Below are positions 1 to 64,000 of a DNA stretch of 64,000 nucleotides, piece after piece. Where the stretch lies: positions 372,001 to 436,000 of the forward strand of contig NZ_JAJFAX010000001.1 of the NCBI RefSeq assembly GCF_019710475.1, read 5' to 3'. Below the pieces are notes generated by a model. The model did no database searches, had not been told where the DNA came from, and saw only the letters and a program-made list of their open reading frames with translations. Positions within the stretch are counted from its first letter, which is position 1. Every line of letters starts with the position of its first letter. Made by a program: the position numbers and the translations under genes. The stretch comes from Glycomyces sp. TRM65418 (GTDB taxonomy: Bacteria > Actinomycetota > Actinomycetes > Mycobacteriales > Micromonosporaceae).

Positions 1-319
1 GATGGTCTTGCAGGTCGTGCAGGCGCGCGTCCCAGTCCCGTGCCATCGCGGCGAGGAACTGCTGCGCCACGCGCATGGGCTCGGAGTGCAGCCGGTACCG
101 CACGCGACGCCCTTCTCTCGGTTCGGGCGTCACCAAGGCCGCCTCGGCGAGCAGCGCCAGATGCTTGGCGATCGCCTGCCGGGTGATCGGCAGCCGGTCG
201 GCGAGCTCGGTGACGGTGGCCGGACCGCCGGAGGCCAGGTCGGTCAGGATCGCGCGCCGGGTCGGGTCGGCGAGGGCGACGAAGACCCGTTCGGCGGTCG
301 TCTCGGCGTCAGGCGGCAT
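1..319 (-). CDS. ArsR-family winged-helix transcriptional regulator (3' end beyond window)
   Basis: Read on the minus strand from an ATG at 319, the first 106 residues encode a typical ArsR winged helix. 'ADPTRRAILTDLASG' is helix 1-2, 'TVTELADRLPITRQAIAKHL' (about residues 43-62) is the recognition helix-turn-helix, and 'EGRRVRYRLHSEPM' is the wing. No metal-binding Cys motif (CxCxxC) is present in the visible part, so it is probably not a metal sensor. The start overlaps the stop of the SRPBCC gene by 11 bp, so the two are translationally coupled with SRPBCC upstream, the reverse of the usual ArsR-SRPBCC order. The palindromes at 760-800 are its likely operator. The C-terminus lies outside the window. 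Confidence 0.88.
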   Translation of the reverse strand, partial: MPPDAETTAERVFVALADPTRRAILTDLASGGPATVTELADRLPITRQAIAKHLALLAEAALVTPEPREGRRVRYRLHSEPMRVAQQFLAAMARDWDARLHDLQDH

Positions 320-740
320 CGAGGTATCCGACGAGCTCGTCGAGTTCGATCGTCCATCCCTCGACATTGCCTCCGAAGGCCTCGCGATGCGCGTTCTCCG
401 GCAGTTGCGCGAATCCGGTCTCGACCACGCGAAGCAGCGTGCCCGTGTCCACCGGCTCGAGGGTGAACTCGACGTAGGTGCGCCGCGGGTCGTCCTCGGG
501 CAGTCCGGTGATCGGCCAGGTGAATCCGAAGACCCTCGCCTCCTCCACGCGCTCCACGCGCAGTTCGGCGGTCTCGCCGCCGGCCCATCGCATCCACCCC
601 GCCCCGCCGGGACGCAGGTCGATCCGCGCCTCGGTGCCGAACCAGCCGCTGAGTCCCTCGGCGGTGGTCAGTGCGGCCCAGACCTTGTCCGGCGGATGGG
701 CGAGCTTCACGGTGCGCTCGATGCTGTCCGGAAAACCCAT
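309..740 (-). CDS. SRPBCC (AHSA1/START-like) domain protein
   Basis: This 143-aa protein is one SRPBCC/AHSA1 ligand-pocket fold. The N-terminal 'ERTVKLAHPPDKVWAALT' is the conserved first strand and helix of the family, followed by 'GLSGWFG', a 'DLRPGGAGWMRW' strand pair and a C-terminal long helix 'NVEGWTIELDELVGYL'. Proteins of this type bind hydrophobic ligands and are often encoded with an ArsR repressor; the actual ligand cannot be told from sequence. The ATG at 740 is chosen because longer readings run through the operator at 760-800. It is the first gene of an SRPBCC-ArsR operon. Confidence 0.87.
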   Translation of the reverse strand: MGFPDSIERTVKLAHPPDKVWAALTTAEGLSGWFGTEARIDLRPGGAGWMRWAGGETAELRVERVEEARVFGFTWPITGLPEDDPRRTYVEFTLEPVDTGTLLRVVETGFAQLPENAHREAFGGNVEGWTIELDELVGYLDAA

Positions 741-759
741 TGCCTGCCTCCAAATGATC

Positions 760-800
760 GCAACCTCTTGGTTGCGACCATATCGCAACCAAGAGGTTGC
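760..800. promoter_or_regulatory. Twin palindromic operator upstream of the SRPBCC-ArsR operon
   Basis: Two 16-bp sites, 760-775 (GCAACCTCTTGGTTGC) and 785-800 (GCAACCAAGAGGTTGC), each have the form GCAACC-N4-GGTTGC. Together they also form a perfect 16-bp inverted repeat separated by 9 bp. Their centres are 25 bp apart, roughly two and a half helical turns. They sit 20-60 bp upstream of the SRPBCC start, where a promoter is expected, so they are probably the autoregulatory ArsR operator. Alternatively the large repeat could form a hairpin, but the palindromic substructure argues for protein binding. Confidence 0.8.
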
Positions 801-1025
801 GTCAACTATCGGAGGAGCCCTGTTCGAATGCGGACCCGTCCGAGTTCCAGCCGACCGCCCGTCGCCGATCCCCGGTCGGCAAGCACCTCGGCAATGTCCT
901 CGCAAAACCCTGACCGCCCCAAGAGGACGTCGAGCACCCCGCGGGCTCACAGTCCTGGCCCGCCTCTGCGGCGACCGCTGCATGAGCAGTCCCGGCCCTG
1001 CGCATCGCGCAGTAGGATCTCGTCG

Positions 1026-1877
1026 ATGAGGGACCCTCTCGAATCGCTCACTCCTCCCCAGCGTGAACTGCTGGACGTATGGCTGCCCGGGCTCGAAGCC
1101 GAAGCCGACATGAGCTGGAACCTGGTCGAGACGACGGTGCTGCGGGCCCGAGCGGGGGAACGCACCGTCGTCGTCAAAGCGGGTGGCACTGCGGACCATC
1201 ACATCGAACGAGAAATCCGCGCCCACCGTGAATGGACCGGTCCCTGGGTGCGCAGCGGCCGAGCCGCCCGGTTGCTCCACGCCGATGCCGACGCGAAGCT
1301 GCTGGTCACGGAGTATCTTCCCGGCACTCTCGTCCAAGGCACCGCTGCCGCCGCCGAGACGGACACCTACCGGCAGGCGGGCGAACTGCTCCGCGTGTTC
1401 CACGACCAGTTGGCCTTCGAAGACCCCGACTACGAGCCGCGCATGAACGCGAAGGCGCTGGCGTGGATGGACGGCCGCCACCGGATCGAGCCGGAGATCG
1501 AGGCGGAGCTGCGGGCCGTGGTGCAGTCCTGGCCCGTACCGACAGCGGTCTGCGCACCCTCGCACGGTGACTGGCAGACCCGGAACTGGCTGCAGGACAA
1601 CGGCGTGGTGCGCGTGATCGATTTCGGCAGAGCGGCTCTCCGCCCGGCGGCCGAGGACTTCGAACGCCTTGCGGTCCAGGAGTTCGCCTGGCACTCGGGC
1701 GCCGAAGAGGCGTTCGTCTCCGGCTACGGCACGGACCCGCGCGAACCCGAGGCCTGGTTCCGCCAACGAGTCCGCTCCGCGATCGCCACCGCCTGCTGGG
1801 CCCACCTCGTCGGCGCTGACGATTTCGAAGCCCAGGGCCATCGAATGATCGCCGCAGTACTCGCCGAAGCCGCTTAG
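1026..1877 (+). CDS. Aminoglycoside phosphotransferase-like kinase (APH family)
   Basis: A 283-aa protein with the protein-kinase-like APH fold. K51 in 'TVVVKAG' is the probable ATP-binding lysine, 'EYLPG' (96-100) is the hinge, 'SHGDWQTRNWL' carries the Brenner motif with catalytic D182 and N187, and D199 in 'IDFG' is the metal ligand. The family phosphorylates hydroxyls of aminoglycosides or other small metabolites; the substrate here is unknown. The same frame is open far upstream, but family similarity begins at this ATG and the upstream stretch overlaps the minus-strand operon. A strong hairpin terminator follows the stop. Confidence 0.85.
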   Translation: MRDPLESLTPPQRELLDVWLPGLEAEADMSWNLVETTVLRARAGERTVVVKAGGTADHHIEREIRAHREWTGPWVRSGRAARLLHADADAKLLVTEYLPGTLVQGTAAAAETDTYRQAGELLRVFHDQLAFEDPDYEPRMNAKALAWMDGRHRIEPEIEAELRAVVQSWPVPTAVCAPSHGDWQTRNWLQDNGVVRVIDFGRAALRPAAEDFERLAVQEFAWHSGAEEAFVSGYGTDPREPEAWFRQRVRSAIATACWAHLVGADDFEAQGHRMIAAVLAEAA

Positions 1878-1924
1878 AGTGAAGCGTCTGTCTGCGGGTT
1901 CGCATAAGTGTGCAGTACCTCCGC

Positions 1925-1965
1925 CACGGCAATGCCCCGGTCGACCGAGCCGGGGCATTGCCGTG
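1925..1965 (+). terminator. Intrinsic terminator of the APH-like gene
   Basis: A perfect 16-bp stem (1925-1940 with 1950-1965) closes a 9-nt loop TCGACCGAG, about 48 bp after the kinase stop. There is no U-tract, as is common for actinobacterial terminators. The identical loop recurs in the hairpin at 20567-20605. Confidence 0.75.
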
Positions 1966-2058
1966 AGCGCCGAATCCAGAGCCGATCGCTTCCTTGCAGC
2001 CGCCCTTCAAGGGTGTCCCCGTTGGCGCACTGTCGAGGACGGCGACCGCGTCTCATTG

Positions 2059-2083
2059 CGCCCTCCGGTTCGACCGGAGGGCG
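2059..2083 (-). terminator. Hairpin terminator of the epoxide hydrolase gene
   Basis: A perfect 11-bp stem (2059-2069 with 2073-2083) and a 3-nt TCG loop lie 14 bp beyond the minus-strand epoxide hydrolase stop. It can act on both converging transcripts. Confidence 0.65.
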
Positions 2084-2096
2084 GGCTTGCTCGGGA

Positions 2097-3041
2097 CTAG
2101 GCGGCGTCCTGCTGTTCCAGCCACCGCAACATCGCCTGGGTTGTTGCTTCCGGTTGCTCTTGCTGGATCCAATGACCGGAGTCCAGATTGACCACTTCCA
2201 CATCGGGCACGAACGCCGTCAGGTTCTCAGACCTCCGGACCGCATCGCGGTCGCCGTAGATCATGAGGGCCGGCTGGCGGATGACGGGGTCCACGTCCGC
2301 CAGCAAGTGCCAGTTGCGGTCGAGGTTCCGGTACCAGTTGATGCCGCCCGTGAACCCCGAGGATTCGAAGGCGGTGACGAAAACGGCCAGTTCGGCGTCG
2401 CTCATCAAGGGCTCCCCGAGCGGTGTTTCCGCCTTGGCGAGATTGATCATCGCCATACCCGGCTGAGGCGCTGCGGGCGGCTGGTTCTTCCGGTACATGT
2501 TGCGGAGGAACTGGAAGGTGTGGGCTTCGAGTACGGCGTCGGCGACGCCCGGCTGTCGATTGAAGTGGACGAAATAGAAGTCGCCGCCGAGCACGTCCTC
2601 CATGACCTCGACCCAGGGCTTCGCTCCGCGCTCCTGGTAGGGCAGGCTCAGGTTGATCACCTTGTTCACCCGGTCGGGGTGCAACAAGGTCAGTCCCCAA
2701 ACGACCATTGCGCCCCAGTCATGGCCGACGAAGGCGGCGTCCTCGTATCCGAAGTGGTCGAGCAGTGCGATGAGATCGCCCGACAAGTGCTCGATGTCGT
2801 AGTCGGTCACTTCGGTCGGACGGGATGAGTTGCCGTAGCCCCGCTGGTTCGGAACGATGACATGGTAGCCCGCTGCGGCGAGGGCGGGCACCTGGTGGCG
2901 CCAGGAGAAGGCATGCTCCGGCCAGCCGTGACAGAGCACAATGGGCTTTCCGGCGTCTCGGCGCCCTGCTTCGAAGACTTCGAGTTCCACACCGTTGACG
3001 GCGATGAGGGCGGGCTGGGGAAAATCGTTCGGATCGAACAC
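2097..3041 (-). CDS. Epoxide hydrolase, alpha/beta-hydrolase fold
   Basis: A 314-aa alpha/beta hydrolase. 'CHGWPEHAFSW' is the HGxP oxyanion-hole motif and 'FVGHDWGA' holds the Asp nucleophile (D108). 'IYGDRD' near residue 263 supplies the charge-relay acid and 'SGHW' (H290) the catalytic base. An Asp nucleophile in GHDWG is typical of epoxide hydrolases rather than esterases. The GTG at 3041 is chosen because an AAGGAAG Shine-Dalgarno lies 7 nt upstream and alignment starts here; an in-frame extension to 3251 would overlap the divergent regulator. It is divergent from a WYL regulator (gap 193 bp), its plausible controller. Confidence 0.88.
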   Translation of the reverse strand: MFDPNDFPQPALIAVNGVELEVFEAGRRDAGKPIVLCHGWPEHAFSWRHQVPALAAAGYHVIVPNQRGYGNSSRPTEVTDYDIEHLSGDLIALLDHFGYEDAAFVGHDWGAMVVWGLTLLHPDRVNKVINLSLPYQERGAKPWVEVMEDVLGGDFYFVHFNRQPGVADAVLEAHTFQFLRNMYRKNQPPAAPQPGMAMINLAKAETPLGEPLMSDAELAVFVTAFESSGFTGGINWYRNLDRNWHLLADVDPVIRQPALMIYGDRDAVRRSENLTAFVPDVEVVNLDSGHWIQQEQPEATTQAMLRWLEQQDAA

Positions 3042-3234
3042 TGCATCGCTTCCTTGTCGTTTCGGGGTGATCAGGCGATCGCCGGGATCGAAGACGCGGG
3101 TGCGCCCTCGGGTGACGGCTCGGCGCATCGAACTTGCTCTCGGTGCACCGATCTCGGTTGCGGCCTGATCGGCTGCCTCACCATAGGACGCTTCGCGGAC
3201 AGGATCGGTCCTCGATAAGTGGCAGACTGAGAAA

Positions 3235-4200
3235 ATGCGGAACGATCCCACCGGTCGAGCGCTGCAGCTGCTCTCGCTCCTTCAGACGCATCGTTTCTGG
3301 CGTGGCGCCGAACTCGCCGAACGACTCGAGACCACGGAGCGGACGGTGCGCCGTGACGTCGATCGGCTGCGCGACCTCGGCTACCCGGTCGACGCCACGT
3401 CGGGACGATACGGGGGCTACCGGCTGGCGGCGGGGGCGCACGTGCCGCCCCTCGTCCTCGACGATGACGAGGCCGTCGCGGTAGCCGTCGGACTGCGCTA
3501 CGCCGCGGTGGCGGCCATCGGCGGCATGGAGGAAACGTCGCTGCGCGCCCTGACGAAAATCGAGCAGCTCCTGCCTCATCGGCTCCGCCGACGGGTGGCT
3601 GCGCTGCATTCGAGCGTCACTTCGATGCGGTGGCCGGCCGGCGACGTCGTCGATCCCGAAGTGCTCAGTGCGCTGGCCGCGGCGTGTCGAGATCGTGAGG
3701 ACGTGCGTTTCGACTACCGGCGACGCGATGGCGAAGACGGGCGACGGCTCGTCGAGCCGCACCGACTCGTCACCGCCGCCCATCGCTGGTATCTCGTGGC
3801 ATGGGACCGACATCGCCACGGGTGGCGCACGTTTCGGCTGGATCGGCTTCGGGAGCCCCGGCCGGCGGGCGGTCGTTTCACACCCCGCCCGATCCCGGGC
3901 GGGGATGCGGCGGCCTTCGTCGCAGGCTCACTGGGCTCGATACCCCGTCACCATGAAGCGAGGCTCGCCGTCAACGCGGCGTTCGCCGAACTCGAGGGTG
4001 CGCTTCGATGGGTGGACCACACACTGATCGAGACGAAGGCGGACTTCTGCTCCGTCCAGATCCGCGGCGACGACCTCGACTGGCTTGCCGTGACCGTCGT
4101 CCGCATGGCGCTCACCGCCCCAGTGGCCGTCATCGAACCGGCCGAGCTCGCCGACGCCGTCAGGCGGCTCGCCGCTCACCTCGCTGTCTCGCCGCCGTGA
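3235..4200 (+). CDS. WYL-domain helix-turn-helix transcriptional regulator
   Basis: A 321-aa regulator. Residues 1-60 form a DeoR/HTH_11-type winged helix ('RGAELAERLETTERTVRRDV'), followed by 'RYGGYRLAAG', a conserved turn of this family. A WYL domain lies around 135-230 ('HRWYLVAWDRHR' contains the WYL signature), and the C-terminal WCX part includes 'LDWLAVTVVRMA'. WYL regulators sense small ligands or nucleic acids; here the divergent epoxide hydrolase is the obvious candidate target. The ATG is preceded by an A-rich stretch (gactgagaaa). Confidence 0.9.
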   Translation: MRNDPTGRALQLLSLLQTHRFWRGAELAERLETTERTVRRDVDRLRDLGYPVDATSGRYGGYRLAAGAHVPPLVLDDDEAVAVAVGLRYAAVAAIGGMEETSLRALTKIEQLLPHRLRRRVAALHSSVTSMRWPAGDVVDPEVLSALAAACRDREDVRFDYRRRDGEDGRRLVEPHRLVTAAHRWYLVAWDRHRHGWRTFRLDRLREPRPAGGRFTPRPIPGGDAAAFVAGSLGSIPRHHEARLAVNAAFAELEGALRWVDHTLIETKADFCSVQIRGDDLDWLAVTVVRMALTAPVAVIEPAELADAVRRLAAHLAVSPP

Positions 4201-4328
4201 CGATCAGGAGCGGTCCGGCCGATCAGGTCATGCGGGACCAGAATGTGCCGACGCCTGCTGCTTACGACGGCCCTGCCGCAGAAGGCCTAGACTGCTCGTG
4301 AAAACTTCACAGCATTGAAAGGGACCCC

Positions 4329-4982
4329 TTGTCCACCACGTCTTCCGACCTCTCGCGCCTCGCGCCCCTGCCCGAGCCCGATCCGCCCATGAGCGGACGC
4401 AAAAAGGCCCTCATCGCCCTCGTCGCGGTCGCCGCCCTCGCCATGGCGACCGGTATCGGATGGTTGACCGCCCGGCCCGAGGAACGGCCGGCCTGCTGCA
4501 CCGTGAGGACCGCCATCGCAGACGCCGCCGCGGGGCTCGACTACCAGATCCCGCTCGGATGGGCCCAGATCGATGGAAGGCAGCTCACCGGCTCCGCTTC
4601 CACCGCCGCATCGACCGGTGAGCAAGGGGTCACAGGAGCCCAGGTCCTGGCGTTCGCCGACGTCGCCCCCGCAGCGGACCTGGCGACCTGGACCGAAGGC
4701 CTCGCCGAGTCCGCGTCCGGAACCCTCTACGCCATGGTGCCGGACCGCACGGAGCTCCTGTCTTCTGAACCCGCTTCGGTGAGCGGGAACGAAGCCCACC
4801 AGGTCACCTGGTTGATCTCGCACTCCCGTTACGACGGACCGCTTTACGGGCACGTCATCGTGGTGCGCGCCGCCGACGGACGATCCTCTGCAGTGCTGCT
4901 GGGTTTGGTGTACCCGGACGACCCCGCGCTGCGCGAGGAAGTCGGCTGGATCATCGAATCCGCCGGCCGCAACGGCGCCTGA
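4329..4982 (+). CDS. Membrane-anchored extracytoplasmic protein of unknown function
   Basis: A 217-aa protein with a proline-rich cytoplasmic tail (1-20), a positive 'SGRKK' cluster and one membrane segment at about 26-46 ('ALIALVAVAALAMATGIGWL'). A roughly 170-residue outward domain follows that I cannot assign; it begins with a Cys-Cys pair ('ACCTV'). The TTG at 4329 is taken as start because AAAGGGA precedes it by about 5 nt; the first internal ATG (4389) has no ribosome site. No operon partner. I do not recognise the family. Confidence 0.7.
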   Translation: MSTTSSDLSRLAPLPEPDPPMSGRKKALIALVAVAALAMATGIGWLTARPEERPACCTVRTAIADAAAGLDYQIPLGWAQIDGRQLTGSASTAASTGEQGVTGAQVLAFADVAPAADLATWTEGLAESASGTLYAMVPDRTELLSSEPASVSGNEAHQVTWLISHSRYDGPLYGHVIVVRAADGRSSAVLLGLVYPDDPALREEVGWIIESAGRNGA

Positions 4983-5422
4983 ACCGGAGCGGTCGCACCA
5001 GCCGATCGGGATGACCAGTGCCTCCTCAGTCTGGATCGTTCGGCGGTGGCCTCCGCCAGGGCCCCGGCCAGCGGCGCTGCGAAGCGGCCGGCTGGGGGCG
5101 CGGGTTGCGGCACTTCGGCCGTGCAACGCCCGCCGCAACGCTTCCACCTGGGCCCCTTGATAGTTCCGAGTGACGGCAAGGATCGCCTGCGGACGGTCGG
5201 GACCGGATTCGAGGCCTGTGGACCGGTGATTCGACGACGCGCCGCGACCCGCGGCGGAGTCCGCGATGCCGGGGGCGGCGACCGAGCCGCTCGACGAACG
5301 CGGTGCCGACCAGACCGGCCGAAGCCGGGAGCGTTCACGGGACCCGACCGTTGCGGCGCCGCGGTCGCTCGTGAGCCTCAGGGCCACAGCCGATCTGAGG
5401 AAGCGCCTCCGGAAGGATGCCG
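4983..5422. other. Intergenic stretch, no supported gene
   Basis: About 440 bp with only GC-bias open frames on both strands, none with recognisable domains or ribosome sites. A GGAAGG Shine-Dalgarno at 5411-5416 belongs to the next gene. Confidence 0.6.
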
Positions 5423-6271
5423 GTGCCATATGATGCGCCCGTGACGGCGCATCATCTCGGTCAGACGTTTCCATGGCAGGGACGCTCGGTGTCCTGGGAC
5501 CGGTTCGGCGACGGGCCGCCGCTGGTGTTCCTGCACGGCACCCCGTGGTCCTCTCGGCTGTGGCGGCCGATCGCCGACGCCCTGGCCGGCCGCTTCACCG
5601 TCTACCTGTGGGACATGCCCGGGTACGGCGCCTCCTCCAAGCACCCCGAGCACCGGGTCGACCTCGCATGGCAGGGCGAGCTGTTCACCCGGCTGCTTCG
5701 GGGATGGGGCCTCGAACGGCCGCATGTGATCGCCCACGACTTCGGCGGCGCCGTCGCCCTGCGAGCGCGGCTGCTCCACGGCGCGAGGTTCGCGTCCCTG
5801 TGCCTGACCGACGTCGTGGCGCTGCGCCCTTGGGGCTCGCCCTTCTTCACCCTCGTCCAACGGCACGCGGCCGTGTTCGAACAGCTTCCCGCCGCTGTGC
5901 ACCGCGGGGCCGTCGAGGCCTATATCCGCGGCGCGAGCCACCGCGGCCTGCGCGAGGACGACCTCGCGGCACTGGTGGAGCCGTGGACGGGCGATGAGGG
6001 CCAAGGCGCCTTCTACCGCCAGATCGCCCAGGCCGACGAACGCTACACCGACGAGATCGAACCGCGCTACGGCCGGATCGGCGAACCGACCCACATCGTC
6101 TGGGGAGCCCAGGACACCTGGATCCCCCTCGACCGCGCGCATCGGCTGCAGGCGCTGATTCCCGGTTCCTCGCTGGCCGTGATCGAAGACGCCGGACACC
6201 TGATCCAGCTGGACGCACCCGCCGCGCTCGCCGCCGAACTCACCCGCTGGACGGCGGCCGTCCGCGGGTGA
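5423..6271 (+). CDS. Alpha/beta hydrolase with Asp nucleophile (dehalogenase/epoxide hydrolase-like)
   Basis: A 282-aa alpha/beta hydrolase. 'FLHGTPWSSRLW' is the HGTP oxyanion motif, 'WDMPGYGAS' follows, and 'IAHDFGGAVA' puts an Asp (D106) at the nucleophile elbow. 'WGAQDTWIP' carries the acid and 'EDAGHLIQLD' the catalytic His. An Asp nucleophile implies hydrolytic attack on an epoxide or C-halogen bond through a covalent alkyl-enzyme, as in haloalkane dehalogenases; the substrate is unknown. GTG 5423 is preferred over ATG 5417 because GGAAGG ends 6 nt before it but directly abuts the ATG. Confidence 0.85.
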   Translation: MPYDAPVTAHHLGQTFPWQGRSVSWDRFGDGPPLVFLHGTPWSSRLWRPIADALAGRFTVYLWDMPGYGASSKHPEHRVDLAWQGELFTRLLRGWGLERPHVIAHDFGGAVALRARLLHGARFASLCLTDVVALRPWGSPFFTLVQRHAAVFEQLPAAVHRGAVEAYIRGASHRGLREDDLAALVEPWTGDEGQGAFYRQIAQADERYTDEIEPRYGRIGEPTHIVWGAQDTWIPLDRAHRLQALIPGSSLAVIEDAGHLIQLDAPAALAAELTRWTAAVRG

Positions 6272-6389
6272 TCCGGCGCCGGGGCCTCCCGCGTGTCGGG
6301 TCCCGTCGAATCGGTGAGCCGCGCCTCCGCGCCTTGGACGGTCCGCGGCCGCGGACCTATCCTGAAGTCGGGGCCCGGCATGCGGGCCC

Positions 6390-6437
6390 GCGGACGAGGG
6401 AGCCGTACCCGCACCACGACAAGACGGCCTGAAAAGG
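6390..6437 (+). ncRNA. Guanidine-III (ykkC-III/mini-ykkC-type) riboswitch
   Basis: The segment contains the hallmark strings of the guanidine-III pseudoknot in order. P1 strand GCGG (6390-6393) is followed by ACGAGG (6394-6399), P2 strand GCCGT (6402-6406), P1 partner CCGC (6409-6412), GACAAG (6418-6423) and P2 partner ACGGC (6424-6428). The Shine-Dalgarno GAAAAGG (6431-6437) follows immediately, so folding can mask or expose it, matching translational control in this class. It sits directly before two SMR genes of the Gdx/SugE subtype, the known target of this riboswitch. The boundaries are approximate. Confidence 0.9.
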
Positions 6438-6444
6438 TGACGTC

Positions 6445-6759
6445 ATGGCTTGGACGGTTCTCGTTCTCTCCGGCGTGCTCGAAGCCGTATGGGCATCGGC
6501 GCTGTCGGCTTCCGAAGGCTTCAAGCGCAAGGGCCCCACGGCCCTGTTCGCCGCCGCCCTCACGCTCAGCATGGCCGGGTTGGCGTGGTCGATGACCGCT
6601 CTGCCCACCGGCACCGCCTACGCCGTGTGGGTCGGCGTCGGCGCCACCCTCACCGTGCTGTGGGGCATCCTCACCGGTCGGGAGCGCGCGGATTGGAGTC
6701 GCCTACTGCTGCTGGTGCTCCTGGTCGGCTCGATCGTCGGCCTGAAGGCGGTGAGCTGA
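6445..6759 (+). CDS. sugE: SMR-family guanidinium exporter subunit (Gdx/SugE type)
   Basis: A 104-aa four-helix SMR transporter. The conserved membrane Glu is in 'GVLEAVWASAL' (about residue 13), and 'GTAYAVWVGVGA' is the Gdx/SugE signature, in contrast to Qac-type drug exporters. Gdx proteins exchange guanidinium for protons in the cytoplasmic membrane. It is controlled by the guanidine-III riboswitch just upstream and is followed after 1 nt by a second SMR gene, so the two probably make a heterodimer with opposite topologies. The ATG follows GAAAAGG by 7 nt. Confidence 0.92.
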   Translation: MAWTVLVLSGVLEAVWASALSASEGFKRKGPTALFAAALTLSMAGLAWSMTALPTGTAYAVWVGVGATLTVLWGILTGRERADWSRLLLLVLLVGSIVGLKAVS

Positions 6760-6760
6760 C

Positions 6761-7099
6761 ATGCCGTGGGTCATCCTGCTCGTCAGCGCCGTGTTCGAAG
6801 CCGTCTGGGCGACCGCGCTCGGCGCCTCGCACGGCTTCACCGAACCGGTCCCCACGGTCGTCTTCGCGGTCGCACTGACGGCGAGCATGCTCGGGCTGGG
6901 CCGGGCGGCCGAGCACCTCCCCATCGGCACCGCGTACTCGGTGTGGGTGGGCGTCGGCGCCGCGCTGACGGTCGGGTACGCGATGGCCGCGGGGACCGAG
7001 TCGGTCTCCCCGGCGAAACTGGTCTTCATCACCGGCGTCATCGCCGCCGTCGTCGGTCTCAAGCTCGTCCCCGGCAGATCAGTCGAGTCGAAGGACTGA
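6761..7099 (+). CDS. SMR-family guanidinium exporter, second subunit
   Basis: A 112-aa four-helix SMR protein, paralogous to its neighbour. 'AVFEAVWATALG' holds the essential Glu, and 'GTAYSVWVGVGAALTVGYAM' is the family signature. It starts 1 nt after the upstream stop, so it must be co-translated and shares the riboswitch. Paired SMR genes often encode obligate heterodimers; the C-terminal tail here ('GRSVESKD') is charged, whereas the partner ends directly after helix 4. Confidence 0.9.
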   Translation: MPWVILLVSAVFEAVWATALGASHGFTEPVPTVVFAVALTASMLGLGRAAEHLPIGTAYSVWVGVGAALTVGYAMAAGTESVSPAKLVFITGVIAAVVGLKLVPGRSVESKD

Positions 7100-7103
7100 G
7101 CTG

Positions 7104-8258
7104 TCATCGTGCTCCGGCGCGGTCGCGCAGGGGGCGGAAGCAGTCGCGGAGGTCTTGGACGAGGAGGTCGGGGGCCTCCATCGCGGCGAAGTGGCCGCCT
7201 CGGTCGAACTCGGACCAGTGGACGATCCGGTGCCTGCGTTCCAGGAGGGGGCGAACGGCCGGGTCGTTCGGGAAGACGGCGACGCCGGTCGGCACCTCGG
7301 ACCGCTCGGGAACGGGTTCGTCGCGCACCGCCCGGTATTGGTGCGCCGAGGTCGCACCCGTGCCGGTGAGCCAGTAGAGGGTGACGTTGGTGAGCAATTG
7401 GTCGACGTCGACGGCGTCTTCGGGGAGATCGGCGGCGGGGTCGGTCCAGTCCTTGAACTTGTCGGCGATCCACGCGAGCTGACCGACCGGAGAATCGTTG
7501 AGGGCGTATGCGAGCGTCTGCGGCTTGGTGGACTGGAGGTCGGCGTAGCCGGTGCCGTCGCGGACCAGATCGCGGACGCCGTCGAGGCGGGCGCGCTCGG
7601 CGGGGGTGAGCGCGGCCAGGTCGGCGTCGCCGGCGGCGGGCAGCTCCAGGCCCCCGTTGATGTGGACGCCGACGACCCGGTCGGGGGCGAGGCGGCCGAT
7701 CGCCGGTGAGACCTTGGAACCCGTGTCACCGCCGTGGGCGCCGAAGCGGTCGTAGCCGAGCCGGTCCATGAGCACCAGCCAGGCGGCGGCGATGCGGGCG
7801 TGGTCCCATGCGGGCGCCGACAGCGGCGTCGAGAACGCGAAGCCCGGCAGGGACGGGGCGACCACGTGGAACGCGTCCGCCGGGTCGCCTCCGTGCGCTC
7901 GAGGATCGGTGAGGGGGCCGAGGATCCGCGTGAACTCCACGACCGACCCGGGCCAGCCGTGGGTGATCACGAGCGGCAGCGCGTCGGGTTCGGGCGAGCG
8001 CACGTGGAGGAAGTGCACGCGCTGGCCGTCGATCTCGGTGAGCCCCTGCGGGAACGCGTTCAGGGCGGTCTCGTGGGCGCGCCAGTCGTAGCGGTGCAGC
8101 CAGTGGTCGGCGAGCTGCTGCAGGTAGGGCACCGGGACGCCGGGACTCCAGCCCGGTTCGGGACTGGCGGCGGGCCAGCGGGTGCGCCGCAGCCGGTCCC
8201 GCAGGTCCTCGAGCGCGGCCTCGGGGATGTCGATGCGGAAGTCGGCGATCGGTTCCAT
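7104..8258 (-). CDS. Epoxide hydrolase with N-terminal EHN domain
   Basis: A 384-aa microsomal-type epoxide hydrolase. Residues 1-90 form the EHN domain ('ALEDLRDRLRRTRWP', 'WRAHETALNAFPQ'). The alpha/beta hydrolase core follows, with 'THGWPGSVVEF' (HGWP), the Asp nucleophile D178 in 'AHGGDTGS' and the catalytic His in 'FDRGGHFAAMEAP' close to the C-terminus. This family opens epoxides to diols; bacterial members vary widely in substrate. The ATG at 8258 is chosen from AAAGGA 5 nt upstream; a much longer in-frame reading upstream has no family similarity. It converges on the SMR operon with a 4-bp gap. Confidence 0.9.
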   Translation of the reverse strand: MEPIADFRIDIPEAALEDLRDRLRRTRWPAASPEPGWSPGVPVPYLQQLADHWLHRYDWRAHETALNAFPQGLTEIDGQRVHFLHVRSPEPDALPLVITHGWPGSVVEFTRILGPLTDPRAHGGDPADAFHVVAPSLPGFAFSTPLSAPAWDHARIAAAWLVLMDRLGYDRFGAHGGDTGSKVSPAIGRLAPDRVVGVHINGGLELPAAGDADLAALTPAERARLDGVRDLVRDGTGYADLQSTKPQTLAYALNDSPVGQLAWIADKFKDWTDPAADLPEDAVDVDQLLTNVTLYWLTGTGATSAHQYRAVRDEPVPERSEVPTGVAVFPNDPAVRPLLERRHRIVHWSEFDRGGHFAAMEAPDLLVQDLRDCFRPLRDRAGAR

Positions 8259-8396
8259 GGCAGTCCTTTCGTCCGGCGTCAATGCAATCAGAGCGAGGCG
8301 AGGGCGTCCTCGTTTCGCGCAGGACTCGACGGCGCGAAGTCGCTCGGAGCCCGGGCGGCCGCGTTCAGGTGCTCGGCGATCGGCTTCGCCCTCCGG

Positions 8397-8443
8397 TTGC
8401 GGTGGGCCCTCGGCCCTAATATACTCGTCACACAAGTTTATTA
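8397..8443 (+). promoter_or_regulatory. Promoter with overlapping near-palindromic operator for the HAD-GH13 gene
   Basis: A -35-like TTGCGG (8397-8402), a 17-nt spacer and a -10 TATACT (8420-8425) lie 33 bp before the ATG. A 27-bp near-palindrome (8417-8443, arms of 12 with 10 matching pairs, spacer CAC) covers the -10 box and the start site. That is the position of a repressor operator, and the pattern suits a TetR or MarR protein. Confidence 0.55.
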
Positions 8444-8457
8444 GAGGCGGGTGCATC

Positions 8458-10644
8458 ATGAGGAACTTCGACACGATCAGAGCCGTCCTGTTCGACATGG
8501 ACGGCACGTTGGTGGAGTCCGACGCGGCCGTCGAGCGGGCATGGGAGGCCTGGGCCGTCGAGTACAGCGTCGAGCCGTCCGCCGCGCTCGCCATCGCGCA
8601 CGGCGCGCCGGCCCCCGACACCGTGGCGAAGCTCCGCGCCGACCTGGATCCGGCCGACGTCGCCGCCGCCGCGGCGCGACAGCTCGAACTGCAGTACGAC
8701 GACCTCGCGGACGTGACGGCCACGCCCGGCGCGCACCGGCTGATCGGCGTCCTGGACCGACTCGACCTGCCGTGGGCCGTGGTCACCAGCGCCGACGGCC
8801 GTCTCGCTCGCGCCCGCCTGGCCGCCGCGGGCATCACACCGCCGCTGCTGCTCACGGTCGAAGACGTCACCCGCGGCAAACCCGATCCCGAGGGCTACCT
8901 TCTGGCCGCCGACCGGCTCGGCGTCGACCCGGCGGACTGCCTCGTCGTGGAGGACTCCGAACCCGGTCTCGCAGCCGGACGAGCGGCCGGCGCGACCACC
9001 GCCTCGCTGCGCGGCCTCGACGCCGACCTCATCCTGACCGACCTGGGCCGGCTGGCCCGGCTGCTGCGGCGACACCACGATCCGTCCGGGTGGTGGCAGG
9101 ACGCGGCCGGGTACCAGGTCTACCTCCCGTCCTTCGCCGACAGCGACGGCGACGGCTGGGGCGACCTGCCCGGCGTCGCAGCGCACCTCGATCACATCGC
9201 CGCCCTCGGCGTCGACATGCTGTGGCTGACGCCGTTCTTCGCCTCGCCCATGCGCGACCACGGCTACGACGTCAGCGACTACCTCGCCGTCGACCCGAGC
9301 TTCGGCGGCGAGCAGGCCCTCGACGACCTGATCGCCGCCGCGCACCGGCGGGGCCTGCGCGTCATCGGCGACCTCGTCGTCAACCACACCAGTGACCGGC
9401 ACCGGTGGTTCCGGGAAGCGGCGGCGAGCCGCGAGAGCCGCTACCGCGACCACTACATCTGGCGCGACCCCGCACCCGGCGGCGGCCCGCCGAACAACTG
9501 GCTCTCGCACTTCGGCGGCCCGGCATGGACCTACAGCGAGGCGACCGGCCAGTACCATCTGCACCTGTTCAAGGCCGAGCAGCCGGACCTCAACTGGCGC
9601 AATCCCGCCGTCGCCGAGGCGATCGACGCGGTCATCGAGCACTGGCTCGATCGCGGCCTCGACGGCTTCCGCATCGACACCGCCGCGTACCTGGTCAAGC
9701 ATCCCGACCTGCCGAGCAATCCCCTTCTGCCGCCGGGCGAGCGGTATCTCAGCGGCACCGTGGCCGCGGACTGGGCCCTGCAGGACCACCGGTACGACAT
9801 CCACCAGCCCGACGTCCACGCCGTTCACGAGCGCTGGCGTCGCGTCGCCGATCGGCACGGCGCGCTGCTGGTCGGCGAGATCTACGAGACCGACCCGGCC
9901 GCTCTGACGGCTTACCTCGCCGCCGATCGGCTGCATTCGGCGTTCTGGTTCGGACTGCTCACCGGCGAGTTCGATCCCGCCGCCACCCCGGCCGAACTGC
10001 TGGCAGCCGCGCAGACGTCACCGGGGCTGTCATGGGCGCAGGGGAACCACGACTGCCGTCGCGCCGCCACCAGATTCGGGGCCCGCCGATCGCTGGCCCT
10101 CCATGCGATGACGGCGTTCCTGCCCGGCCTCACCTGGATCTACCAGGGCGAAGAACTCGGACTCGAGGACGGCGTCGTGCCTCCCGAACGAGCCGCCGAC
10201 CCGTTGGCGACGGCGCACCCCGAATCGAGTCGCGACAGCGCCCGCACGCCGATGCCCTGGGACGCCGGGCCGGGACTCGGATTCACCACGGGAGAGCCGT
10301 GGCTGCCGCTCGGAGGGCGAACCGAAGCCGATACCGTCGCGAGCCAGGAAGAGGACCCGAACTCGCCGCTGCGGACCATGCGACGGCTCATGCGCGTGCG
10401 CCACGCCGTCCTCGACGATCTGCCGAAAGGGCTGGACGACTGGCAGGTCGACGACGGCGTGGCCGCTTTCCGTCGAGGATCCGTCCAGGTCTTCGCGAAC
10501 CTCGGAGCGACCGCCGTCGACGGCGTGGCCCCCGCAGGGCCCGTGGTGTTCGACAGCGACGACCACCGGGTCACTCCCGAAACCGCCTCCAGTGGACCGA
10601 TCCGGCTCGCCCCGGGCCAGGCCGTGGTCGCCTTCACGGCGTGA
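8458..10644 (+). CDS. Fusion of a HAD-family sugar phosphatase/mutase domain and a GH13 glycosidase
   Basis: 728 aa in two enzymes. Residues 5-205 form a HAD subfamily IA domain: 'FDMDGTL' (D13, D15), 'VVTSADG', 'GKPDPEGY' (K141) and 'VVEDSEPG', as in beta-phosphoglucomutase-like phosphatases. Residues 212-728 are a GH13 (beta/alpha)8 glycosidase: 'DHGYDVSDY', nucleophile D407 in 'GFRIDTAA', acid/base E474 in 'LVGEIYE', third acid D532 in 'GNHD', then a C-terminal beta domain. All catalytic residues of both parts are present. No signal peptide, so it is cytosolic. An oligo- or phospho-sugar may be hydrolysed and dephosphorylated in sequence. The join is continuous, in frame and without a linker. 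Confidence 0.9.
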   Translation: MRNFDTIRAVLFDMDGTLVESDAAVERAWEAWAVEYSVEPSAALAIAHGAPAPDTVAKLRADLDPADVAAAAARQLELQYDDLADVTATPGAHRLIGVLDRLDLPWAVVTSADGRLARARLAAAGITPPLLLTVEDVTRGKPDPEGYLLAADRLGVDPADCLVVEDSEPGLAAGRAAGATTASLRGLDADLILTDLGRLARLLRRHHDPSGWWQDAAGYQVYLPSFADSDGDGWGDLPGVAAHLDHIAALGVDMLWLTPFFASPMRDHGYDVSDYLAVDPSFGGEQALDDLIAAAHRRGLRVIGDLVVNHTSDRHRWFREAAASRESRYRDHYIWRDPAPGGGPPNNWLSHFGGPAWTYSEATGQYHLHLFKAEQPDLNWRNPAVAEAIDAVIEHWLDRGLDGFRIDTAAYLVKHPDLPSNPLLPPGERYLSGTVAADWALQDHRYDIHQPDVHAVHERWRRVADRHGALLVGEIYETDPAALTAYLAADRLHSAFWFGLLTGEFDPAATPAELLAAAQTSPGLSWAQGNHDCRRAATRFGARRSLALHAMTAFLPGLTWIYQGEELGLEDGVVPPERAADPLATAHPESSRDSARTPMPWDAGPGLGFTTGEPWLPLGGRTEADTVASQEEDPNSPLRTMRRLMRVRHAVLDDLPKGLDDWQVDDGVAAFRRGSVQVFANLGATAVDGVAPAGPVVFDSDDHRVTPETASSGPIRLAPGQAVVAFTA

Positions 10645-10727
10645 GCCGATCGCCGGGCGTGTCGCCGACCGAACGGCGGTGTGCTGACGAGGCGCAGCTG
10701 GTCGTGGCGCCGCCCAGCCGACATCAT

Positions 10728-10754
10728 TTGCCGGTTCGGCAAGAAAATTTGCCG
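10728..10754. repeat. Three alternating TTGCCG/CGGCAA half-sites
   Basis: TTGCCG (10728-10733), CGGCAA (10737-10742) and TTGCCG (10749-10754) form two overlapping inverted repeats downstream of the HAD-GH13 gene and upstream of the methyltransferase. They could be a weak terminator or a repressor site; there is no decisive evidence for either. Confidence 0.4.
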
Positions 10755-10865
10755 GGATCCGGTTGCAGCGGGGACGATGGCCGGACCGGGATCGGGCCTC
10801 GGCGCGCCGCGTGAGCGCCCGTCCCATTCCCGGTGCAGGCCTTCCGACGACCAGGGCAGGGATAC

Positions 10866-11471
10866 ATGGACGCACGATACTGGGACGAGCGATACGGCAG
10901 CCGCGATCAACTCTTCAGCGGCGCGCCCAACGGGGTGCTCGTCGCCGAGACCGCCGACCTGCCGCCGGGACGGGCACTCGATGTCGGCTGCGGCGAAGGC
11001 GGCGACGCGATCTGGCTGGCCCGGCGGGGGTGGCGGGTCACCGCCGTCGACCTCTCACAGGTCGCACTCCGACGCGCTGCCGCGGCAGGAGCGGACCTGG
11101 CCGACCGGGTGACCTGGACCCGAAGCGACCTCGCGGCCGCGCCGCCGCCGAAGCACGCGTTCGACCTGGTTTCCGCGCAGTACTTCCCGCTTCCGAAGCA
11201 GCCCGACCACGCCGCGCTGCGCGGCCTGCTGGACGCCGTCGCACCGGGCGGCACCGTGCTGATCGCGAGCCACGACCTCGCCGACCTCGGCCACCTCCGG
11301 GACGAAGGCGTCGACCTCGCCGACTTCTACCAGCCCGCCGACATCGCCGGTCTCCTCGGCGGCGACTGGGACGTGCTGGTCAATGAGACTCGCCCCCGAA
11401 CCCGCCCGGGACCGGAGGGGACGCGCCACACCCGCGACACCGTCCTGCGCGCTCGGCGCCACGACCGATAG
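10866..11471 (+). CDS. Class I SAM-dependent methyltransferase
   Basis: A 201-aa Rossmann-fold methyltransferase. 'YWDERYGS' at the N-terminus and 'ALDVGCGEGGDAIWLA' (motif I) bind SAM. 'VTAVDLSQ' ends with the acidic residue that holds the ribose, and 'FDLVSAQYFP' is the post-II region. It resembles TehB/thiopurine-type small-molecule methyltransferases, but the acceptor is unknown. The ATG at 10866 is chosen because GGG lies 4 nt upstream and family similarity begins here; an in-frame ATG at 10833 has no ribosome site. Confidence 0.87.
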   Translation: MDARYWDERYGSRDQLFSGAPNGVLVAETADLPPGRALDVGCGEGGDAIWLARRGWRVTAVDLSQVALRRAAAAGADLADRVTWTRSDLAAAPPPKHAFDLVSAQYFPLPKQPDHAALRGLLDAVAPGGTVLIASHDLADLGHLRDEGVDLADFYQPADIAGLLGGDWDVLVNETRPRTRPGPEGTRHTRDTVLRARRHDR

Positions 11472-11542
11472 CGGCGGTCTGCGGTCGGGTCGAAGCCGCG
11501 CGGAGATCGCATGCGGAGGCGTTCCCCGCGGTCGAGCGGCGT

Positions 11543-12139
11543 TCAGCCGCCGGTTTCGAGGTGCGCCAGGGCGCGTTCGGCGAAGGCGGTTCCCAGCGGG
11601 CACAGGGTCGACTGGTGCTCTTCCCCGCCGATGGTCGTGATCAGGATCGACTGGTCCGGACGGGTCGCGACGACGGTGAAGCAGATCGCCTGGAACTCTT
11701 CCTGGATGACGGTGTAGCCGTCGATCGCGGCGTCCGTGTCGCGGCCGTCCTCCCAGTCCTCTGCGACCGTCTCGGCGCTCTCCGAAAGGTGGACGACGAT
11801 GCCGGCGGAGACGCCGTCGCGGGTCTCCCAGTTGCAGCTCTTGCCGGAGTCGCCTTCGCTCGGTTCGGGATCGGTGAGGCCGAGGGCGAAGGCGTCCATG
11901 TCGTCGATCGCCGTGCAGGGATCCTCGGCCAGTTCCTCGAGCGTGACGGGCTCGGGCGTCGGCGTGGCGTCGGGCTCGGCGGATTCGCCCGAGGCGGAGG
12001 GCGCCCTCGAACCGCCAGCGGCCGGGTCCTCGTCGTCGGAGCCGCATCCGGTGATCGCCAGGCCGAGCAGGACCGCGGACGCGATGCCCGCCGCCCGCCG
12101 CAGTCCCCCGGTCTCCCGCCGTGCAGATGAAAGGCGCAT
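11543..12139 (-). CDS. DUF3558-like secreted lipoprotein
   Basis: A 198-aa lipoprotein. A basic n-region and hydrophobic stretch end in the lipobox 'LAITGC' (C32), followed by a Ser/Pro/Thr/Glu-rich tether (about 33-68). The globular domain 'EDPCTAIDDMD...KSCNWET' carries the two-Cys pattern and 'AICFTVVATRPD...STLCPLG' as in DUF3558 proteins of actinobacteria. Anchored to the outer face of the membrane; function unknown. It is monocistronic and convergent with the methyltransferase. Confidence 0.85.
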   Translation of the reverse strand: MRLSSARRETGGLRRAAGIASAVLLGLAITGCGSDDEDPAAGGSRAPSASGESAEPDATPTPEPVTLEELAEDPCTAIDDMDAFALGLTDPEPSEGDSGKSCNWETRDGVSAGIVVHLSESAETVAEDWEDGRDTDAAIDGYTVIQEEFQAICFTVVATRPDQSILITTIGGEEHQSTLCPLGTAFAERALAHLETGG

Positions 12140-12346
12140 GTCCGGAAGGTAGACCGGCCTCCTCGGGACCGGTCCCGGCGTGGCGGGGGCGTCAGCGCGA
12201 AGGCGTCTTCACCGGGACGTCCGGACGGCCGCCGCCGCGGGCCGGTCGGCCGCGTCCTCGCAGGCTGACGTCGGGGCTCGGATTCGGCGGCGAGTCGGTG
12301 ACGGAAGTGCCTGCGGCCCTGCTCATCAGAGCGCTACGGTGGGCCG

Positions 12347-13087
12347 ATGAACCGATTCGAAGGCAAGGTCGCCATCGTCACCGGCGGCGCCAAGGGCATC
12401 GGAGCGGCCTGCACCGCTCGTCTCGCGAGCGAGGGCGCGGCGGTGTACGTCGCCGACGTCGACGAGGAGGCGGGTGCGCGCATCGTCGAGGAGACCAAGG
12501 GCGAAGTCCACTTCAACCGATGCGACGCCTCCAGCGCCGCCGACTGGACGGCGGTGTCCTCGGCCGCGCTCGACGTCCACGGACGCATCGACGTCGTCGT
12601 CTCCAACGCCTTCGCCAGCGTTCCCGGCGCCCCCCACGAACTGTCCGAAGCGGACTGGGACCGGACGGTGGACGTGACGCTGAAGGCTACCTACCTCGGC
12701 GTCAAGGCCTGCATCGAGCCGCTGCGGGCCGCGCGCGGCGCGGTCGTGGCGGTCTCCTCCGTCCACGCCCACCGCTCGCATCCCGGTTACACCGCCTACG
12801 CCGCCGCCAAGGGCGGGCTCAGCGCGCTCATCCGGCAGCTCGCCGTCGAGTACGCCCCCGAGGTCCGGTGCAACTCGGTCGCGCCCGGCCCCATTCTCAC
12901 CACGCACTGGGCAGGCACCTCCGAGGAGGAGATCGCCCGCGCCGGCGGCACCACCCTCGTCGGCCGCGTGGGCCGCCCCGAAGAGGTCGGCGCCGCCGTC
13001 GCCTTCCTCGCCTCCGAGGAGGCGAGCTATGTGACCGGCGCCGAACTGCCGGTCGACGGCGGGTGGCTCGCCTTCAAGCCCGAGTGA
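12347..13087 (+). CDS. Short-chain dehydrogenase/reductase
   Basis: A 246-aa classical SDR. 'VTGGAKGIG' (residues about 11-19) is the TGxxxGxG cofactor loop, 'YVADVDEE' with its Asp suggests NAD(H), and 'VSNAFAS' replaces the NNAG motif. 'AVSSVHAHRSHPGYTAYAAAKGG' spans the Ser and the YxxxK catalytic pair. 'YVTGAELPVDGGW' is the usual C-terminal signature. The substrate cannot be predicted; it has no operon partner. Confidence 0.92.
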   Translation: MNRFEGKVAIVTGGAKGIGAACTARLASEGAAVYVADVDEEAGARIVEETKGEVHFNRCDASSAADWTAVSSAALDVHGRIDVVVSNAFASVPGAPHELSEADWDRTVDVTLKATYLGVKACIEPLRAARGAVVAVSSVHAHRSHPGYTAYAAAKGGLSALIRQLAVEYAPEVRCNSVAPGPILTTHWAGTSEEEIARAGGTTLVGRVGRPEEVGAAVAFLASEEASYVTGAELPVDGGWLAFKPE

Positions 13088-13091
13088 GGCA

Positions 13092-13113
13092 CGGGCGCGC
13101 CGCCGCGCGCCCG
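13092..13113. terminator. Hairpin between convergent SDR and small membrane protein genes
   Basis: A 9-bp stem (13092-13100 with 13105-13113) and a 4-nt loop lie 4 bp after the SDR stop and just after the minus-strand small gene. It can act bidirectionally. Confidence 0.6.
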
Positions 13114-13115
13114 GT

Positions 13116-13274
13116 TCAGCGGCGGCCGATGGCGAAGCCGATGAGCAGCCATCCGGCGGCCGCGGCGAGGCCGATGACGACGGCCATCGCGATGCGGTCG
13201 AGCATGACGTAGAAGCCGATGCCGAAGACGAGCGCCATGATGACGGCGCCGCCGAAGCGGACGGTGTTGGACAT
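13116..13274 (-). CDS. Small double-TM membrane protein (52 aa)
   Basis: 52 aa, starting from the ATG at 13274 with AAAGGCAGG upstream. Two hydrophobic helices ('FGGAVIMALVFGIGFYVML', 'MAVVIGLAAAAGWLLIGFAI') are separated by a short 'DR' turn, with a basic C-terminus 'GRR'. I do not recognise the family. It lies directly downstream of the Cys-rich secreted precursor on the same strand, past a 24-bp hairpin, so it could be a read-through partner such as an immunity protein. That role is inference from position only. Confidence 0.7.
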   Translation of the reverse strand: MSNTVRFGGAVIMALVFGIGFYVMLDRIAMAVVIGLAAAAGWLLIGFAIGRR

Positions 13275-13307
13275 GGGTACCTGCCTTTCACTGGTGTGGA
13301 AGCGGTT

Positions 13308-13366
13308 GCGCACGCCCGGCGCGCCGAACGGGGTCCCCCGTTCCGTTCGGCGCGCCGGGCGTGCGC
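13308..13366 (-). terminator. Exceptionally long perfect hairpin terminator
   Basis: A perfect 24-bp stem (13308-13331 with 13343-13366) and an 11-nt loop start 6 bp after the stop of the halocin-like precursor. There is no long U-tract. It separates that gene from the 52-aa membrane protein and would cut or attenuate transcription into it. Confidence 0.85.
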
Positions 13367-13372
13367 GGCGAA

Positions 13373-14113
13373 TCACCCGCAGATGGCCTCAGTGGCGGCC
13401 TGGCATCCCAGGAAGGCGATCAGGGAGCACACGGTGGCGCAGCCCAGTCCGCCCGGTCCCGAGACGAGTCCGAGGGCGATGCAGGCGCCGTAGCAGCCGG
13501 CGCCCCCGCCTGTCGCGCAGAGTGCCCCGACGGCCCATTCGCACACCCCCTGCTGCGACATGTCGTCGCCGGCGGCCAAGGCCTCGGCCGCCTCCTTGCA
13601 CTCGGCGTCGGCCGTACCGCTGTCGGCGGCCGCGGTCATCTCGCGGTATTCCGGAGCGGCGGTCAGCTCGCCGTCGGACCCGATGGTGCCCTCGTAGACC
13701 GCATCGCCTTGGTCGAGCACCGTGATGTCCACGGCGTGGGGGTCGGCCCCGCGGCCGACCGTGGGAGTGAAGACCATGGTGCGGTCCCACAGGACCTGGT
13801 CGTCGGCGAGGTCGACGAAGTAGAGGCTCACCCGGGAGTGCTCGGGGTCCAGCGAGTTCACGGCCACGCTGGCGTAGTCGCCCTTGACGTTGACGATCGC
13901 CTCGTCGAAGTCGAACGGCGCGTCGGCCGACTCGTCCTGTTGCGCGAACGCCGCCGAGTCGGCGACCACGGCCTTCGCTTCGGTCTGCTGCTGCGAGGTG
14001 CCGGTGGAGTCCGGCGGATCGGGAGTTTGCGGCGCCGGGGGCCCCGCCTGGGCCGACGCTCCGATGCCGAGGAGCGCGACCAGCGCGGTGACGCACAATA
14101 GCAGTCGCTTCAT
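13373..14113 (-). CDS. Secreted precursor with Cys-rich C-terminal halocin-C8-like peptide domain
   Basis: 246 aa with a clear Sec signal peptide (1-23, cleavage after 'ASAQA'). A Pro/Gln-rich and acidic pro-region with predicted beta content (about 24-165) follows, then a C-terminal domain with nine cysteines at 172, 191, 199, 207, 211, 225, 229, 237 and 245. The last eight have the mirror-symmetric spacing C7C7C3C13C3C7C7C in a hydrophobic Gly/Ala-rich helical sequence. This resembles the peptide region of halocin C8 and its actinobacterial relatives, which are antimicrobial peptides released from a larger precursor. AAGGAGA lies 8 nt before the ATG. The antimicrobial role is inference. Confidence 0.82.
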   Translation of the reverse strand: MKRLLLCVTALVALLGIGASAQAGPPAPQTPDPPDSTGTSQQQTEAKAVVADSAAFAQQDESADAPFDFDEAIVNVKGDYASVAVNSLDPEHSRVSLYFVDLADDQVLWDRTMVFTPTVGRGADPHAVDITVLDQGDAVYEGTIGSDGELTAAPEYREMTAAADSGTADAECKEAAEALAAGDDMSQQGVCEWAVGALCATGGGAGCYGACIALGLVSGPGGLGCATVCSLIAFLGCQAATEAICG

Positions 14114-14716
14114 ACGGTGTTTCTCCTTGCTCTGGGCAGAGATGGCAGAGGCGGCAGTCTTCTCATGTAGACAGTCGACTGGTGAGGGTCATCCGCCTCC
14201 CTACCGTCGTACCATCTCTGGCAAAAGCACACAAGACAGACAAGTGTGCCATTTTGATTCCCGTTCGGTCCCAAGGCGATCGAGCGATTTCCCCAATGGT
14301 GCGATCGGGACGCGTTCGACGGTTGCATCCATAGAGGCCTGTTGTCGGCGTCCGGGGCGCGGCGGGCGAATGCGATGCGCGTCGCCTCGCCGAGCGGCCC
14401 GGACGCCTGTGGCGGAGGGGGCCCGTGAGGCCTCCGATCACGAAGTGCCCGGGGAGGTCACGCGATCGTCGCGAGGTCGCCGCGGCGCGCGCGCAGGAGC
14501 CGCCCATGCCGAAAGCCTCCGCGCCGCGCTCGCCTTCGGCTCACCGACCGCGATGCCGCGGTCTCATGGGCTCGACGGAGCGGGAAGGGAGGCCGGAGGT
14601 CTCAGGCGGTGCGTCGGGGACCGCGGGACGGAGGTGGGCGGGCGTGATCACGCCCGCCCACTTCGCCGACGCCGGTCGAACGGCTCCGATGCGGAGCGGA
14701 CCGGCGGTTCAGAGGA
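14114..14716. other. 600-bp intergenic region upstream of the Cys-rich precursor
   Basis: No supported gene. It holds the leader of the precursor gene, with a 9-bp inverted repeat CAGAGATGG (14137-14145) / CCATCTCTG (14212-14220) and the palindrome CAGTCGACTG (14172-14181), both possible regulator sites. The stretch 14161-14300 is visibly richer in A+T than its surroundings. A terminator at 14634-14661 closes the region. Confidence 0.6.
14634..14661 (-). terminator. Terminator of the 54-aa membrane protein gene
   Basis: A 28-bp perfect palindrome (14634-14661, centre GTGATCAC) forms a 13-bp stem with a minimal loop, about 55 bp beyond the small gene's stop. Confidence 0.6.
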
Positions 14717-14881
14717 TCAGAATCCGGCGTCGATCGTCGGCGCCGCGAACGCCGTCAGGGCGAAAGCGGCCGCCAAGAGCGCGATGCCGACGCCGCGGGT
14801 GCGGCGGGACGGCAGGGGTAGCGCGGCGACGACCAGCAGGATGATCGCGATCAGGTAGAACACGGCTTGGAATGTGGCCAT
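14717..14881 (-). CDS. Small double-TM membrane protein (54 aa)
   Basis: 54 aa, starting from the ATG at 14881 with GGAGAG 6 nt upstream, which decides against the longer in-frame reading. Two membrane helices ('AVFYLIAIILLVVAALPL' and 'GIALLAAAFALTAFAAPTI') are joined by a basic 'SRRTRG' loop. This layout resembles a widespread uncharacterised family of about 55-aa actinobacterial proteins; no function is known. Monocistronic. Confidence 0.75.
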   Translation of the reverse strand: MATFQAVFYLIAIILLVVAALPLPSRRTRGVGIALLAAAFALTAFAAPTIDAGF

Positions 14882-15119
14882 GGTGGACTCTCCAGGAGTG
14901 GGCGAAGGGCGGTGTGCGGTCCGCCGCGTCGGTTGCACGGCGAACATCGACTTGCTTCAATGATACGACCAAAATGGATAGAAGTCCACCGATTCGTGCG
15001 ATCTCGGCCCGCTTTCGGCGATCTCGCCGCACCCGGCCGGCCGCGTCGCCGATTCGCCGGAGCGGACGTCGCGGTCCCGGCGTCGACTGCGGGCCCCGAA
15101 CCGCTGGGCGGCCCGCATC

Positions 15120-15159
15120 GCCGAGGGGGGGCCGGGTGTTCGCCCGGCCCGCCCTCGGC
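15120..15159 (-). terminator. Terminator of the GH42 gene
   Basis: A stem of 16 pairs with one mismatch (15120-15136 with 15143-15159) and a 6-nt TGTTCG loop lie just past the GH42 stop on the minus strand. Confidence 0.75.
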
Positions 15160-15165
15160 TCGGGT

Positions 15166-17214
15166 TCAGGACGCGCCGCCGCCCTTGCGGGGGCGCCGCA
15201 CGATCGCGGTCCCGTGCGGGTCGAGTTCGAGGCGCTCGCCGCCGAGGTCGACGACCGCCCCGGTCGGGTTGCAGTTCAGGACGAACACGTGGTCGGTGTC
15301 GCCGTCGGTGCGGAGCTGGGCGGTCACGCCCGCGGGCAGGTCCGCGTCGAGCGCCCGCTCGACGCCGGCCTCCGCGATCACCTCGCGGTAGAAGTCGGTG
15401 AGGAAGTCCGCGCCGGTGCGCGCGGCGACGAAGTACGCCCTGCCTTCGCCGTGGCGGTTGACGGTGAGCGCCGGGCGGCCCGCGTAGAAGTCCGCGCCGT
15501 ACGTGCCGAGGACCTCGGCGCCTTCGGCGTGGATCAGCTCGCAGAGGTCGAACGCCTCGTACTCCTTGCCGTTCCAGGCGACGGCGTTCCGGTCCTCGGG
15601 GTAGAGGGCGTCGATCTCCTCGGCCCAGACGCCGAGCGTGCCGCGGAGCGGCCCGGGGAAGCCGCCGAGGAACGTGCGGTCGTTCTCGTCCACATAGCCG
15701 GAGGCGTAGGTGGCGACGAGGGTGCCGCCGCGTTCGACGAACGCGTTCACGGCTTCGGCCACCCCGGGCCGGAGCATGTAGAGCATCGGGGCGACGAGCA
15801 CGCGGTAGCGGTCCAGCTCCCCCGGTGCGGCCAGGAGCGAGCCGTCGAGGACGTCCACGGGGACGCCCTGCTCCCAGAACGCCTGGTAGTGGTCGACCAC
15901 CGTGCGCACGTAGCCCGTGCGCTCCTGGAGCATGCCCTTCATGTCGTCCAGGGCCCAGCGGTTGTGCCAGTCGTAGACGAGGGCGACGTCGGCGGGCGTC
16001 GTGGTGCCGACGACCGCGTCCAGCCCGGCGAGGCGCTCGCCGACCTCGGCGACGTCGCGGAAGACCCGCGTGCGCTCGGTGCCCTCGTGGTCCACGATCG
16101 CGCCGTGGAACTTCTCGGAGCCGCCGCGTCCCTTGCGGAACTGGAAGTACTGCACGGTGTCGGCGCCGTGGGCGACCGCCTGGATCGACTGGAGCATGTG
16201 GACGCCGGGACGGTGGAGCTTGGCGACCGGCCGCCAGTTGGTGGCCGAGGGCGAGGACTCCATGAGCATGAACGGCTTGCCTTTGAGGCTGCGCGTGAGG
16301 TCGTGGTGGAAGGAGGCCTCGACGCCGGTGCGCACGTCCCGCTCGGTGTCGCTCCACTGCGGGTAGGAGTCCCACGAGACGACGTCGAGCACCTGCGCGA
16401 GCCGGTAGTAGTCGATGCCCGGATAGGTGCCCATGAGGTTGGTCGTGCACGGGACCTCGGGCGCGGCCGCCTTGAGCGGCGCGGCCTCGTGGAGGTAGAA
16501 GTCCGTGAACTGCTCGGTCGTGAAGCGCATCCAGTCGAGCTTGAGGCCGTGGATGTCCTGCTCGCCGCGCCAGTGGGCGCTCGGGGACTCGATGTGCGAC
16601 CAGTCGCTGTAGGTCTTGGCCCAGAACGCGGTCCACCAGGCCTCGTTCAGCTCGTCGAGCGAGCCGTACTTCTCCTGGAGGAACGCGCGGAAGCGCTCCT
16701 GGCAGAGGTCGCAGTGGCATTCGCCGCCGTATTCGTTGGAGAGGTGCCAGACGCCGAGCGCGGGGTGCCCGGCGTAGCGTTCGGCCAGGGCCGTGTTGAT
16801 CGCGAGGGTCTTCTCGCGGTACACCGGGGAGGTGAGGCAGTGGTTGTGGCGCCCGCCGTGGAGGTTCTTGGTGCGGTCGGCGTTCACGCGCAGGACCTCG
16901 GGGTAGCGGTGGCTCATCCAGCCGGGGCGCGCGCCGGAGGGGGTGGCGAGCACGGCGGTGACGCCGTTCTCGGCCATGAGGTCCATGATCTCGTCGAGCC
17001 ACCCGAACTCGTATCGCCCCTCTTCGGGTTCGAGTGCGGCCCAGGCGAAGATGCCGACCGAGAGGGTGTTGACCCCGGCGAGCCGGGCGAGGCGCATGTC
17101 CTCCTTCCAGGTGGTGTCCTTGGACCTGATCCACTGGTCGGGGTTGTAGTCCCCGCCGTGCAGGAGGTGGGGGACGCCCTTGACGATGGGCGCGTGGCGG
17201 AGGATCCGGCTCAC
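15166..17214 (-). CDS. GH42 beta-galactosidase
   Basis: 682 aa, of normal length for GH42. 'LLHGGDYNPDQW' opens the TIM barrel, the acid/base E161 is in 'HLSNEYGG', the nucleophile E319 in 'FMLMES', and C126, C166, C168 and C171 form the typical zinc cluster. A trimerisation domain (about 395-600) and a short C-terminal beta domain follow. The enzyme releases galactose from beta-galactosides; with no signal peptide it works in the cytosol on imported oligosaccharides, yet no transporter lies nearby. GTG at 17214 follows GAAGGAAG by 8 nt. A LacI-type operator lies at 17244-17259. Confidence 0.93.
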   Translation of the reverse strand: MSRILRHAPIVKGVPHLLHGGDYNPDQWIRSKDTTWKEDMRLARLAGVNTLSVGIFAWAALEPEEGRYEFGWLDEIMDLMAENGVTAVLATPSGARPGWMSHRYPEVLRVNADRTKNLHGGRHNHCLTSPVYREKTLAINTALAERYAGHPALGVWHLSNEYGGECHCDLCQERFRAFLQEKYGSLDELNEAWWTAFWAKTYSDWSHIESPSAHWRGEQDIHGLKLDWMRFTTEQFTDFYLHEAAPLKAAAPEVPCTTNLMGTYPGIDYYRLAQVLDVVSWDSYPQWSDTERDVRTGVEASFHHDLTRSLKGKPFMLMESSPSATNWRPVAKLHRPGVHMLQSIQAVAHGADTVQYFQFRKGRGGSEKFHGAIVDHEGTERTRVFRDVAEVGERLAGLDAVVGTTTPADVALVYDWHNRWALDDMKGMLQERTGYVRTVVDHYQAFWEQGVPVDVLDGSLLAAPGELDRYRVLVAPMLYMLRPGVAEAVNAFVERGGTLVATYASGYVDENDRTFLGGFPGPLRGTLGVWAEEIDALYPEDRNAVAWNGKEYEAFDLCELIHAEGAEVLGTYGADFYAGRPALTVNRHGEGRAYFVAARTGADFLTDFYREVIAEAGVERALDADLPAGVTAQLRTDGDTDHVFVLNCNPTGAVVDLGGERLELDPHGTAIVRRPRKGGGAS

Positions 17215-17753
17215 GAGTCGTACTTCCTTCGATCGACGATGAAACTTTATCGATAAAAATCCTAGGGGCGCGAGGCCGTTTGTCAAGCCCGATCCCGCAT
17301 GCTCGACGGTCGCGCGGAGCGGGCCGAGGGTCGCGACGGGATCGGTCGAGCGCTTCGGATCACCGCGGAGGCGAGCGGATCACGCCAGGTCGGCCGGCGC
17401 CGGGGCGCCGATCTCGGCGCCGAGCCGGCGCGCCTCGCCGCGGCGGCTCCGGAACGTCGCCGTGTCGCCTTCGGCGGGGGCCGGGCCGGTGGGGACGCCG
17501 AGCGGCTCGGCGGGGCCGCGCGGCAATGGGACCAGAGGGACGAATCCGCACTTCACTCGGGGGCGCCGGTGCGGCAGACGGTTCACACGGGAGGCCTCGG
17601 CGGATGTCCGCCCAGTTCAGAGGCGCGAATGAGCACTCGAGTGCATTCGGTGCGTTCAGGGGAGGAATACGGGGAATACCGATATGCGTCGCCAAAACGC
17701 GTGACCGTATCATAATCCGATCGAATGGCTTTGTACTGGAAGGATCACTCCCG
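17215..17753. other. Divergent intergenic region between GH42 and GPP34 genes
   Basis: 540 bp without a supported gene. It holds the GH42 operator (17244-17259) and, nearer the GPP34 gene, a quasi-palindrome at 17626-17649: CGAAT, GA, then GCACTCGAGTGC (17633-17644), then ATTCG. Relatively A+T-rich sequence around 17690-17740 probably contains the GPP34 promoter. Confidence 0.6.
17244..17259 (-). promoter_or_regulatory. LacI-type operator before the GH42 gene
   Basis: The site contains the perfect 12-bp palindrome TTTATCGATAAA (17246-17257), 30 bp upstream of the GH42 start. Read on the minus strand it is TTTTTATCGATAAAGT, which matches the LacI-gene operator at 32347-32362 at 13 of 16 positions. 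Confidence 0.7.
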
Positions 17754-18425
17754 GTGCCCGACGCGCCCACCCCCCGGCTCATTTACGACGCGTTTCTCAT
17801 CACCGCCCACCACGACTTCTACAAACCCGCGGTCTCGCCCCATGTGAGCGGACTGGGGTTGGGCGCCGCGCTCTTGGCGGAACTGGTGATCTCCGGCCAT
17901 CTCGCCGTGCACGCCCAAGGCGGCGAAGACCTGGTGTTCCCCGGACCGCGCGGCCAGCCGCCGCAGGACTCCCTGGGGCTGTGGCTGGTCGAGCTGGTCC
18001 GCTCCGAACAGGACCAGCTCGCGGTGCCCCAGTGGCTCGAATACCTCGCGATCGCCGACGTCCAGACCAAGACGGCCGAGCACATGGTCGTCGCTGGGCT
18101 GCTGCTGCGGTCCGAGCGGCGCAGCCGCTGGCTGCAGCGCACCCAGGTCAGCTACGAGGCGGCCGACGCGCTCATCGCCCAGGCCCCCCTGGCCCGGATG
18201 CGCCGCCAGCTGTCCACGATGGATCAGCGCATGCCCCTGGTCGACGCCTTCCTCCTGGCGGTGACCGAAGCCGTCGGCCTGTCCAAGCCCCTCTACTCCC
18301 AGCTGCCCTCCGGCGCGCGCGACTACGCCGACGGGCACCTGCGCGTGCTGCCCGCACCGCTCCAGACCCTCCGCGGCCACCTCATCGCGGCCGTGGCCGA
18401 CAACGCCATCACCGGCAACCTCTGA
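17754..18425 (+). CDS. GPP34-family (Golgi phosphoprotein 3-like) protein
   Basis: A 223-aa all-helical GPP34/GOLPH3-domain protein. 'IYDAFLITAHHDFYKP' and 'GLGLGAALLAELVISGHLAV' match the N-terminal part where the family sets out short helices and a hairpin, and 'RIMDRxMPLVDA'-like sequence appears as 'MDQRMPLVDAFLLAV'. In eukaryotes the fold binds PtdIns4P and Golgi enzymes; actinobacterial members are of unknown function. GTG 17754 is chosen from GGAAGGATC 6 nt upstream. An APC permease follows after 35 bp on the same strand, probably in one operon. Confidence 0.85.
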   Translation: MPDAPTPRLIYDAFLITAHHDFYKPAVSPHVSGLGLGAALLAELVISGHLAVHAQGGEDLVFPGPRGQPPQDSLGLWLVELVRSEQDQLAVPQWLEYLAIADVQTKTAEHMVVAGLLLRSERRSRWLQRTQVSYEAADALIAQAPLARMRRQLSTMDQRMPLVDAFLLAVTEAVGLSKPLYSQLPSGARDYADGHLRVLPAPLQTLRGHLIAAVADNAITGNL

Positions 18426-18460
18426 ACGAACCGCTACCCCCCGTAAGGAGACCACGTCCC

Positions 18461-19960
18461 ATGTCCGCACCTCCTGCACCCTCCAGTGTGGTCCAATCCG
18501 CACTGGCCCGCGACAAACTCGGCACCCTCAGCCTGCTCCACTTCTCCCTCACCGCCGCGACGCCGCTCACGGTGATCGCCGGCGGCGTCGTCGTCATGTT
18601 CGCCATCGCCGGCCAGATCGGCATCCCCCTCGGATACGTGATCATCGCCGTGTCCCTGTGGCTGTTCAGCGTCGGCTACACCGCCATGGCCCGCCACATC
18701 TCCAACGCCGGAGCCATGTACGCCTTCATCGCCCGGGGCCTGGGCCGCGTCCCCGGCGTCGCCGCCGCCTGGGTCGCCGCCACCTCCTACTGCGCCCTCC
18801 AGGCCAGCCTCTACGGTCTGCTCGGCATCACCGCCGAGGGCCTGTTCGCGCGCGCCGGACTCGAGCTGCCGTGGTGGGCCTTCGCGCTCGCCGCCTGGCT
18901 GCTCGTCGGCCTGCTCGGCACCCGGGCGGTCGACATCAACGCGAAGGTGCTGGCCATCCTGCTCGCGGTCGAAGTCGCCGTCATCCTCCTGTTCAGCGTC
19001 TCGAACTTCGCGCACCCCGCCGACGGCCTCTCGTTCGCCCCGCTCTCCCCCACCGCGCTCGGCGGCGAGGCCGCCGGGGCCGTGCTGGCCCTGGCCGTCA
19101 TCGGCTTCATCGGGTTCGAGTCGCCCACCGTCTACGGCGAGGAGGCCAAGGACCGCAAGCGCACCGTCGCCAGGGCCACCCTCGCCACGATCGGCATCCT
19201 CGCGTTCATCTACATCGCCGCGTCGTGGTCGATCATCACCGCCGTCGGCGACGACAACGTGGTCGCCGCCAGCGCCGACCCGGACCTCATGTTCACCCTC
19301 GCCGGGGAACAGCTCGGGAGCGCGTGGGTGACGATCGGCCAGGTGCTGCTGCTGACCTCGGTCACCGCCGCCTCGCTGAGCTTCCACAACACCACCGCCC
19401 GGTACCTGTTCGCGCTCGGACGCGAGCAGGTCGTCTTCTCCTGGCTCGGCCGCACCTCGGTGCGCACCTGCGCGCCGGTCGCCGCCTCGATCACGCAGAC
19501 CGTCGTCGGCGGCCTCGTCATCGTGCTCTGGGCCGTGCTCGGCCTCGACCCGCTGGTGCACCTGTTCTACTACCTCGGCACGTCCTCGGGGATCGGCCTG
19601 ATCGCCCTCATCCTGACCTGCGGCATCGCCGTGGTGGTGTACTTCGCGCGGGATCGGCGCGACGAGTCGCTGTGGGCCTCCAGGATCGCGCCGACGCTCG
19701 CGGTGCTCGCGATGGCCGGGGTCATGTACCTGTCGGTCGCCCACTTCCACACGCTGCTGGGCGTCGAGCAGGGCTCGCTGCTGCCGCGGCTCGTGCCGAT
19801 CCTGTTCGCCGTGCTGGCGCTGCTGGGCGCGGGCTGGGCGGCGTACCTGAAGCGGGGGAGGCCGGAGGTGTACGCCGGGATCGGCCACGGCGCGAAGGCG
19901 CCGCTCGTGCAGGCCGCCGAGCGGACCGCCGTCCCGGTGGGGGTCACCGGTGACCGTTGA
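18461..19960 (+). CDS. APC-superfamily amino acid permease
   Basis: 499 aa with about 12 membrane helices. 'LSLLHFSLTAATPLTVIAGG' in helix 1 corresponds to the unwound substrate-binding region, and 'ALAVIGFIGFESPTVYGEEAKD' is the APC consensus at helix 6 and the following loop. It probably imports an amino acid or polyamine by proton symport; specificity is unclear. TAAGGAG lies 10 nt before the ATG. The downstream GNAT gene starts 11 bp inside it, so they are coupled. Confidence 0.9.
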   Translation: MSAPPAPSSVVQSALARDKLGTLSLLHFSLTAATPLTVIAGGVVVMFAIAGQIGIPLGYVIIAVSLWLFSVGYTAMARHISNAGAMYAFIARGLGRVPGVAAAWVAATSYCALQASLYGLLGITAEGLFARAGLELPWWAFALAAWLLVGLLGTRAVDINAKVLAILLAVEVAVILLFSVSNFAHPADGLSFAPLSPTALGGEAAGAVLALAVIGFIGFESPTVYGEEAKDRKRTVARATLATIGILAFIYIAASWSIITAVGDDNVVAASADPDLMFTLAGEQLGSAWVTIGQVLLLTSVTAASLSFHNTTARYLFALGREQVVFSWLGRTSVRTCAPVAASITQTVVGGLVIVLWAVLGLDPLVHLFYYLGTSSGIGLIALILTCGIAVVVYFARDRRDESLWASRIAPTLAVLAMAGVMYLSVAHFHTLLGVEQGSLLPRLVPILFAVLALLGAGWAAYLKRGRPEVYAGIGHGAKAPLVQAAERTAVPVGVTGDR

Positions 19961-20522
19961 CGCCTATCGGACCGTGGCGGCCATGCTCGCCGTGGAGTTC
20001 AACGACCTGCCCACCGCGCGGTGGCTCGTGGACGACCCCGACGAGCGCCTCAGGGCGGTCCGGGGCCAGTTCGAGCTGATCGTCGAGCACGCGCTGGGGC
20101 ACGGCGGCGTGGTCACCTCCGGCGACCTCGACGGCGCGGTCGTCTGGTTCGACCACACCGTGCCCCCGCCGCCGGTCCCGGATTACGACGAGCGGCTTCG
20201 CGCGGCGTGCGGCGCGCACACCGACCGGTTCCACCGCCTGGACCGGGTGATGGAGGAGCACCACCCCGGCGATCCCCACCATTATGTGGCGCTGGTCGGC
20301 GTGCGCAAGGAGCGGCGCGGCAACGGCATCGCCTCGGCGATGCTGCGCCGCCACCACCGGGTGCTCGACCGGGACGGGATCCCGGCGTACCTCGAAGCGG
20401 TCTCGCCCGAGACGGCGAAGCTGTACGAGACGCTCGGGTACCGGGCGCACGGCGAGCCGTACGGGCTCGAACCGGGCGGTCCGTTCCTGTATCCGATGTG
20501 GCGGGAGCCGCAGACCGGCTGA
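19950..20522 (+). CDS. GNAT-family N-acetyltransferase
   Basis: 190 aa. The N-terminal helical half ('FNDLPTARWLVDDPDERLRA') is typical of GNATs with an alpha-helical extension. 'YVALVGVRKERRGNGIASAML' contains the V-strand and the acetyl-CoA pyrophosphate loop (R-x-x-G-x-G/A), and 'SPETAKLYETLGY' is motif B. The GTG start overlaps the permease by 11 bp, which suggests a functional link to the imported compound. A 15-bp hairpin follows. Confidence 0.88.
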   Translation: MTVDAYRTVAAMLAVEFNDLPTARWLVDDPDERLRAVRGQFELIVEHALGHGGVVTSGDLDGAVVWFDHTVPPPPVPDYDERLRAACGAHTDRFHRLDRVMEEHHPGDPHHYVALVGVRKERRGNGIASAMLRRHHRVLDRDGIPAYLEAVSPETAKLYETLGYRAHGEPYGLEPGGPFLYPMWREPQTG

Positions 20523-20566
20523 GCCGCGATCGCGGCGGGCCGGCGGCCCGCCGCCCGTTCCGCTGC

Positions 20567-20605
20567 GCGAGGCGGGCACCGTCGACCGAGCGGTGCCCGC
20601 CTCGC
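20567..20605 (+). terminator. Terminator after the GPP34-permease-GNAT operon
   Basis: A perfect 15-bp stem (20567-20581 with 20591-20605) surrounds the loop TCGACCGAG, identical to the loop at 1941-1949. It lies 45 bp after the GNAT stop. Confidence 0.75.
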
Positions 20606-20658
20606 GGCCGTGGCATGCTGGTCGACGTGACAACTGATGCGAGGGCGAGGGCGCCTCG

Positions 20659-21666
20659 GTGAGCAACGTGGAGACCGACCCGGTGGCCGTGCGCTGCGGC
20701 GAGGACGGGTCGCAGGAGGCGGCGCGGGTCGAGGTGCTCACCGCGCGGGACGTGCCCTTGGGCGGGGTGCGGGCGCTGCACGTGCGGCGGACCCTGCCGC
20801 AGCGGGCGCGGACCCTGATCGGCGCGTGGTGCTTCGCCGACCACTACGGTCCCGTCGACGTCCCGTCCTCGGGCGGCATGGACGTGCCGCCGCATCCCCA
20901 CACCGGCCTCGCCACGGTGAGCTGGCTGTTCAGCGGCACCATCGAGCACCGCGACAGCCTCGGCACCCACGCCCTCATCCGGCCGGGCGAACTCAACCTC
21001 ATGACCGGCGGGCACGGCATCAGCCACTCCGAGGTCTCCACCGCGGACACGGCGGTCCTCCACGGCGTCCAGCTGTGGGTCGCCCTGCCCGAGGCCCACC
21101 GGAACGCCGACCGGGACTTCCGGCACCACGCGCCCGAACCGGTGCGCGTCGACGGCGCCGAGATCCGCGTCTTCCTCGGCTCGCTCGCCGGGGACACCTC
21201 CCCGGTGCCGACCTTCACGCCGCTGCTGGGCGCGCAGATCGACCTCGAACCGGGCGCCCGCGTCACCTTGGAGGCGGACCCCGCGTTCGAGCACGGCCTG
21301 CTCGTCGATGCCGGGGACGTCCGTTTCGCCGACACGGGCCTGCGCCCGACCGAACTCGGCTACGCGCCGTGCGGCCACGGCGCCCTCACGCTCGCGAACG
21401 AGTCCGAGCGCCCGGCGCGGACGATCCTGCTCGGCGGCCCGCCGTTCGAGGAGGCGATCGTCATGTGGTGGAACTTCATCGCGCGGACCCATGAGGAGAT
21501 CGTCCAGGCCCGGGAGGACTGGGAGGCCGCCGCCGACCGCTTCGGCGCCGTCGAAGGCTATGCAGGGCAGCGGCTTCGCGCGCCCGCCCTGCCGAACGCC
21601 GTCCTCACGCCGCGCGAGAACCCTCGGCGCGACCGGACCGAGAGCGGGAAGGCGGGCGCCTCGTGA
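20659..21666 (+). CDS. Pirin-family cupin protein
   Basis: 335 aa with two cupin halves. The N-terminal half has 'PPHPHTGLATVSWLFSG' and 'LNLMTGGHGISHSE', the conserved pirin metal-binding His/Glu residues, and the C-terminal pirin_C domain includes 'RTILLGGPPFEEAIVMWWNFI'. Bacterial pirins may be quercetinase-like dioxygenases or redox regulators; which applies here is unknown. It starts with GTG at 20659 and its stop overlaps the GTG of the next gene by 4 bp (GTGA). Confidence 0.9.
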   Translation: MSNVETDPVAVRCGEDGSQEAARVEVLTARDVPLGGVRALHVRRTLPQRARTLIGAWCFADHYGPVDVPSSGGMDVPPHPHTGLATVSWLFSGTIEHRDSLGTHALIRPGELNLMTGGHGISHSEVSTADTAVLHGVQLWVALPEAHRNADRDFRHHAPEPVRVDGAEIRVFLGSLAGDTSPVPTFTPLLGAQIDLEPGARVTLEADPAFEHGLLVDAGDVRFADTGLRPTELGYAPCGHGALTLANESERPARTILLGGPPFEEAIVMWWNFIARTHEEIVQAREDWEAAADRFGAVEGYAGQRLRAPALPNAVLTPRENPRRDRTESGKAGAS

Positions 21667-22001
21667 ACGGGGCGTCGACCGAGCCGGTCGTGGACCGCGT
21701 GGACGGCGAGCACCGGTACGCGATCACCGTGGACGGGCGGCGCGCCGGCTTCACCGCCTACCGCGACCAGGGGGACCGGCGCGTCTTCTTCCACACCGAG
21801 ATCGACGACGCCTACGCCGGACGGGGCCTGGCCGCGCACCTGGTCGAGCGGGCCCTGACCGACGTGCGCGACTCCGGGATGCGGGTCGTGCCCGTCTGCC
21901 CCTACGTCGCGAAGTTCCTCGAACGGCACGGCGAGTTCGCCGACATCGCCGACCCCGTGACGCCCGAGATCCTGCAATGGCTCGAGACGGCGATCGCTTG
22001 A
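21663..22001 (+). CDS. Small GNAT acetyltransferase (Acetyltransf_CG/NATD1-like)
   Basis: A 112-aa minimal GNAT. 'HRYAITVDGRRAGFTAYRD' provides the first strands, 'VFFHTEIDDAYAGRGLAAHLVERAL' holds the acetyl-CoA loop, and 'VVPVCPYVAKFLERHGEF' is the CPYV signature of the Acetyltransf_CG subfamily. It is translationally coupled to the pirin gene (GTGA overlap), and the lhr start overlaps its 3' end. Confidence 0.9.
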   Translation: MNGASTEPVVDRVDGEHRYAITVDGRRAGFTAYRDQGDRRVFFHTEIDDAYAGRGLAAHLVERALTDVRDSGMRVVPVCPYVAKFLERHGEFADIADPVTPEILQWLETAIA

Positions 22002-25000
22002 ACGCCGAGGACCGGCCGCCGCATCCAGGGCTCGACCGGTTCTCCCCCGCCACCGCCTCGTGGTTCGCCCGCGAGTTCGGCTCGCCGACCGCCGCCCAGG
22101 AAGGGGCCTGGACGGCGCTGGCCGAGGACGAGGACGTGCTCGTCGTCGCGCCGACGGGTTCGGGCAAGACGCTCGCGGCGTTCCTGTCGGCGCTGGACGA
22201 CCTGGCGTCCGCGCCGCCGCCCGAAGAGGCCAGGCGGCGCTGCCGGGTCCTGTACCTCTCGCCGCTCAAGGCCCTCGGCGTGGACGTCGAGCGCAACCTG
22301 CAAATGCCGCTGGCGGGGATCCGCGCCGAGTGCGGGCGGCTCGGGCTGCCGGAGCCGGAGATCCGCGTCGGGGTGCGGTCGGGCGACACGCCGCAGTCCG
22401 AGCGGCGCTCGATCGCCGAGCGGCCGCCGGACATCCTGATCACCACGCCCGAGTCGCTGTTCCTCATGCTCACCTCGAAGGCGCGGGAGGCGCTGCGCGG
22501 CGTCGAGACGGTGATCCTCGACGAGGTGCACGCCGTCGCCGGCACGAAGCGGGGTGCGCACCTGGCGCTCTCGCTGGAGCGCCTGGACGCGCTGCTGCCG
22601 CGGCCCGCCCGCCGGATCGGCCTCTCCGCGACCGTGCGCCCGGTCGACGAGGTGGCCCGCTTCCTGGCGCCCCAGCGGCGCGTCGCGATCGTCCAGCCGC
22701 CGTCGGACAAGGTGTTCGACCTGTCGGTCGTCGTACCGGTCGAGGACATGGGCGACCTCGGCGAGACGACCGGCCGGTCCTCCTCCGCACGGGAGGCGCG
22801 CGACCGGCTCCATCTGGCCGCACGTCGAAACCCGGATCGTCGACCTGGTGGAACGGCACCGCTCGACCATCGTCTTCACCAACGCGCGCCGCGTCGCCGA
22901 ACGGCTGTCGAACCGGCTCAACGAGATCGCATACGAGCGGATGCACGGCGGACCGCCGCCGGAGGACCACGCGCCCGCCGAGCTGATGGGGAGCGCCGCG
23001 GCCGCCTCGGGCGTCCCGTCCGTGCTCTCGCGCACCCACCACGGCTCGATCGCGAAGGAGCAGCGCGCGCAGGTCGAGGCCGACCTCAAGGCCGGGCGGC
23101 TGCGCGCCGTCGTCGCGACGTCCAGTCTCGAACTCGGCATCGACATGGGCGCGGTGGACCTGGTCGTCCAGGTCGAATCGCCGCCGTCGGTCGCCTCCGG
23201 GCTCCAGCGCGTGGGCCGCGCGGGCCACCAGGTCGGGGCCGTCTCCCGGGGCGTCATCTTCCCGAAGGTCCGCGGCGACCTGATCCAGTCGGCGGTGGTC
23301 GCCGAGCGGATGCGCACCGGCGCGATCGAGGCGCTCAGGATCCCGGTCAACCCGCTCGACGTGCTCGCTCAGCAGATCGTGGCGATGGCCGCGATGGACG
23401 AATGGCCGGTCGATCGGCTGCTGGCGCTGGTGCGCCGGGCGGCGCCGTTCGCGTCCCTACCGGATTCGGCGTTCGAGGCCGTGCTCGACATGCTCGCCGG
23501 ACGCTATCCCTCCGACGCGTTCGCCGAGCTGCGTCCGCGCCTGGTCTGGGACCGCGTCGAGGGCACCGTCACCGGACGGCCCGGCGCGCAGCGCCTCGCC
23601 GTCACGTCCGGCGGGACCATCCCCGACCGCGGCCTGTTCGGGGTCTTCCTCGCCGGAGCCGACCCGAAGCGCGGCGGCGGCCGCGTCGGCGAACTGGACG
23701 AGGAGATGGTGTACGAGTCCCGCGTGGGCGACGTGTTCACACTGGGGACCTCCTCATGGCGGGTCGAGGAGATCACCCGCGACCGGGTGCTGGTCTCCCC
23801 CGCGAGCGGCGTGCCCGGGCGGCTCCCGTTCTGGAGGGGCGACGGGCTCGGCCGCCCGTTCGAACTCGGCCGCGCCGTCGGCGCGTTCGTCCGCGAACTC
23901 ACCGCCATGGACGAGTCGGCGGCCCGTGCCCGGCTCGACGCGGCGGGCCTCGACGAGTTCGCCGCCCGCAACGCCGTCGCCTACCTCGAGGAGCAGCGCG
24001 AGGCCACCGGCCACGTCCCCGACGACCGCACCGTCGTCGTCGAGCGGTTCCGCGACGAGCTCGGCGACTGGCGCATCGTGGTCCACTCGCCGTTCGGCGC
24101 GCAGGTGAACGCCCCGTGGGCGCTCGCGATCGGCGCGCGGCTGCGCGACCGGCACGGCGTCGACCCGCAGCTGATGCACCACGACGACGGCATCGTGCTG
24201 CGCCCGCCCGACGCGGACCTGTTCGCGCCGCCGGGCGAGACGGACGCCGATATCGCGCCGGTCGGCGCCGACGACCTGGTGTTCGACCCCGACGCGATCC
24301 GCGAACTGGTCACCGAGGCCGTCGGCGGGTCCTCGCTGTTCGCCTCCCGGTTCCGCGAAGCCGCCTCACGGGCGCTGCTGCTGCCGCGCCGCCGGCCGGG
24401 AAAACGGCAGCCGCTGTGGCAGCAGCGGCTGCGCTCCTCGCAGCTGCTCGACGTGGCCGGGGAGTTCCCGTCGTTCCCGATCGTGCTCGAAGCGGTGCGC
24501 GAGGTGCTGCAGGACGTGTACGACGTCCCCGGGCTGGTCGCGCTCATGGCCGACCTCGCCGCGCGCAAGGTGCGTCTGGTCGAGGTCGCGACCGCCGAGG
24601 CGTCCCCGTTCGCCCGGTCGCTCCTCTTCGGATACGTCGCCCAGTTCATGTACGAAGGGGACTCGCCGCTGGCCGAGCGCCGCGCCGCCGCGCTCGCGCT
24701 CGACTCCCGGCTCCTCGCCGACCTCCTGGGCGAGGTCGAGCTGCGCGAACTCCTCGACCCCGAGGTCGTGGCCGCGACCGAGCGGGAGCTGCAATGGCGG
24801 ACCGGGGACCGCCGGGCACGCGACGCCGAGGGCGTCGCCGACCTGCTGCGCCTGCTCGGCCCGCTTCCGGACGACGAACTGGCCGAGCGCGGCGCCGAGC
24901 CCGCATGGGCCCGCGAACTCGCGGAAGCCGGCCGCGCCGTACGGGTCCGCATCGCCGAGCGCGAGCATTGGGCGGCGATCGAGGACGCGGGCCGCTTGCG

Positions 25001-26603
25001 CGACGCCCTCGGCACCGTGCTCCCGCCGGACGTCCCGGAGGCCTTCACCGAGCCCGCCGCCGACCCGCTCGGCGACCTCCTCTCCCGCTACGCCCGCACC
25101 CGCGGGCCGTTCACCACCGCCGAGGCCGCGGCCCGGTTCGGCCTCGGCGCCGCCGTGGCGGCGGACGGCCTGCAGCGGCTGGCCTCGGCGGGCCGCCTGG
25201 TGGAAGGCGAGTTCCGACCCGGCGGGCAGGGACTGGAGTGGTGCGACGCCCAGGTGCTGCGGCGATTGCGCCGCCGCTCCCTCGCCGCGCTCCGCGAAGC
25301 GCTCGAACCCGTCCCGCAGTCCGCATTGGCGTCGTTCCTGCCGCAGTGGCAGCACTTCGGCGAGCTGCGCGGCGTCGACGGCCTCGCCCGCGCCGTCGAG
25401 CAGCTGCAGGGCGTCCCCGTGCCCGCCTCCGCGCTGGAGCGGCTCATCCTGCCCGCCCGCGTCGCCGACTACCGCCCGGCGCTCCTGGACGAGCTCACCG
25501 CCTCCGGCGAAGTGCTGTGGGCCGGGGCGGGCGCGACCGCGGGCAGGGACGGCTGGGTCGCCCTCTACCCCGCCGAGACGGCCTCGCTGCTCCTGCCCGA
25601 GCCGCGACCGCTCGACCGCACCGACCTGCACGACGCGCTGCTCGACGCCTTGGCGGGCGGCTACGGGCTGTTCTTCCGCCAGCTCGCCGACCGCGTCCGC
25701 GCCGAAGGCCGCCCCGACGCCGACGACGGCGCCCTCGCCGGGGCCCTGTGGGACCTGGTCTGGGCCGGTCGCGTCACGGGCGACACGCCCGCGCCGCTGC
25801 GGGCGTTCCTCGGCTCGGGCCGCACGGCGGGCGCCTCGGCCCACCGCGCCGAGCGGCCCTCGCCCCGCGGCCGGTACGGCGTCCTGCCCGGCGTTCGGCG
25901 GGAGCTGCAGCGCGGGCCGGGCGCGTCGAGCCTGCCCGAGGTCGCCGGGCGCTGGTCGCTGCTTCCCGAGCCCGAGCCGGATCCCACGGTCAGGGTGCAC
26001 GCGCTCGCCCGCGCGCTGCTGGACCGGCACGGGGTCGTGACGCGCGGCGCGGTCGCCGCGGAGGACGTCGAGGGCGGTTTCGCGAAGGCGTACCGGGTGC
26101 TGTCGGTGTTCGAGGAGACCGGCCGGGCCCGCCGCGGCTACGTCGTCGAGGGGCTCGGCGCAGCGCAGTTCGCCATGGACGGCGCCGTGGACCGACTGCG
26201 CGCCACCGCGAGTCAGGGCGATGCGGCGGCCGGCGCGAGGGTGCTGGCAGCGGCCGATCCGGCCAACGCGTACGGGGCCGCCCTGCCGTGGCCCGAGCCG
26301 CCCGCCGGCGCGAGCCACCGGCCCGGCCGCAAGGCCGGTTCACTGGTGGTCCTGGTCGAGGGCGAACTGGTCCTCTACGTCGAACGCGGCGGGAAGACGC
26401 TGCTCGTCTGGCCCGGCCGGGCCGGTGACGCGGCGACCGCGGCGGCGTGCGCCGCCTTGGCGGCGGCGGTCCGCGCGGGCGGGGTGGAGTCGCTCCACGT
26501 CGAACAGGTCAACGGCGTCTGGGCCCCGACCTCGCCGCTGGCTCCGCTGCTCGAATCAGCCGGATTCCGGGCCACCCCCAGGGGTTTCCGCTTGCGCGCG
26601 TAG
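21977..26603 (+). pseudogene. lhr: Lhr-type superfamily 2 DNA helicase, frameshifted
   Basis: Full-length Lhr (about 1,540 codons) except for one frame change. Frame 2 gives helicase motifs 'APTGSGKTLAAF' (Walker A), 'VILDEVHAVAGTKRG' (DEVH) and 'GLSATV'. Similarity then continues in frame 3 with 'SIWPHVETRIVDLVERHRST', 'RTHHGSIAKEQR', 'SLELGIDMG' and 'QRVGRAGHQ' (motif VI), followed by the long Lhr C-terminal domains. The shift falls between about 22765 and 22812; a missing 2 nt near GACCGGCTCCATCTGG would restore the expected Arg-Pro-Ser-Ile-Trp. Lhr unwinds RNA:DNA hybrids and acts in DNA repair. The rest of the gene is intact, so the change is either very recent or a sequencing error. Start ATG 21977 or TTG 21998. 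Confidence 0.85.
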
Positions 26604-26682
26604 CGGATCGGCAGCGCGAAGTCGGCGGTGCCGGACGGCCGCGCAGACGGCCGCCGACGACTGGCCGCCCCATAATATGAAT

Positions 26683-26711
26683 TTGACAGTATATACATTC
26701 TAGAGTATGTT
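26683..26711 (+). promoter_or_regulatory. Consensus promoter with ArsR-type operator; predicted leaderless start
   Basis: TTGACA (26683-26688), a 17-nt spacer and TATGTT (26706-26711) form a near-consensus promoter. Transcription should begin about 7 nt further on, at the ATG at 26718, so the mRNA would be leaderless; no Shine-Dalgarno is visible. The spacer holds GTATATAC and the imperfect palindrome ACATTCTAGAGTATGT, a likely autoregulatory operator. Confidence 0.75.
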
Positions 26712-26717
26712 AGCTTC

Positions 26718-27041
26718 ATGCTGTCGATATTCGAGGTGCTGTCGCTGCCGGCTCGGCGGGAGATCATCGAGCGGCTCCGCGACGGCCCGAAATCGGTCGG
26801 CGAGCTCGCCGACGAACTCGGCGTCGGCCAACCGGTCATGTCGAAGCACCTGCGGGTGCTTCGCGACTCGGGATTCGTGACCGTCCGGGCGGACGCGCAG
26901 CGCCGCTGGTACGAGCTTCGTCCCGAGCCGCTGCGGGAGGTGGCCGAGTGGGTCGAGCCCTACCGATGGATGTGGGAGGGCCGGCTCGACCGGCTGGGCG
27001 AGCGACTCGACGCCATGCGAGACGAGGAGGAGAACCGATGA
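26718..27041 (+). CDS. ArsR-family transcriptional regulator
   Basis: 107 aa, almost only the winged helix. 'LSLPARREIIERLRDG', 'SVGELADELGVGQPVMSKHL' (recognition helix about residues 31-50) and 'RRWYELRPEPLREVAEWVEPYRWMWE' are typical of the ArsR subgroup paired with SRPBCC proteins. It has no metal-ligand Cys or His cluster. The stop overlaps the ATG of the SRPBCC gene (ATGA). Probably represses its own operon from the operator in the promoter spacer. Confidence 0.92.
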   Translation: MLSIFEVLSLPARREIIERLRDGPKSVGELADELGVGQPVMSKHLRVLRDSGFVTVRADAQRRWYELRPEPLREVAEWVEPYRWMWEGRLDRLGERLDAMRDEEENR

Positions 27042-27913
27042 ACGATCCCGAACTGCTCACCGACCGCGAGCGACCGGCCATAAGGGTGGAGCGCCGATAC
27101 GAGCATCCGATCGACCGGGTGTGGCGAGCCGTGACCGCCGCCGAGCACCTCGCGCAGTGGTTCCCCGCGGCGGCCGAAATCGATCTGCGGCCGGGCGGAC
27201 CGGTCCGCTTCGACGGGTTCGAGGACGATGCGGCCTCCGGGCGGGTGCTGGAGGTCGATCCGCCCCGGTACCTCTCGTTCACGTGGGGGGACGACCGCCT
27301 CGAGTTCGAGCTGCACGAGCGGGACGGGCGGACGGACTTCGTCCTGACCCACCACTTCGACGACCGGGCGGGAGCGGCGAGCTTCGCGACCGGCTGGGAG
27401 ACGTGCCTCGCCGGCCTGGGCGAGGTCCTCGCCGGGGCCGAACCCGGCGAGCCCGGCAGGAGCGTCGAGCGGCACGAGGAACTCGTGGCCCGCTTCCGAC
27501 TCGACCGGCCGGAGGTCACCCGCGGCGGTACGGGCTGGCACGTCAGGTTCGAACGGCAGCTCACGTGCCCGGCCGAAACGGCCTGGGACCTGTTCTTCGG
27601 CTCCGATCCGGCGGGCGGGGAGCGGCGGCGGGCGCCCGCGGTCGGCGAGGAGTTCCGCGCCCGCGAGACGCCCGAGGTCGTGCTCGGGACCGTCACCGAG
27701 GTCGACGCCCCGCGGACGTTCGCGTTCAAGGTGGCCGACGGCGAACCGGGAGACGCGGTGCGGCTGCGGCTCGGTGAGGGCACCGGCCACGGCGCGCGGC
27801 TCTTCCTCGAGGTGCGCGGCGGCGAAGAGGCGGAGCTCGATCGGGCCGTCGACCGATGGGGCGCCGGAGCGGTGGCCCACGTCGCCCGCGAAGCCGCCCG
27901 CCTCGCGGCCTGA
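27038..27913 (+). CDS. Two-domain SRPBCC (AHSA1) protein
   Basis: 291 aa with two tandem START-like folds. Domain 1 (about 16-150) begins 'VERRYEHPIDRVWRAVT' with 'LAQWFPAAAEIDLRPGGPV'. Domain 2 (about 165-290) begins 'HVRFERQLTCPAETAWDLFF' and ends in a long helix. The ligand is unknown. ATG at 27038 overlaps the ArsR stop by 4 bp. The module repeats the ArsR/SRPBCC association seen at 1-740, but with the conventional gene order and two domains instead of one. Confidence 0.88.
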   Translation: MNDPELLTDRERPAIRVERRYEHPIDRVWRAVTAAEHLAQWFPAAAEIDLRPGGPVRFDGFEDDAASGRVLEVDPPRYLSFTWGDDRLEFELHERDGRTDFVLTHHFDDRAGAASFATGWETCLAGLGEVLAGAEPGEPGRSVERHEELVARFRLDRPEVTRGGTGWHVRFERQLTCPAETAWDLFFGSDPAGGERRRAPAVGEEFRARETPEVVLGTVTEVDAPRTFAFKVADGEPGDAVRLRLGEGTGHGARLFLEVRGGEEAELDRAVDRWGAGAVAHVAREAARLAA

Positions 27914-28043
27914 GCGTCACTCGTTCCGCGCGATGCCGCCCGGCCGGCGAACCCCGGCGGTGCGGGCCGTCGCCGGCCTCCGGCTCGGCCTCTGCAAGGG
28001 CCTGGGAGTCCCGCCGCGCTGATCGTCGCCGCATGTCCGCACG

Positions 28044-28083
28044 ACGCTCAGGGGCCGTCGCATCGGCGACGGCCCCTGAGCGT
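28044..28083. terminator. Bidirectional terminator between the SRPBCC and MocA-type genes
   Basis: A perfect 17-bp stem (28044-28060 with 28067-28083) and a 6-nt loop lie between two convergent genes. Confidence 0.8.
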
Positions 28084-28103
28084 GGCAACGTTCCGAGTCG
28101 GAC

Positions 28104-29276
28104 TCAGACGGCCGTCCAGCGGCTCTCATCGGCGGCGCTCGCCTCGACCGCCGCCAGGACGCGCTGGACCCGCAGGGCGTCCGCGAACGACGGGGCCGGG
28201 CGCTCACGGTTCGCGATCGCCCCGACGAGGTCCACCACCTGATGGGTGAACGCGTGCTCGTAGCCGAGCCCGTGCCCCACCGGCCACCAGTTGCCCGTGT
28301 ACGGGTGCTCCGGTTCGGTGACCTGGATGCGGCGGAAACCGGCGTTCGGCTCGTCGGCCGCGTCGTAGAACCACAGCGCGTTCATGTCCTCGAAGTCGAA
28401 CGCGAGCGCGCCCTTCGAGCCGTTGAGCTCCAGTCGCATGGCGTTCTTCCGGCCCAGCGCGAACCGGGTCGCCTCGAAGACGCCGACCGCACCGCCCTCG
28501 AACCGGGCGGTGAACATCGCGGCGTCGTCCACCGTGACCGGGCCGCGGGGGCCGTCGACCCCGCCGTGGCCGCCCAGGCCGACGAACTCGCCGCCGACCG
28601 GTCGCTCCTTGACGAACGTCTCCATCAGCGCCGAGACGCCGGTGACGTTCGCGCCCGCGATCCACTGCGCGGCGTCGACGATGTGCGCGCCGATGTCGCC
28701 GAGGGACCCCGAACCGGACTTCGACTTGTCGAGCCGCCACGTCAGCGGCGCGTCCTCGTCGGTGAGCCAGTCTTGGAGGTACTGGGCGCGCACGTGGCGG
28801 ATCCGCCCGAGCGCGCCGGATTCGACCAGGCGCTTCGCGAGCGAGAGCGCCGGGGTGCGGCGGTAGCTGAAGCCGCACATGGCGAACGCGCCGCGGGCCT
28901 CGGCGGCCTCCGCGGCCGCGGTCATCCGCTCGGCCTCGGCCACCGAGTTCGCCAGCGGCTTCTCGCACAGCACGTGCTTGCCCGCTTCGAGCGCGGCGAT
29001 CGCGATCTCCGCGTGCAGGTCGCCCGGCACGCAGATGTCGATCAGGTCGATGTCGTCGCGCTCGACGAGCCGCCGCCAGTCGGTCTCGGTGGAGTCCCAG
29101 CCGAGCGTCGCCGCCGCGGCGGCGACGCGTTCGGGGTCGCGGCCGGCGACGGCGGTCATGCGGGGTGCGAGCGGCAGGTCGAAGAAGCGCGGCGCGGTCC
29201 GCCACGCGTGGGAGTGGGCCGCGCCCATGAAGGCGTAGCCGACCATGCCGACATTGAGGGTTCCGGATTCACTCAC
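28104..29276 (-). CDS. Gfo/Idh/MocA-family NAD(P)-dependent sugar oxidoreductase (I)
   Basis: 390 aa. N-terminal Rossmann domain with 'VGMVGYAFMGAAHSHAW' (G-x-G-x-x-x-A/G pattern) and the family motif 'AGKHVLCEKPLA' with the catalytic Lys. C-terminal alpha/beta domain with 'GSLGDIGAHIVDAAQWIAG', where D and H normally bind the substrate. It probably oxidises a sugar or polyol C-OH. GTG at 29276 is supported by AGAGGAG 8 nt upstream and overlaps the preceding gene by 8 bp. Last gene of the thuA-mocA-mocA cassette. Confidence 0.9.
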   Translation of the reverse strand: MSESGTLNVGMVGYAFMGAAHSHAWRTAPRFFDLPLAPRMTAVAGRDPERVAAAAATLGWDSTETDWRRLVERDDIDLIDICVPGDLHAEIAIAALEAGKHVLCEKPLANSVAEAERMTAAAEAAEARGAFAMCGFSYRRTPALSLAKRLVESGALGRIRHVRAQYLQDWLTDEDAPLTWRLDKSKSGSGSLGDIGAHIVDAAQWIAGANVTGVSALMETFVKERPVGGEFVGLGGHGGVDGPRGPVTVDDAAMFTARFEGGAVGVFEATRFALGRKNAMRLELNGSKGALAFDFEDMNALWFYDAADEPNAGFRRIQVTEPEHPYTGNWWPVGHGLGYEHAFTHQVVDLVGAIANRERPAPSFADALRVQRVLAAVEASAADESRWTAV

Positions 29277-30390
29277 TGCGATGGCTCCTCTGGCTCAGGA
29301 CTTCGCGGACCGAGGTCCAGGCTTTCATGGCCGCGAGGACGTCGGCGTTCCGCTCGGTCGCGATCGCGGCCTCATAGGAGCGGTCGAGCACGTCGTCGAT
29401 GACGACTCGCCGGCCCTGCGCGGCGCTCTGGGTCGCGGCCTCGACCATGGCGAGGCTCATGACGTTGGCGTGCACGCGCCCCATCGGTTCGGTCCCGCGG
29501 CGGACGGCGGCGACGAACTCGCGCAGCGAGCCCGCGATCTCCAGTCCGGGATCGTCGACCGCGGCGACGGCCTCCTCCGGGTCGGCGCGGGGTTCGCCCT
29601 CCCCGTCCCACAGGACGGTGCCGCGCTCGGCCGAGATCCGCCAGGAGCCGTTCCAGGAGGTCTCGAAGCCCGGGCTGCACCAGCTGCCGTTGAAGGTGAA
29701 CCGGGCGCCGCCCTCCATCGCGAAGACCGCGGTCGCGGCGGCGTCGCCGGCGTACCAGCTCCACGCCGGGTTGTACTCCTCGCAGGAGACCGAGACGGGG
29801 TCGGCGTCGAGGAGGAACCGGGCCATGTCGAACTGATGGATGGCCATGTCGAGCAGCAGCGGGCTCGCCATCTCGTCGCGGAAGCCGCCGAACCTGGGGG
29901 CCTTGAAGAAGTCGACGGCGACGATCCCGACGGCCCCGAGCCCGGCGAGCCGCCGCTTCGCCCGGTGGAGCGCGTGGTGGTAGCGGCGGGACTGACTGAC
30001 CATGAACAGCTGCCCGGTGAGCTCGGCCGCGGCGGCGAGCGAGAGCCCTTCGGCGACGCTGGCGGCGACCGGCTTCTCCCCTAGCACCGGGAAGCCCGCC
30101 AGGAGCGCGGCCGTGGTGACCGGGTGGTGGGCCTCGGGGACGGTGGCGTTGACGATGGCGTCCGCGCCCGCGCGGCGGGCGAGTTCGACGGCGTCCGAGC
30201 CGACGGCGAGGCCGGGGATGCCGGTCTCCTGCGCGGCCGATTCGGCCGCGGCGGCGAAGAGGTCGGCGATGCCGACGAGTTCGGTGTCGGGGTCGGCCTG
30301 GATGGCGCGGGCCCAGGCCCGTCCCATCCCGCCGGCGCCGACCACGATGAGGCGCAGCGGGCCTTCGGTTTCGACGGTGCGGAAGCTCAT
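29269..30390 (-). CDS. Gfo/Idh/MocA-family sugar oxidoreductase (II)
   Basis: 373 aa. '[19 protein letters not shown]' is the dinucleotide-binding loop, '[17 protein letters not shown]' contains the EKP catalytic motif, and '[19 protein letters not shown]' is the substrate-side D-x-x-x-H helix. It is divergent in sequence from the neighbouring MocA paralogue, so the two may carry out successive or opposite redox steps (for example formation and reduction of a 3-keto sugar, as proposed for ThuA/ThuB pathways). The ATG overlaps the thuA-like stop (ATGA). Confidence 0.9.
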
Positions 30391-31157
30391 CGCTCGAACG
30401 CTCCCCGGTAGCCCTGGCCGTTGAAGAAGTCGTCGGTGTCGTAGCGCAGCAGCGTGGGCGTCTCGCGCTCGCGGTCGGGCCGGGCCCATTCGATGCCGTT
30501 GGCGATCACGTGGTTCACGTCGGGGTGGTGGTAGACGGGGAAGTCCTGGTCGCCGGGGCTGAAGTAGAAGATCCGGCCGAATCCGCGGCGGTAGGTCATG
30601 CCGCTGCGGAAGACCTCGCCGCCGGTGAAGCCGCTGATGAAGATGAGCTCGTCCGGGGTGGGCACGTCGAAGTACTCGCCGTACATCTCCTGCTCGGGGA
30701 TGACGATCGGGTTCGGGATGCCGCGGGCGATCGGGTGCTGGGGGTTGACGGTCCACACCAGTTCGCGGTCGTGCTCGCTGCGCCAGCGCAGCGTGCAGGT
30801 GGTGCCCATGAGCTTGGTGAAGATCTTGGACCAGTGCCCGGAGTGGAGCACGACGAGGCCCATGCCGGCGAGGACGTGGCGGTGGACGCGTTCGACGACC
30901 TCGTCGGCGACCTCGTGGTGGGCCGCGTGGCCCCACCAGACGAGCACGTCGGTCTCGTCCAGCACGTCGGCGGTGAGGCCGTGCTCGGGTTCGTCGAGCG
31001 TGCGGGTGGTGATGCTGGCCCGCTCGCCGAGCCACTCCCCCGCGCCTTTCGCGATGGCGCCGTGCATCCCGTCCGGGTAGCGCTCGGCGACGGAGGGTTC
31101 GAGTTGTTCGTGCCGGTTCTCGCCCCACACGACGACTCGGATCGGCTGGTTGGTCAT
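30387..31157 (-). CDS. ThuA-domain protein (trehalose-utilisation type)
   Basis: 256 aa, a ThuA/GATase1-like fold. '[12 protein letters not shown]' at the start, '[23 protein letters not shown]', '[20 protein letters not shown]' and '[21 protein letters not shown]' are family blocks. The GATase catalytic Cys is absent, as in other ThuA proteins. In rhizobia, ThuA with the dehydrogenase ThuB takes part in keto-disaccharide catabolism; a similar role with the two MocA enzymes is inferred. AAGGAG lies 9 nt upstream of the ATG and a LacI-type operator at 31188-31203. Confidence 0.9.
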
Positions 31158-31187
31158 GTTGTCGGTCTCCTTGGTAGGTGTTCGCGA

Positions 31188-31203
31188 ATTGTGAGCTTAA
31201 AAT
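31188..31203 (-). promoter_or_regulatory. LacI-type operator of the thuA-mocA operon
   Basis: Minus-strand reading ATTTTAAGCTCACAAT, with arms ATTTTAAG/CTCACAAT matching at 6 of 8 positions. Its left half is identical to the site at 32347-32362. It lies between the lacI-type gene and thuA, 31 bp from the thuA start. Confidence 0.65.
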
Positions 31204-31236
31204 CCTGAGTGCCGGTGTCTTCGGAGGCGTTTCCGA

Positions 31237-32277
31237 TCATGGGGCGGGGTCGGTGCTGGAGCGGACGACGAGCGTCGGCGGCAGCAGGAGGTGCTCGGGT
31301 TCCTCGGGCCGGTCGATGACGAGGCGGACCAGTTCGGCGGCGATCCGCGTCGACGGCTGGCGGACCGAGGTGATGCCCACGGTCCCGAACGAGGTCAGCG
31401 GCGTGTCGTCGTAGCCGGTGACGGCCACGTCCCTGCCGGGGACGAGGTCGCGGCCCTGCATCGCGATGACGACGCCCGCGGCGAGGGGGTCGGCGACGCA
31501 GATGATCGCGGTCGGCGGCGTGACCGCCTCGAGGAGGCCGGCGGCGACGTGGACGCCGGTGGCCAGGTCGCGGCCGCAGTGGACGATCCGGTCGTCGGCC
31601 ACCGATCGGGTGAGCCCGCGGCGCAGGCAGGCGTCGCGATAGCCGATCTCGCGCTGGACCATGGTGACGCTGTCGGGGTCGGCGCCGACGAACGCCAGTT
31701 CGCGGTGCCCGCGGTCGGCGACGTGGTCGACGGCGGTCGCGATGCCGAGCGCGGCGTCGGCCTCGGCCCAGCTCCACGGACTCGCGAACGCCTCGCCGGT
31801 GCGCCCGTAGGCGGCGAACGGGAGGCCGCGCTTGCGGAGTTCGACCGGCCGGGGGTCCGCCGACTCCACGTTGGAGATGATGAAGCCCGCGGCGGACTGG
31901 CCGAAGTACAGGTTCTCGCAGGCGGTCATGAGCGCCTCGGTGCCCTGCTCGGTGACGAGGGCGAGGTTGCGGTCGGCCTCCTGGCAGGCGGCGGCGAGGT
32001 CGTGGAGGAACGCGTCCATGTACTCGTTGCCGACCGCGTCCCGGGCCGGGAGGACGTAGGCGATCTGCCGCGGCTGCGCGAGCCTGAGGCTGCGGGCGAC
32101 CAGGTTGTTGCGGTAGCGCAGTTCGCGCATCGCGGCGTGGACCTTCGCCTGGGTGGCCTCGGAGACGATGGCGGGCCGGTTGATGACGTTCGAGACGGTC
32201 ATGACCGAGACGCCCGCGAGGTCGGCGACGTCCGCCATGCTCGGCTTCCGCCGCGCGGCGGAGGACTTGCCGCTCAT
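31237..32277 (-). CDS. LacI/GalR-family transcriptional repressor
   Basis: 346 aa. The N-terminal HTH 'SMADVADLAGVSVMTVSNVI' plus hinge 'LRYRNNLVARSLR' (residues 13-67) bind DNA, and the remainder is a periplasmic-binding-protein-like sensor ('IAYVLPARDA', 'GHRELAFVGADPDS', 'AVTGYDDTPL'). It lies directly upstream of the thuA-mocA-mocA operon on the same strand, and both have a matching operator. It therefore most likely represses itself and that operon in response to a sugar. ATG at 32277. Confidence 0.92.
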   Translation of the reverse strand: MSGKSSAARRKPSMADVADLAGVSVMTVSNVINRPAIVSEATQAKVHAAMRELRYRNNLVARSLRLAQPRQIAYVLPARDAVGNEYMDAFLHDLAAACQEADRNLALVTEQGTEALMTACENLYFGQSAAGFIISNVESADPRPVELRKRGLPFAAYGRTGEAFASPWSWAEADAALGIATAVDHVADRGHRELAFVGADPDSVTMVQREIGYRDACLRRGLTRSVADDRIVHCGRDLATGVHVAAGLLEAVTPPTAIICVADPLAAGVVIAMQGRDLVPGRDVAVTGYDDTPLTSFGTVGITSVRQPSTRIAAELVRLVIDRPEEPEHLLLPPTLVVRSSTDPAP

Positions 32278-32346
32278 GCGCCGCCCTCCGTCCGGTGTCC
32301 TTCGGCCCGCGGCCCCGGAAGGGGTCCTGCTGACGCGCCGCTGGCG

Positions 32347-32362
32347 ATTTTAAGCATAAAGT
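32347..32362 (-). promoter_or_regulatory. LacI-type operator before the lacI-type gene
   Basis: ATTTTAAGCATAAAGT on the plus strand, 70 bp upstream of the repressor start. The core TTTAAGCATAAA is a 12-bp palindrome with one mismatched pair. It is probably the autoregulatory site, since it shares half-sites with 31188-31203 and 17244-17259. Confidence 0.65.
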
Positions 32363-32497
32363 CTCGCGGCGGGCAAACGCGGGGTCTCGTCGGATCCGGC
32401 GCGGACCGGGACGGCCGGGCTCCCGGTCCAGCGGAGAGGGCGGGAAAGGGCAGGGACGCCGGCAGGCGCGCGGCCGCATACCGGCAGGGACGTCAAA

Positions 32498-32527
32498 GGG
32501 CGGGCGGCCTCTGCAGGCCGCCCGCCC
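32498..32527 (-). terminator. Terminator of the 79-aa helical protein gene
   Basis: A 13-bp perfect stem (32498-32510 with 32515-32527) and a 4-nt loop. On the minus strand a short TTT tract follows the stem. It lies 26 bp past the stop. Confidence 0.75.
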
Positions 32528-32553
32528 CGGCACTCGTGGGGAACGACGCTCGG

Positions 32554-32793
32554 TCAGATGCCGTGGTCGTTCCTGAAGTCTTCGACGGTCCCCTGCGCCT
32601 GGTCGCCGGCGTCCTGCGCGGCGTCGCCCGCGCCTTGCGCCGCGTCTCCGGCCTGCTGCGAGAACTCGCCCGCCTGCTCTTCGAGCGGCACGTCCGTCGC
32701 GTCGCCGAGCATTTCGCCGGCCTGGCCCTTGGCCTCCTCGACGGCCCCGGTGACCAAGTCCTTCATCTCGTTGAACTTGTCCATCAAGCCCAT
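32554..32793 (-). CDS. Small amphipathic helical protein (CsbD/antitoxin-like)
   Basis: 79 aa, entirely helical and highly charged. 'MGLMDKFNEMKDLVTGAVEEAKGQAGEML' is followed by short alanine/glutamine/aspartate repeats ('QQAGDAAQGAGDAAQDAGDQ'). The organisation resembles CsbD-like stress proteins and the MT0933-type antitoxins of actinobacteria, but neither assignment is secure and no toxin gene is adjacent. GGGGGTGGA precedes the ATG. Monocistronic with its own terminator. Confidence 0.75.
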   Translation of the reverse strand: MGLMDKFNEMKDLVTGAVEEAKGQAGEMLGDATDVPLEEQAGEFSQQAGDAAQGAGDAAQDAGDQAQGTVEDFRNDHGI

Positions 32794-33074
32794 GTGTCCA
32801 CCCCCTGTTTCGCTTCGTCCTGTCCACTATAAGGGCCGGAACGGCGGAACGGTCGCGTCGCTTATGGTGCAATGTGCACGGTTCCCGCCCGAACCGTTCT
32901 TACTCGCCGGTAATACGGCCTTCGCGGACGCGTGCCGGAACCTGGCGGGCTCGCTCGGCGCCGGAGGGCGACCGAGGACGAGTCGGCCGCCGGGCGGGGC
33001 CTGGAGGGCGCCCCGACCCGCCCGAGGAGACCGAGACCCCCTGGCCGTCTGCGGCGGCGGTTACGGTGGAGGCC

Positions 33075-33878
33075 ATGCGCTTCCATGTGTCAGCGGCGTC
33101 CGCGCCGGGGGGCGGTGCGCCGAACGAGGACCACTTCCTCGTGTCGGACCGGTGGGCCCTGGTCCTCGACGGCATCACCCGCTACCCCGACGACGGCTGC
33201 GTCCACGACGTGCCCTGGTACGTCGCCCGGCTGGGGGCCGCGATCGCCTGGCAGCTCGCGGACCCCGGCGTTCCCTTGGGGACGGCGCTGGCGGAGGCGA
33301 TCACGGGCGTCAACCGCCGGCATGAGGGCGGCTGCGACCTGGCGAATCCGGTGTCGCCGGGCGCGACGGTCGGGATCGTGCGCGTGGCGGGCGGCGACCT
33401 CGAGTGGGCCCTGCTCGGCGACTGCTCCATCGCATGGCGCGATCGCGAAGGGGCGCATCAGGTCCGGTCCGACGAGCGGCTCGTCGGCCTCGTGGACCCG
33501 CCCGCCGCGGTCGACGTCGGCGGGATCCGGCGCTACGCCGTCGACTACATCGCGCGGGTGCGCAACCGCGAGGGCGGGTTCTGGGTCGCCTCGACCGATC
33601 CCGGGGCCGCCGCCATGGCGTACACGGGGTCGGTGGCCGCTGCGGAGGTCGGTGAGATGCTGCTGTGCACCGACGGGCTGACGCGGCTCACCGAGCGCTA
33701 CGGCCGCACGTGGCCCTTCCTCTTCGACCTCGCCGCCGCCGAAGGGGTCGAAGGGCTGATCCGACTCGTTCGCGAGCACGAGCAGGCCGGTCCTGCAATG
33801 GGAAAGCGCCACGACGACGCCACCGGCGTGCACCTCCGCTTCCCGGCGCCGCCCGCCGGCGAAGCGACTCTTTACTGA
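33075..33878 (+). CDS. PP2C-like serine/threonine phosphatase family protein
   Basis: 267 aa with a PPM fold. 'GAPNEDHFLVSDRWALVLDGIT' resembles the N-x-D and D-G metal-binding block, with His in place of a usual Ala or Cys. 'VSPGATVGIVRVAGG' is the beta-strand after the G-A-T motif, 'EMLLCTDGLTRL' gives the second DG, and 'KRHDDATGVHLRF' the final D-D metal pair. All the acidic metal ligands appear present, so it is likely active. The ATG at 33075 is preferred to longer in-frame starts because GGTGGAGG precedes it and homology begins here. Confidence 0.82.
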   Translation: MRFHVSAASAPGGGAPNEDHFLVSDRWALVLDGITRYPDDGCVHDVPWYVARLGAAIAWQLADPGVPLGTALAEAITGVNRRHEGGCDLANPVSPGATVGIVRVAGGDLEWALLGDCSIAWRDREGAHQVRSDERLVGLVDPPAAVDVGGIRRYAVDYIARVRNREGGFWVASTDPGAAAMAYTGSVAAAEVGEMLLCTDGLTRLTERYGRTWPFLFDLAAAEGVEGLIRLVREHEQAGPAMGKRHDDATGVHLRFPAPPAGEATLY

Positions 33879-33899
33879 CAATGATTGTCGCTATAGAAT
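33871..33899 (+). promoter_or_regulatory. Promoter with a Zur/Fur-like palindrome in the spacer
   Basis: TTTACT (33871-33876), 17 nt and TAGAAT (33894-33899) can serve as -35/-10. Within the spacer lies TGACAATGATTGTCG (33876-33890), whose core GACAAT-G-ATTGTC is a perfect palindrome. It closely resembles actinobacterial Zur boxes of the TGAAAATGATTTTCA type. The preceding PP2C stop codon is part of the site. Confidence 0.6.
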
Positions 33900-33972
33900 C
33901 GGTGGCGGCGGGGCGCGAAGCGCGCGTTCGCGTGCGGAGACCCGCCGCGCGCTCCCGAGGAGGGCGGAACCG

Positions 33973-34611
33973 ATGGAGATCGATCACGTCGTACTGGCGG
34001 CCAGGTCCAAGGCCGAGGCCGAGCGCGTACTCGCCGAGGCCGGGCTCGGCATCGCACGAGGCCGGGCCATTCCCGGCCTCGGGGTGTCCAACCTCGTCGT
34101 GCCGCTGCGGCAGGGCCAGCTGCTGGAGATCCACTACCCGAACGGTGAGCCGCCCGCGCCCGACGCCCCACCGCTGCTCCGGTTCCACCTGGAGGCCCTC
34201 GACGCGAATCCCCGCGCCTCCATGACCGCGATGGCGTGGCTGCTCGCTTACGAGGACGAGCGGCGACTCCGCGGTCTCGCCGCCGCGAACGGGATGTCCG
34301 TGATCGAAGCCCCCGCGGAGGGGCCCGGATTCCCGCCGTACCTGCTGGCCGGGTTCGGCGCGAACTTCGAGCGTCGGCATCTGCCCTGCCTCATCCACTG
34401 GCCGGAGGGCTTCCCGTCGCTCAGCGCCGAGCACCGCCGCCGCCCCGTCGGCATCACGCGCATCGACGTCGCCGGTCCCGCCGACGAGATCGAGGCCTGG
34501 TGCGGCGGCGCCCCGAACGGGTGGCGCGCCCTCCCCGGCTCCGGCGGTCCACTGCGGGTCGCGATCGGCTTCGAGGACGGGGAACCGGTCACGCTGGGCC
34601 TTCCCGGGTAG
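33973..34611 (+). CDS. Glyoxalase-like (VOC superfamily) protein
   Basis: 212 aa, Glyoxalase_3/VOC type. 'MEIDHVVLAARSKAEAERVL' is the first beta-alpha unit with the metal-ligand His (H5), 'GQLLEIHYPNG' provides a second acid and His, and a second half with 'GITRIDVAG' follows. No enzymatic assignment can be made. AGGAGG lies 9 nt upstream. The Zur-like promoter about 75 bp upstream suggests expression under zinc or iron limitation; that is inference. Confidence 0.82.
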   Translation: MEIDHVVLAARSKAEAERVLAEAGLGIARGRAIPGLGVSNLVVPLRQGQLLEIHYPNGEPPAPDAPPLLRFHLEALDANPRASMTAMAWLLAYEDERRLRGLAAANGMSVIEAPAEGPGFPPYLLAGFGANFERRHLPCLIHWPEGFPSLSAEHRRRPVGITRIDVAGPADEIEAWCGGAPNGWRALPGSGGPLRVAIGFEDGEPVTLGLPG

Positions 34612-34825
34612 CGCTTGACGCGGAGGTTCGGGTCTCTCTCCGATCGCGTTGCGCCCGCGATGCACCCGCCGCCGCCGGTCAGCGAAGCGGCCACCCGCTC
34701 CTTCGGCCTGACAATGCGGCATCAGAGGGACATTCGCATCACGGTAAAGTCGTGGCGGCGTTCGCGGGCTGAGCCGACGGGGGGCTGAGATCGAAGGGCA
34801 TTGCGCTGGAACCGGTCGCCGCCTC

Positions 34826-35371
34826 ATGGCGGCGGCGCTGTCGGCGCTCGCCTTCGGGTGGCTCGGCTGGCGCACCTCCCACGCGCTCTCCACCCGGCTG
34901 TTCGACCACGTCCACGAGCAGGACACCGGCGCCGCGGCGTGGAGCCAGAGCGGCCTCGCGGGCTCGGTCGGGCTCCTCGCCGGGTGCCTCGCGCTCGGAT
35001 CGCTCGTGGCGGTCCTGGCCTCCGGACCGCGCGCCCACTCCGCGAGCGTCCGGACGGCCAGCGTGCTGTCCGCCGGGGCCTTCGTCACCGCGGACTTCGC
35101 CGAACGCGTGCTCGCCGGCGATCACGCGATCCCCTCCGCGCTCGTGCTCGCCATCGCCGTCGGCGTCCACACGCTGTTCGCCGCCGGGGCGTCGATGCTG
35201 TGGCACGGCTGCGTGGGCGCGCTGCTCGAGACGCGCGCCTGCTTCGAGGAGAACCGGCGGCCGGTCACGGCCCGCCGTCCGGCGCCGCCCCGGCCGCGGG
35301 CCGAACGCCTGCTGCCGCTCCATTCGGGATCGACCTTCGAGGGGCGCGCGCCGCCGTGCGCGGCGGCGTGA
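34826..35371 (+). CDS. Multi-pass membrane protein of unknown function
   Basis: 181 aa with about four hydrophobic segments: 1-15, 43-66 ('GLAGSVGLLAGCLALGSLVAV'), about 76-92 and 105-128 ('ALVLAIAVGVHTLFAAGASM'). A Pro/Arg-rich cytoplasmic tail follows. I do not recognise the family. The hydrophobic pattern on this strand favours it over a longer, Arg/Ser-rich open frame on the opposite strand. The start is uncertain because no good ribosome site precedes the ATG. The hydrolase-like gene follows after 82 bp. Confidence 0.6.
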   Translation: MAAALSALAFGWLGWRTSHALSTRLFDHVHEQDTGAAAWSQSGLAGSVGLLAGCLALGSLVAVLASGPRAHSASVRTASVLSAGAFVTADFAERVLAGDHAIPSALVLAIAVGVHTLFAAGASMLWHGCVGALLETRACFEENRRPVTARRPAPPRPRAERLLPLHSGSTFEGRAPPCAAA

Positions 35372-35453
35372 CCGATACCGCCGCCACCGACGCCTCGTCC
35401 GCGAACGCGCCCGGAAGGGCGCCGCCGTCCCTCCCACAGGCAGGAGCCGCTCA

Positions 35454-36062
35454 GTGCTGCCCCGACAACCCGAAGACCACCGGCGCGACCACGACCACGA
35501 CATCGACTGGACCGGCGAGCAGTGGGGCTCGCACGGCCGCCCGGTGCTCATCCTCAACGGCCCCGCGCACCATCGCACCGCCTGGTGGCCCGTCGCGGCG
35601 CGCCTGGCCGACGCCCACGCGGTCACCGTCCTCGAGCTGCCCGCACGCCGCTCGCCGCACTCGCTCGCCGAGGAGCTGGCCCTGCTCACCGTGCGGCAGG
35701 GCACGAGGGCGCCCGTGCTGATCGGCCACGGCTTCTCGGCGCTCGTCGCCTCGCTGTTCGCCCTCCACTACATCGCGCACGCGGTGGTGGCCGTCGAACG
35801 GAGCCTCGACACGCGGCCCGGGGCCGCGGCGGCCGAGGACGTCGGCACGCTCGCACTGCTCCGCGAGCTCACGGGCGGGCCGAGCGTCATCCGCTGCCCG
35901 TTCCTGTCGGTGTTCGCCGCCGAGCCGCGCCCCGGCTACGCCGACTGGCTCAAGGAGCGGATCCCCGCGTCCCGCTGCGCGGTGTACGGCACCGCCGGGC
36001 CCTATCCGCATCTCGAGGACGGGACGCGGTTCATCGCCGACGTCCGGGAGGTCGCCGCCTGA
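35454..36062 (+). CDS. Alpha/beta-hydrolase-fold protein lacking the nucleophile
   Basis: 202 aa. 'PVLILNGPAHHRTAWWPVAARL' matches the strand and oxyanion region of alpha/beta hydrolases. The nucleophile elbow reads 'LIGHGFSALVASLF': the usual G-x-S-x-G is G-H-G-F-S, with Gly where the nucleophile should be. A C-terminal His ('GPYPHLEDG') is in place. It is therefore probably a non-catalytic or reassigned member. GTG at 35454 follows AGGAG by 7 nt. Confidence 0.78.
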   Translation: MLPRQPEDHRRDHDHDIDWTGEQWGSHGRPVLILNGPAHHRTAWWPVAARLADAHAVTVLELPARRSPHSLAEELALLTVRQGTRAPVLIGHGFSALVASLFALHYIAHAVVAVERSLDTRPGAAAAEDVGTLALLRELTGGPSVIRCPFLSVFAAEPRPGYADWLKERIPASRCAVYGTAGPYPHLEDGTRFIADVREVAA

Positions 36063-36103
36063 CTCGGCCCGCCCGCGGGTCCCGCCGCGACACGGCGCGG
36101 GCG

Positions 36104-36703
36104 TCAGGCTCGGTACAGCGACCCGAGGCTGGCGACGAGGACTTCCGGGGCCTGTTCGGCGGTGAGGCGGCCCGCGGAGATCTCGTCGGAGGCGGCGTGC
36201 ACGAGGCTGTACAGCGCCGTGACCATCCACGACAGGGGCAGGTCGGTGCGGAAGACGCCGTCGTCCTGCCCGCGGGTGAGGAGTGCCTCGATCCGCCGCA
36301 GGATCGGGTCGTGGCGTTCGCGCAGCCATTGCGGGGATAGGTCGCCCACGACGTTGTCGCGCAGGTTCCGGTTGCGCTCCATGAGGTTCCACTGCCGGCG
36401 CAGGATCCGGGCGAGCGCTTCGTCGGCCGCACCCGAGGTGTCCACGTCCCGCCAGGCCGCTTCGGTCTCCTCGAACGCCCGCTCGATCAGGGCCTGGGCC
36501 AGTTCGGTGCGGGAGGGGAAGTGCCCGTAGAGGGTCACGCGCCCGACCCCGGCGGCTTCGGCGACCTCGGCGACGCTCACGCCGGGCCGGGAGCTGTAGA
36601 GCTCGAGTCCTGCGGCGAGGATCTTGTCGATGCTGCGCTGGGCGTCGGCACGGCGCTGCCCGCTGGGCCGCCGTGCCGACGCGGTGGTCTTGCCGTCGGC
36701 CAT
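36104..36703 (-). CDS. TetR/AcrR-family transcriptional regulator
   Basis: 199 aa. The HTH 'VSVAEVAEAAGVGRVTLYGHFPSRTELAQAL' (about residues 37-67) is canonical TetR, and the C-terminal helical domain binds an unknown ligand. It lies 13 bp downstream of the MFS transporter gene on the same strand, so both form one unit. The 24-bp palindrome at 38165-38188 before the MFS gene is its probable operator. The ATG at 36703 is chosen because a longer frame overlaps the MFS gene. Confidence 0.9.
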   Translation of the reverse strand: MADGKTTASARRPSGQRRADAQRSIDKILAAGLELYSSRPGVSVAEVAEAAGVGRVTLYGHFPSRTELAQALIERAFEETEAAWRDVDTSGAADEALARILRRQWNLMERNRNLRDNVVGDLSPQWLRERHDPILRRIEALLTRGQDDGVFRTDLPLSWMVTALYSLVHAASDEISAGRLTAEQAPEVLVASLGSLYRA

Positions 36704-36716
36704 GCCTGAAGGGTAG

Positions 36717-38153
36717 CTAGTGGCCGTGGGGGCCGCCGCCGGTCTCGACCTTCCCGCCCGGGACCAGGAGCAGCGCGACGACGGCGGCCGCACCGGCGGC
36801 CACGGCGCAGACGAGGAACGCGTCGGTGAAGCCCGAGAGGGTCGGGATGCTCACCCCGATGCTCGCGGCGGCCACGGTCGACATCACCGCCACGCCCACG
36901 CTGCCGCCGAGTTCGTGGAAGGTGGTGACCATGCCCGAGGCCACGCCCGCCTCCTGCGGTTCCACCTGGGAGAGCGCCGTCGCGTTGGCGGTGATGAACA
37001 GGGTCCCGAGGGCGAAGGCGCCCAACGCGAGTCCGGGGACGACCACGGTGGCCGCCTGGCTGTCGGTCTCCAGCATCGCGAGCCAGGCCGAGGCGGCGGC
37101 CGCGAGCAGCATGCCGGCCACGGCGATCGGGCGGGGGCCGAGCCTCCCGATGAGGCGCCCGGCCAGCTGCGCGCCGATCGTGGTGGCGACGGCGACGGGC
37201 AGGAACAGCAGGCCGGTGCGCAGCGGCGAGTACGCGGCGAAGTCCTGGAGGTACAGCGAGCCGAGGAAGAAGAACGAGATCAGCAGCGCGGTCGCCATGA
37301 GCATGAGGAACGCGCCGGTGACGACGGTGCGGCGGGCCAGCAGCGCCACGCGCATGAGCGGCGCGGCGGTGCGCCGCTCGACGAGGCCGAAGACCGCGTA
37401 GAGCACGACCGCGGCGGCCAGGGCGGTGAGCGTCGTCGCGGAGGCCCATCCGTGGTCGCCCGCGCGGACGAGGCCGAAGATGAGCGCGGCGGTGGCGGCG
37501 GTGACGAGCAGCGCGCCGGGCGCGTCGAGGCGCTCGCGCTGCGCGACTGAGGCGTCCGCGGGGAGCAGGGCGGGCAGGAGCACCAGGATCAGCGCGCCGA
37601 TGGGCACGTTGATGTAGAAGATCCACTGCCAGCCGGGCCCGGCGGTGAGCACCCCGCCGACGAGGACGCCCACGGCGGCCCCGGCTCCGGCGATCGCCGA
37701 GAGCAGGGCGAGCGCGCGGTGGCGTCGGGCGCCGTGGAAGACGGTGGTGACCGTGGACAGGATGGCGGGGGCCATGAGGGCCGCGCCGAGGCCTTGGACG
37801 AGGCGACCGCCGAGCAGGACCGGTCCGGTCGGGGCGAGTCCGGCGGCGAGTGAGGCCGCGACGAAGAGCGCGAGCCCGGTCCCGAGCATCCGGCGCGGGC
37901 CGAAGAGGTCGGCGAGCCGGCCGCCGAGCAGCATGAGGCCGCCGAAGACCAGGGTGTAGCCGGTGACGATCCAGGTGAGCGCCTCGCGGTCGAGGCGGAG
38001 GTCGGCGCCGATCGAGGGCAGCGCGATGTTGACGACGGTGATGTCGATGATGAGCATCGCCTGGGCGGTGCACAGCAGCGCCAGCATGAGGCGGGGCCGC
38101 GGGAGCGGCGGCGCGACCGGGGCGGCGGGCTCGGGGTGGTGGATCGCGGACAC
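36717..38153 (-). CDS. MFS drug:H+ antiporter, 14-TM (DHA2) type
   Basis: 478 aa, about 14 membrane helices. 'IDITVVNIALPSIGADL' is the D1-like motif, 'GGLMLLGGRLADLFGPRRML' is motif A, 'ILSTVTTVFHGARRHRALA' and 'GVLVGGVLTAGPGWQWIFYINVPIG' are motif C and the DHA2 signature. It expels hydrophobic drugs by proton exchange. GTG at 38153 is chosen because AAGGAG lies 5 nt upstream, whereas the upstream GTG (38159) overlaps that site. Co-transcribed with the TetR gene. Confidence 0.92.
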   Translation of the reverse strand: MSAIHHPEPAAPVAPPLPRPRLMLALLCTAQAMLIIDITVVNIALPSIGADLRLDREALTWIVTGYTLVFGGLMLLGGRLADLFGPRRMLGTGLALFVAASLAAGLAPTGPVLLGGRLVQGLGAALMAPAILSTVTTVFHGARRHRALALLSAIAGAGAAVGVLVGGVLTAGPGWQWIFYINVPIGALILVLLPALLPADASVAQRERLDAPGALLVTAATAALIFGLVRAGDHGWASATTLTALAAAVVLYAVFGLVERRTAAPLMRVALLARRTVVTGAFLMLMATALLISFFFLGSLYLQDFAAYSPLRTGLLFLPVAVATTIGAQLAGRLIGRLGPRPIAVAGMLLAAAASAWLAMLETDSQAATVVVPGLALGAFALGTLFITANATALSQVEPQEAGVASGMVTTFHELGGSVGVAVMSTVAAASIGVSIPTLSGFTDAFLVCAVAAGAAAVVALLLVPGGKVETGGGPHGH

Positions 38154-38164
38154 GATCACTCCTT

Positions 38165-38188
38165 AACTCGAACATGTATGTACGAGTT
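38165..38188 (-). promoter_or_regulatory. 24-bp palindromic TetR operator
   Basis: Arms AACTCG-x-ACAT and ATGT-x-CGAGTT around a GT centre, with only one mismatched pair in each arm. It sits 12 bp upstream of the MFS start, next to the Shine-Dalgarno. Binding here would block the MFS-tetR transcript. Confidence 0.75.
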
Positions 38189-38258
38189 TTAGCGTAACCG
38201 CGTTCGCTCCATAAATCAAACAGTGGTGTTCGACTTATCGTCGGGGTCCGGGAACGCC

Positions 38259-38292
38259 TGAGGCCCCGGCGGGTCTCCCCGCCGGGGCCTCA
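38259..38292 (-). terminator. Terminator of the 151-aa hypothetical gene
   Basis: A perfect 15-bp stem (38259-38273 with 38278-38292) and a TCTC loop, 51 bp past the stop on the minus strand. Confidence 0.78.
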
Positions 38293-38343
38293 CGGCAACC
38301 GGAAGCGACGGCCGTACCGCTCAGGGCACGGCTCCGGCCGGTC

Positions 38344-38799
38344 TCAGATCGCGGGCATGCGCATGGCCTGGCGGGACCGGAGCGCGGCGAACATGGGCTT
38401 GCGGGAGGGCGACTCGGCCAGCCCGCTGTGGAGGACCGCGGTGATCGCGACCGCCGCCGCGGCGTCGTCGGCGGCGGCCACCCCGGCGGAGATCATGTCG
38501 AGGATCTCGTCGGCGGCGGCCGTCACGAGCTCCGGGTCGGCCTTCTTGGAGGCCTTGGAGAAGCCGAAGGCGAGGTCGCTGTCGCCGACGACGTTCCAAG
38601 CGGCGCAGGTGTGCAGGCGCCGCCCGTACCCCGTGCCGTCGATCCAGGCGTCCACCAGGAACACCAGGATCCGGTCCTCCCGCTCCCAGAGCAGGTCGCC
38701 GTCGAGCAGATCCGACAGCGCCGGGAGGCGCTGCGCCTTCGGATACTTGGAATCGACGACGGCCGTCGCCTCGGCAGGGGACAGGTAACGGTAGTTCAT
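38344..38799 (-). CDS. Hypothetical cytosolic protein (151 aa)
   Basis: 151 aa, no signal peptide or membrane segment. 'MNYRYLSPAEATAVVDSKYPKA' is followed by a mixed alpha/beta middle ('DRILVFLVDAWIDGTGYGRRLHTC') and an Ala-rich helical C-terminus. I do not recognise the family. GAGGT lies only 1 nt before the ATG, so the start could be slightly different. Coding is supported by the absence of a competing frame with recognisable content and by the terminator downstream. Confidence 0.68.
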   Translation of the reverse strand: MNYRYLSPAEATAVVDSKYPKAQRLPALSDLLDGDLLWEREDRILVFLVDAWIDGTGYGRRLHTCAAWNVVGDSDLAFGFSKASKKADPELVTAAADEILDMISAGVAAADDAAAAVAITAVLHSGLAESPSRKPMFAALRSRQAMRMPAI

Positions 38800-38949
38800 A
38801 CCTCAACGGTAACCGGCCGGAGCGTCATAAACCCAATGCCCGGACCATGCGATGCCACTCCGGATGCGGAAACCGGGCCGCAGGCGCCCGCCGGCGCGTC
38901 GCGGGCCACGCGAGCGAGCCGCGGATCACCCGCAGAGGGCCTTGCGGGC

Positions 38950-39306
38950 CTAGCCGATGGCGTCGCAGTGCGGCCGGATGGTCTCCACGATCGTGGGGCC
39001 CTCGGCCTCCTCGACGCCGAAGAGCTCGGCGGCGTCGCGGGCGAGCTGCTCCTCGTCCTGCTTGTCCACGGCCTTCTGGCACACTTCCCGCGCGTTGTCG
39101 AGCAGGTCCTGCGGGCTCATGTCGGGGACGATCTCCCACAGTTCGGAGGCGAGGTCGGTGGGGAACTCGGAGGCGAGCTCGTCGAGGGACGACTCCCAGT
39201 CCGAGAGCGTGGGCGAGTCGACCGGCAGGTCGATGCCCTCTTCGCTGCACGCCGAGAGCGCCAGGAGGGCGCCGATCGCGAGTGCGGCCAATGCGCGTCG
39301 TGCCAT
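38950..39306 (-). CDS. Small secreted lipoprotein, DUF732-like
   Basis: 118 aa. 'MARRALAALAIGALLALSAC' is a lipoprotein signal with the lipidated Cys at residue 20. The mature part is acidic and helical, with two Cys ('REVCQKAVD' and 'RPHCDAIG') that may pair, reminiscent of DUF732 proteins of actinobacteria. It faces outward and is of unknown function. Confidence 0.8.
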   Translation of the reverse strand: MARRALAALAIGALLALSACSEEGIDLPVDSPTLSDWESSLDELASEFPTDLASELWEIVPDMSPQDLLDNAREVCQKAVDKQDEEQLARDAAELFGVEEAEGPTIVETIRPHCDAIG

Positions 39307-39501
39307 GTGCGTTGCTCCGTTCGCGTGGTGTTGCGGCCACGCTAACAGGCGCGGGCGGCGGCGGCGTCCCAGGCGGGAGCGGAGCTGCCGGGTACGTCAC
39401 CCGCGCCGGCCTCCACGGTGGAGCGCTCAGCGCCGGCGACCGGTCCGGCGCGGGCCCTCCTCATCCGCGGCCGGGGCGGGCGGACACCGGCCTCCCCGCG
39501 T

Positions 39502-40122
39502 CTAGACGGCTTCCCATTCGAAGCCGTCGGGGTCGGTGAAGGCGCCGAGGTCGCCGCCGATGACGATCCGGTGCGAGCCGGAGCCCTCCTGGTCGACGAA
39601 GGCGCTCTTGGCGATGAACTTGCGGCTGTAGAGCCCGAGCGACACGCCGTTCTCGGGCGCCTCGAACTCGACGTACTTGCGTCCGAAGCTCTTCGCCACC
39701 TTCATGCCGCGGTCGATGTAGAGCTGCTTGGTCGCGGCGACGTCGGCGACGCCGAGCCCGAGGTTGACCTCCTCGACCTCGCGGACGACCGGGCCGCCGT
39801 CCTTCTTCTTGGAGGTGGCGATCTTCCAGATCGCGCCCCACGGGTCCCGCAGGACGGCGCCGTAGCCCCAGAGGCTCTTCTCGGCGGGCTTGACCGCGGC
39901 GGCCCCCGCGTCGAGCGCGGTCGCCACGAAACTGTCGACGTCGCCCGGCTGGGCGACCACGAGCGAGAGGGCGTAGCCGCGGAAGCCGGTGCTCGGCTCC
40001 TTGGCGGGCCGCACGCGCAGCCGGCCGTCCGCGCCGAGGTCGAAGGCGGCGGCGTAGAACGCCTCGGCCGCGGCGGTGTCCTCGACTTCGAGGGTGACGG
40101 TCCGGATCCCGGTGGCGGTCAT
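39502..40122 (-). CDS. VOC-family protein, two glyoxalase/bleomycin-resistance-like repeats
   Basis: 206 aa, two VOC modules. 'MTATGIRTVTLEVEDTAAAEAFYAAAF' starts the first and 'VNLGLGVADVAATKQLYIDRGM' the second, with 'GFEWEAV' closing the C-terminus. Neither module shows the complete set of metal ligands, so ligand binding rather than catalysis is possible. The ATG at 40122 is chosen from GAAGGAG 6 nt upstream; the frame is open for 56 codons more without similarity. Confidence 0.85.
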   Translation of the reverse strand: MTATGIRTVTLEVEDTAAAEAFYAAAFDLGADGRLRVRPAKEPSTGFRGYALSLVVAQPGDVDSFVATALDAGAAAVKPAEKSLWGYGAVLRDPWGAIWKIATSKKKDGGPVVREVEEVNLGLGVADVAATKQLYIDRGMKVAKSFGRKYVEFEAPENGVSLGLYSRKFIAKSAFVDQEGSGSHRIVIGGDLGAFTDPDGFEWEAV

Positions 40123-40337
40123 GGTGGACTCCTTCAGCATCGTGCGCTTCACGGACGTGTTCCGCTTGCTCATGTGCGCAACGGTATGGCCGCGAAGGGC
40201 GACGGGGCTTCTCGATTCCTGACCAGTCCGGCCCGCTCCCCTTTGCGACCGGTTTGCGGCTATATTCGTAAACGTCGATGTATAAGTCATGTCCGCCGGC
40301 GGTTGGGTGGTGCGGACCCAGCCTGAGAGGACAGTGC

Positions 40338-41498
40338 ATGCGAGCCATGCGAAACCGGCCGCGGAGGTTCGCGGCCGTCGCCGCCGCCTGTGCGGCGCTC
40401 GCCGCGGGGACGATCGGCGCGGTCGCGGCGAGCCCGGCGCACGCCGACGCCTGCGAATCGATCGACTACACCGTCGTGAGCTCCTGGAACGGCGGCCACC
40501 AGGCCGCCGTCTCGCTCACGGCCGGGACCGAGGCGGTGAACGGCTGGACGATCGGATTCGACCTGCCGGTCGGAGCCGCGGTCCAGAGCGCCTGGAACGT
40601 CGAATGGGGCCAGTCCGGGCAGGCCTTCACCGGCTCGGACGTCGGCTGGAACGCGAGCGTGGCGGCCGGGCAGACCCGGGAGCTGTTCGGGCTCGTCGTC
40701 TCCGGCGGCGCGGCGGCGCCCGCGGCGTTCACGCTCGACGGGATCGGCTGCGGCGCCGAGGAGCCCACCACGAGCGAGGAACCCACCGAGACGCCGAGCG
40801 AGGACCCGACCACGGGCCCGCCGGCCGACTGCCCGACCGGTGCCGTCTGCGACGACTTCGAGGACCAGGCCGGCGCCGTCCCCGGCGGGGACTGGACGGT
40901 CGGCGCGAACGACTGCACCGGCACCGGCATCGTCGCGGTGGACACGGCGGTCGCCCGCAGCGGTGACACCTCGATCCGCGTCGAGGGCGGCGCGACCTAC
41001 TGCAACCACGTCTTCATCGGCCGGGACCTGCCCGCCGACGCCGAGTGGTTCCGCGTCTACATGCGGCACACCACGCCGCAGCCGCAGAACCACACCACGA
41101 TGATCGCCATGGAGGACCGCGCCGACGCGGGGACCGACCTGCGCCTGGGCGGCCAGAACGGCGCGCTCCAGTGGAACCGCGAGTCCGACGACGCGACCCT
41201 GCCGGCGCAGAGCCCGGCCGGGGTCGCGCTGAGCGAGCCGCTGCCGGTGGGGACCTGGACGTGCGTGGAGTTCCGGATCCAGGGCGGGAACCTCGCCACC
41301 TGGGTCGACGGCGCGCTCGTCGAGGGCCTGGTCGTGGACGGGGCGCCGACCCACGACGTGGACGCGCAGTGGCTCGCGAAGTCGGGCTGGAACCCGGACC
41401 TGGCGGACCTGCGGCTCGGCTGGGAGAGCTACGGCGACGACGCCGACACCCTCTGGTACGACGACGTCGCCTTCGGTCCCGAGCGGATCGGCTGCTGA
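40338..41498 (+). CDS. Secreted CBM2 protein with C-terminal Cip1-like domain
   Basis: 386 aa. A long basic signal peptide (1-36, 'ASPAHA'), then a CBM2 cellulose-binding domain (about 38-138; 'WNGGHQAAVSLT', 'VNGWTIGFDLP', 'WNVEW', terminal Cys pair). A Thr/Pro/Glu linker (about 140-163) leads to a 220-residue jelly-roll-like domain ('VCDDFED...', 'RVYMRH', 'LRLGGQNGALQWNRES', 'GTWTCVEFRI', 'LWYDDVAFG'). The C-terminal domain resembles Cip1 of cellulolytic fungi and its actinobacterial homologues, which may be lyases; this is a moderate-confidence call. GAGAGGA lies 6 nt before the ATG. It probably acts on plant cell wall outside the cell. Confidence 0.85.
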   Translation: MRAMRNRPRRFAAVAAACAALAAGTIGAVAASPAHADACESIDYTVVSSWNGGHQAAVSLTAGTEAVNGWTIGFDLPVGAAVQSAWNVEWGQSGQAFTGSDVGWNASVAAGQTRELFGLVVSGGAAAPAAFTLDGIGCGAEEPTTSEEPTETPSEDPTTGPPADCPTGAVCDDFEDQAGAVPGGDWTVGANDCTGTGIVAVDTAVARSGDTSIRVEGGATYCNHVFIGRDLPADAEWFRVYMRHTTPQPQNHTTMIAMEDRADAGTDLRLGGQNGALQWNRESDDATLPAQSPAGVALSEPLPVGTWTCVEFRIQGGNLATWVDGALVEGLVVDGAPTHDVDAQWLAKSGWNPDLADLRLGWESYGDDADTLWYDDVAFGPERIGC

Positions 41499-41503
41499 CA
41501 CGG

Positions 41504-41536
41504 CGGCGCCCCGGCGGGACTCCCGCCGGGGCGCCG
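41504..41536. terminator. Bidirectional terminator
   Basis: A perfect 15-bp stem (41504-41518 with 41522-41536) and a 3-nt loop lie between the CBM2 gene and the convergent GAP-family gene, 5 and 7 bp from their stops. Confidence 0.8.
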
Positions 41537-41543
41537 CGCTTCG

Positions 41544-42299
41544 TCAGAGGCGGAGGGCGAACTCCAGCAGGTCCAGTCGCACGGCCGCGTCGCGGGCCAC
41601 GAGGAAGCCGACGATGCCGAGCACCCAGCCGGTGGTACTGGCGGCGTGCTTGACCATCCAGTCGTTGATCTTCACCAGCAGCGGCTCGATCGCGTTGCGG
41701 GCCGCGAGCCGGGCGGCCAGGAGCACCAGCGCGGGCAGCACCATCACGAGGCAGTACCCGGCCATGGTCAGGGTGGTCGGGCCGGCGCCGAGGCCGGCGG
41801 AGGCGACCATCCCGATGGCCGCCAGGTACGGCAGCATCGTCGCGACCTCGATCGAGGCCGCGGTCAGGGCGAGGCCCGCGAGCGGCAGCACCGAGGCGCG
41901 GGTGCTCGTCCCGCCCTCCGCCGCGTCCTTGGCGTCCGCGTCGATCCCGAGGGCCCGTTCGCGCCAGCGCGACAGCCGGCCGCCCTCCTTGGTCCGCTTC
42001 TTCGAGTCGAAGCGGAAGCTCAGCGCGAACAGGCCGACGCCGATGAAGAGCTGCACCCAGGAGGCGGGGCGGGTGTTCAGGAGCGCGCCGATGTCGTCGA
42101 TGAACGTGGTGGCGCCCAGGACGATCGCCATGCCGACGAGGAAGTAGAAGACGACGATGGTGCCGAGGTAGACGAGCATCCGGCCGGCCCGCACGCGGCC
42201 GGGGGCCAGGAGGAGCCAGACGGGGATGAGCAGCGTGCCGAAGCTGGTCGAGTCGATGAGCGCGAGCGCGGCCAGCGAGGCGGCGAGGGCGAGGTCCAT
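41544..42299 (-). CDS. GAP/Sap-family membrane protein (LysE-like fold)
   Basis: 251 aa, about six membrane helices: 'LALAASLAALALIDSTSFGTLLIPVWLL' at the N-terminus, a cytoplasmic basic loop ('DSKKRTKEGGRLSRWRERAL'), then 'IEVATMLPYLAAIGMVASAGLG' and 'VLGIVGFLVARDAAV'. It resembles the mycobacterial GAP/Sap proteins that aid the surface transport of glycolipids and are LysE-related. The transported substrate is unknown. The ATG at 42299 lacks a clear ribosome site. Confidence 0.8.
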   Translation of the reverse strand: MDLALAASLAALALIDSTSFGTLLIPVWLLLAPGRVRAGRMLVYLGTIVVFYFLVGMAIVLGATTFIDDIGALLNTRPASWVQLFIGVGLFALSFRFDSKKRTKEGGRLSRWRERALGIDADAKDAAEGGTSTRASVLPLAGLALTAASIEVATMLPYLAAIGMVASAGLGAGPTTLTMAGYCLVMVLPALVLLAARLAARNAIEPLLVKINDWMVKHAASTTGWVLGIVGFLVARDAAVRLDLLEFALRL

Positions 42300-42473
42300 G
42301 CTCTGAGCGTAGGAACGCGGCGGGTGCGGCCGCGTCGGCCGCGGGAGTGAGGTTCGCGGGCGGGCCTGCATCTTTGGTGGCAGTCCGAAAGGCGCGGTCG
42401 AAACCGGCTCGCGACTGGATACCGCTTTCAGATAGTGTCGGACGTCAATGCATCCCCGCCGAAGGAGGCCCCC

Positions 42474-43778
42474 GTGCACCCATCAGGTCCCGCCGAACCG
42501 ATCGTCGTCAACGACAACGGCGCGTGGTGCTGGTTCCAGGACGAGCGGGCGCTCGTCGACCCCGAGACGCAGACGCTCGTGGCCGGTTCGATCGCGGCCG
42601 CCGAGGGACCGGGCGGCGAGGCCCGCTCCGGGAACGTCGAGCTGTCCGTGGTGGACCTGCGCTCGGGCGCCTCCACGGTGGTCGTGCTGCACGAGCGCAT
42701 GGAGGTGGACGACCACGACGTGCCCGCCCTGTGGCGCCGCTCGGACGGCCGCTGGCTGGCCGTCTACACCAAGCACAAGAGCGACGACCTGACGCGCTGG
42801 CGGATCTCGGAGCCGGGCGACCCGACCCGGTGGGGCCCCGAGCGGACCTTCGACTGGAGCCCGTTCACCGGCGGCCGCGGCGTCACGTACTCGAACCTGC
42901 GCGCCATGGGCGGGCGGCTGTACTGCTTCGCCCGCGCGGTCAACGACGACCAGTGCGCGCTCGTCTCCGACGACGAGGGCGAGACCTGGGCGTACGCGGG
43001 GAAGCTCTTCACCAGGCCGAAGGTCGGCTACGTCAACGGCTACACGCGGTACGCCGCGAACGGCGACCGGATCGACCTGGTGACCACCGACCACCACCCG
43101 CGGGACTTCGACAACTCGGTCTACCACGGCTACCTGGAGGACGGGGCGCTTCGCCGCAGCGACGGCAGCGTGCTCGACCCCGCAGCGCTGCAAGGCGACG
43201 CGCCGACGCAGGCGGACCTGACGACGGTGCTCGCGGCGGGCTCGCGGTGGGGCGGCGAGCGGATGTCGCACTGCTGGACCACCGACATCCGCACCGGCGC
43301 CGACGGCTCGGTCGCGGCGGTCCTGACCTCCCGCGCGGGCGAGGACGAACTGGACCTGGACCGCGGCGAGGCCGCGCCGGACCTGAGGTTCTTCTACGCG
43401 CGCATGTCGCCCGGCGGCGAGTGGACCGTGAACGAGCTGGCGAAGGCCGGGCCCGGCCTGATGCCGCACGAGCAGGACTACACGGGGCTGGCGGCGATCG
43501 ACCCGTACGACCTCGGCTCGGTGTTCGTCTCGACGCCGATCGACCCGCGGGACGGCTCGGCGCTGGCGCATCGGGAGATCTTCCACGGCCGCGCCGCGGC
43601 CGCGGGGGCCTTCTGGGCGTGGACGCCGGTCACCGAGAGTTCCGAGGTGGACAATCTGCGGCCGATCGTGGCGCCGGGCGACCCGTCGCGGACCCCGCTG
43701 CTGTGGTTCCGGGGCCCGATGACCGCCTCGCAGCACTACCGGTGCGAGGTCGTGCTGCTGGATCTCCCCCGCGCCTGA
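42474..43778 (+). CDS. BNR-4 repeat-containing protein
   Basis: 434 aa, a probable seven-bladed beta-propeller of the BNR_4 type. 'WCWFQDERALVD' at the N-terminus, 'VYTKHKSDDLTRWRIS', 'DDEGETWAYAGKLFTRPKVGYVNGY' (Asp-box-like) and 'VDLVTTDHHPRDFDNSVYHGYL' are conserved blocks of a group that includes polysaccharide lyases and rhamnosidases acting on algal or plant glycans. No signal peptide is present, so it seems cytosolic. GTG at 42474 is chosen because AAGGAGG lies 5 nt upstream; a GTG at 42435 has none. Confidence 0.83.
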   Translation: MHPSGPAEPIVVNDNGAWCWFQDERALVDPETQTLVAGSIAAAEGPGGEARSGNVELSVVDLRSGASTVVVLHERMEVDDHDVPALWRRSDGRWLAVYTKHKSDDLTRWRISEPGDPTRWGPERTFDWSPFTGGRGVTYSNLRAMGGRLYCFARAVNDDQCALVSDDEGETWAYAGKLFTRPKVGYVNGYTRYAANGDRIDLVTTDHHPRDFDNSVYHGYLEDGALRRSDGSVLDPAALQGDAPTQADLTTVLAAGSRWGGERMSHCWTTDIRTGADGSVAAVLTSRAGEDELDLDRGEAAPDLRFFYARMSPGGEWTVNELAKAGPGLMPHEQDYTGLAAIDPYDLGSVFVSTPIDPRDGSALAHREIFHGRAAAAGAFWAWTPVTESSEVDNLRPIVAPGDPSRTPLLWFRGPMTASQHYRCEVVLLDLPRA

Positions 43779-43874
43779 GCGCGGCGGCCGAACGCCGCGT
43801 CGGGCTGCCGACCGCCGACGCGGACTTCCCCGACTCGGCGCCCTGGGCCGAGGGCGACGCCGATGCGGCGTTGC

Positions 43875-44753
43875 TCAACGCCCGCTGAGGAACGCGGTGA
43901 GCGCGGCGGCGACCTCGCCGGGGGCCTCCTCGGCCATGTGGTGCCCGGAGTCGATCACGGCGGTCTGCACCGGCCGTTCGCACCACGGCTTCCAGATCGC
44001 GGCCGGGTCGCCGTAGAGCCGCTCCATGTCGTCGTGCCGCGACCACATGGCCAGGACCGGGGCGGTGATGCGGCGACCGGCCGCACGGTCGGCGGCGTCG
44101 TGCTCGCGGTCGACGGTGAGTCCGGCGCGGTAGTCCTCCAGCATGGCCCGCACGGTCCGCGGGTCGGTGACGGCCGCGACCATGTCCGCGTAGTTCTCGC
44201 GGCCCATGCGCGATTCGTCGGGCCGGTACCAGGCGAGCGGGTCGGCGGTGATCACGCGTTCGGCGTGCGGCGAGGAACCGAAGAAGAACCAGTGCCACCA
44301 GGCGGCGGCGAAGTCGGCGTCGGCGCGCTCCAGGGCCTCGATCAGGGGGACGCCGTCGCACACGGCCAGGGCGGCGACCCGGTCGGGGGCGTCGAGGGCG
44401 GTCCGGTAGGCCACGTACGCGCCGCGGTCGTGGCCGGCGACGGCGAAGCGGTCGTGGCCGAGGGCGCTCATGAGGGCGGTCAGGTCGGCGGCCATGGTGC
44501 GGTCGCAGTAGACGCGGTGCTCGGGGTCGGGTTCGGGTTTCGCGGAGCGGCCGTACCCGCGCAGGTCGGGGCAGACGACGGTGAAGCCCTCGGCGGCGAG
44601 GGCGGGGGCGACGCGGTGCCAGGTGGCGTGGGTGCGCGGGTGGCCGTGCAGCAGCAGGACGGCCGGGCCGGCGCCGCCGGATCGGCCGTGGAGCGCGACG
44701 CCCGGTGCGACGGGCAGGTCCCATTCGCCGAAGCCGGGGAACAGACCCGTCAC
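43875..44753 (-). CDS. Haloacetate-dehalogenase-like alpha/beta hydrolase
   Basis: 292 aa, strongly like fluoroacetate/haloacetate dehalogenases. 'LLHGHPRTHATWH' (HGxP), 'CPDLRGYGRSAKP', nucleophile D109 with R110 in 'GHDRGA', H154-W155 in 'WWHWFFF' (halide pocket), 'EDYRAGLTVD' and catalytic His in 'DSGHHMAEE'. The second carboxylate-binding Arg of the fluoroacetate enzyme is Tyr113 here, so the substrate may differ from haloacetate. It is cytosolic. The GTG start overlaps the stop of the FAD/Rieske gene by 4 bp, so the two are coupled. Confidence 0.88.
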   Translation of the reverse strand: MTGLFPGFGEWDLPVAPGVALHGRSGGAGPAVLLLHGHPRTHATWHRVAPALAAEGFTVVCPDLRGYGRSAKPEPDPEHRVYCDRTMAADLTALMSALGHDRFAVAGHDRGAYVAYRTALDAPDRVAALAVCDGVPLIEALERADADFAAAWWHWFFFGSSPHAERVITADPLAWYRPDESRMGRENYADMVAAVTDPRTVRAMLEDYRAGLTVDREHDAADRAAGRRITAPVLAMWSRHDDMERLYGDPAAIWKPWCERPVQTAVIDSGHHMAEEAPGEVAAALTAFLSGR

Positions 44754-46273
44754 TCGGGGTCCTTCCGCTCGAGGGGCGCGGTGGCCGGGCCTTCGATGAC
44801 GCTGCCGTCGAGATCGAAGCGCGAGCCGTGGCAGGGGCAGTCCCAGGTGCGTTCGGCGTCGTTGAAGCCGACGATGCAGCCGAGGTGGGTGCACTTCGCC
44901 GAGAGCGTCCGGAGCCGCCCGTCCTCGCCGCGGTGGACGGCGAGGCTCTCGCCGTCGACGTGCACGACCGCGCCCTCGCCGGGGCCGACGTCGTCGAGTT
45001 CGGTCCGGCGCGCGGCGATCCGGTCGCCCACGAAGTGGCCGACGACCTGCTTCTGGAACGAGGCGAACCGGACGGCCTCCCGGCCGGGGTGGACGCGGGC
45101 GGGGTCGAACAGCTCGCTCCATGCGGGCGGTTCGCCGGCGACGAGTCCGGCGATGAGGCGTCCGGCGGCGACGCCGTTGGTCATGCCCCAGCCGCCGAAT
45201 CCGGTGGCGACGTAGGCGCGTTCGGTGCCGGGCAGGCGGCCGATGTAGGGCAGGCGGTCGGTGGTGTGGTTGTCCTGCGCGGCCCAGTGGTGGCCGACTT
45301 CGGTGAGGCCGAAGCGCTCGGCGGCCCAGGCGGCGAGCCGTTCGAATCGGCCGGTCACGTCGGGGCTGCCGGGCGTGAAGGCCTCGCCGGTGACGATGAG
45401 GAGCCGCCGCCCGTCCGGCAGGGGCGCGGTGCGCACCGACCGGGTGTTGCCCTCGGCGGTCCAGTACATGCCGCCGGGGTCGGCCTCGGCGGCGATGGGC
45501 GCGGCGACGACCGCTTCGCGGTGCGGGGAGAGGCGGCCGAAGAGCCGGACCCGGTCGACGATCGGGTAGTGGGTGGCGACGACGACTTCGAGCGCGCGGA
45601 TCTCGATGCCGCTGCCGAGCCGCAGCACGTGGGGGGTCGCTTCGAAGTCGATGTCGGCGACGCGGGAGCCCTCGAAGATCCGTCCGCCTCGGGCGATGAA
45701 GTCGTCGGCGAGCGCGAGCAGGTAGCGGCGGGGGTGGAACTGCGCCTGGTTCTCGACGCGGACGGCCCCGGCCACGGGGAAGGGCAGACCGGTGTCGACG
45801 GTGAAGGACGCGTCCAGGCCCGCCGCGGAGGCGGCGTCGGCCTCGGCGGTGATGCCCGCGAGGCCCTCGTCGGTGTGGGTGTAGGCGTAGGCGGGGACGC
45901 GTTCGAGTTCGCAGTCGACGCCCAGCTCGGCGGCCGTGGCGGCGACGTGCTCGATCGCCTCGGTCTGGGCGGTCGCGTACTGCCGTGCCGTCTCGGCCCC
46001 GAAGGACTCGCTCAGGGGGCCGTATATGAGCCCGTGCTGCGCGGTGAGCTTCGCGGTGGTGTGCCCGGTGACCCCGGCGGCGACCCGTCCGCCCTCCAGG
46101 AGGGTGACGGAGCGGCCGGCGCGCGCGAGCTCCCAGGCGGTGCAGAGCCCGGCGATGCCCCCGCCGACGACGGCGACGTCGGTCGAGAGGTCCTCGGAGG
46201 CAGGCGGATGGAAGGCCGCCTCCGTGGAGGCCATCCAGTACGACTTCGGCTGTCCTGAAATGAGCGTCACCAT
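44750..46273 (-). CDS. FAD-dependent oxidoreductase with C-terminal Rieske [2Fe-2S] domain
   Basis: 507 aa. 'VAVVGGGIAGLCTAWELARAG' (about 33-53) is the FAD-binding GxGxxG of a DAO/DadA-type domain, and 'RAYVATGFGGWGMTNGVAAGRLIA' is its C-terminal FAD contact. A Rieske domain (about 415-507) follows, with 'CTHLGC' and 'CPCHGSRF' giving the two Cys and two His cluster ligands. This domain pair is known in actinobacteria and Bacillales as an amine or amino-acid oxidase of uncertain substrate. First gene of the operon with the dehalogenase-like hydrolase. Confidence 0.9.
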   Translation of the reverse strand: MVTLISGQPKSYWMASTEAAFHPPASEDLSTDVAVVGGGIAGLCTAWELARAGRSVTLLEGGRVAAGVTGHTTAKLTAQHGLIYGPLSESFGAETARQYATAQTEAIEHVAATAAELGVDCELERVPAYAYTHTDEGLAGITAEADAASAAGLDASFTVDTGLPFPVAGAVRVENQAQFHPRRYLLALADDFIARGGRIFEGSRVADIDFEATPHVLRLGSGIEIRALEVVVATHYPIVDRVRLFGRLSPHREAVVAAPIAAEADPGGMYWTAEGNTRSVRTAPLPDGRRLLIVTGEAFTPGSPDVTGRFERLAAWAAERFGLTEVGHHWAAQDNHTTDRLPYIGRLPGTERAYVATGFGGWGMTNGVAAGRLIAGLVAGEPPAWSELFDPARVHPGREAVRFASFQKQVVGHFVGDRIAARRTELDDVGPGEGAVVHVDGESLAVHRGEDGRLRTLSAKCTHLGCIVGFNDAERTWDCPCHGSRFDLDGSVIEGPATAPLERKDPE

Positions 46274-46350
46274 CTGGAACTACCCAGCAGGGCCGACTCC
46301 ATGCCGATCGTTTACACCCGGTTCACGGCCCGGGCCCTACCGTTCGGCCC

Positions 46351-48027
46351 ATGAAGCGCATCTCTCTCAACGGTTCTCTCATCTGTGCGGCGGCGATGCT
46401 CGCGTCCGCGTGCTACACCTCCGCTGAATCCCACCAGCCCGACCGGGCGGCCGGCTGCGAACCCGAGCTCCTGGCCGCGCTGGGCCAGTGGGCCGACGTC
46501 GGGTTCAGCGGGACGGTGGCGATCGAGGGCGGCGGCCGCTACTGCCGGGCCGCGTTCGGCTCGGCCGACGTCGCGGCCGGGACCGCGAACACCGATGCGA
46601 CGGTGTTCGGCATCGGCTCGGTCAGCAAGGCGTTCACCGCCGCGGCGATCCTCGACCTGGTGGACGCGGACGCGTTCGCCCTCGACGACCGGGCGGGCGA
46701 CCTCCTGCCCGGTCTCGGCGGTCCCGCCGCCGAGGCCACCGTGGAGCAGCTGCTGCTGCACACGAGCGGCATCGAGGGCTCCCACGGCGCCGACCACCGG
46801 CCGCTGGACCGCGACGAGGCGATAGCGGCCATCAGCGCCCTGGAGTCGGCGTTTCCGCCCGGCACCGACTACCTGTACTCGAACGCCGGCTACTCGCTCC
46901 TGGCCCTCATCATCGACGAGCAGTCCGGCTCGTCCTACCGGGAGTACCTGGACGAGCAGATCCTCACGCTCGACAGCGGGCACATGGGCGGGTTCTGGGA
47001 CGGCGAACCGGCCCCGGCGGGGCCGCGCGCGATCGGCTACACGGAAGGGGAGCCCGCGCCGGAGACGGGCGGCTTCGCCGGACCGCACTGGGCCATGGCC
47101 GGCAACGGCGACCTGGCGATGACCGCCGCCGAGCTCGGCGCCGGCACCGCGGCTCTCTTCACCGGTGAGCTCCTCTCGCCCGAAGCGGTGGACATGCTCA
47201 TGAGCACCGGCTTCGACCACGGGGACGGCACCACCGAGCTCCCCGGCTGGGTGTCGATCGACCCGGAGCTGCTCGGCGTCCCCGTCATCGCCGCCTCCGG
47301 GGGCGGCGGCGACACCGGCCACAGCGCGGTCACGGTCTGGCTGCCGGAGACCGCCACGACCATCGCGATCGCGAGCAACACCGACGAGGTCCTGCCGGAC
47401 GAACTCCTGGAAGTGCTCCTCCCGGCCGTCGTCACGGGCGAGCCGATGGCGGTCCCCGATGAACGGGCCGAGGTCGACCCGGCCGAACTCCAGGCGCGCG
47501 CGGGCGTCTACGCGCTCGACTCCGGCTCGACGCTCACAGTCGCCGCCGAGGACGACGGCCTCCTCGTCACCGCCGAGGGCGCCGACGCCGTGGCCGCGAT
47601 GTTCGGCTCCGACGACTTCACGGTCGAGGACGCCGCCGCCCACGAGGACGCCGTCCTCGCCCTCCTGGACGGCGAGTCCGCCGTCGGCCGCGCCGAACGC
47701 GACGCGATCGAGGCCGAGATCGGCCCCATCACCGGCGTCGACCTCGCCGGGACCGCCGACGAGGACGGTGAACTGCGCACCTACGTGCGCGTCCACGGCG
47801 AGGACGGCGACATGCTCGTGTGGTACGCCCTGGACGACCAGGGCCAGATCGCGGCGCTGGAGTACGACGCCGGACCGCCCGCGTTTACGCTGGTGCCCAT
47901 GGGCGAGGGCGAGTACCGTCCCGACGAGCCGATCGCCGCGGAGGCCGCGGTCGAGGTGTCCTTCCAGGACGACCTGATGACCGTGACCGGACCCGACGGC
48001 GCGGTCGACGCCCGCCGCACCGCCTGA
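46351..48027 (+). CDS. Serine beta-lactamase-fold hydrolase lipoprotein
   Basis: 558 aa. Lipoprotein signal with lipobox 'LASAC' (C21). The class C/penicillin-binding fold has S90-V-S-K93 (SxxK nucleophile and base), Y176-S-N178 (YxN) and 'GGGGDTGHSAV' in place of the KTG motif. A C-terminal extension of about 180 residues is acidic and beta-rich. It is more likely an esterase or D-amino-acid peptidase than an antibiotic resistance enzyme. It acts outside the membrane and is followed after 11 bp by the two-component system. Confidence 0.88.
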   Translation: MKRISLNGSLICAAAMLASACYTSAESHQPDRAAGCEPELLAALGQWADVGFSGTVAIEGGGRYCRAAFGSADVAAGTANTDATVFGIGSVSKAFTAAAILDLVDADAFALDDRAGDLLPGLGGPAAEATVEQLLLHTSGIEGSHGADHRPLDRDEAIAAISALESAFPPGTDYLYSNAGYSLLALIIDEQSGSSYREYLDEQILTLDSGHMGGFWDGEPAPAGPRAIGYTEGEPAPETGGFAGPHWAMAGNGDLAMTAAELGAGTAALFTGELLSPEAVDMLMSTGFDHGDGTTELPGWVSIDPELLGVPVIAASGGGGDTGHSAVTVWLPETATTIAIASNTDEVLPDELLEVLLPAVVTGEPMAVPDERAEVDPAELQARAGVYALDSGSTLTVAAEDDGLLVTAEGADAVAAMFGSDDFTVEDAAAHEDAVLALLDGESAVGRAERDAIEAEIGPITGVDLAGTADEDGELRTYVRVHGEDGDMLVWYALDDQGQIAALEYDAGPPAFTLVPMGEGEYRPDEPIAAEAAVEVSFQDDLMTVTGPDGAVDARRTA

Positions 48028-48038
48028 GGGGAGACGCC

Positions 48039-48710
48039 GTGCGCATCCTGCTGGTCGAGGACGACCGCGACCTGGGCCCGGTGATCGCGATGGGCCTGCG
48101 CAACGAGGCCTATGCCGTCGACCTGGCGACCACCTGCGCCGACGCCGAAGAGCTGCTGTGCGGCAACGACTTCGACGTGGCCTGCCTCGACCTGGGCCTG
48201 CCCGACGGCGACGGCCTGGCGCTGCTGCGGCGCCTCGGCGCGGACCCGGCGCTGCGCCGGCCCCGGCGGCTGCTCGTGCTCACCGCGCGCGACGCCGTGG
48301 AGGACCGGGTCGCGGGCCTGGACGCGGGCGCGGACGACTACCTGGTCAAACCGTTCAGCTTCCAGGAGCTGGCCGCGCGGCTGCGGGCGCTCTCGCGGCG
48401 CTCGGACGTCCTCGACGCCGTCCTCCACGTCGGGGACCTGCGGCTCGACTCGGCCGCGCACCGGGCCTGGCGCGGCGACGAGGCCCTGGACCTGACCCCG
48501 AGGGAGTTCTCGATGCTGCGCTACTTCATGCACCACCCGGGGCGCGCCGTCAGCGCCGAGGAGCTGCTGGAGCACGTGTGGGACGCGCAGGCCGACCCGT
48601 TCACCGCCTCGGTGCGGGTGATCCTCAGCCGCCTGCGCCGCAAGCTCGGCGAACCCGGCCCGATCACCACCGTCACCGGCGTCGGCTACGTGCTGCGGGA
48701 GTCGCCGTGA
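48039..48710 (+). CDS. OmpR/PhoB-type response regulator
   Basis: 223 aa. Receiver domain 1-115 with acidic pocket D8/D9 ('LVEDDRD'), phosphoacceptor D51 ('ACLDLGLPDGDG'), 'LTARDA' Thr and 'DDYLVKPF' Lys. Winged-helix DNA-binding domain (about 125-223) with 'LDLTPREFSMLRYFMHHPG' and 'RVILSRLRRKLGEPGPITTVTGVGY'. GTG at 48039 follows GAGGGGAG. The stop overlaps the kinase start (GTGA). The lipoprotein hydrolase upstream may be its target or co-regulated partner. Confidence 0.93.
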   Translation: MRILLVEDDRDLGPVIAMGLRNEAYAVDLATTCADAEELLCGNDFDVACLDLGLPDGDGLALLRRLGADPALRRPRRLLVLTARDAVEDRVAGLDAGADDYLVKPFSFQELAARLRALSRRSDVLDAVLHVGDLRLDSAAHRAWRGDEALDLTPREFSMLRYFMHHPGRAVSAEELLEHVWDAQADPFTASVRVILSRLRRKLGEPGPITTVTGVGYVLRESP

Positions 48711-49753
48711 TCGGGTCGCTGCGGGTCCGCCTCGCGCTCACCGGGTCGCTGGCGATCTACCTGCCGGTGCTGCTGGTCTTCGCCGTCACCATGCTCAACC
48801 GCTCGGAGGAGAGCCGGGTGGCGCCGGACGGGACGGAGCACGTGGTCGCCTCCACCGGGATCGAGCCGACGCCCTGGGCGGTGTTCACGGTGCTCGCGCT
48901 GCTGCCGGTCACCGCGGCGCTCGCGTGGTGGTGGTCGGGCCGGGCGGTGCGCCCCTTCGAGCGGATCCGCGAGGCGGCCGAGCGGATCGAGGCCGCCGAC
49001 CTGAGCCTGCGGGTGGGCACCGCGCACGGGACGACCGAGGCGATCGGCCTCGCCGCCGCGTTCGACGCCATGCTCGACCGCCTGGAGCGGTCGGCGCAGG
49101 TGCAGCGGCGGCTCGTCGAGGAGACCAGCCACGAGCTGCGGACCCCGCTGGCGGTGCTCATCACCGGCGCGGACGTGCTGCTGCGCCACCCCGAACCGGA
49201 CCTGGACCTGTACCGGGAGGGCTTGGAGCGCAGCCGGAACGCGGCCGAGCGCCTGCGGGACGCCGTGGGCGAGCTGCTGGTGGACGCGCGCGGCCGCGCC
49301 CGGGTGATCGACCGGCGGCCGACGGACGTGACCGCGCTGGTGCGCGAGGTGTTCGAGGAGGTGGGCGCGTTCGCCGCGTCGCGGTCGGTGCGGCTGGAGC
49401 TGCGCGGGGGGCCGGCGGAGGCCCCGGTGGACGGCCCGAGCATCCGGCGGGCCGTCGCGAACCTGGTCCACAACGCCGTCAAGCACGCCCCGGCGGGCAC
49501 GGCGGTGGCGGTCGCGGTGGAGCGCTCGGCGGGGACGATCGCCGTGCTCGTCGCCGACGCGGGCCCGGGCGTCCCCGCGGTCGAACGGGACCGGGTCTTC
49601 GAGCGGTTCTGGCGGGGCGACCGGGCCCCGGGCACGGGCCTGGGGCTGCCGATCGCCCGCCAGATCGCACAGGCCCACGGCGGTGACGTCACGCTGCTGG
49701 ACGCGGAGGAGGGCTGCCGGTTCCGGCTCGACCTCCCGGTGCCGGAGGCGTGA
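48707..49753 (+). CDS. Sensor histidine kinase
   Basis: 348 aa. Two membrane helices (about 10-30 and 58-78) enclose a short extracytoplasmic loop of about 27 residues, so sensing is probably in the membrane. HAMP (about 78-130), dimerisation domain with H142 in 'EETSHELRTPLAV', and an ATPase domain with N-box 'NLVHNAVKHAP', 'DAGPGVP' and 'GTGLGLPIARQIA'. GTG overlaps the regulator's stop by 4 bp. A short-loop sensor of this type often monitors envelope stress or membrane-active antibiotics. Confidence 0.93.
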   Translation: MIGSLRVRLALTGSLAIYLPVLLVFAVTMLNRSEESRVAPDGTEHVVASTGIEPTPWAVFTVLALLPVTAALAWWWSGRAVRPFERIREAAERIEAADLSLRVGTAHGTTEAIGLAAAFDAMLDRLERSAQVQRRLVEETSHELRTPLAVLITGADVLLRHPEPDLDLYREGLERSRNAAERLRDAVGELLVDARGRARVIDRRPTDVTALVREVFEEVGAFAASRSVRLELRGGPAEAPVDGPSIRRAVANLVHNAVKHAPAGTAVAVAVERSAGTIAVLVADAGPGVPAVERDRVFERFWRGDRAPGTGLGLPIARQIAQAHGGDVTLLDAEEGCRFRLDLPVPEA

Positions 49754-49791
49754 GGCCGGACCGCGCGGGGGCGGCCCGGCCAGGATTGTCC

Positions 49792-50721
49792 TTAGGGGAC
49801 GAGGTGGCCGGCGGCGATGAAGAGCTTGTACCACTCCTCGCGGGTGAGCGGGACCTCGGATCCCGCGGCGGACTCGGCGACGCGGGTCGGGTTCGTGGTG
49901 CCGAGGACGACCTGCATGTCCGCCGGGTGGCGGGTGATCCAGGCGACCGCGATCCCGGTGGGGGTCACGTCGTACTTCGCGGCCAGGTCGTCGAGCATGT
50001 CGTTGAGCTCGGCGTAGTGCTCGCGGTCGCCGAGGAAGACGCCGTCGAAGAAGCCCTTCTGGAACGGCGACCAGGCCTGGAGGGTCATCTTGTTGATCCG
50101 CGAGTACTCCAGCAGCCCGTTGTCGCGGTCGATCGCCTGGTCCTGGCCGGCCATGTTCGCGGCGACGCCCTGGGCGATGAGCGGCGAATGCGTGATCGAC
50201 AGCTGCACCTGGTTGTAGAGCAGCGGCTGCCGCACGGCGGTCTTGAGCAGTTCGACCTGCAGCGGGGTGTGGTTGGAGACGCCGAAGGCGCGGACCTTCC
50301 CGGCGGCCTCGAGCGCGTCGAAGGCCTCGGCGACCTCTTCGGGCTCCATGAGCGTGTCGGGCCGGTGCAGCAGCAGGACGTCCAGGTAGTCGGTGTTCAG
50401 CGCCGCGAGCGACTCGTCGACGCTCGTGAGGATGTGCTCCTTCGAGAAGTCGAAGAAGGGGTGGCGGATGCCGACCTTGGACTGGATGATCACCTGCTCG
50501 CGTTCGGCGGCGGCGAGCTTGACGGCCTGGCCGAAGCGGGCCTCGCAGCCGTGTCGGGGCGGGCCGTAGATGTCGGCGTGGTCGAGGACGTTGATGCCGG
50601 CGTCGCGGGCCGCGCCGTAGAGGGTGCGGATGTCCTCGTCGGTCATCTCGGCGATGCGCATCAGGCCGAGGACGACGTTCGAGGGACGCGGGCCGGCCCC
50701 GGGGATCGCGAGCGTTTTCAT
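49792..50721 (-). CDS. Aldo/keto reductase (YdhF-like)
   Basis: 309 aa, TIM barrel. 'VLDHADIYG' includes the catalytic Asp and Tyr, 'VIIQSKVGIR' the Lys and 'DVLLLHRPD' the His of the AKR tetrad. The NADPH-binding C-terminal segment is 'QVVLGTTNPTRVAESA'. It resembles E. coli YdhF. The ATG at 50721 follows GGCAGGAAG; a longer in-frame start would overlap panE. It lies 22 bp after the panE-type gene, probably in one operon. Confidence 0.9.
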   Translation of the reverse strand: MKTLAIPGAGPRPSNVVLGLMRIAEMTDEDIRTLYGAARDAGINVLDHADIYGPPRHGCEARFGQAVKLAAAEREQVIIQSKVGIRHPFFDFSKEHILTSVDESLAALNTDYLDVLLLHRPDTLMEPEEVAEAFDALEAAGKVRAFGVSNHTPLQVELLKTAVRQPLLYNQVQLSITHSPLIAQGVAANMAGQDQAIDRDNGLLEYSRINKMTLQAWSPFQKGFFDGVFLGDREHYAELNDMLDDLAAKYDVTPTGIAVAWITRHPADMQVVLGTTNPTRVAESAAGSEVPLTREEWYKLFIAAGHLVP

Positions 50722-50743
50722 AGCGTTCTTCCTGCCTATCGCG

Positions 50744-51799
50744 TTAGTTGACCGATAAAGTACCACGGTTCGGGGTACGGCCGGGCCGACCCGCCGCGGC
50801 GCTCCTGGCACGGCGGACCTCGCCGAGGAGCTCGGGGCCCGACCAGTCGCGGCGCCCGCCCGCCTCGGCGGCGTGGACGAGGGCGGCGAGGCGCTCGTTG
50901 ACGGGCGCGGTGCGGCCGCGCTCGGCCGCGAGCGCGGCGATCTCGCCGTTGAGGTAGTCCACTTCGGTGGGTCGGCCCGCTTCGAGGTCGTCCCATGTCG
51001 AGGACCGCGCGAGCGGGTCCATGGCGAGCATCTTCGCGGCGGCGCGGGTGAACACGGCGTCGGGCAGGCCGAACAGGAGCGGCAGCAGGCGCGAGTCGAG
51101 CCCGGCCGTCTTGGCGGGGCGGATGCCCGCGGCCCGGAAGACCTCGAGCGCCTCCCGGACGGCGATCCCGAGGCAGCGGCGGTAGTCCCGTTGCGAGAGC
51201 TGGGTCTTGAGCGGCAGTCCCGAGAGCGCGTTGACCGGGTTGTTGAGGTTCAGCAGGAGCTTCGCGGCCTGCACGCCGGTGAGATCGGCGTGGCGGGCCA
51301 GGGGCAGCCCGGCGTTCGCGAACGCGGTCGCGTGCGCGTCGAGCGCGGAATGGTCCTGGACGGCCACCTCCCCCACCGTGCCCTGGTGGAAGCGGCCCTC
51401 GCCGAGGTGGACGACGTTGAAGGCGACCATGCCCGGCAGGACGACCGCCTCCGGCAGATGCTCGCGCAGGACGGCGGCGTTGCGCAGCCCGTTCTGGAGG
51501 CTGACGACGACCGCGCCCGGCGCGAGGTGCGGGGCCAGCCCCTGCGCCGCCGCGGCGGTGGCCGCGGACTTGACGGTGACGAGCACCAGGTCGGCCCCGG
51601 CGGCGGCCTCGGGGACGGTCGCGTAGTCCGGCTCGGGCACATGCAGTTCGGCGCCGCGCAGATCGGTGAGGGTGAGACCGTGGGCGGCGGTCTCGCGGGC
51701 GAGGCGCTCGCGGCCGACCAGGACGACGTCCGCGCCGGCCGCCGCGAGCCTGCCGCCGACGTAGCAGCCGATGCTCCCGGCGCCGTACACGCAGATCAT
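50744..51799 (-). CDS. panE: Ketopantoate reductase-family protein (PanE/ApbA)
   Basis: 351 aa. N-terminal Rossmann domain 'ICVYGAGSIGCYVGGRLAAAG' (GxGxxG), 'VTVKSAATAAA' and 'VVSLQNGL' are PanE blocks. C-terminal helical domain with 'GVQAAKLLLNLNNPVNALSGL', containing the catalytic Lys and Asn. It probably reduces 2-dehydropantoate or a related keto acid with NADPH; many paralogues have other substrates, so the symbol is a family label. It is upstream of the aldo/keto reductase and divergent from the nucleotidase gene. Confidence 0.87.
   Translation of the reverse strand: MICVYGAGSIGCYVGGRLAAAGADVVLVGRERLARETAAHGLTLTDLRGAELHVPEPDYATVPEAAAGADLVLVTVKSAATAAAAQGLAPHLAPGAVVVSLQNGLRNAAVLREHLPEAVVLPGMVAFNVVHLGEGRFHQGTVGEVAVQDHSALDAHATAFANAGLPLARHADLTGVQAAKLLLNLNNPVNALSGLPLKTQLSQRDYRRCLGIAVREALEVFRAAGIRPAKTAGLDSRLLPLLFGLPDAVFTRAAAKMLAMDPLARSSTWDDLEAGRPTEVDYLNGEIAALAAERGRTAPVNERLAALVHAAEAGGRRDWSGPELLGEVRRARSAAAGRPGRTPNRGTLSVN
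50746..50761 (-). promoter_or_regulatory. Possible LacI-type operator before the aldo/keto reductase
   Basis: AGTTGACCGATAAAGT has a central CG. Its right half, CGATAAAGT, is identical at 9 of 9 bases to the half-site at the GH42 operator (minus-strand reading). It overlaps the panE-type stop and lies 25 bp before the reductase start. The left half is weak. Confidence 0.35.
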
Positions 51800-51981
51800 C
51801 CCCAGATGCTACTGCCCCGCCGCCGCACGGCCGCTCCTCCGTTTCCGCAGATCCGTTCGCGCCGAATCGTTCCGGCACGGCCACCCGTCGTTCAAGATGG
51901 GGTCATGGGATGACACCGGGAAACGGGTGCCACAATCCACGATCATTCCTCGAATACCTCGGTGCTGAGACAGGAGCGACC

Positions 51982-53718
51982 ATGTCCGCCGACCGCAGAA
52001 CCCTGCTCGGGGCATCGGCCGCCGCGGCCGAGCAGCCCAAGCGCTACTCCTTCACCGTCATGGGGACCACCGACCTCCACGGCAACGTCTTCAACTGGGA
52101 CTACTTCGCCGACAGGGAGTACAGCGACGCCGCCGGCAACACCCGCGGCATCGCCCGCATCGCCACCCTCGTCAGGCAGGTCCGCGAAGCCGAGGGCCGG
52201 GAGAACACCATCCTCATCGACTCCGGCGACACCATCCAGGGCACGCCCCTGGCCTACTACTACGCCCGCGTCGACCCCATCGCCGCCCCGGCCGGCCCCG
52301 TCCACCCCATGGCCCGGTCCATGAACGAGATCGGCTACGACGCCGCCGCCCTCGGCAACCACGAGTTCAACTACGGCCTCGACACCCTCCGCCGATTCGA
52401 GTCCCAACTCGACTTCCCGCTCCTGGCCGCCAACGCGATCGACGTCGAGACGCAGCAGCCCGCCTTCCCGCCCTACCACATGGTCCGCCTGCGCACCGAC
52501 TGCGGCGAAGACGTCAAGGTCGCCGTCCTCGGCCTGTGCACCCCCGGCGTCGCCGTCTGGGACAAGGCCTACGTCGACGGCGTCCTCGAGTTCCCGAGCC
52601 TCGAAACCGAAGCGGCGCACTGGGTACCGAAGCTGAAGAAGATGGGCGCCGACGTCGTCGTCATCTCCGCCCACTCGGGCACCTCCGGCGCCTCCGCCTA
52701 CGACACCGCTGCGGGCCTCGGCGTCGAGAACGCCTCGGCGCTCGTCGCCCGGCAGGTCAGCGGCATCGACGCGATCCTCGTCGGCCACGCCCACGCCGAG
52801 ATCGAGGAGATGCGCGTCGCCGACCCCGACGGCCACGAGGTCGTCCTCTCCAACCCCCTCTGCTACGGCCAGCGCCTCACCCTGTTCGACTTCGAACTCG
52901 TCCTGGAGCGCGGCGAATGGAAGGTGGAGTCGGTCAAGGCCTCCCTCCTCGACTCGAACGAGGTCGAGGAGGACGAGCGCATCGCCCAGATCCTCACCGA
53001 CGAGCACGACGAGGTCGTCGCCTACGTGAACCAGGTCGTCGGCCGGGCCGTGATCGACCTCGACACCGCCGAGGCCCGCTACAAGGACGAGCCGATCATC
53101 GATCTGATCACCAAGGTCCAGGAGGACACGGTGAAGGCCGCGCTGGCGGGCACCGAGCACGCCGACCTGCCCGTGGTCGCGCAGGCGTCGCCGTTCTCGC
53201 GGACCTCGCTCATCCCCGCCGGGGACGTGCGGATCAAGGACCTGTCGAGCCTCTACATCTACGACAACACGCTGGCCGCGAAGCTCATGACGGGCGCGCA
53301 GATCCGCGACTACCTCGAATACTCGGCCGAGTACTTCGTGCGGACCGCCGCGGAGGCGACCGCGGACCCGGCGGCGATCACGAACGCGGGCGACCGGCCC
53401 GACTACAACTACGACTACGTCTCGGGCTTCACGTACGAGATCGACATCGCCGAACCGGCGGGTTCGCGCATCGCGAACCTGAAGCACGCGGGGGCCGAGG
53501 TGGACGATGCACAGCGGTTCGTGCTGGCGGTCAACAACTACCGCGCCAACGGCGGCGGCAACTTCCCGCACGTCGCGGCCGCCGAGGAGCTGTGGAGCGA
53601 GTCGATCGAGATCCGCACCCGGATCATCGAGTGGGTGACCGCGAAGGGCGCGCTGGACCCGGCCGAGTTCGCCTCGGTGGACTGGATCCTCACCCGCGAG
53701 GGCGCCCCGGTCTTCTGA
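51982..53718 (+). CDS. 5'-nucleotidase/2',3'-cyclic phosphodiesterase-like metallophosphatase
   Basis: 578 aa. The N-terminal calcineurin-like domain (about 25-310) has 'TTDLHGNVFNWDYF' (D, H), 'ILIDSGDTIQGTPL' (GD), 'ALGNHEFNYGL' (GNHE) and 'SAHSGTS' and 'VGHAHAE' metal-binding motifs. The C-terminal 5_nucleotid_C domain (about 365-555) includes 'NNYRANGGGNFPH'. Such enzymes hydrolyse extracellular nucleotides. The N-terminus 'MSADRRTLLGASAAAAEQPKR' looks like a Tat signal that has lost most of its hydrophobic region (about nine residues remain), so export is in doubt. AGGAG precedes the ATG by 5 nt. Confidence 0.9.
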   Translation: MSADRRTLLGASAAAAEQPKRYSFTVMGTTDLHGNVFNWDYFADREYSDAAGNTRGIARIATLVRQVREAEGRENTILIDSGDTIQGTPLAYYYARVDPIAAPAGPVHPMARSMNEIGYDAAALGNHEFNYGLDTLRRFESQLDFPLLAANAIDVETQQPAFPPYHMVRLRTDCGEDVKVAVLGLCTPGVAVWDKAYVDGVLEFPSLETEAAHWVPKLKKMGADVVVISAHSGTSGASAYDTAAGLGVENASALVARQVSGIDAILVGHAHAEIEEMRVADPDGHEVVLSNPLCYGQRLTLFDFELVLERGEWKVESVKASLLDSNEVEEDERIAQILTDEHDEVVAYVNQVVGRAVIDLDTAEARYKDEPIIDLITKVQEDTVKAALAGTEHADLPVVAQASPFSRTSLIPAGDVRIKDLSSLYIYDNTLAAKLMTGAQIRDYLEYSAEYFVRTAAEATADPAAITNAGDRPDYNYDYVSGFTYEIDIAEPAGSRIANLKHAGAEVDDAQRFVLAVNNYRANGGGNFPHVAAAEELWSESIEIRTRIIEWVTAKGALDPAEFASVDWILTREGAPVF

Positions 53719-54069
53719 ACACCGCAGGGAGCACGGCGCCGCGGGCCGAGGGCCCGCGGCGCCGCCGCTATATCGCGGGCGGTCCGGCGGCCGCCTCGAC
53801 GACGACCGCTCACCGCGGCGGGCCGCCTTCCTGGGGGCGCCGATCCCTTCGCGAGCGTGCGCTTCGAAGGACGGACCGCCGTGGGCGCCGACGACTGGCG
53901 GAACCTGCTGCGGCGCGGCCTCGACGACACCGCCCCGGCCCGACCGTCCCGCTCCCGACTCCGGGGCGATGCCTGCCGGCGCGCGACGCGGACGTGGCAG
54001 TATTGCGTTCACCAGGCGGGCTGACCGCCCGGCTAGGAGACCAGCACCCAATACGCCCCAGGAGCGCAC
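53719..54069. other. Intergenic region between nucleotidase and M20 peptidase
   Basis: 351 bp holding the terminator at 53734-53764. One reading frame from about 53840 to 54023 has coding-like composition ('FASVRFEGRTAVGADDW'), but no start, ribosome site or recognisable domain; it may be a gene remnant. Confidence 0.5.
53734..53764 (+). terminator. Terminator of the nucleotidase gene
   Basis: A perfect 14-bp stem (53734-53747 with 53751-53764) and a 3-nt GAG loop, 15 bp after the stop. Confidence 0.8.
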
Positions 54070-55260
54070 ATGGACTTTCGGGAAGAGGCCGCCGCGATCG
54101 CGCCCGAGCTGATCGCACTGCGCCGCCGACTCCACCGGATCCCCGAGATCGGACTCGACCTGCCGAAGACGCAGGCCGCCGTCCTCGCCGCGTTGGCGGG
54201 CCTGCCGCTGGAGATCACGCTCGGCCGGACCTCGACCGCCGTCACCGCGGTCCTCCGGGGCGGGAGGCCGGGACCGGCCGTGCTGCTGCGCGGCGACATG
54301 GACGCCCTGCCCGTGACCGAGGAGACCGCCGTCGACTACGTCTCCGAGCATGTGGGCACCATGCACGCCTGCGGCCACGATCTGCACACCGCCGGGCTCG
54401 TCGGCGCGGCGAAGCTCCTGTCGGCGCATCAGGCCGAGCTGTCCGGCGACGTGGTGTTCATGTTCCAGCCCGGCGAGGAGGGCTTCGACGGCGCGGGGCA
54501 CATGATCGCCGAGGGCGTGCTGGAGGCCGCGGGCCGCAAGGTCGACGCGGCCTACGGGCTGCACGTCATCTCGGACATGGTGCCGCGCGGGGTGTTCACC
54601 ACCCGGCCGGGGCCGATGATGGCCGCGTCCTCGGGCCTGTTCGTGAACGTGGTCGGCAAGGGCGGGCACGGCTCGCGCCCGCACACGGCACTGGACCCGA
54701 TCCCGGTCGCCGCGGAGATCGTCACGGCGCTGCAGAACCTCATCACGCGGCGGTTCTCCGTGTTCGAGCCGATCGTCATCACCGTCGGGACCTTCCACGC
54801 CGGGACGCGGCACAACATCATCCCCGACAACGCGCGGTTCGAGGCCACGGTGCGGACCTTCTCCGAGGAGGCGCTCGCGCAGGTGGAGAAGGAGTCGGTG
54901 CAGCTCGCCGAGGACATCGCGACCGCGCACGGCCTGTCGGCGGAGGTGCGGTTCGACCGCGAATACCCGGCGACGGTCAACGACGCGGACGAGGCGGCGT
55001 TCGTGGAGGCGACGGTGAAGGACCTGTTCGGCGGGGAGCGGTACACGGAGATGCCGAACCCGGTGATGGGTTCGGAGGACTTCTCGCGGGTGCTCCAGGC
55101 GGTGCCCGGCAGCTACATGTTCTACGGCGCGACGATCAAGGACGACCCGAACGAGGCGGCGTCGAACCACTCCCCCAGGGCCGCCTTCGACGACGGCGTC
55201 CTGGCCGACGGCGCGGCCCTCCTGGCCGAGCTCGCCGTCAGGCGCATGGCCCGCGGATAG
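54070..55260 (+). CDS. M20 (M20D) metallopeptidase/amidohydrolase
   Basis: 396 aa. 'IALRRRLHRIPEIGLDLPKT' is the amidohydrolase N-terminus, 'LLRGDMDALPVTEET' gives metal-ligand Asp, and 'MHACGHDLHTAGLVGAAKLL' the Cys/His metal site. 'FQPGEEGFDGAGHMI' carries the catalytic Glu, and 'MGSEDFS' a second metal Glu. This family removes acyl groups from amino acids (hippurate, indole-acetyl or N-acetyl amino acids). The insertion dimerisation domain spans about 180-295. No signal peptide. A start-proximal Shine-Dalgarno 'AGGAG' lies about 10 nt before ATG. Confidence 0.92.
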   Translation: MDFREEAAAIAPELIALRRRLHRIPEIGLDLPKTQAAVLAALAGLPLEITLGRTSTAVTAVLRGGRPGPAVLLRGDMDALPVTEETAVDYVSEHVGTMHACGHDLHTAGLVGAAKLLSAHQAELSGDVVFMFQPGEEGFDGAGHMIAEGVLEAAGRKVDAAYGLHVISDMVPRGVFTTRPGPMMAASSGLFVNVVGKGGHGSRPHTALDPIPVAAEIVTALQNLITRRFSVFEPIVITVGTFHAGTRHNIIPDNARFEATVRTFSEEALAQVEKESVQLAEDIATAHGLSAEVRFDREYPATVNDADEAAFVEATVKDLFGGERYTEMPNPVMGSEDFSRVLQAVPGSYMFYGATIKDDPNEAASNHSPRAAFDDGVLADGAALLAELAVRRMARG

Positions 55261-55313
55261 CGTTCCGCGCATCGGCGGCGCGTCGCCCGCCCGCCGTGGA
55301 CGCGACGGCCGGA

Positions 55314-55338
55314 GGGCGGCCCGCGCCGCGGGCCGCCC
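55314..55338. terminator. Bidirectional terminator
   Basis: A GGGCGGCCC/GGGCCGCCC stem (55314-55322 with 55330-55338) and a 7-nt loop lie between the convergent M20 and vgb genes. Confidence 0.7.
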
Positions 55339-55354
55339 CTCGGGTGCTGATGCG

Positions 55355-56206
55355 CTAACGCGCGATGCGCGCGAGGCGACCGGATTCCAGTGCGGTCCAG
55401 ACCGTGCCGTCCGGGGCGATCGCCAGGCCGTGGGGTTCGCTGCCGGCCTCCGACAGGTCCCAGCCGCTCACTTCGCCGTCGAGGCTCACGCGCCCGAGGC
55501 GGTTGCCGCCCCACTCGGTGAACCAGCAGCCGCCCTCGGCGTCGACCGCCACGGCGTGCGGCTTCGCGCCCTCGCTCAACGCGAAGGCGCTGACCGTGCC
55601 GTCCGCGTCGATGCGGCCGATCCGGTCCCCCATGATGTCGGCGAACCAGACGCCGCTCACGCCCGCGGCGATGCCGACCGGCGCGGCCCCGTCCCATTCG
55701 AGCGGGATCACCGTGACCGCCCCGTCCGCGTCGACGTGCCCGACCGACGCGGCGGCGTTGAGCGTGAACCACATGCGGCCCCCGGGCGCGGCCGCGATGG
55801 CCGACGGGAAGCCGCCCCGGTGCGGGATCGCGAACCGGGTCAGCTCCCCGTCCGGGGCGATCCGCCCGATGTGGTCGGTGGCGGTCTCGGTGAACCACAC
55901 CGCTCCCGAGCGGTCCGTCGCGATGCCGTACGGCCCCGCGCCTTCCCCGAGCTGGATCGCGGTCAGCTCTCCGTCCGCGCCGATCCGACCGATCCGGTCG
56001 GCCTTGTACTCGGTGAACCAGGCCGCGCCGTCCGGTGCGACGGTGACGACCGTCGGCTGCGATCCGGCCTCCAGCCGGTGGTAGACCGGCTCACCGCCGT
56101 CCTCCACGTGCCCGACCTGGGCGCCCTCGGCGACGGTGAACCAGGTCGATCCGTCCGCGCCGAAGGCGATGCCGTACGCGCCCTTGGCGACTTCGACGGT
56201 TCTCAT
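55355..56206 (-). CDS. vgb: Virginiamycin B (streptogramin B) lyase
   Basis: 283 aa, a seven-bladed beta-propeller in which 'WFTE...RIGRI' recurs. The residues known to be catalytic in the staphylococcal Vgb are kept with the same spacing: H217 (H228), E257 (E268) and H259 (H270). The enzyme linearises streptogramin B by a C-alpha/O elimination at the ester bond, without hydrolysis. The ATG shares one base with the stop of the vat gene (TGATG), so they are co-translated. Intracellular, no signal peptide. Confidence 0.92.
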   Translation of the reverse strand: MRTVEVAKGAYGIAFGADGSTWFTVAEGAQVGHVEDGGEPVYHRLEAGSQPTVVTVAPDGAAWFTEYKADRIGRIGADGELTAIQLGEGAGPYGIATDRSGAVWFTETATDHIGRIAPDGELTRFAIPHRGGFPSAIAAAPGGRMWFTLNAAASVGHVDADGAVTVIPLEWDGAAPVGIAAGVSGVWFADIMGDRIGRIDADGTVSAFALSEGAKPHAVAVDAEGGCWFTEWGGNRLGRVSLDGEVSGWDLSEAGSEPHGLAIAPDGTVWTALESGRLARIAR

Positions 56207-56871
56207 CAGATGGCGCCTTTCGCTCGCAGGGTGGCGGCCACGGCCGCGATGTCGGCCGGGGTGCCGGACATGATCGTGCGCGCGTGCTCGGTCACGGCCT
56301 CGACGGGCCAGTCCCACCACGCGGCGTCGAGCATCCGCGCGGTGTCGGCCTCGTCGAAGCGGCGCTTGACCGGCTTCGCCGGGTTGCCGCCGACGATCGT
56401 GTAGGGCTCCACGTCGGCCGTCACGACCGCGCCGGCGGCGACGATCGCGCCGTCGCCGATGCGCACGCCCGGCATCACCAGGGCGTTGTAGCCGATCCAG
56501 ACGTCGTTGCCGACCACCGTGTCGCCGCGGCTCGGGGCGCCCTGCATCAGATCCGCGGTGCGCTCGGCCCACTCGCCGCCGAAGATGGTGAACGGGAACG
56601 TCGAGACGCCGCTCATCAGGTGGTTCGCCCCGGCCATGATGAACCGCGTGCCGGTCGCGATCGCGCAGTACCTGCCGATCACGAGTTTTTCCGGCCCGTA
56701 GGCGTAGAGCACGTTCCGGGTCTCGAACTCCTCGGCCGCGTCGGGATCGTCGTAGTAGGTGTACTCGCCGACCTCGATCCTCGGGTCCTTCACGAGCGGC
56801 CTGAGGAAGACGACCCGCGGGAAGTCCGGCATGGGGTGCAGCGTGTTCGGATCGGGAATGGCGCTCGTCAT
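56206..56871 (-). CDS. vat: Streptogramin A O-acetyltransferase (Vat, xenobiotic acetyltransferase)
   Basis: 221 aa, left-handed beta-helix acetyltransferase of the Vat type. 'IGRYCAIATGTRFIMAGANH' brings the catalytic H84 (equivalent to VatD H82), 'STFPFTIFGGEW' lines the antibiotic site, 'GDTVVGNDVWIGYNALVMPG' and 'VGGNPAKPVKRRFD' are hexapeptide repeats and family signature, and 'WWDWPVEAVTEH' is the C-terminal helix. It acetylates streptogramin A at its 14-OH. ATG at 56871 follows AAAGG by 5 nt. It is the first gene of a vat-vgb operon. Confidence 0.93.
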   Translation of the reverse strand: MTSAIPDPNTLHPMPDFPRVVFLRPLVKDPRIEVGEYTYYDDPDAAEEFETRNVLYAYGPEKLVIGRYCAIATGTRFIMAGANHLMSGVSTFPFTIFGGEWAERTADLMQGAPSRGDTVVGNDVWIGYNALVMPGVRIGDGAIVAAGAVVTADVEPYTIVGGNPAKPVKRRFDEADTARMLDAAWWDWPVEAVTEHARTIMSGTPADIAAVAATLRAKGAI

Positions 56872-56924
56872 CGGTGCCTTTCTGTCGCCGCGGCCGGGGC
56901 GGCGATCGTGTCGCTCCGGCCGCG

Positions 56925-56953
56925 CGATTACTCTGTACAACGTACGATGATAA
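56925..56953 (-). promoter_or_regulatory. Promoter and Pip-like operator of the vat-vgb operon
   Basis: GTACAACGTAC (56935-56945) lies in the 17-bp spacer between a minus-strand -35-like TTATCA (56948-56953) and a weak -10-like TAATCG (56925-56930). It matches the GTACRSYGTAC palindrome that I recall for the Streptomyces pristinamycin-responsive repressor Pip at all but the central base. This suggests streptogramin-inducible control by a TetR-type regulator encoded elsewhere. Confidence 0.6.
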
Positions 56954-57055
56954 TCGCCGTCGCGGCCGCCGCAAGACTTCGGACGATCCGAACGCCGTGT
57001 TTCAGATCACTCTTGGATCGCCGCCTTGCGGTTTCGGCTGCCGAGCGGGCACGGA

Positions 57056-57096
57056 AAAAGCGGTCGGCGGGACCCCCTTGCGTCCCGCCGACCGCC
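57056..57096 (-). terminator. Rho-independent terminator of the gntP-like gene
   Basis: A perfect 14-bp stem (57061-57074 with 57083-57096) and an 8-nt loop, followed on the minus strand by five T residues (57056-57060). One of the few sites here with a true U-tract. Confidence 0.9.
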
Positions 57097-57123
57097 GCGA
57101 CGACCGGTTCCCTCAGCCGCCGG

Positions 57124-58515
57124 TCAGGCGGCACCGGCCAGTGCGAAGGCCAGGCTCGCCAGCGCGAAGCCCATGAGCCCGATGGTGGTCTCCATGACCG
57201 TCCAGGTCTTCAGCGTGGTCTTGACGTCCATGCCGAGGAAGCGGCCCACGAGCCAGAACCCGGAGTCGTTCACGTGGCTGGCCATGACCGAGCCCGCCGA
57301 CATGGCGAGGACGATCGAGGCGAGTTCGACGGCGTTGTAGCCGCCTCCGGCGACGATCGGCTGGACCAGGCCCGCCGCGGTCGTCAGGGCCACGGTCGCC
57401 GAACCCTGGGCGACCCGCAGGGCGGTCGCGATGAGGAAGGCGGCCGCGATGACCGGCAGTCCGATGTCCGAGAGCCCGTCGGAGAGCGCCTCGCCGATGC
57501 CGCTGGCGCGCAGCACGCCGCCGAACATGCCGCCCGCGCCGGTGATGAGGATGATCGCGCAGACCGGGCCGAGGGCGTTGTTGAGCAGGTCTTCGACCCA
57601 GGTGCGGGTGCGCCCGCGGCGCGCGCCGAGCACGTAGCTGGCGACGAAGACGGTGACGAGCAGGGCGATCGGGGTCGCGCCGACCGCGCGGGCCACGTTG
57701 AACCAGGTGGCGTCGGCGTCGACCCAGCCGGCCGAGCCGGCGGTGTTGAGCCCGGTGTCGATGAAGATCATCGCGAGCGGCAGGAGCAGCAGCAGGATGA
57801 CGGTGCGGGCCTTGGGCGGGTCCTCGGGGTCCTCGACCTGCGGGCCGCCGGACAGGACGTCGGGGACGGGCAGCTCGATGCGCTTGCCGACCCAGAGGCC
57901 GTACAGGTAGCTGGTGACGTACCAGGTGGGGATGGCGATGAGGAGGCCGAGCGCGACGACGAGGCCGACGTCGGCGCCCAGGAGCGTGCTCGCGGCGACC
58001 GGTCCGGGGTGCGGGGGCACGTAGATGTGCATCACGGAGAAGGCGCCGGCGGCGGGCAGCGCGTACTTGAGGACGCCGCCGCCGAGCCGGCGGGCGACCG
58101 CGAAGATGATGGGCAGCATGACGACGAGCCCGGCGTCGAAGAAGATCGGGAAACCGAAGATCAGGGACGCGACGCCCAGGGCGAGCGGGGCGCGGTCTTC
58201 GCCGAACTTCGCGATGAGCATGTCGGTCAGCGCCTTCGCGCCGCCGGAGACCTCGACGAGGCGGCCGAGCATCGCACCGAGGCCCACCAGGAGGGCGACG
58301 TTCGCGAGCGTGGCGCCGAAGCCGCTGGTGAGGGTGGGGATGACGTACTCGGCGGGGATGCCGGTGGCGAAGGCGGTGAGGACCGAGACGGTGATCAGCG
58401 CGAGGAAGGCGTGGACGCGCAGCCAGATGATGAGGACGAGCAGGAGCGCCACCGCGCCCGCCGCTATGCCCAGGAGCGGTCCCGCTCCGAGGGTCGGTGT
58501 CCAGTCCATTTCCAT
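57124..58515 (-). CDS. gntP: GntP-family gluconate:H+ symporter
   Basis: 463 aa, about 12-14 membrane helices. 'GFGATLANVALLVGLGAMLGRL', 'FGFPIFFDAGLVVMLPI', 'MHIYVPPHPGPVAASTLLGA' and 'ILITGAGGMFGGVLRASG' are the conserved GntP blocks, and 'ASHVNDSGFWLVGRFLG' is near the C-terminus. It imports gluconate or a similar sugar acid. AAGGAG lies 9 nt before the ATG. It lies 34 bp after gntK on the same strand and is divergently regulated from the GntR-type gene. Confidence 0.93.
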   Translation of the reverse strand: MEMDWTPTLGAGPLLGIAAGAVALLLVLIIWLRVHAFLALITVSVLTAFATGIPAEYVIPTLTSGFGATLANVALLVGLGAMLGRLVEVSGGAKALTDMLIAKFGEDRAPLALGVASLIFGFPIFFDAGLVVMLPIIFAVARRLGGGVLKYALPAAGAFSVMHIYVPPHPGPVAASTLLGADVGLVVALGLLIAIPTWYVTSYLYGLWVGKRIELPVPDVLSGGPQVEDPEDPPKARTVILLLLLPLAMIFIDTGLNTAGSAGWVDADATWFNVARAVGATPIALLVTVFVASYVLGARRGRTRTWVEDLLNNALGPVCAIILITGAGGMFGGVLRASGIGEALSDGLSDIGLPVIAAAFLIATALRVAQGSATVALTTAAGLVQPIVAGGGYNAVELASIVLAMSAGSVMASHVNDSGFWLVGRFLGMDVKTTLKTWTVMETTIGLMGFALASLAFALAGAA

Positions 58516-58549
58516 GGGGGAAAGCTCCTTTGCTTTACGGGGGGCTCGT

Positions 58550-59065
58550 TCACGCCGGGCGTCGGCGTTCGAGGTCGTCGCAGACCTCGTCGACGATCTC
58601 CTCGGGCGTGGCCTCGACGTCGACGGTGATCCCGTCCTCGTCGGGGCCGAGCGGCTGGAGATCGGCGTATTGGGAGTCGAGGAGGCTGGCGGGCATGAAG
58701 TGGCCCCTGCGGCCGCCGAGGCGGGCGGCGATGACGTCGCGGGCGCCGGCGAGGTGGACGAAGTGCACGCGGGAGGTCGCGCCGCGCAGGAGGTCGCGGT
58801 AGGAGCGCTTCAGCGCCGAGCAGGTGGCCACAGTGGACTGCCCTGCGGCGTCGTGCTCGCTGATCCAGTCGCGCAGCGACAGGAGCCAGGGCTCGCGGTC
58901 CACGTCGGTGAGCGGAATGCCCGCCTCCATCTTGGCGATGTTGGCCGGGGAGTGGAACTCGTCGGCCTCGGCCATCGGCCAGCCGAGTCGGGCGGCGAGC
59001 ATGAGTGCGACGGTGCTCTTGCCCGAGCCCGAGACTCCCATGACCACCAGGCTGGTCGTCGACAT
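58550..59065 (-). CDS. gntK: Gluconokinase
   Basis: 171 aa. 'VVMGVSGSGKSTVALMLA' is the Walker A motif (residues 7-24), 'EADEFHSPANIAKMEAGIPLTD' the gluconate-binding and metal region, and 'VATCSALKRSYRDLLR' the conserved SALKR segment. It makes 6-phosphogluconate from gluconate for the pentose phosphate pathway. Good Shine-Dalgarno (GAGGAGGGG) before ATG at 59065. The gntK-gntP operon is divergent from the FadR-type regulator. Confidence 0.95.
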   Translation of the reverse strand: MSTTSLVVMGVSGSGKSTVALMLAARLGWPMAEADEFHSPANIAKMEAGIPLTDVDREPWLLSLRDWISEHDAAGQSTVATCSALKRSYRDLLRGATSRVHFVHLAGARDVIAARLGGRRGHFMPASLLDSQYADLQPLGPDEDGITVDVEATPEEIVDEVCDDLERRRPA

Positions 59066-59080
59066 GGACCCCTCCTCATC

Positions 59081-59110
59081 GAAAGGTAGTATCTATTGAA
59101 CGGAAAGGTA
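59081..59110. promoter_or_regulatory. Direct repeats in the gntR/gntK intergenic region
   Basis: GAAAGGTA occurs at 59081-59088 and 59103-59110, with starts 22 bp apart (two helical turns). The AT-rich gap between the divergent genes carries both promoters, so these may be regulator half-sites. FadR-type proteins usually bind inverted repeats, so the assignment is tentative. Confidence 0.4.
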
Positions 59111-59157
59111 ACACCATTTATACGAGCGCGCAAACGCGGCCCGGATAGGATGCCGAC

Positions 59158-59865
59158 ATGGGCGACAGGCGCAATCCGACCGCAACGGGGCTCCACGATC
59201 CCGTGCTGGACGAGCTCGGCACGGAGATCGCCTCCGGCGAGCTCCCCGCCGGGCACGTGCTCACTCTCGACGGCATCCAGGAGCGCTTCGGCGTCTCCCG
59301 CACGGTCGCCCGCGAGACGATGCGCATCCTCGAATCGATGGGCCTGGTCCGCTCGCGTCGCCGCGTGGGCATCACGGTGCGGCCCATCGCGGACTGGAAC
59401 GTCTTCGACCCCAAGGTGATCTGGTGGCGGCTCGCCGGCCCCGGACGGGGCGCGCAGCTGCGCACCCTCACCGAACTGCGCATCGCGGTCGAACCGCTCG
59501 CCGCCGGCGCGGCCGCCCGCGCCGCGACCGTCGCGCAGCGATCGCGCGTCGTCGAACTGGCCGGAACCCTGCGCCGCCTCGGCGAGGCGGGCGAGCTGAC
59601 CGAGTTCATGGAACGGGACGTGGAGTTCCACGCGCTGCTCCTGCAGGCCAGCGGGAACGAGATGTTCGGCGCGCTGTCCGACGTGGTCGCCGCCGTCCTC
59701 CGCGGCCGCACGCAACTGGGCCTCATGCCCCACAAGCCGGTCCCCCAGGCCCTGGACCTCCACGAAGCGGTCGCCCACGCGGTGGCGGCCGGCAGATCCG
59801 CCGACGCCGAGCACTCGATGCGGGAACTCCTGGTCGAGGTCCGCAGCGCCATGCTCCCGGGCTGA
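59158..59865 (+). CDS. gntR: GntR-family (FadR subfamily, FCD domain) repressor of gluconate genes
   Basis: 235 aa. N-terminal winged helix 'LPAGHVLTLDGIQERFGVSRTVARETMRILE' (about 28-60), then an FCD ligand domain with 'TELRIAVEPLAAGAAA', 'RDVEFHALLLQASGN' and 'DLHEAVAHAVAAG', including the metal-binding Asp/His positions. It is divergent from gntK-gntP (92-bp gap), which makes it the likely gluconate-responsive repressor. ATG at 59158. Confidence 0.92.
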   Translation: MGDRRNPTATGLHDPVLDELGTEIASGELPAGHVLTLDGIQERFGVSRTVARETMRILESMGLVRSRRRVGITVRPIADWNVFDPKVIWWRLAGPGRGAQLRTLTELRIAVEPLAAGAAARAATVAQRSRVVELAGTLRRLGEAGELTEFMERDVEFHALLLQASGNEMFGALSDVVAAVLRGRTQLGLMPHKPVPQALDLHEAVAHAVAAGRSADAEHSMRELLVEVRSAMLPG

Positions 59866-60244
59866 ACCCGGCACCGCACCGCGCGAGCCGGGCGCCGCCC
59901 GGCTCTTCACACGACCCCAGCCGCCGCGACGCTGCGTGGCGGCTTCACTCGTGCCCATCGCCACATCCCGGCGCAGGCAACTCCCAATAGCGCATCACGC
60001 GTCACATACCCAGAAAGGCAGACTCGACACCCGCTCGGCAGCACCACATCACATGCCACATATCCCCCTGCGGCACAACGCTCCGCAACCGCTGCCCGCG
60101 GCCCTGCCCGGCCGGACCGTATTTAGGCGACGACACGGCGTTTCTCCCGGTCTGAGCAGTGAACCACGGGCTGTAACCGAATAGCATGTGCCACAACACC
60201 ACCACGGTTCACAAGACCGCGACACACCGCAGATCGGACCAGCC
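59866..60244. other. Intergenic region upstream of the 346-aa protein
   Basis: 380 bp with lower G+C than its surroundings in places (around 59990-60200). It holds the gntR terminator (59885-59905). No supported gene; a short Arg/His/Pro-rich frame at 59936-60184 lacks a ribosome site and domain. Confidence 0.55.
59885..59905 (+). terminator. Terminator of the gntR-type gene
   Basis: A perfect 9-bp stem (59885-59893 with 59897-59905), a 3-nt loop and TT following, 19 bp after the stop. Confidence 0.65.
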
Positions 60245-61285
60245 ATGCCCGAGTTCGCACCAGTGCGCCTGCCGCACTACGACGGCCGGGCTTCCGGCCC
60301 CCACTCGCTCCTCGCCGACGTCGCCGCCTGGACCGGATCCCCGCCCATGCGCCGACTCCTCGACCAGTTCGGCGGCGCGCTCCCCGGCGCCGGCACCGCC
60401 GAAGACCTCGCCTACCTGGAGGCCTTCTCGGCCGACCACTGGGACTTCCGCGCCGGCCGCGAACGCCACGAGACCGCGCCCCAGCCGCTCGACCCCGAAC
60501 AGGAGCACGCCGTCACCGAGGCCGCGCTGGCGCTGGGTCTCGGCGCCCAGGCCGAGCCGCGCCGACGGCACTACACCCACGTCCTGGTCCTCGGCGGCCT
60601 CGTCGCCTCCTGCCTGTTCCGCACGCGGTTCGCCGCCGAACTGCTCGCGAACGGCGTCGAAGCCGACAACGTGACCGGCGTCGGGGGCTTCCGCCCCTTG
60701 GACGCACCGGATCGCGAATCGGCCGCGCTGAGCGGGATCGCGTGCGGCGACTTCGAGGTCGACGCGATCGAGGCGAGCCTCAAGCGCGCCTTCGGGATCG
60801 AGGGCGAGCCGCATGTGGACCGAGGCGGGGACCCGCGCCTGGAGCCGAGCCGGGCCTGGAAGGTCGCGACGTTCGCGGACGGACCGGTCGCGGTCCGGGC
60901 GGTGGCGGCGCCGTCCTCGCAACCCGACCGCCGCCGGGCCGACACCGTGGACACCTGCCGCTTCTGGGCCGACCGGGTCGCCGACCTCTCCCCCGGCGAC
61001 AGCGTCCTGGTCGTGACCTCCGCGCCCTACACGGTGTTCCAGCACTGCGACGCGATCACCCACATGGGACTGCCCTACGGGTGCGCGGTGGACACCGTCG
61101 CCGTCGACCCCGCCCAGCTCCCCGAACCCCACTTCCGCAAGGAGCACACCGCGAGCGGCTACCTCCAGGAGGTCCGCTCGGCGATCCGCTCGATGCAGCG
61201 CCTCTACGGCCTCGCCTACGCCGCCGCCCAGGCCCCGACGTCGCGGTCCCGTCCGCACCGCACCAGGTCGGCGGCATTCCGCTAG
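60245..61285 (+). CDS. Uncharacterised protein with DUF218/YdcF-like features
   Basis: 346 aa, cytosolic. 'YTHVLVLGGLVASCLFRTRFAAELLANGVEADNVTGVGGFRPL' looks like the first half of a YdcF/ElyC-type fold (strand, R-rich helix, Gly loop). 'LSPGDSVLVVTSAPYTVFQHCDAITHMG' resembles its second half ('vlvVTs..' and an aromatic/His helix). The link is distant and no function is implied. ATG 60245 is preferred over the longer GTG at 60188 because similarity starts here; no strong ribosome site is visible. Monocistronic. Confidence 0.8.
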   Translation: MPEFAPVRLPHYDGRASGPHSLLADVAAWTGSPPMRRLLDQFGGALPGAGTAEDLAYLEAFSADHWDFRAGRERHETAPQPLDPEQEHAVTEAALALGLGAQAEPRRRHYTHVLVLGGLVASCLFRTRFAAELLANGVEADNVTGVGGFRPLDAPDRESAALSGIACGDFEVDAIEASLKRAFGIEGEPHVDRGGDPRLEPSRAWKVATFADGPVAVRAVAAPSSQPDRRRADTVDTCRFWADRVADLSPGDSVLVVTSAPYTVFQHCDAITHMGLPYGCAVDTVAVDPAQLPEPHFRKEHTASGYLQEVRSAIRSMQRLYGLAYAAAQAPTSRSRPHRTRSAAFR

Positions 61286-61460
61286 CGGCGGGTGACCTCT
61301 CACCGACGCTCAGTAGGGTCAATGTAGACGAACGGTCGCGCTCCGTGGTGCGCGTCGTCGCGGTGATCGTCCAGCGGCGGGCGAAGGCCTGTACCTCGTT
61401 GCCGATATATCTCTATTACATCACCGCAGGGCGCGTCTCGCCTCGGCCCGCGCGCGGCGA

Positions 61461-61496
61461 CGGCCGACCCCGAGCGCCAGCGAGCGGGGTCGGCCG
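61461..61496 (-). terminator. Terminator of the aceB gene
   Basis: A 12-bp perfect stem (61461-61472 with 61485-61496) and a 12-nt loop lie 41 bp after the aceB stop on the minus strand. Confidence 0.65.
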
Positions 61497-61536
61497 CGCA
61501 GGTTCCGCGGGCGCGGTCGTGCCGGGCCCGGTTCGG

Positions 61537-63153
61537 CTAGACGAGGAACCTGGTGTAGGCCGGCAGGGTCAGGAAGGTCGGGTAGTCCTCCCCCAGGGCG
61601 CATTCGGTGAAGACGGCGAGCGCGTCGTCGAAGCGGTCGCCTTCGAAACGCTGCATCTTGGCGAACTCGTCTTTCAGCAGCTCCTCGACCCACGGCCGCG
61701 TCACGGTGCGCCCCTCGTCCGTCTTGGCCTCGGCGTTGATCCACTGCCAGATCTGCGAGCGCGAGATCTCGGCGGTCGCGGCGTCCTCCATGAGGTTGTT
61801 GATCGCCGCCGCGCCGATGCCGCGCAGCCACGACTCGATGTACCGCACGCCGACTTCGAGGTTCTTGCGGATGCCGCCCTCGGTGATCGCTCCGGGTGTC
61901 GAGGCGACGTCGAGCAGGGCCGCCGCGTCCGGGACGACGTCCTCGCGCTGCTTGTCGATCTGGTTCGGGAGCCCGCCCAGCGTCTCGTCGAAGACCGCCA
62001 TGGCGACCGGCACGAGGTCCGGGTGGGCCACCCAGGAGCCGTCGAAGCCGTCGTCGGCCTCGCGGCTCTTGTCGGCCCGGACCTTCTCCAGGGCGACGGC
62101 GTTCGCCTCGGCGTCCTTGCGGCTCGGGATGAACGCGGCCATGCCGCCGATGGCGGAGGCGCTGCGCCGGTGGCAGGTGCGCACCAGCAGTTCGGTGTAG
62201 GCGCGCATGAACGGCGCGGTCATGGTCACCTGGTCGCGGTCGGGCAGGACGAAGCGGGGTCCCCGCTGACGGAAGTTCTTGATGACCGAGAAGATGTAGT
62301 CCCAGCGGCCGGCGTTGAGGCCCGACGAGTGGCGCCGCAGCTCGTAGAGGATCTCCTCCATCTCGAACGCGGCGGTGATGGTCTCGATGAGGACCGTCGC
62401 CCGGATGGTCCCCTGCGGGACGCCGAGGAGGTCCTGAGCCATGACGAAGACGTCGTTCCACAGGCGCGCTTCGAGATGCGATTCCAGCTTGGGCAGGTAG
62501 AAGTAGGGGCCGCGGCCGAGTTCGATGAGCCGGTGCGCGTTGTGGAAGAAGTACAGCCCGAAGTCGACGAGGGACCCGGCGACGGGCACGCCGTCGACCC
62601 GCACGTGCAGTTCGGCGAGATGCCAGCCGCGGGGGCGGACGATGATCGTCGGCAGGTCGGTGAGGGTCTCGCCCTTGAGGCGGTACTCCTTGCCCTGCTC
62701 GCTGGTGAAGTCGATGCGCCGCTCGATGGCGTCGCGCAGGTTCGCCTGCGAGTCGATGACGTTGTGCCAGTTGGGGGTGGAGGAGTCCTCCAGGTCGGCC
62801 ATCCAGCATTTCGCGCCCGAGTTGAGGGCGTTGATCGTCATCTTCCGGTCGCAGGGGCCGGTGATCTCGACGCGCCGGTCCTCCAGGCCCGGCGCGAGCG
62901 TGGCGACGCTCCAGGAGAAGTCCTCGCGCACGTCGGCGGTCTCGGGCAGGAAGCGGGGATCGCAGCCGTTGGCGATCTTGACGCGCCGCTCCTGCCGGCG
63001 CTGGAGGATCTCCTGGCGACGGGGCGCGAAGGCCCGGTGGAGGGCGGCGACGAAGGCCAGCGCGTCAGGGGTGAGGATCTCGTCCTGGCGGGCGACCTCG
63101 GGCCCGTTGATCGCTATCCCTGAGTCGGTGCGGGTCTCGGTTGTGGTGACCAC
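61537..63153 (-). CDS. aceB: Malate synthase A
   Basis: 538 aa, the usual length of malate synthase A. 'MTINALNSGAKCWMADLEDSSTP' is the signature block with the catalytic Asp/Glu, 'LPTIIVRPRGWHLAELH' contains the active-site Arg, 'VLIETITAAFEMEEI' the Mg-binding Glu, and 'GIGAAAINNLMEDAATAEISRSQIWQWI' is the C-terminal catalytic block. It condenses glyoxylate and acetyl-CoA to malate. GTG at 63153 follows AGGAG by 7 nt. It lies 67 bp downstream of aceA on the same strand, so the glyoxylate shunt forms one unit. Confidence 0.96.
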   Translation of the reverse strand: MVTTTETRTDSGIAINGPEVARQDEILTPDALAFVAALHRAFAPRRQEILQRRQERRVKIANGCDPRFLPETADVREDFSWSVATLAPGLEDRRVEITGPCDRKMTINALNSGAKCWMADLEDSSTPNWHNVIDSQANLRDAIERRIDFTSEQGKEYRLKGETLTDLPTIIVRPRGWHLAELHVRVDGVPVAGSLVDFGLYFFHNAHRLIELGRGPYFYLPKLESHLEARLWNDVFVMAQDLLGVPQGTIRATVLIETITAAFEMEEILYELRRHSSGLNAGRWDYIFSVIKNFRQRGPRFVLPDRDQVTMTAPFMRAYTELLVRTCHRRSASAIGGMAAFIPSRKDAEANAVALEKVRADKSREADDGFDGSWVAHPDLVPVAMAVFDETLGGLPNQIDKQREDVVPDAAALLDVASTPGAITEGGIRKNLEVGVRYIESWLRGIGAAAINNLMEDAATAEISRSQIWQWINAEAKTDEGRTVTRPWVEELLKDEFAKMQRFEGDRFDDALAVFTECALGEDYPTFLTLPAYTRFLV

Positions 63154-63220
63154 GTGGGTACTCCTAAGGTGGCGGGCGGAGCCGCGCGGGGCTCCGCCGC
63201 GGCGGACAGGCGTCGCAGGG

Positions 63221-64000
63221 CTAGTGGAATTGTCCCGCCTCGGTGGACCCGGTGAGAGCGAGAGTTTCGCTATCCGGGTTCAGGGCGGCGGTGACGCGGT
63301 CGAAGTAGCCGGTGCCGACCTCGCGCTGGTGCTTGGTGGCGGTGTACCCCCGCTCCTCGGCGCTGAACTCGCGTTCCTGCAGGTCCACGTAGGCGCTCAT
63401 GCCTTCGCGGGCGTAGCCGTAGGCGAGGTCGAACATCGAGTGGTTGAGGGCGTGGAACCCGGCGAGGGTGATGAACTGGAAGGTGAAGCCCATCGAGCCG
63501 AGTTCGCGCTGGAACTTGGCGATCGTGTCGTCGTCGAGGTGGCGCTTCCAGTTGAAGGACGGCGAGCAGTTGTAGGCGAGCATCTGCTCGGGGTGCTCGG
63601 CCTTGACCGCTTCGGCGAACGTGCGGGCGGCCTCGAGGTCCGGTGTGCCGGTCTCCATCCACAGCAGGTCGGCGTAGGGCGCGTAGGCGTTGGCGCGGGC
63701 GATGCACGCCTCGATGCCGTTGCGGACGCGGTAGTAGCCCTCGGGCGTGCGGTCGCCGGTGAGGAACCGGCGGTCGCGTTCGTCGACGTCGGCGGTCAGC
63801 AGCGTGGCGGCCTCGGCGTCGGTGCGGGCGATGATGACCGTGGGGACGCCTTCGACGTCGGCGGCCAGGCGCGCCGCGTTCAGCGTCCGCACGTGCTGCG
63901 AGGTGGGAATGAGCACCTTGCCGCCCAGGTGGCCGCATTTCTTCTCGGAGGCGAGCTGGTCCTCCCAGTGGACCCCGGCCGCGCCGGCGCCGATCATGGC
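63221..64000 (-). CDS. aceA: Isocitrate lyase (5' end beyond window)
   Basis: The C-terminal 260 residues are seen. '[16 protein letters not shown]' carries the catalytic Cys in the KKCGH motif, '[22 protein letters not shown]' and '[12 protein letters not shown]' hold Mg/substrate residues, and 'YNCSPSFNW' is the conserved NCSPS loop. Isocitrate is cleaved to succinate and glyoxylate, which feeds the malate synthase encoded next. The frame is open to the window edge; an ATG at 63997 in the frame is internal. Confidence 0.96.

Follow-up and report, generated by a model that had tools for sequence, protein, structure and literature searches.

We propose that the gene at positions 13373 to 14113 (minus strand) of the window, by which we mean the whole 64,000-nucleotide stretch of Glycomyces DNA analysed here, encodes the secreted precursor of a halocin-C8-type antimicrobial peptide. 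The peptide would fold into a hairpin held together by nested disulfides, and a membrane protein encoded downstream would protect the producing cell. We regard this reading as probable. The protein is related to halocin C8 and carries a conserved cysteine array, the cysteines of the aligned relatives vary palindromically and, in most of the loci that we read, a small membrane-protein gene lies downstream of the precursor gene.

The gene was recognised as an open reading frame for 246 amino acids, whose translation matches the NF040679 and TIGR04449 models; AAGGAG precedes its ATG start. All three parts that the initial annotation had assigned to the precursor were found. A Sec-type signal peptide, read by eye, spans residues 1-23 and ends in AQA (14045-14113, minus strand). 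It is followed on the same strand by a pro-region of approximately residues 24-190. The cysteine-rich C-terminal domain (residues 191-246 plus the stop codon; 13373-13543, minus strand) is the putative mature peptide, as suggested by conservation, the palindromic cysteine columns and the helices predicted by AlphaFold2. Eight of the ten cysteines of the precursor fall in this domain. One of the other two lies in the signal peptide and the second, C172, in the pro-region, where it has no counterpart in the aligned relatives. About 600 nt upstream of the precursor start, the window also encodes a 54-aa protein with two hydrophobic stretches (14717-14881, minus strand), for which only weak family matches were found, the best being the SE1626 family (E 0.094).

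The relation to halocin C8 had been claimed from the sequence, and a search with the TIGR04449 model (halocin C8 domain) places the window protein above the cut-off, with 32.0 against 24 bits over residues 190-246. NF040679 (halocin C8 precursor-like, equivalog) matches residues 30-245 with 111.8 bits (E 3.8e-32) and falls short of its cut-off of 200 bits, which makes the protein a relative and not a member by that cut-off. Two further models did not apply: TIGR04450 (putative immunity/bacteriocin fusion protein) scored 6.2 bits (E 7) against a cut-off of 27, and no Pfam family matched the window precursor at E up to 10, so that PF22862 (Hac8_like_N) is absent. The latter domain occupies the N-terminal half of both haloarchaeal precursors tested (E 1.1e-44 and 2.7e-51) and was found in none of four bacterial relatives. 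Profile comparison likewise gave no match between haloarchaeal and bacterial pro-regions. Three of the four bacterial relatives pass TIGR04449 (loci L010, L013 and L028, with 35.1, 34.2 and 30.5 bits) and the fourth, L008, lies narrowly below it (23.6 against 24). Only L013, the Staphylococcus argensis protein, passes NF040679, with 416.3 bits. A weak hint of a PepSY domain was seen in the staphylococcal pro-region (E 0.079).

The precursor of halocin C8 itself is reported to comprise 283 aa, to be exported by the Tat pathway and to be processed to HalI, an immunity peptide, and a halocin of 76 aa (PMC11509114); a further report describes its protease as unidentified (PMC12893001). Halocin C8 and the haloarchaeal halocin C8-like proteins share with the window protein the layout of a secreted precursor with a hydrophobic, cysteine-rich C-terminal domain. 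Halocin C8 differs in having a Tat signal (PMC11509114), whereas the signal of the window protein is Sec-like and its precursor lacks PF22862. The haloarchaeal proteins in our comparisons are halocin C8-like plasmid proteins and not the characterised halocin C8. Taken by its sequence, then, the window protein is a bacterial relative of halocin C8 with a common C-terminal domain, not halocin C8 proper. It is not a new kind of protein.

Conservation is concentrated in the mature part and is far lower in the pro-region. Over the 56 residues from the first cysteine of the domain, L010 is 84% and L008 70% identical to the window protein, against 36% and 33% in the pro-region. For L013, 59% of the mature domain and 19% of the pro-region are identical. 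The ten aligned bacterial peptides are hydrophobic (GRAVY 0.85 to 1.22) with net charges of -2 to +3, that of the window peptide being -2. They are thus near neutral, unlike classic cationic peptides.

The last eight cysteines of the window precursor are separated by 7, 7, 3, 13, 3, 7 and 7 residues (C7C7C3C13C3C7C7C). Recomputing these gaps confirmed the mirror symmetry described in the initial annotation as an exact palindrome. Among the 105 orderings of these seven gaps only three are palindromes, and an exact mirror by position is expected with a chance of about 1e-4 for eight cysteines with fixed ends in a span of 55 residues. Conservation in relatives is a stronger argument than either figure.

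The cysteines of 13 aligned domains occupy 12 columns, half of them before and half after the central loop, and their presence is palindromic in all 13 rows. These rows represent four patterns and not thirteen independent events. With the loop written as a slash, the pattern of the window protein is -CC-CC/CC-CC-, and all five aligned Corynebacterium rows of its type (L008/L009, L023, L025, L010 and L026) have an identical array. In the single row of a second Corynebacterium type, the pair next to the innermost is missing (-CC--C/C--CC-). Three staphylococcal-type rows lack exactly the innermost pair (-CC-C-/-C-CC-). In the three haloarchaeal rows (CCCC-C/C-CCCC), the next-to-innermost pair lies four residues further out on both arms and an outermost pair is added. 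Three of the four cysteine pairs of the window protein therefore share their columns with the haloarchaeal domains and the fourth is four residues off on both arms; these three halocin C8-like proteins have ten cysteines (2,7,3,7,12-13,7,8,8,6-7) to the eight of the window protein.

The ten bacterial rows are palindromic without the need of an alignment. The same is true of the two inner pairs of the haloarchaeal rows; their outer rungs require a five-residue insertion in one arm. The haloarchaeal sample consisted of 15 plasmid records with annotated halocin C8-like genes, of which five were opened and three aligned. Among the 180 distinct orders of the six columns of the C-terminal arm, the observed one alone mirrors the N-terminal arm. 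Limited to the four variable columns this is one order in 12, and the three bacterial patterns by themselves also give one in 12.

Several domains were left out of the 13 rows. L011 (decayed), L027/L038, L040 and L041 (fragments) are broken or fragmentary, the domain of the Halobacterium locus L030 is cut short, L031 was not aligned (its gaps are those of L006), and L039, of the second type, has an intact palindromic domain in a broken gene. L025 and L014 were counted with precursors that look broken upstream of the domain, and L012 with an unclear start. Outside the alignment, a further second-type Corynebacterium domain is palindromic as well, with gaps of 7, 11, 12, 11 and 7. Unpaired changes were seen in the decayed S. 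coagulans copy (L011; gaps 7, 7, 21 and 15), which has lost a single cysteine, and in the Corynebacterium fragment L027/L038, in which one cysteine is replaced. The second Corynebacterium type comprises L028, L041, L029/L039 and L040 and has six cysteines (7,11,12,11,7) in two complete domains; one genome, G1088, carries two such loci, one of them broken. Homologues with other cysteine spacings had been named in advance as the finding that would speak against a mirrored array. The spacings do differ between relatives, but they differ in mirror pairs, which favours the mirrored-disulfide model rather than refuting it.

We take the palindromic variation as evidence that suggests nested disulfides in a kinked helical hairpin. 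The simplest explanation of the mirror would be the pairs C191-C245, C199-C237, C207-C229 and C211-C225, a pairing that we infer from covariation. For the 62-residue domain, AlphaFold2 predicts helices at 3-15, 20-30, 41-51 and 53-61. The best model has a mean pLDDT of 82.7 and a pTM of 0.62; the input was a thin alignment of five sequences, and the pLDDT of the five models ranges from 82.7 down to 53.5. Each predicted arm consists of two helices; the breaks, at 16-19 and 52, roughly mirror each other. Every proposed cysteine pair would join helix 1 to helix 4 or helix 2 to helix 3. The model was read for its helices and does not test the pairing itself. The suggestion that two antiparallel helical arms are clamped by disulfides thus gains indirect support from the pairwise loss and shift of cysteines and from the predicted helices, with the pairing itself read from the aligned cysteines. 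The accompanying argument, that spacings of 3 and 7 put the cysteines on one helix face, does not hold for a straight helix, in which i+4 turns by 40 degrees and i+8 by 80 degrees; the modelled arms are broken.

Could the mirror instead be a coincidence of helical spacing, with the disulfides paired otherwise, for example within each arm? Helices often carry cysteines at i, i+4 and i+8, and the nested pairing is drawn from covariation. Against this, cysteines are present, absent or shifted as mirror pairs in every one of the 13 rows and in all four patterns, and pairing within each arm gives no reason for the covariation of C207 with C229 or of C211 with C225. We hold coincidence to be improbable and retain the nested hairpin.

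Similar architecture is known from the plant alpha-hairpinins, in which a C1X3C2XnC3X3C4 motif forms two antiparallel helices linked by Cys1-Cys4 and Cys2-Cys3 bonds (PMC7191063). The core of the window domain, C207-X3-C211-X13-C225-X3-C229, fits this motif. The shared C-X3-C...C-X3-C core is a comparison of how the folds may work, with two disulfides in the plant peptides and four proposed here, and we claim no relation in sequence. No PDB sequence matched the domain profile at E up to 1, and Foldseek returned no match for the domain model. For the low-confidence full-length model it returned 586 matches at E up to 10, the best at 0.062 and none at 0.001.

The gene is rare and patchy in the samples searched. 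The window precursor was the sole match in its own genome, in a protein search of 150 family genomes, in a search of 396 phylum genomes with NF040679 and in a search of 197 class genomes with the 13-row profile. TIGR04449 gave two matches in 250 family genomes. One was the window protein and the other (G061, locus L004; 24.5 bits) was rejected, as by eye it is a frame opposite a membrane-protein gene and not a relative. The same model gave two matches in 397 order genomes, the window protein and L008. The family, order, class and phylum samples partly overlap, so these counts are not additive. In the genus of L008, very probably Corynebacterium, NF040679 matched in 8 of 242 genomes and the profile in 9 of 242, some of them fragments. 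A scan of genome contigs yielded four relatives, in C. glucuronolyticum, Staphylococcus coagulans, S. intermedius and S. argensis; an earlier scan of 83 stretches had found none. Among viral contigs, one contains a staphylococcal-type copy, and two further scans found nothing beyond that contig. Searches of plasmids and phages with the window protein and its bacterial relatives gave only two chance-level matches. Several copies are decayed or lie beside IS elements. Such decay and IS neighbours suggest a competition gene with fast turnover, in which this pattern is often seen. At L009 (approximately 1300-11200), the Corynebacterium-type homologue of G814 sits amid several transposase-like genes and a ParA-like gene, as judged by eye, so that this locus looks mobile.

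This distribution bears on the alternative that the product is secreted and forms a disulfide hairpin but does not kill, serving for example as a signal, as part of the surface or spore coat, or to inhibit a protease. A killing activity of the window protein and its bacterial relatives is putative, and the genes around the precursor, read by eye from the list of open reading frames, are apparently metabolic, with no dedicated transporter adjoining. In addition, some alpha-hairpinins inhibit trypsin (PMC7191063). A rare and patchy gene (one of 150 family genomes; nine of 242 Corynebacterium genomes, fragments included) whose copies are in several cases decayed and flanked by IS elements nevertheless looks more like a competition gene, and the domain family is named after an antimicrobial peptide. 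We judge a non-killing role to be improbable and continue to favour an antimicrobial one. In BLAST pieces longer than 150 bases, only the neighbouring SDR gene is common to nine same-genus genomes, without its flanks.

Downstream of the precursor, on the same strand, the window encodes a 52-aa protein with two hydrophobic stretches (13116-13274, minus strand), a possible immunity protein. The two-TM frame described in the initial annotation was thus recovered from the translation. Its GC content at codon positions 1, 2 and 3 (0.635/0.462/0.981) is a strong coding signal. The gene starts 98 nt past the precursor stop. The linkage of the two genes, proposed for a synteny check, could not be shown, with no convincing relative of the 52-aa protein in 99 other family genomes (best E 0.03). 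A kinship with cation antiporters was rejected, the matches being weak and far below the cut-off, and BLAST against the haloarchaeal and bacterial downstream peptides found nothing significant. A GTG overlapping the precursor stop (GTGA) opens an 86-aa frame (13116-13376, minus strand) that crosses the intergenic hairpin and continues as the 52-aa protein. The coding signal of the added part (GC 0.735/0.676/0.794) is weaker than that of the 52-aa frame, and translational coupling via the GTGA overlap is possible.

The hairpin between the two genes (13308-13366, minus strand) was present as annotated. Its arms, 13308-13331 and 13343-13366, pair over 24 bp with 100% complementarity around an 11-nt loop. 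Folding of the surrounding 101 nt gives z = -7.3, and none of 200 shuffles was as good. No other perfect repeat among the 23 inverted repeats listed in the window (seed 12, distance up to 40) is as long, and the five further perfect ones measure 16-19 bp. A T-tailed terminator was rejected, as no T-run follows, and a known RNA family was rejected, as no Rfam model matched. Possible functions of the hairpin are to reduce read-through towards the 52-aa gene or to shield the end of the precursor mRNA. In ten relatives the precursor and the downstream peptide are only 6-15 nt apart, which leaves no room for such a structure, so the hairpin is not a conserved part of these loci. Short-looped perfect hairpins of 17-19 bp also occur in the window at 759-801, 28044-28083 and 41503-41537 and are possibly T-less terminators.

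Thirteen downstream loci were read together, comprising ten of the main Corynebacterium and staphylococcal types (L009, L010, L012, L013, L014 and five further), the window and two second-type Corynebacterium loci. In all ten main-type loci, some with decayed precursors, an open reading frame for 25-36 aa begins 6-15 nt past the precursor stop, with a purine-rich stretch ahead. The peptides have 28-36 aa in Corynebacterium and 25-28 aa in the staphylococcal-type loci, in contrast to the 52-aa protein of the window. Each forms a single hydrophobic helix, and FL-x-x-YS-x-x-x-(T/S)-L is the pattern common to them. When eight pairs were compared, third codon positions accounted for the majority of the DNA differences in seven, which is what selection on a translated gene would produce. 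The peptides form one family common to Corynebacterium and Staphylococcus. None of those compared with Pfam (three) or NCBIfam (two) passes a cut-off. One peptide comes close to the T-cell receptor zeta transmembrane profile (23.5 against a cut-off of 25 bits), probably by convergence. The tyrosine and, five residues on, a threonine or serine are kept, and the peptides may dimerise through these residues.

Other lineages have other genes at this position. In the second-type copies L028, L041, L029 and L040, the open reading frame at -19 to +55 encodes 107-126 aa and has several hydrophobic stretches. The haloarchaeal loci L006, L007 and L031 share with the window a small downstream gene with two hydrophobic stretches, here for 68 aa and 19-24 nt downstream; L005 has a 230-aa gene instead. 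In L030 (Halobacterium plasmid, 1889-4674) the halocin gene stops soon after the N-terminal arm and is separated by an annotated IS4-like element from the 68-aa gene, which is intact. No significant similarity was found among the 52-aa, 68-aa and 25-36-aa groups; across a set of 11 peptides the best E was 0.13. A small membrane-protein gene is thus the next gene downstream in most loci read, and it differs by lineage. Small membrane proteins encoded beside a bacteriocin gene are typically immunity proteins, and immunity is the likeliest role here.

Alternatively, the pro-region itself may be the immunity protein and the 52-aa neighbour unrelated. Such an arrangement is reported for halocin C8, whose precursor yields HalI (PMC11509114), and the 52-aa gene, for which no convincing relative turned up, is separated from the precursor by 98 nt that include the hairpin. 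The pro-region of the window protein, however, matches neither PF22862 nor, by profile comparison, the haloarchaeal pro-regions, and small membrane-protein genes stand directly downstream in the Corynebacterium, Staphylococcus and haloarchaeal loci. We consider immunity by the pro-region the less likely arrangement, albeit one with a reported precedent, and prefer immunity by the downstream protein.

Under the antimicrobial reading, the Sec signal would be removed as the precursor is exported, and the pro-region would hold the C-terminal peptide in an inactive state or assist its folding. A protease would then cut shortly before Cys191 and release a nearly neutral, hydrophobic peptide of approximately 56-60 residues, with two kinked helical arms joined by four nested disulfides. 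This peptide would most likely act at the envelope of related bacteria, and the small membrane protein encoded next downstream would most likely protect the producer. The pairing, drawn from covariation, and the cleavage, killing and immunity are deduced steps of this scheme.

More tentatively, and with somewhat less than even confidence, we suggest that the archaeal, actinobacterial and staphylococcal halocin-C8-type peptides form one superfamily of cystine-ladder helical hairpins. Their mirrored rungs, mostly four or eight residues apart, would have appeared, vanished or moved by one helical turn in both arms at once. As an immunity factor, most lineages would have adopted a membrane micro-protein of their own (of 52 aa in the window and of 25-36, approximately 107-126 or 68 aa elsewhere), and would not rely on the N-terminal half of the precursor alone. 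A literature search found nothing on both halocin C8 and disulfides, and published disulfide data may have been missed; a limited search recognised nothing, by title or abstract, on bacterial relatives of halocin C8. Within this limited check, neither the paired cysteine variation across archaea and bacteria nor the lineage-specific downstream membrane micro-proteins were found described.

Taken together, covariation across two domains of life turns the cysteine array into a testable disulfide map. If the model is true, halocin-C8-type peptides would offer a stable, nearly neutral and all-helical disulfide scaffold. The 25-36-aa downstream peptides, which were found by reading the DNA beside the precursors, make producer protection in bacteria directly testable.
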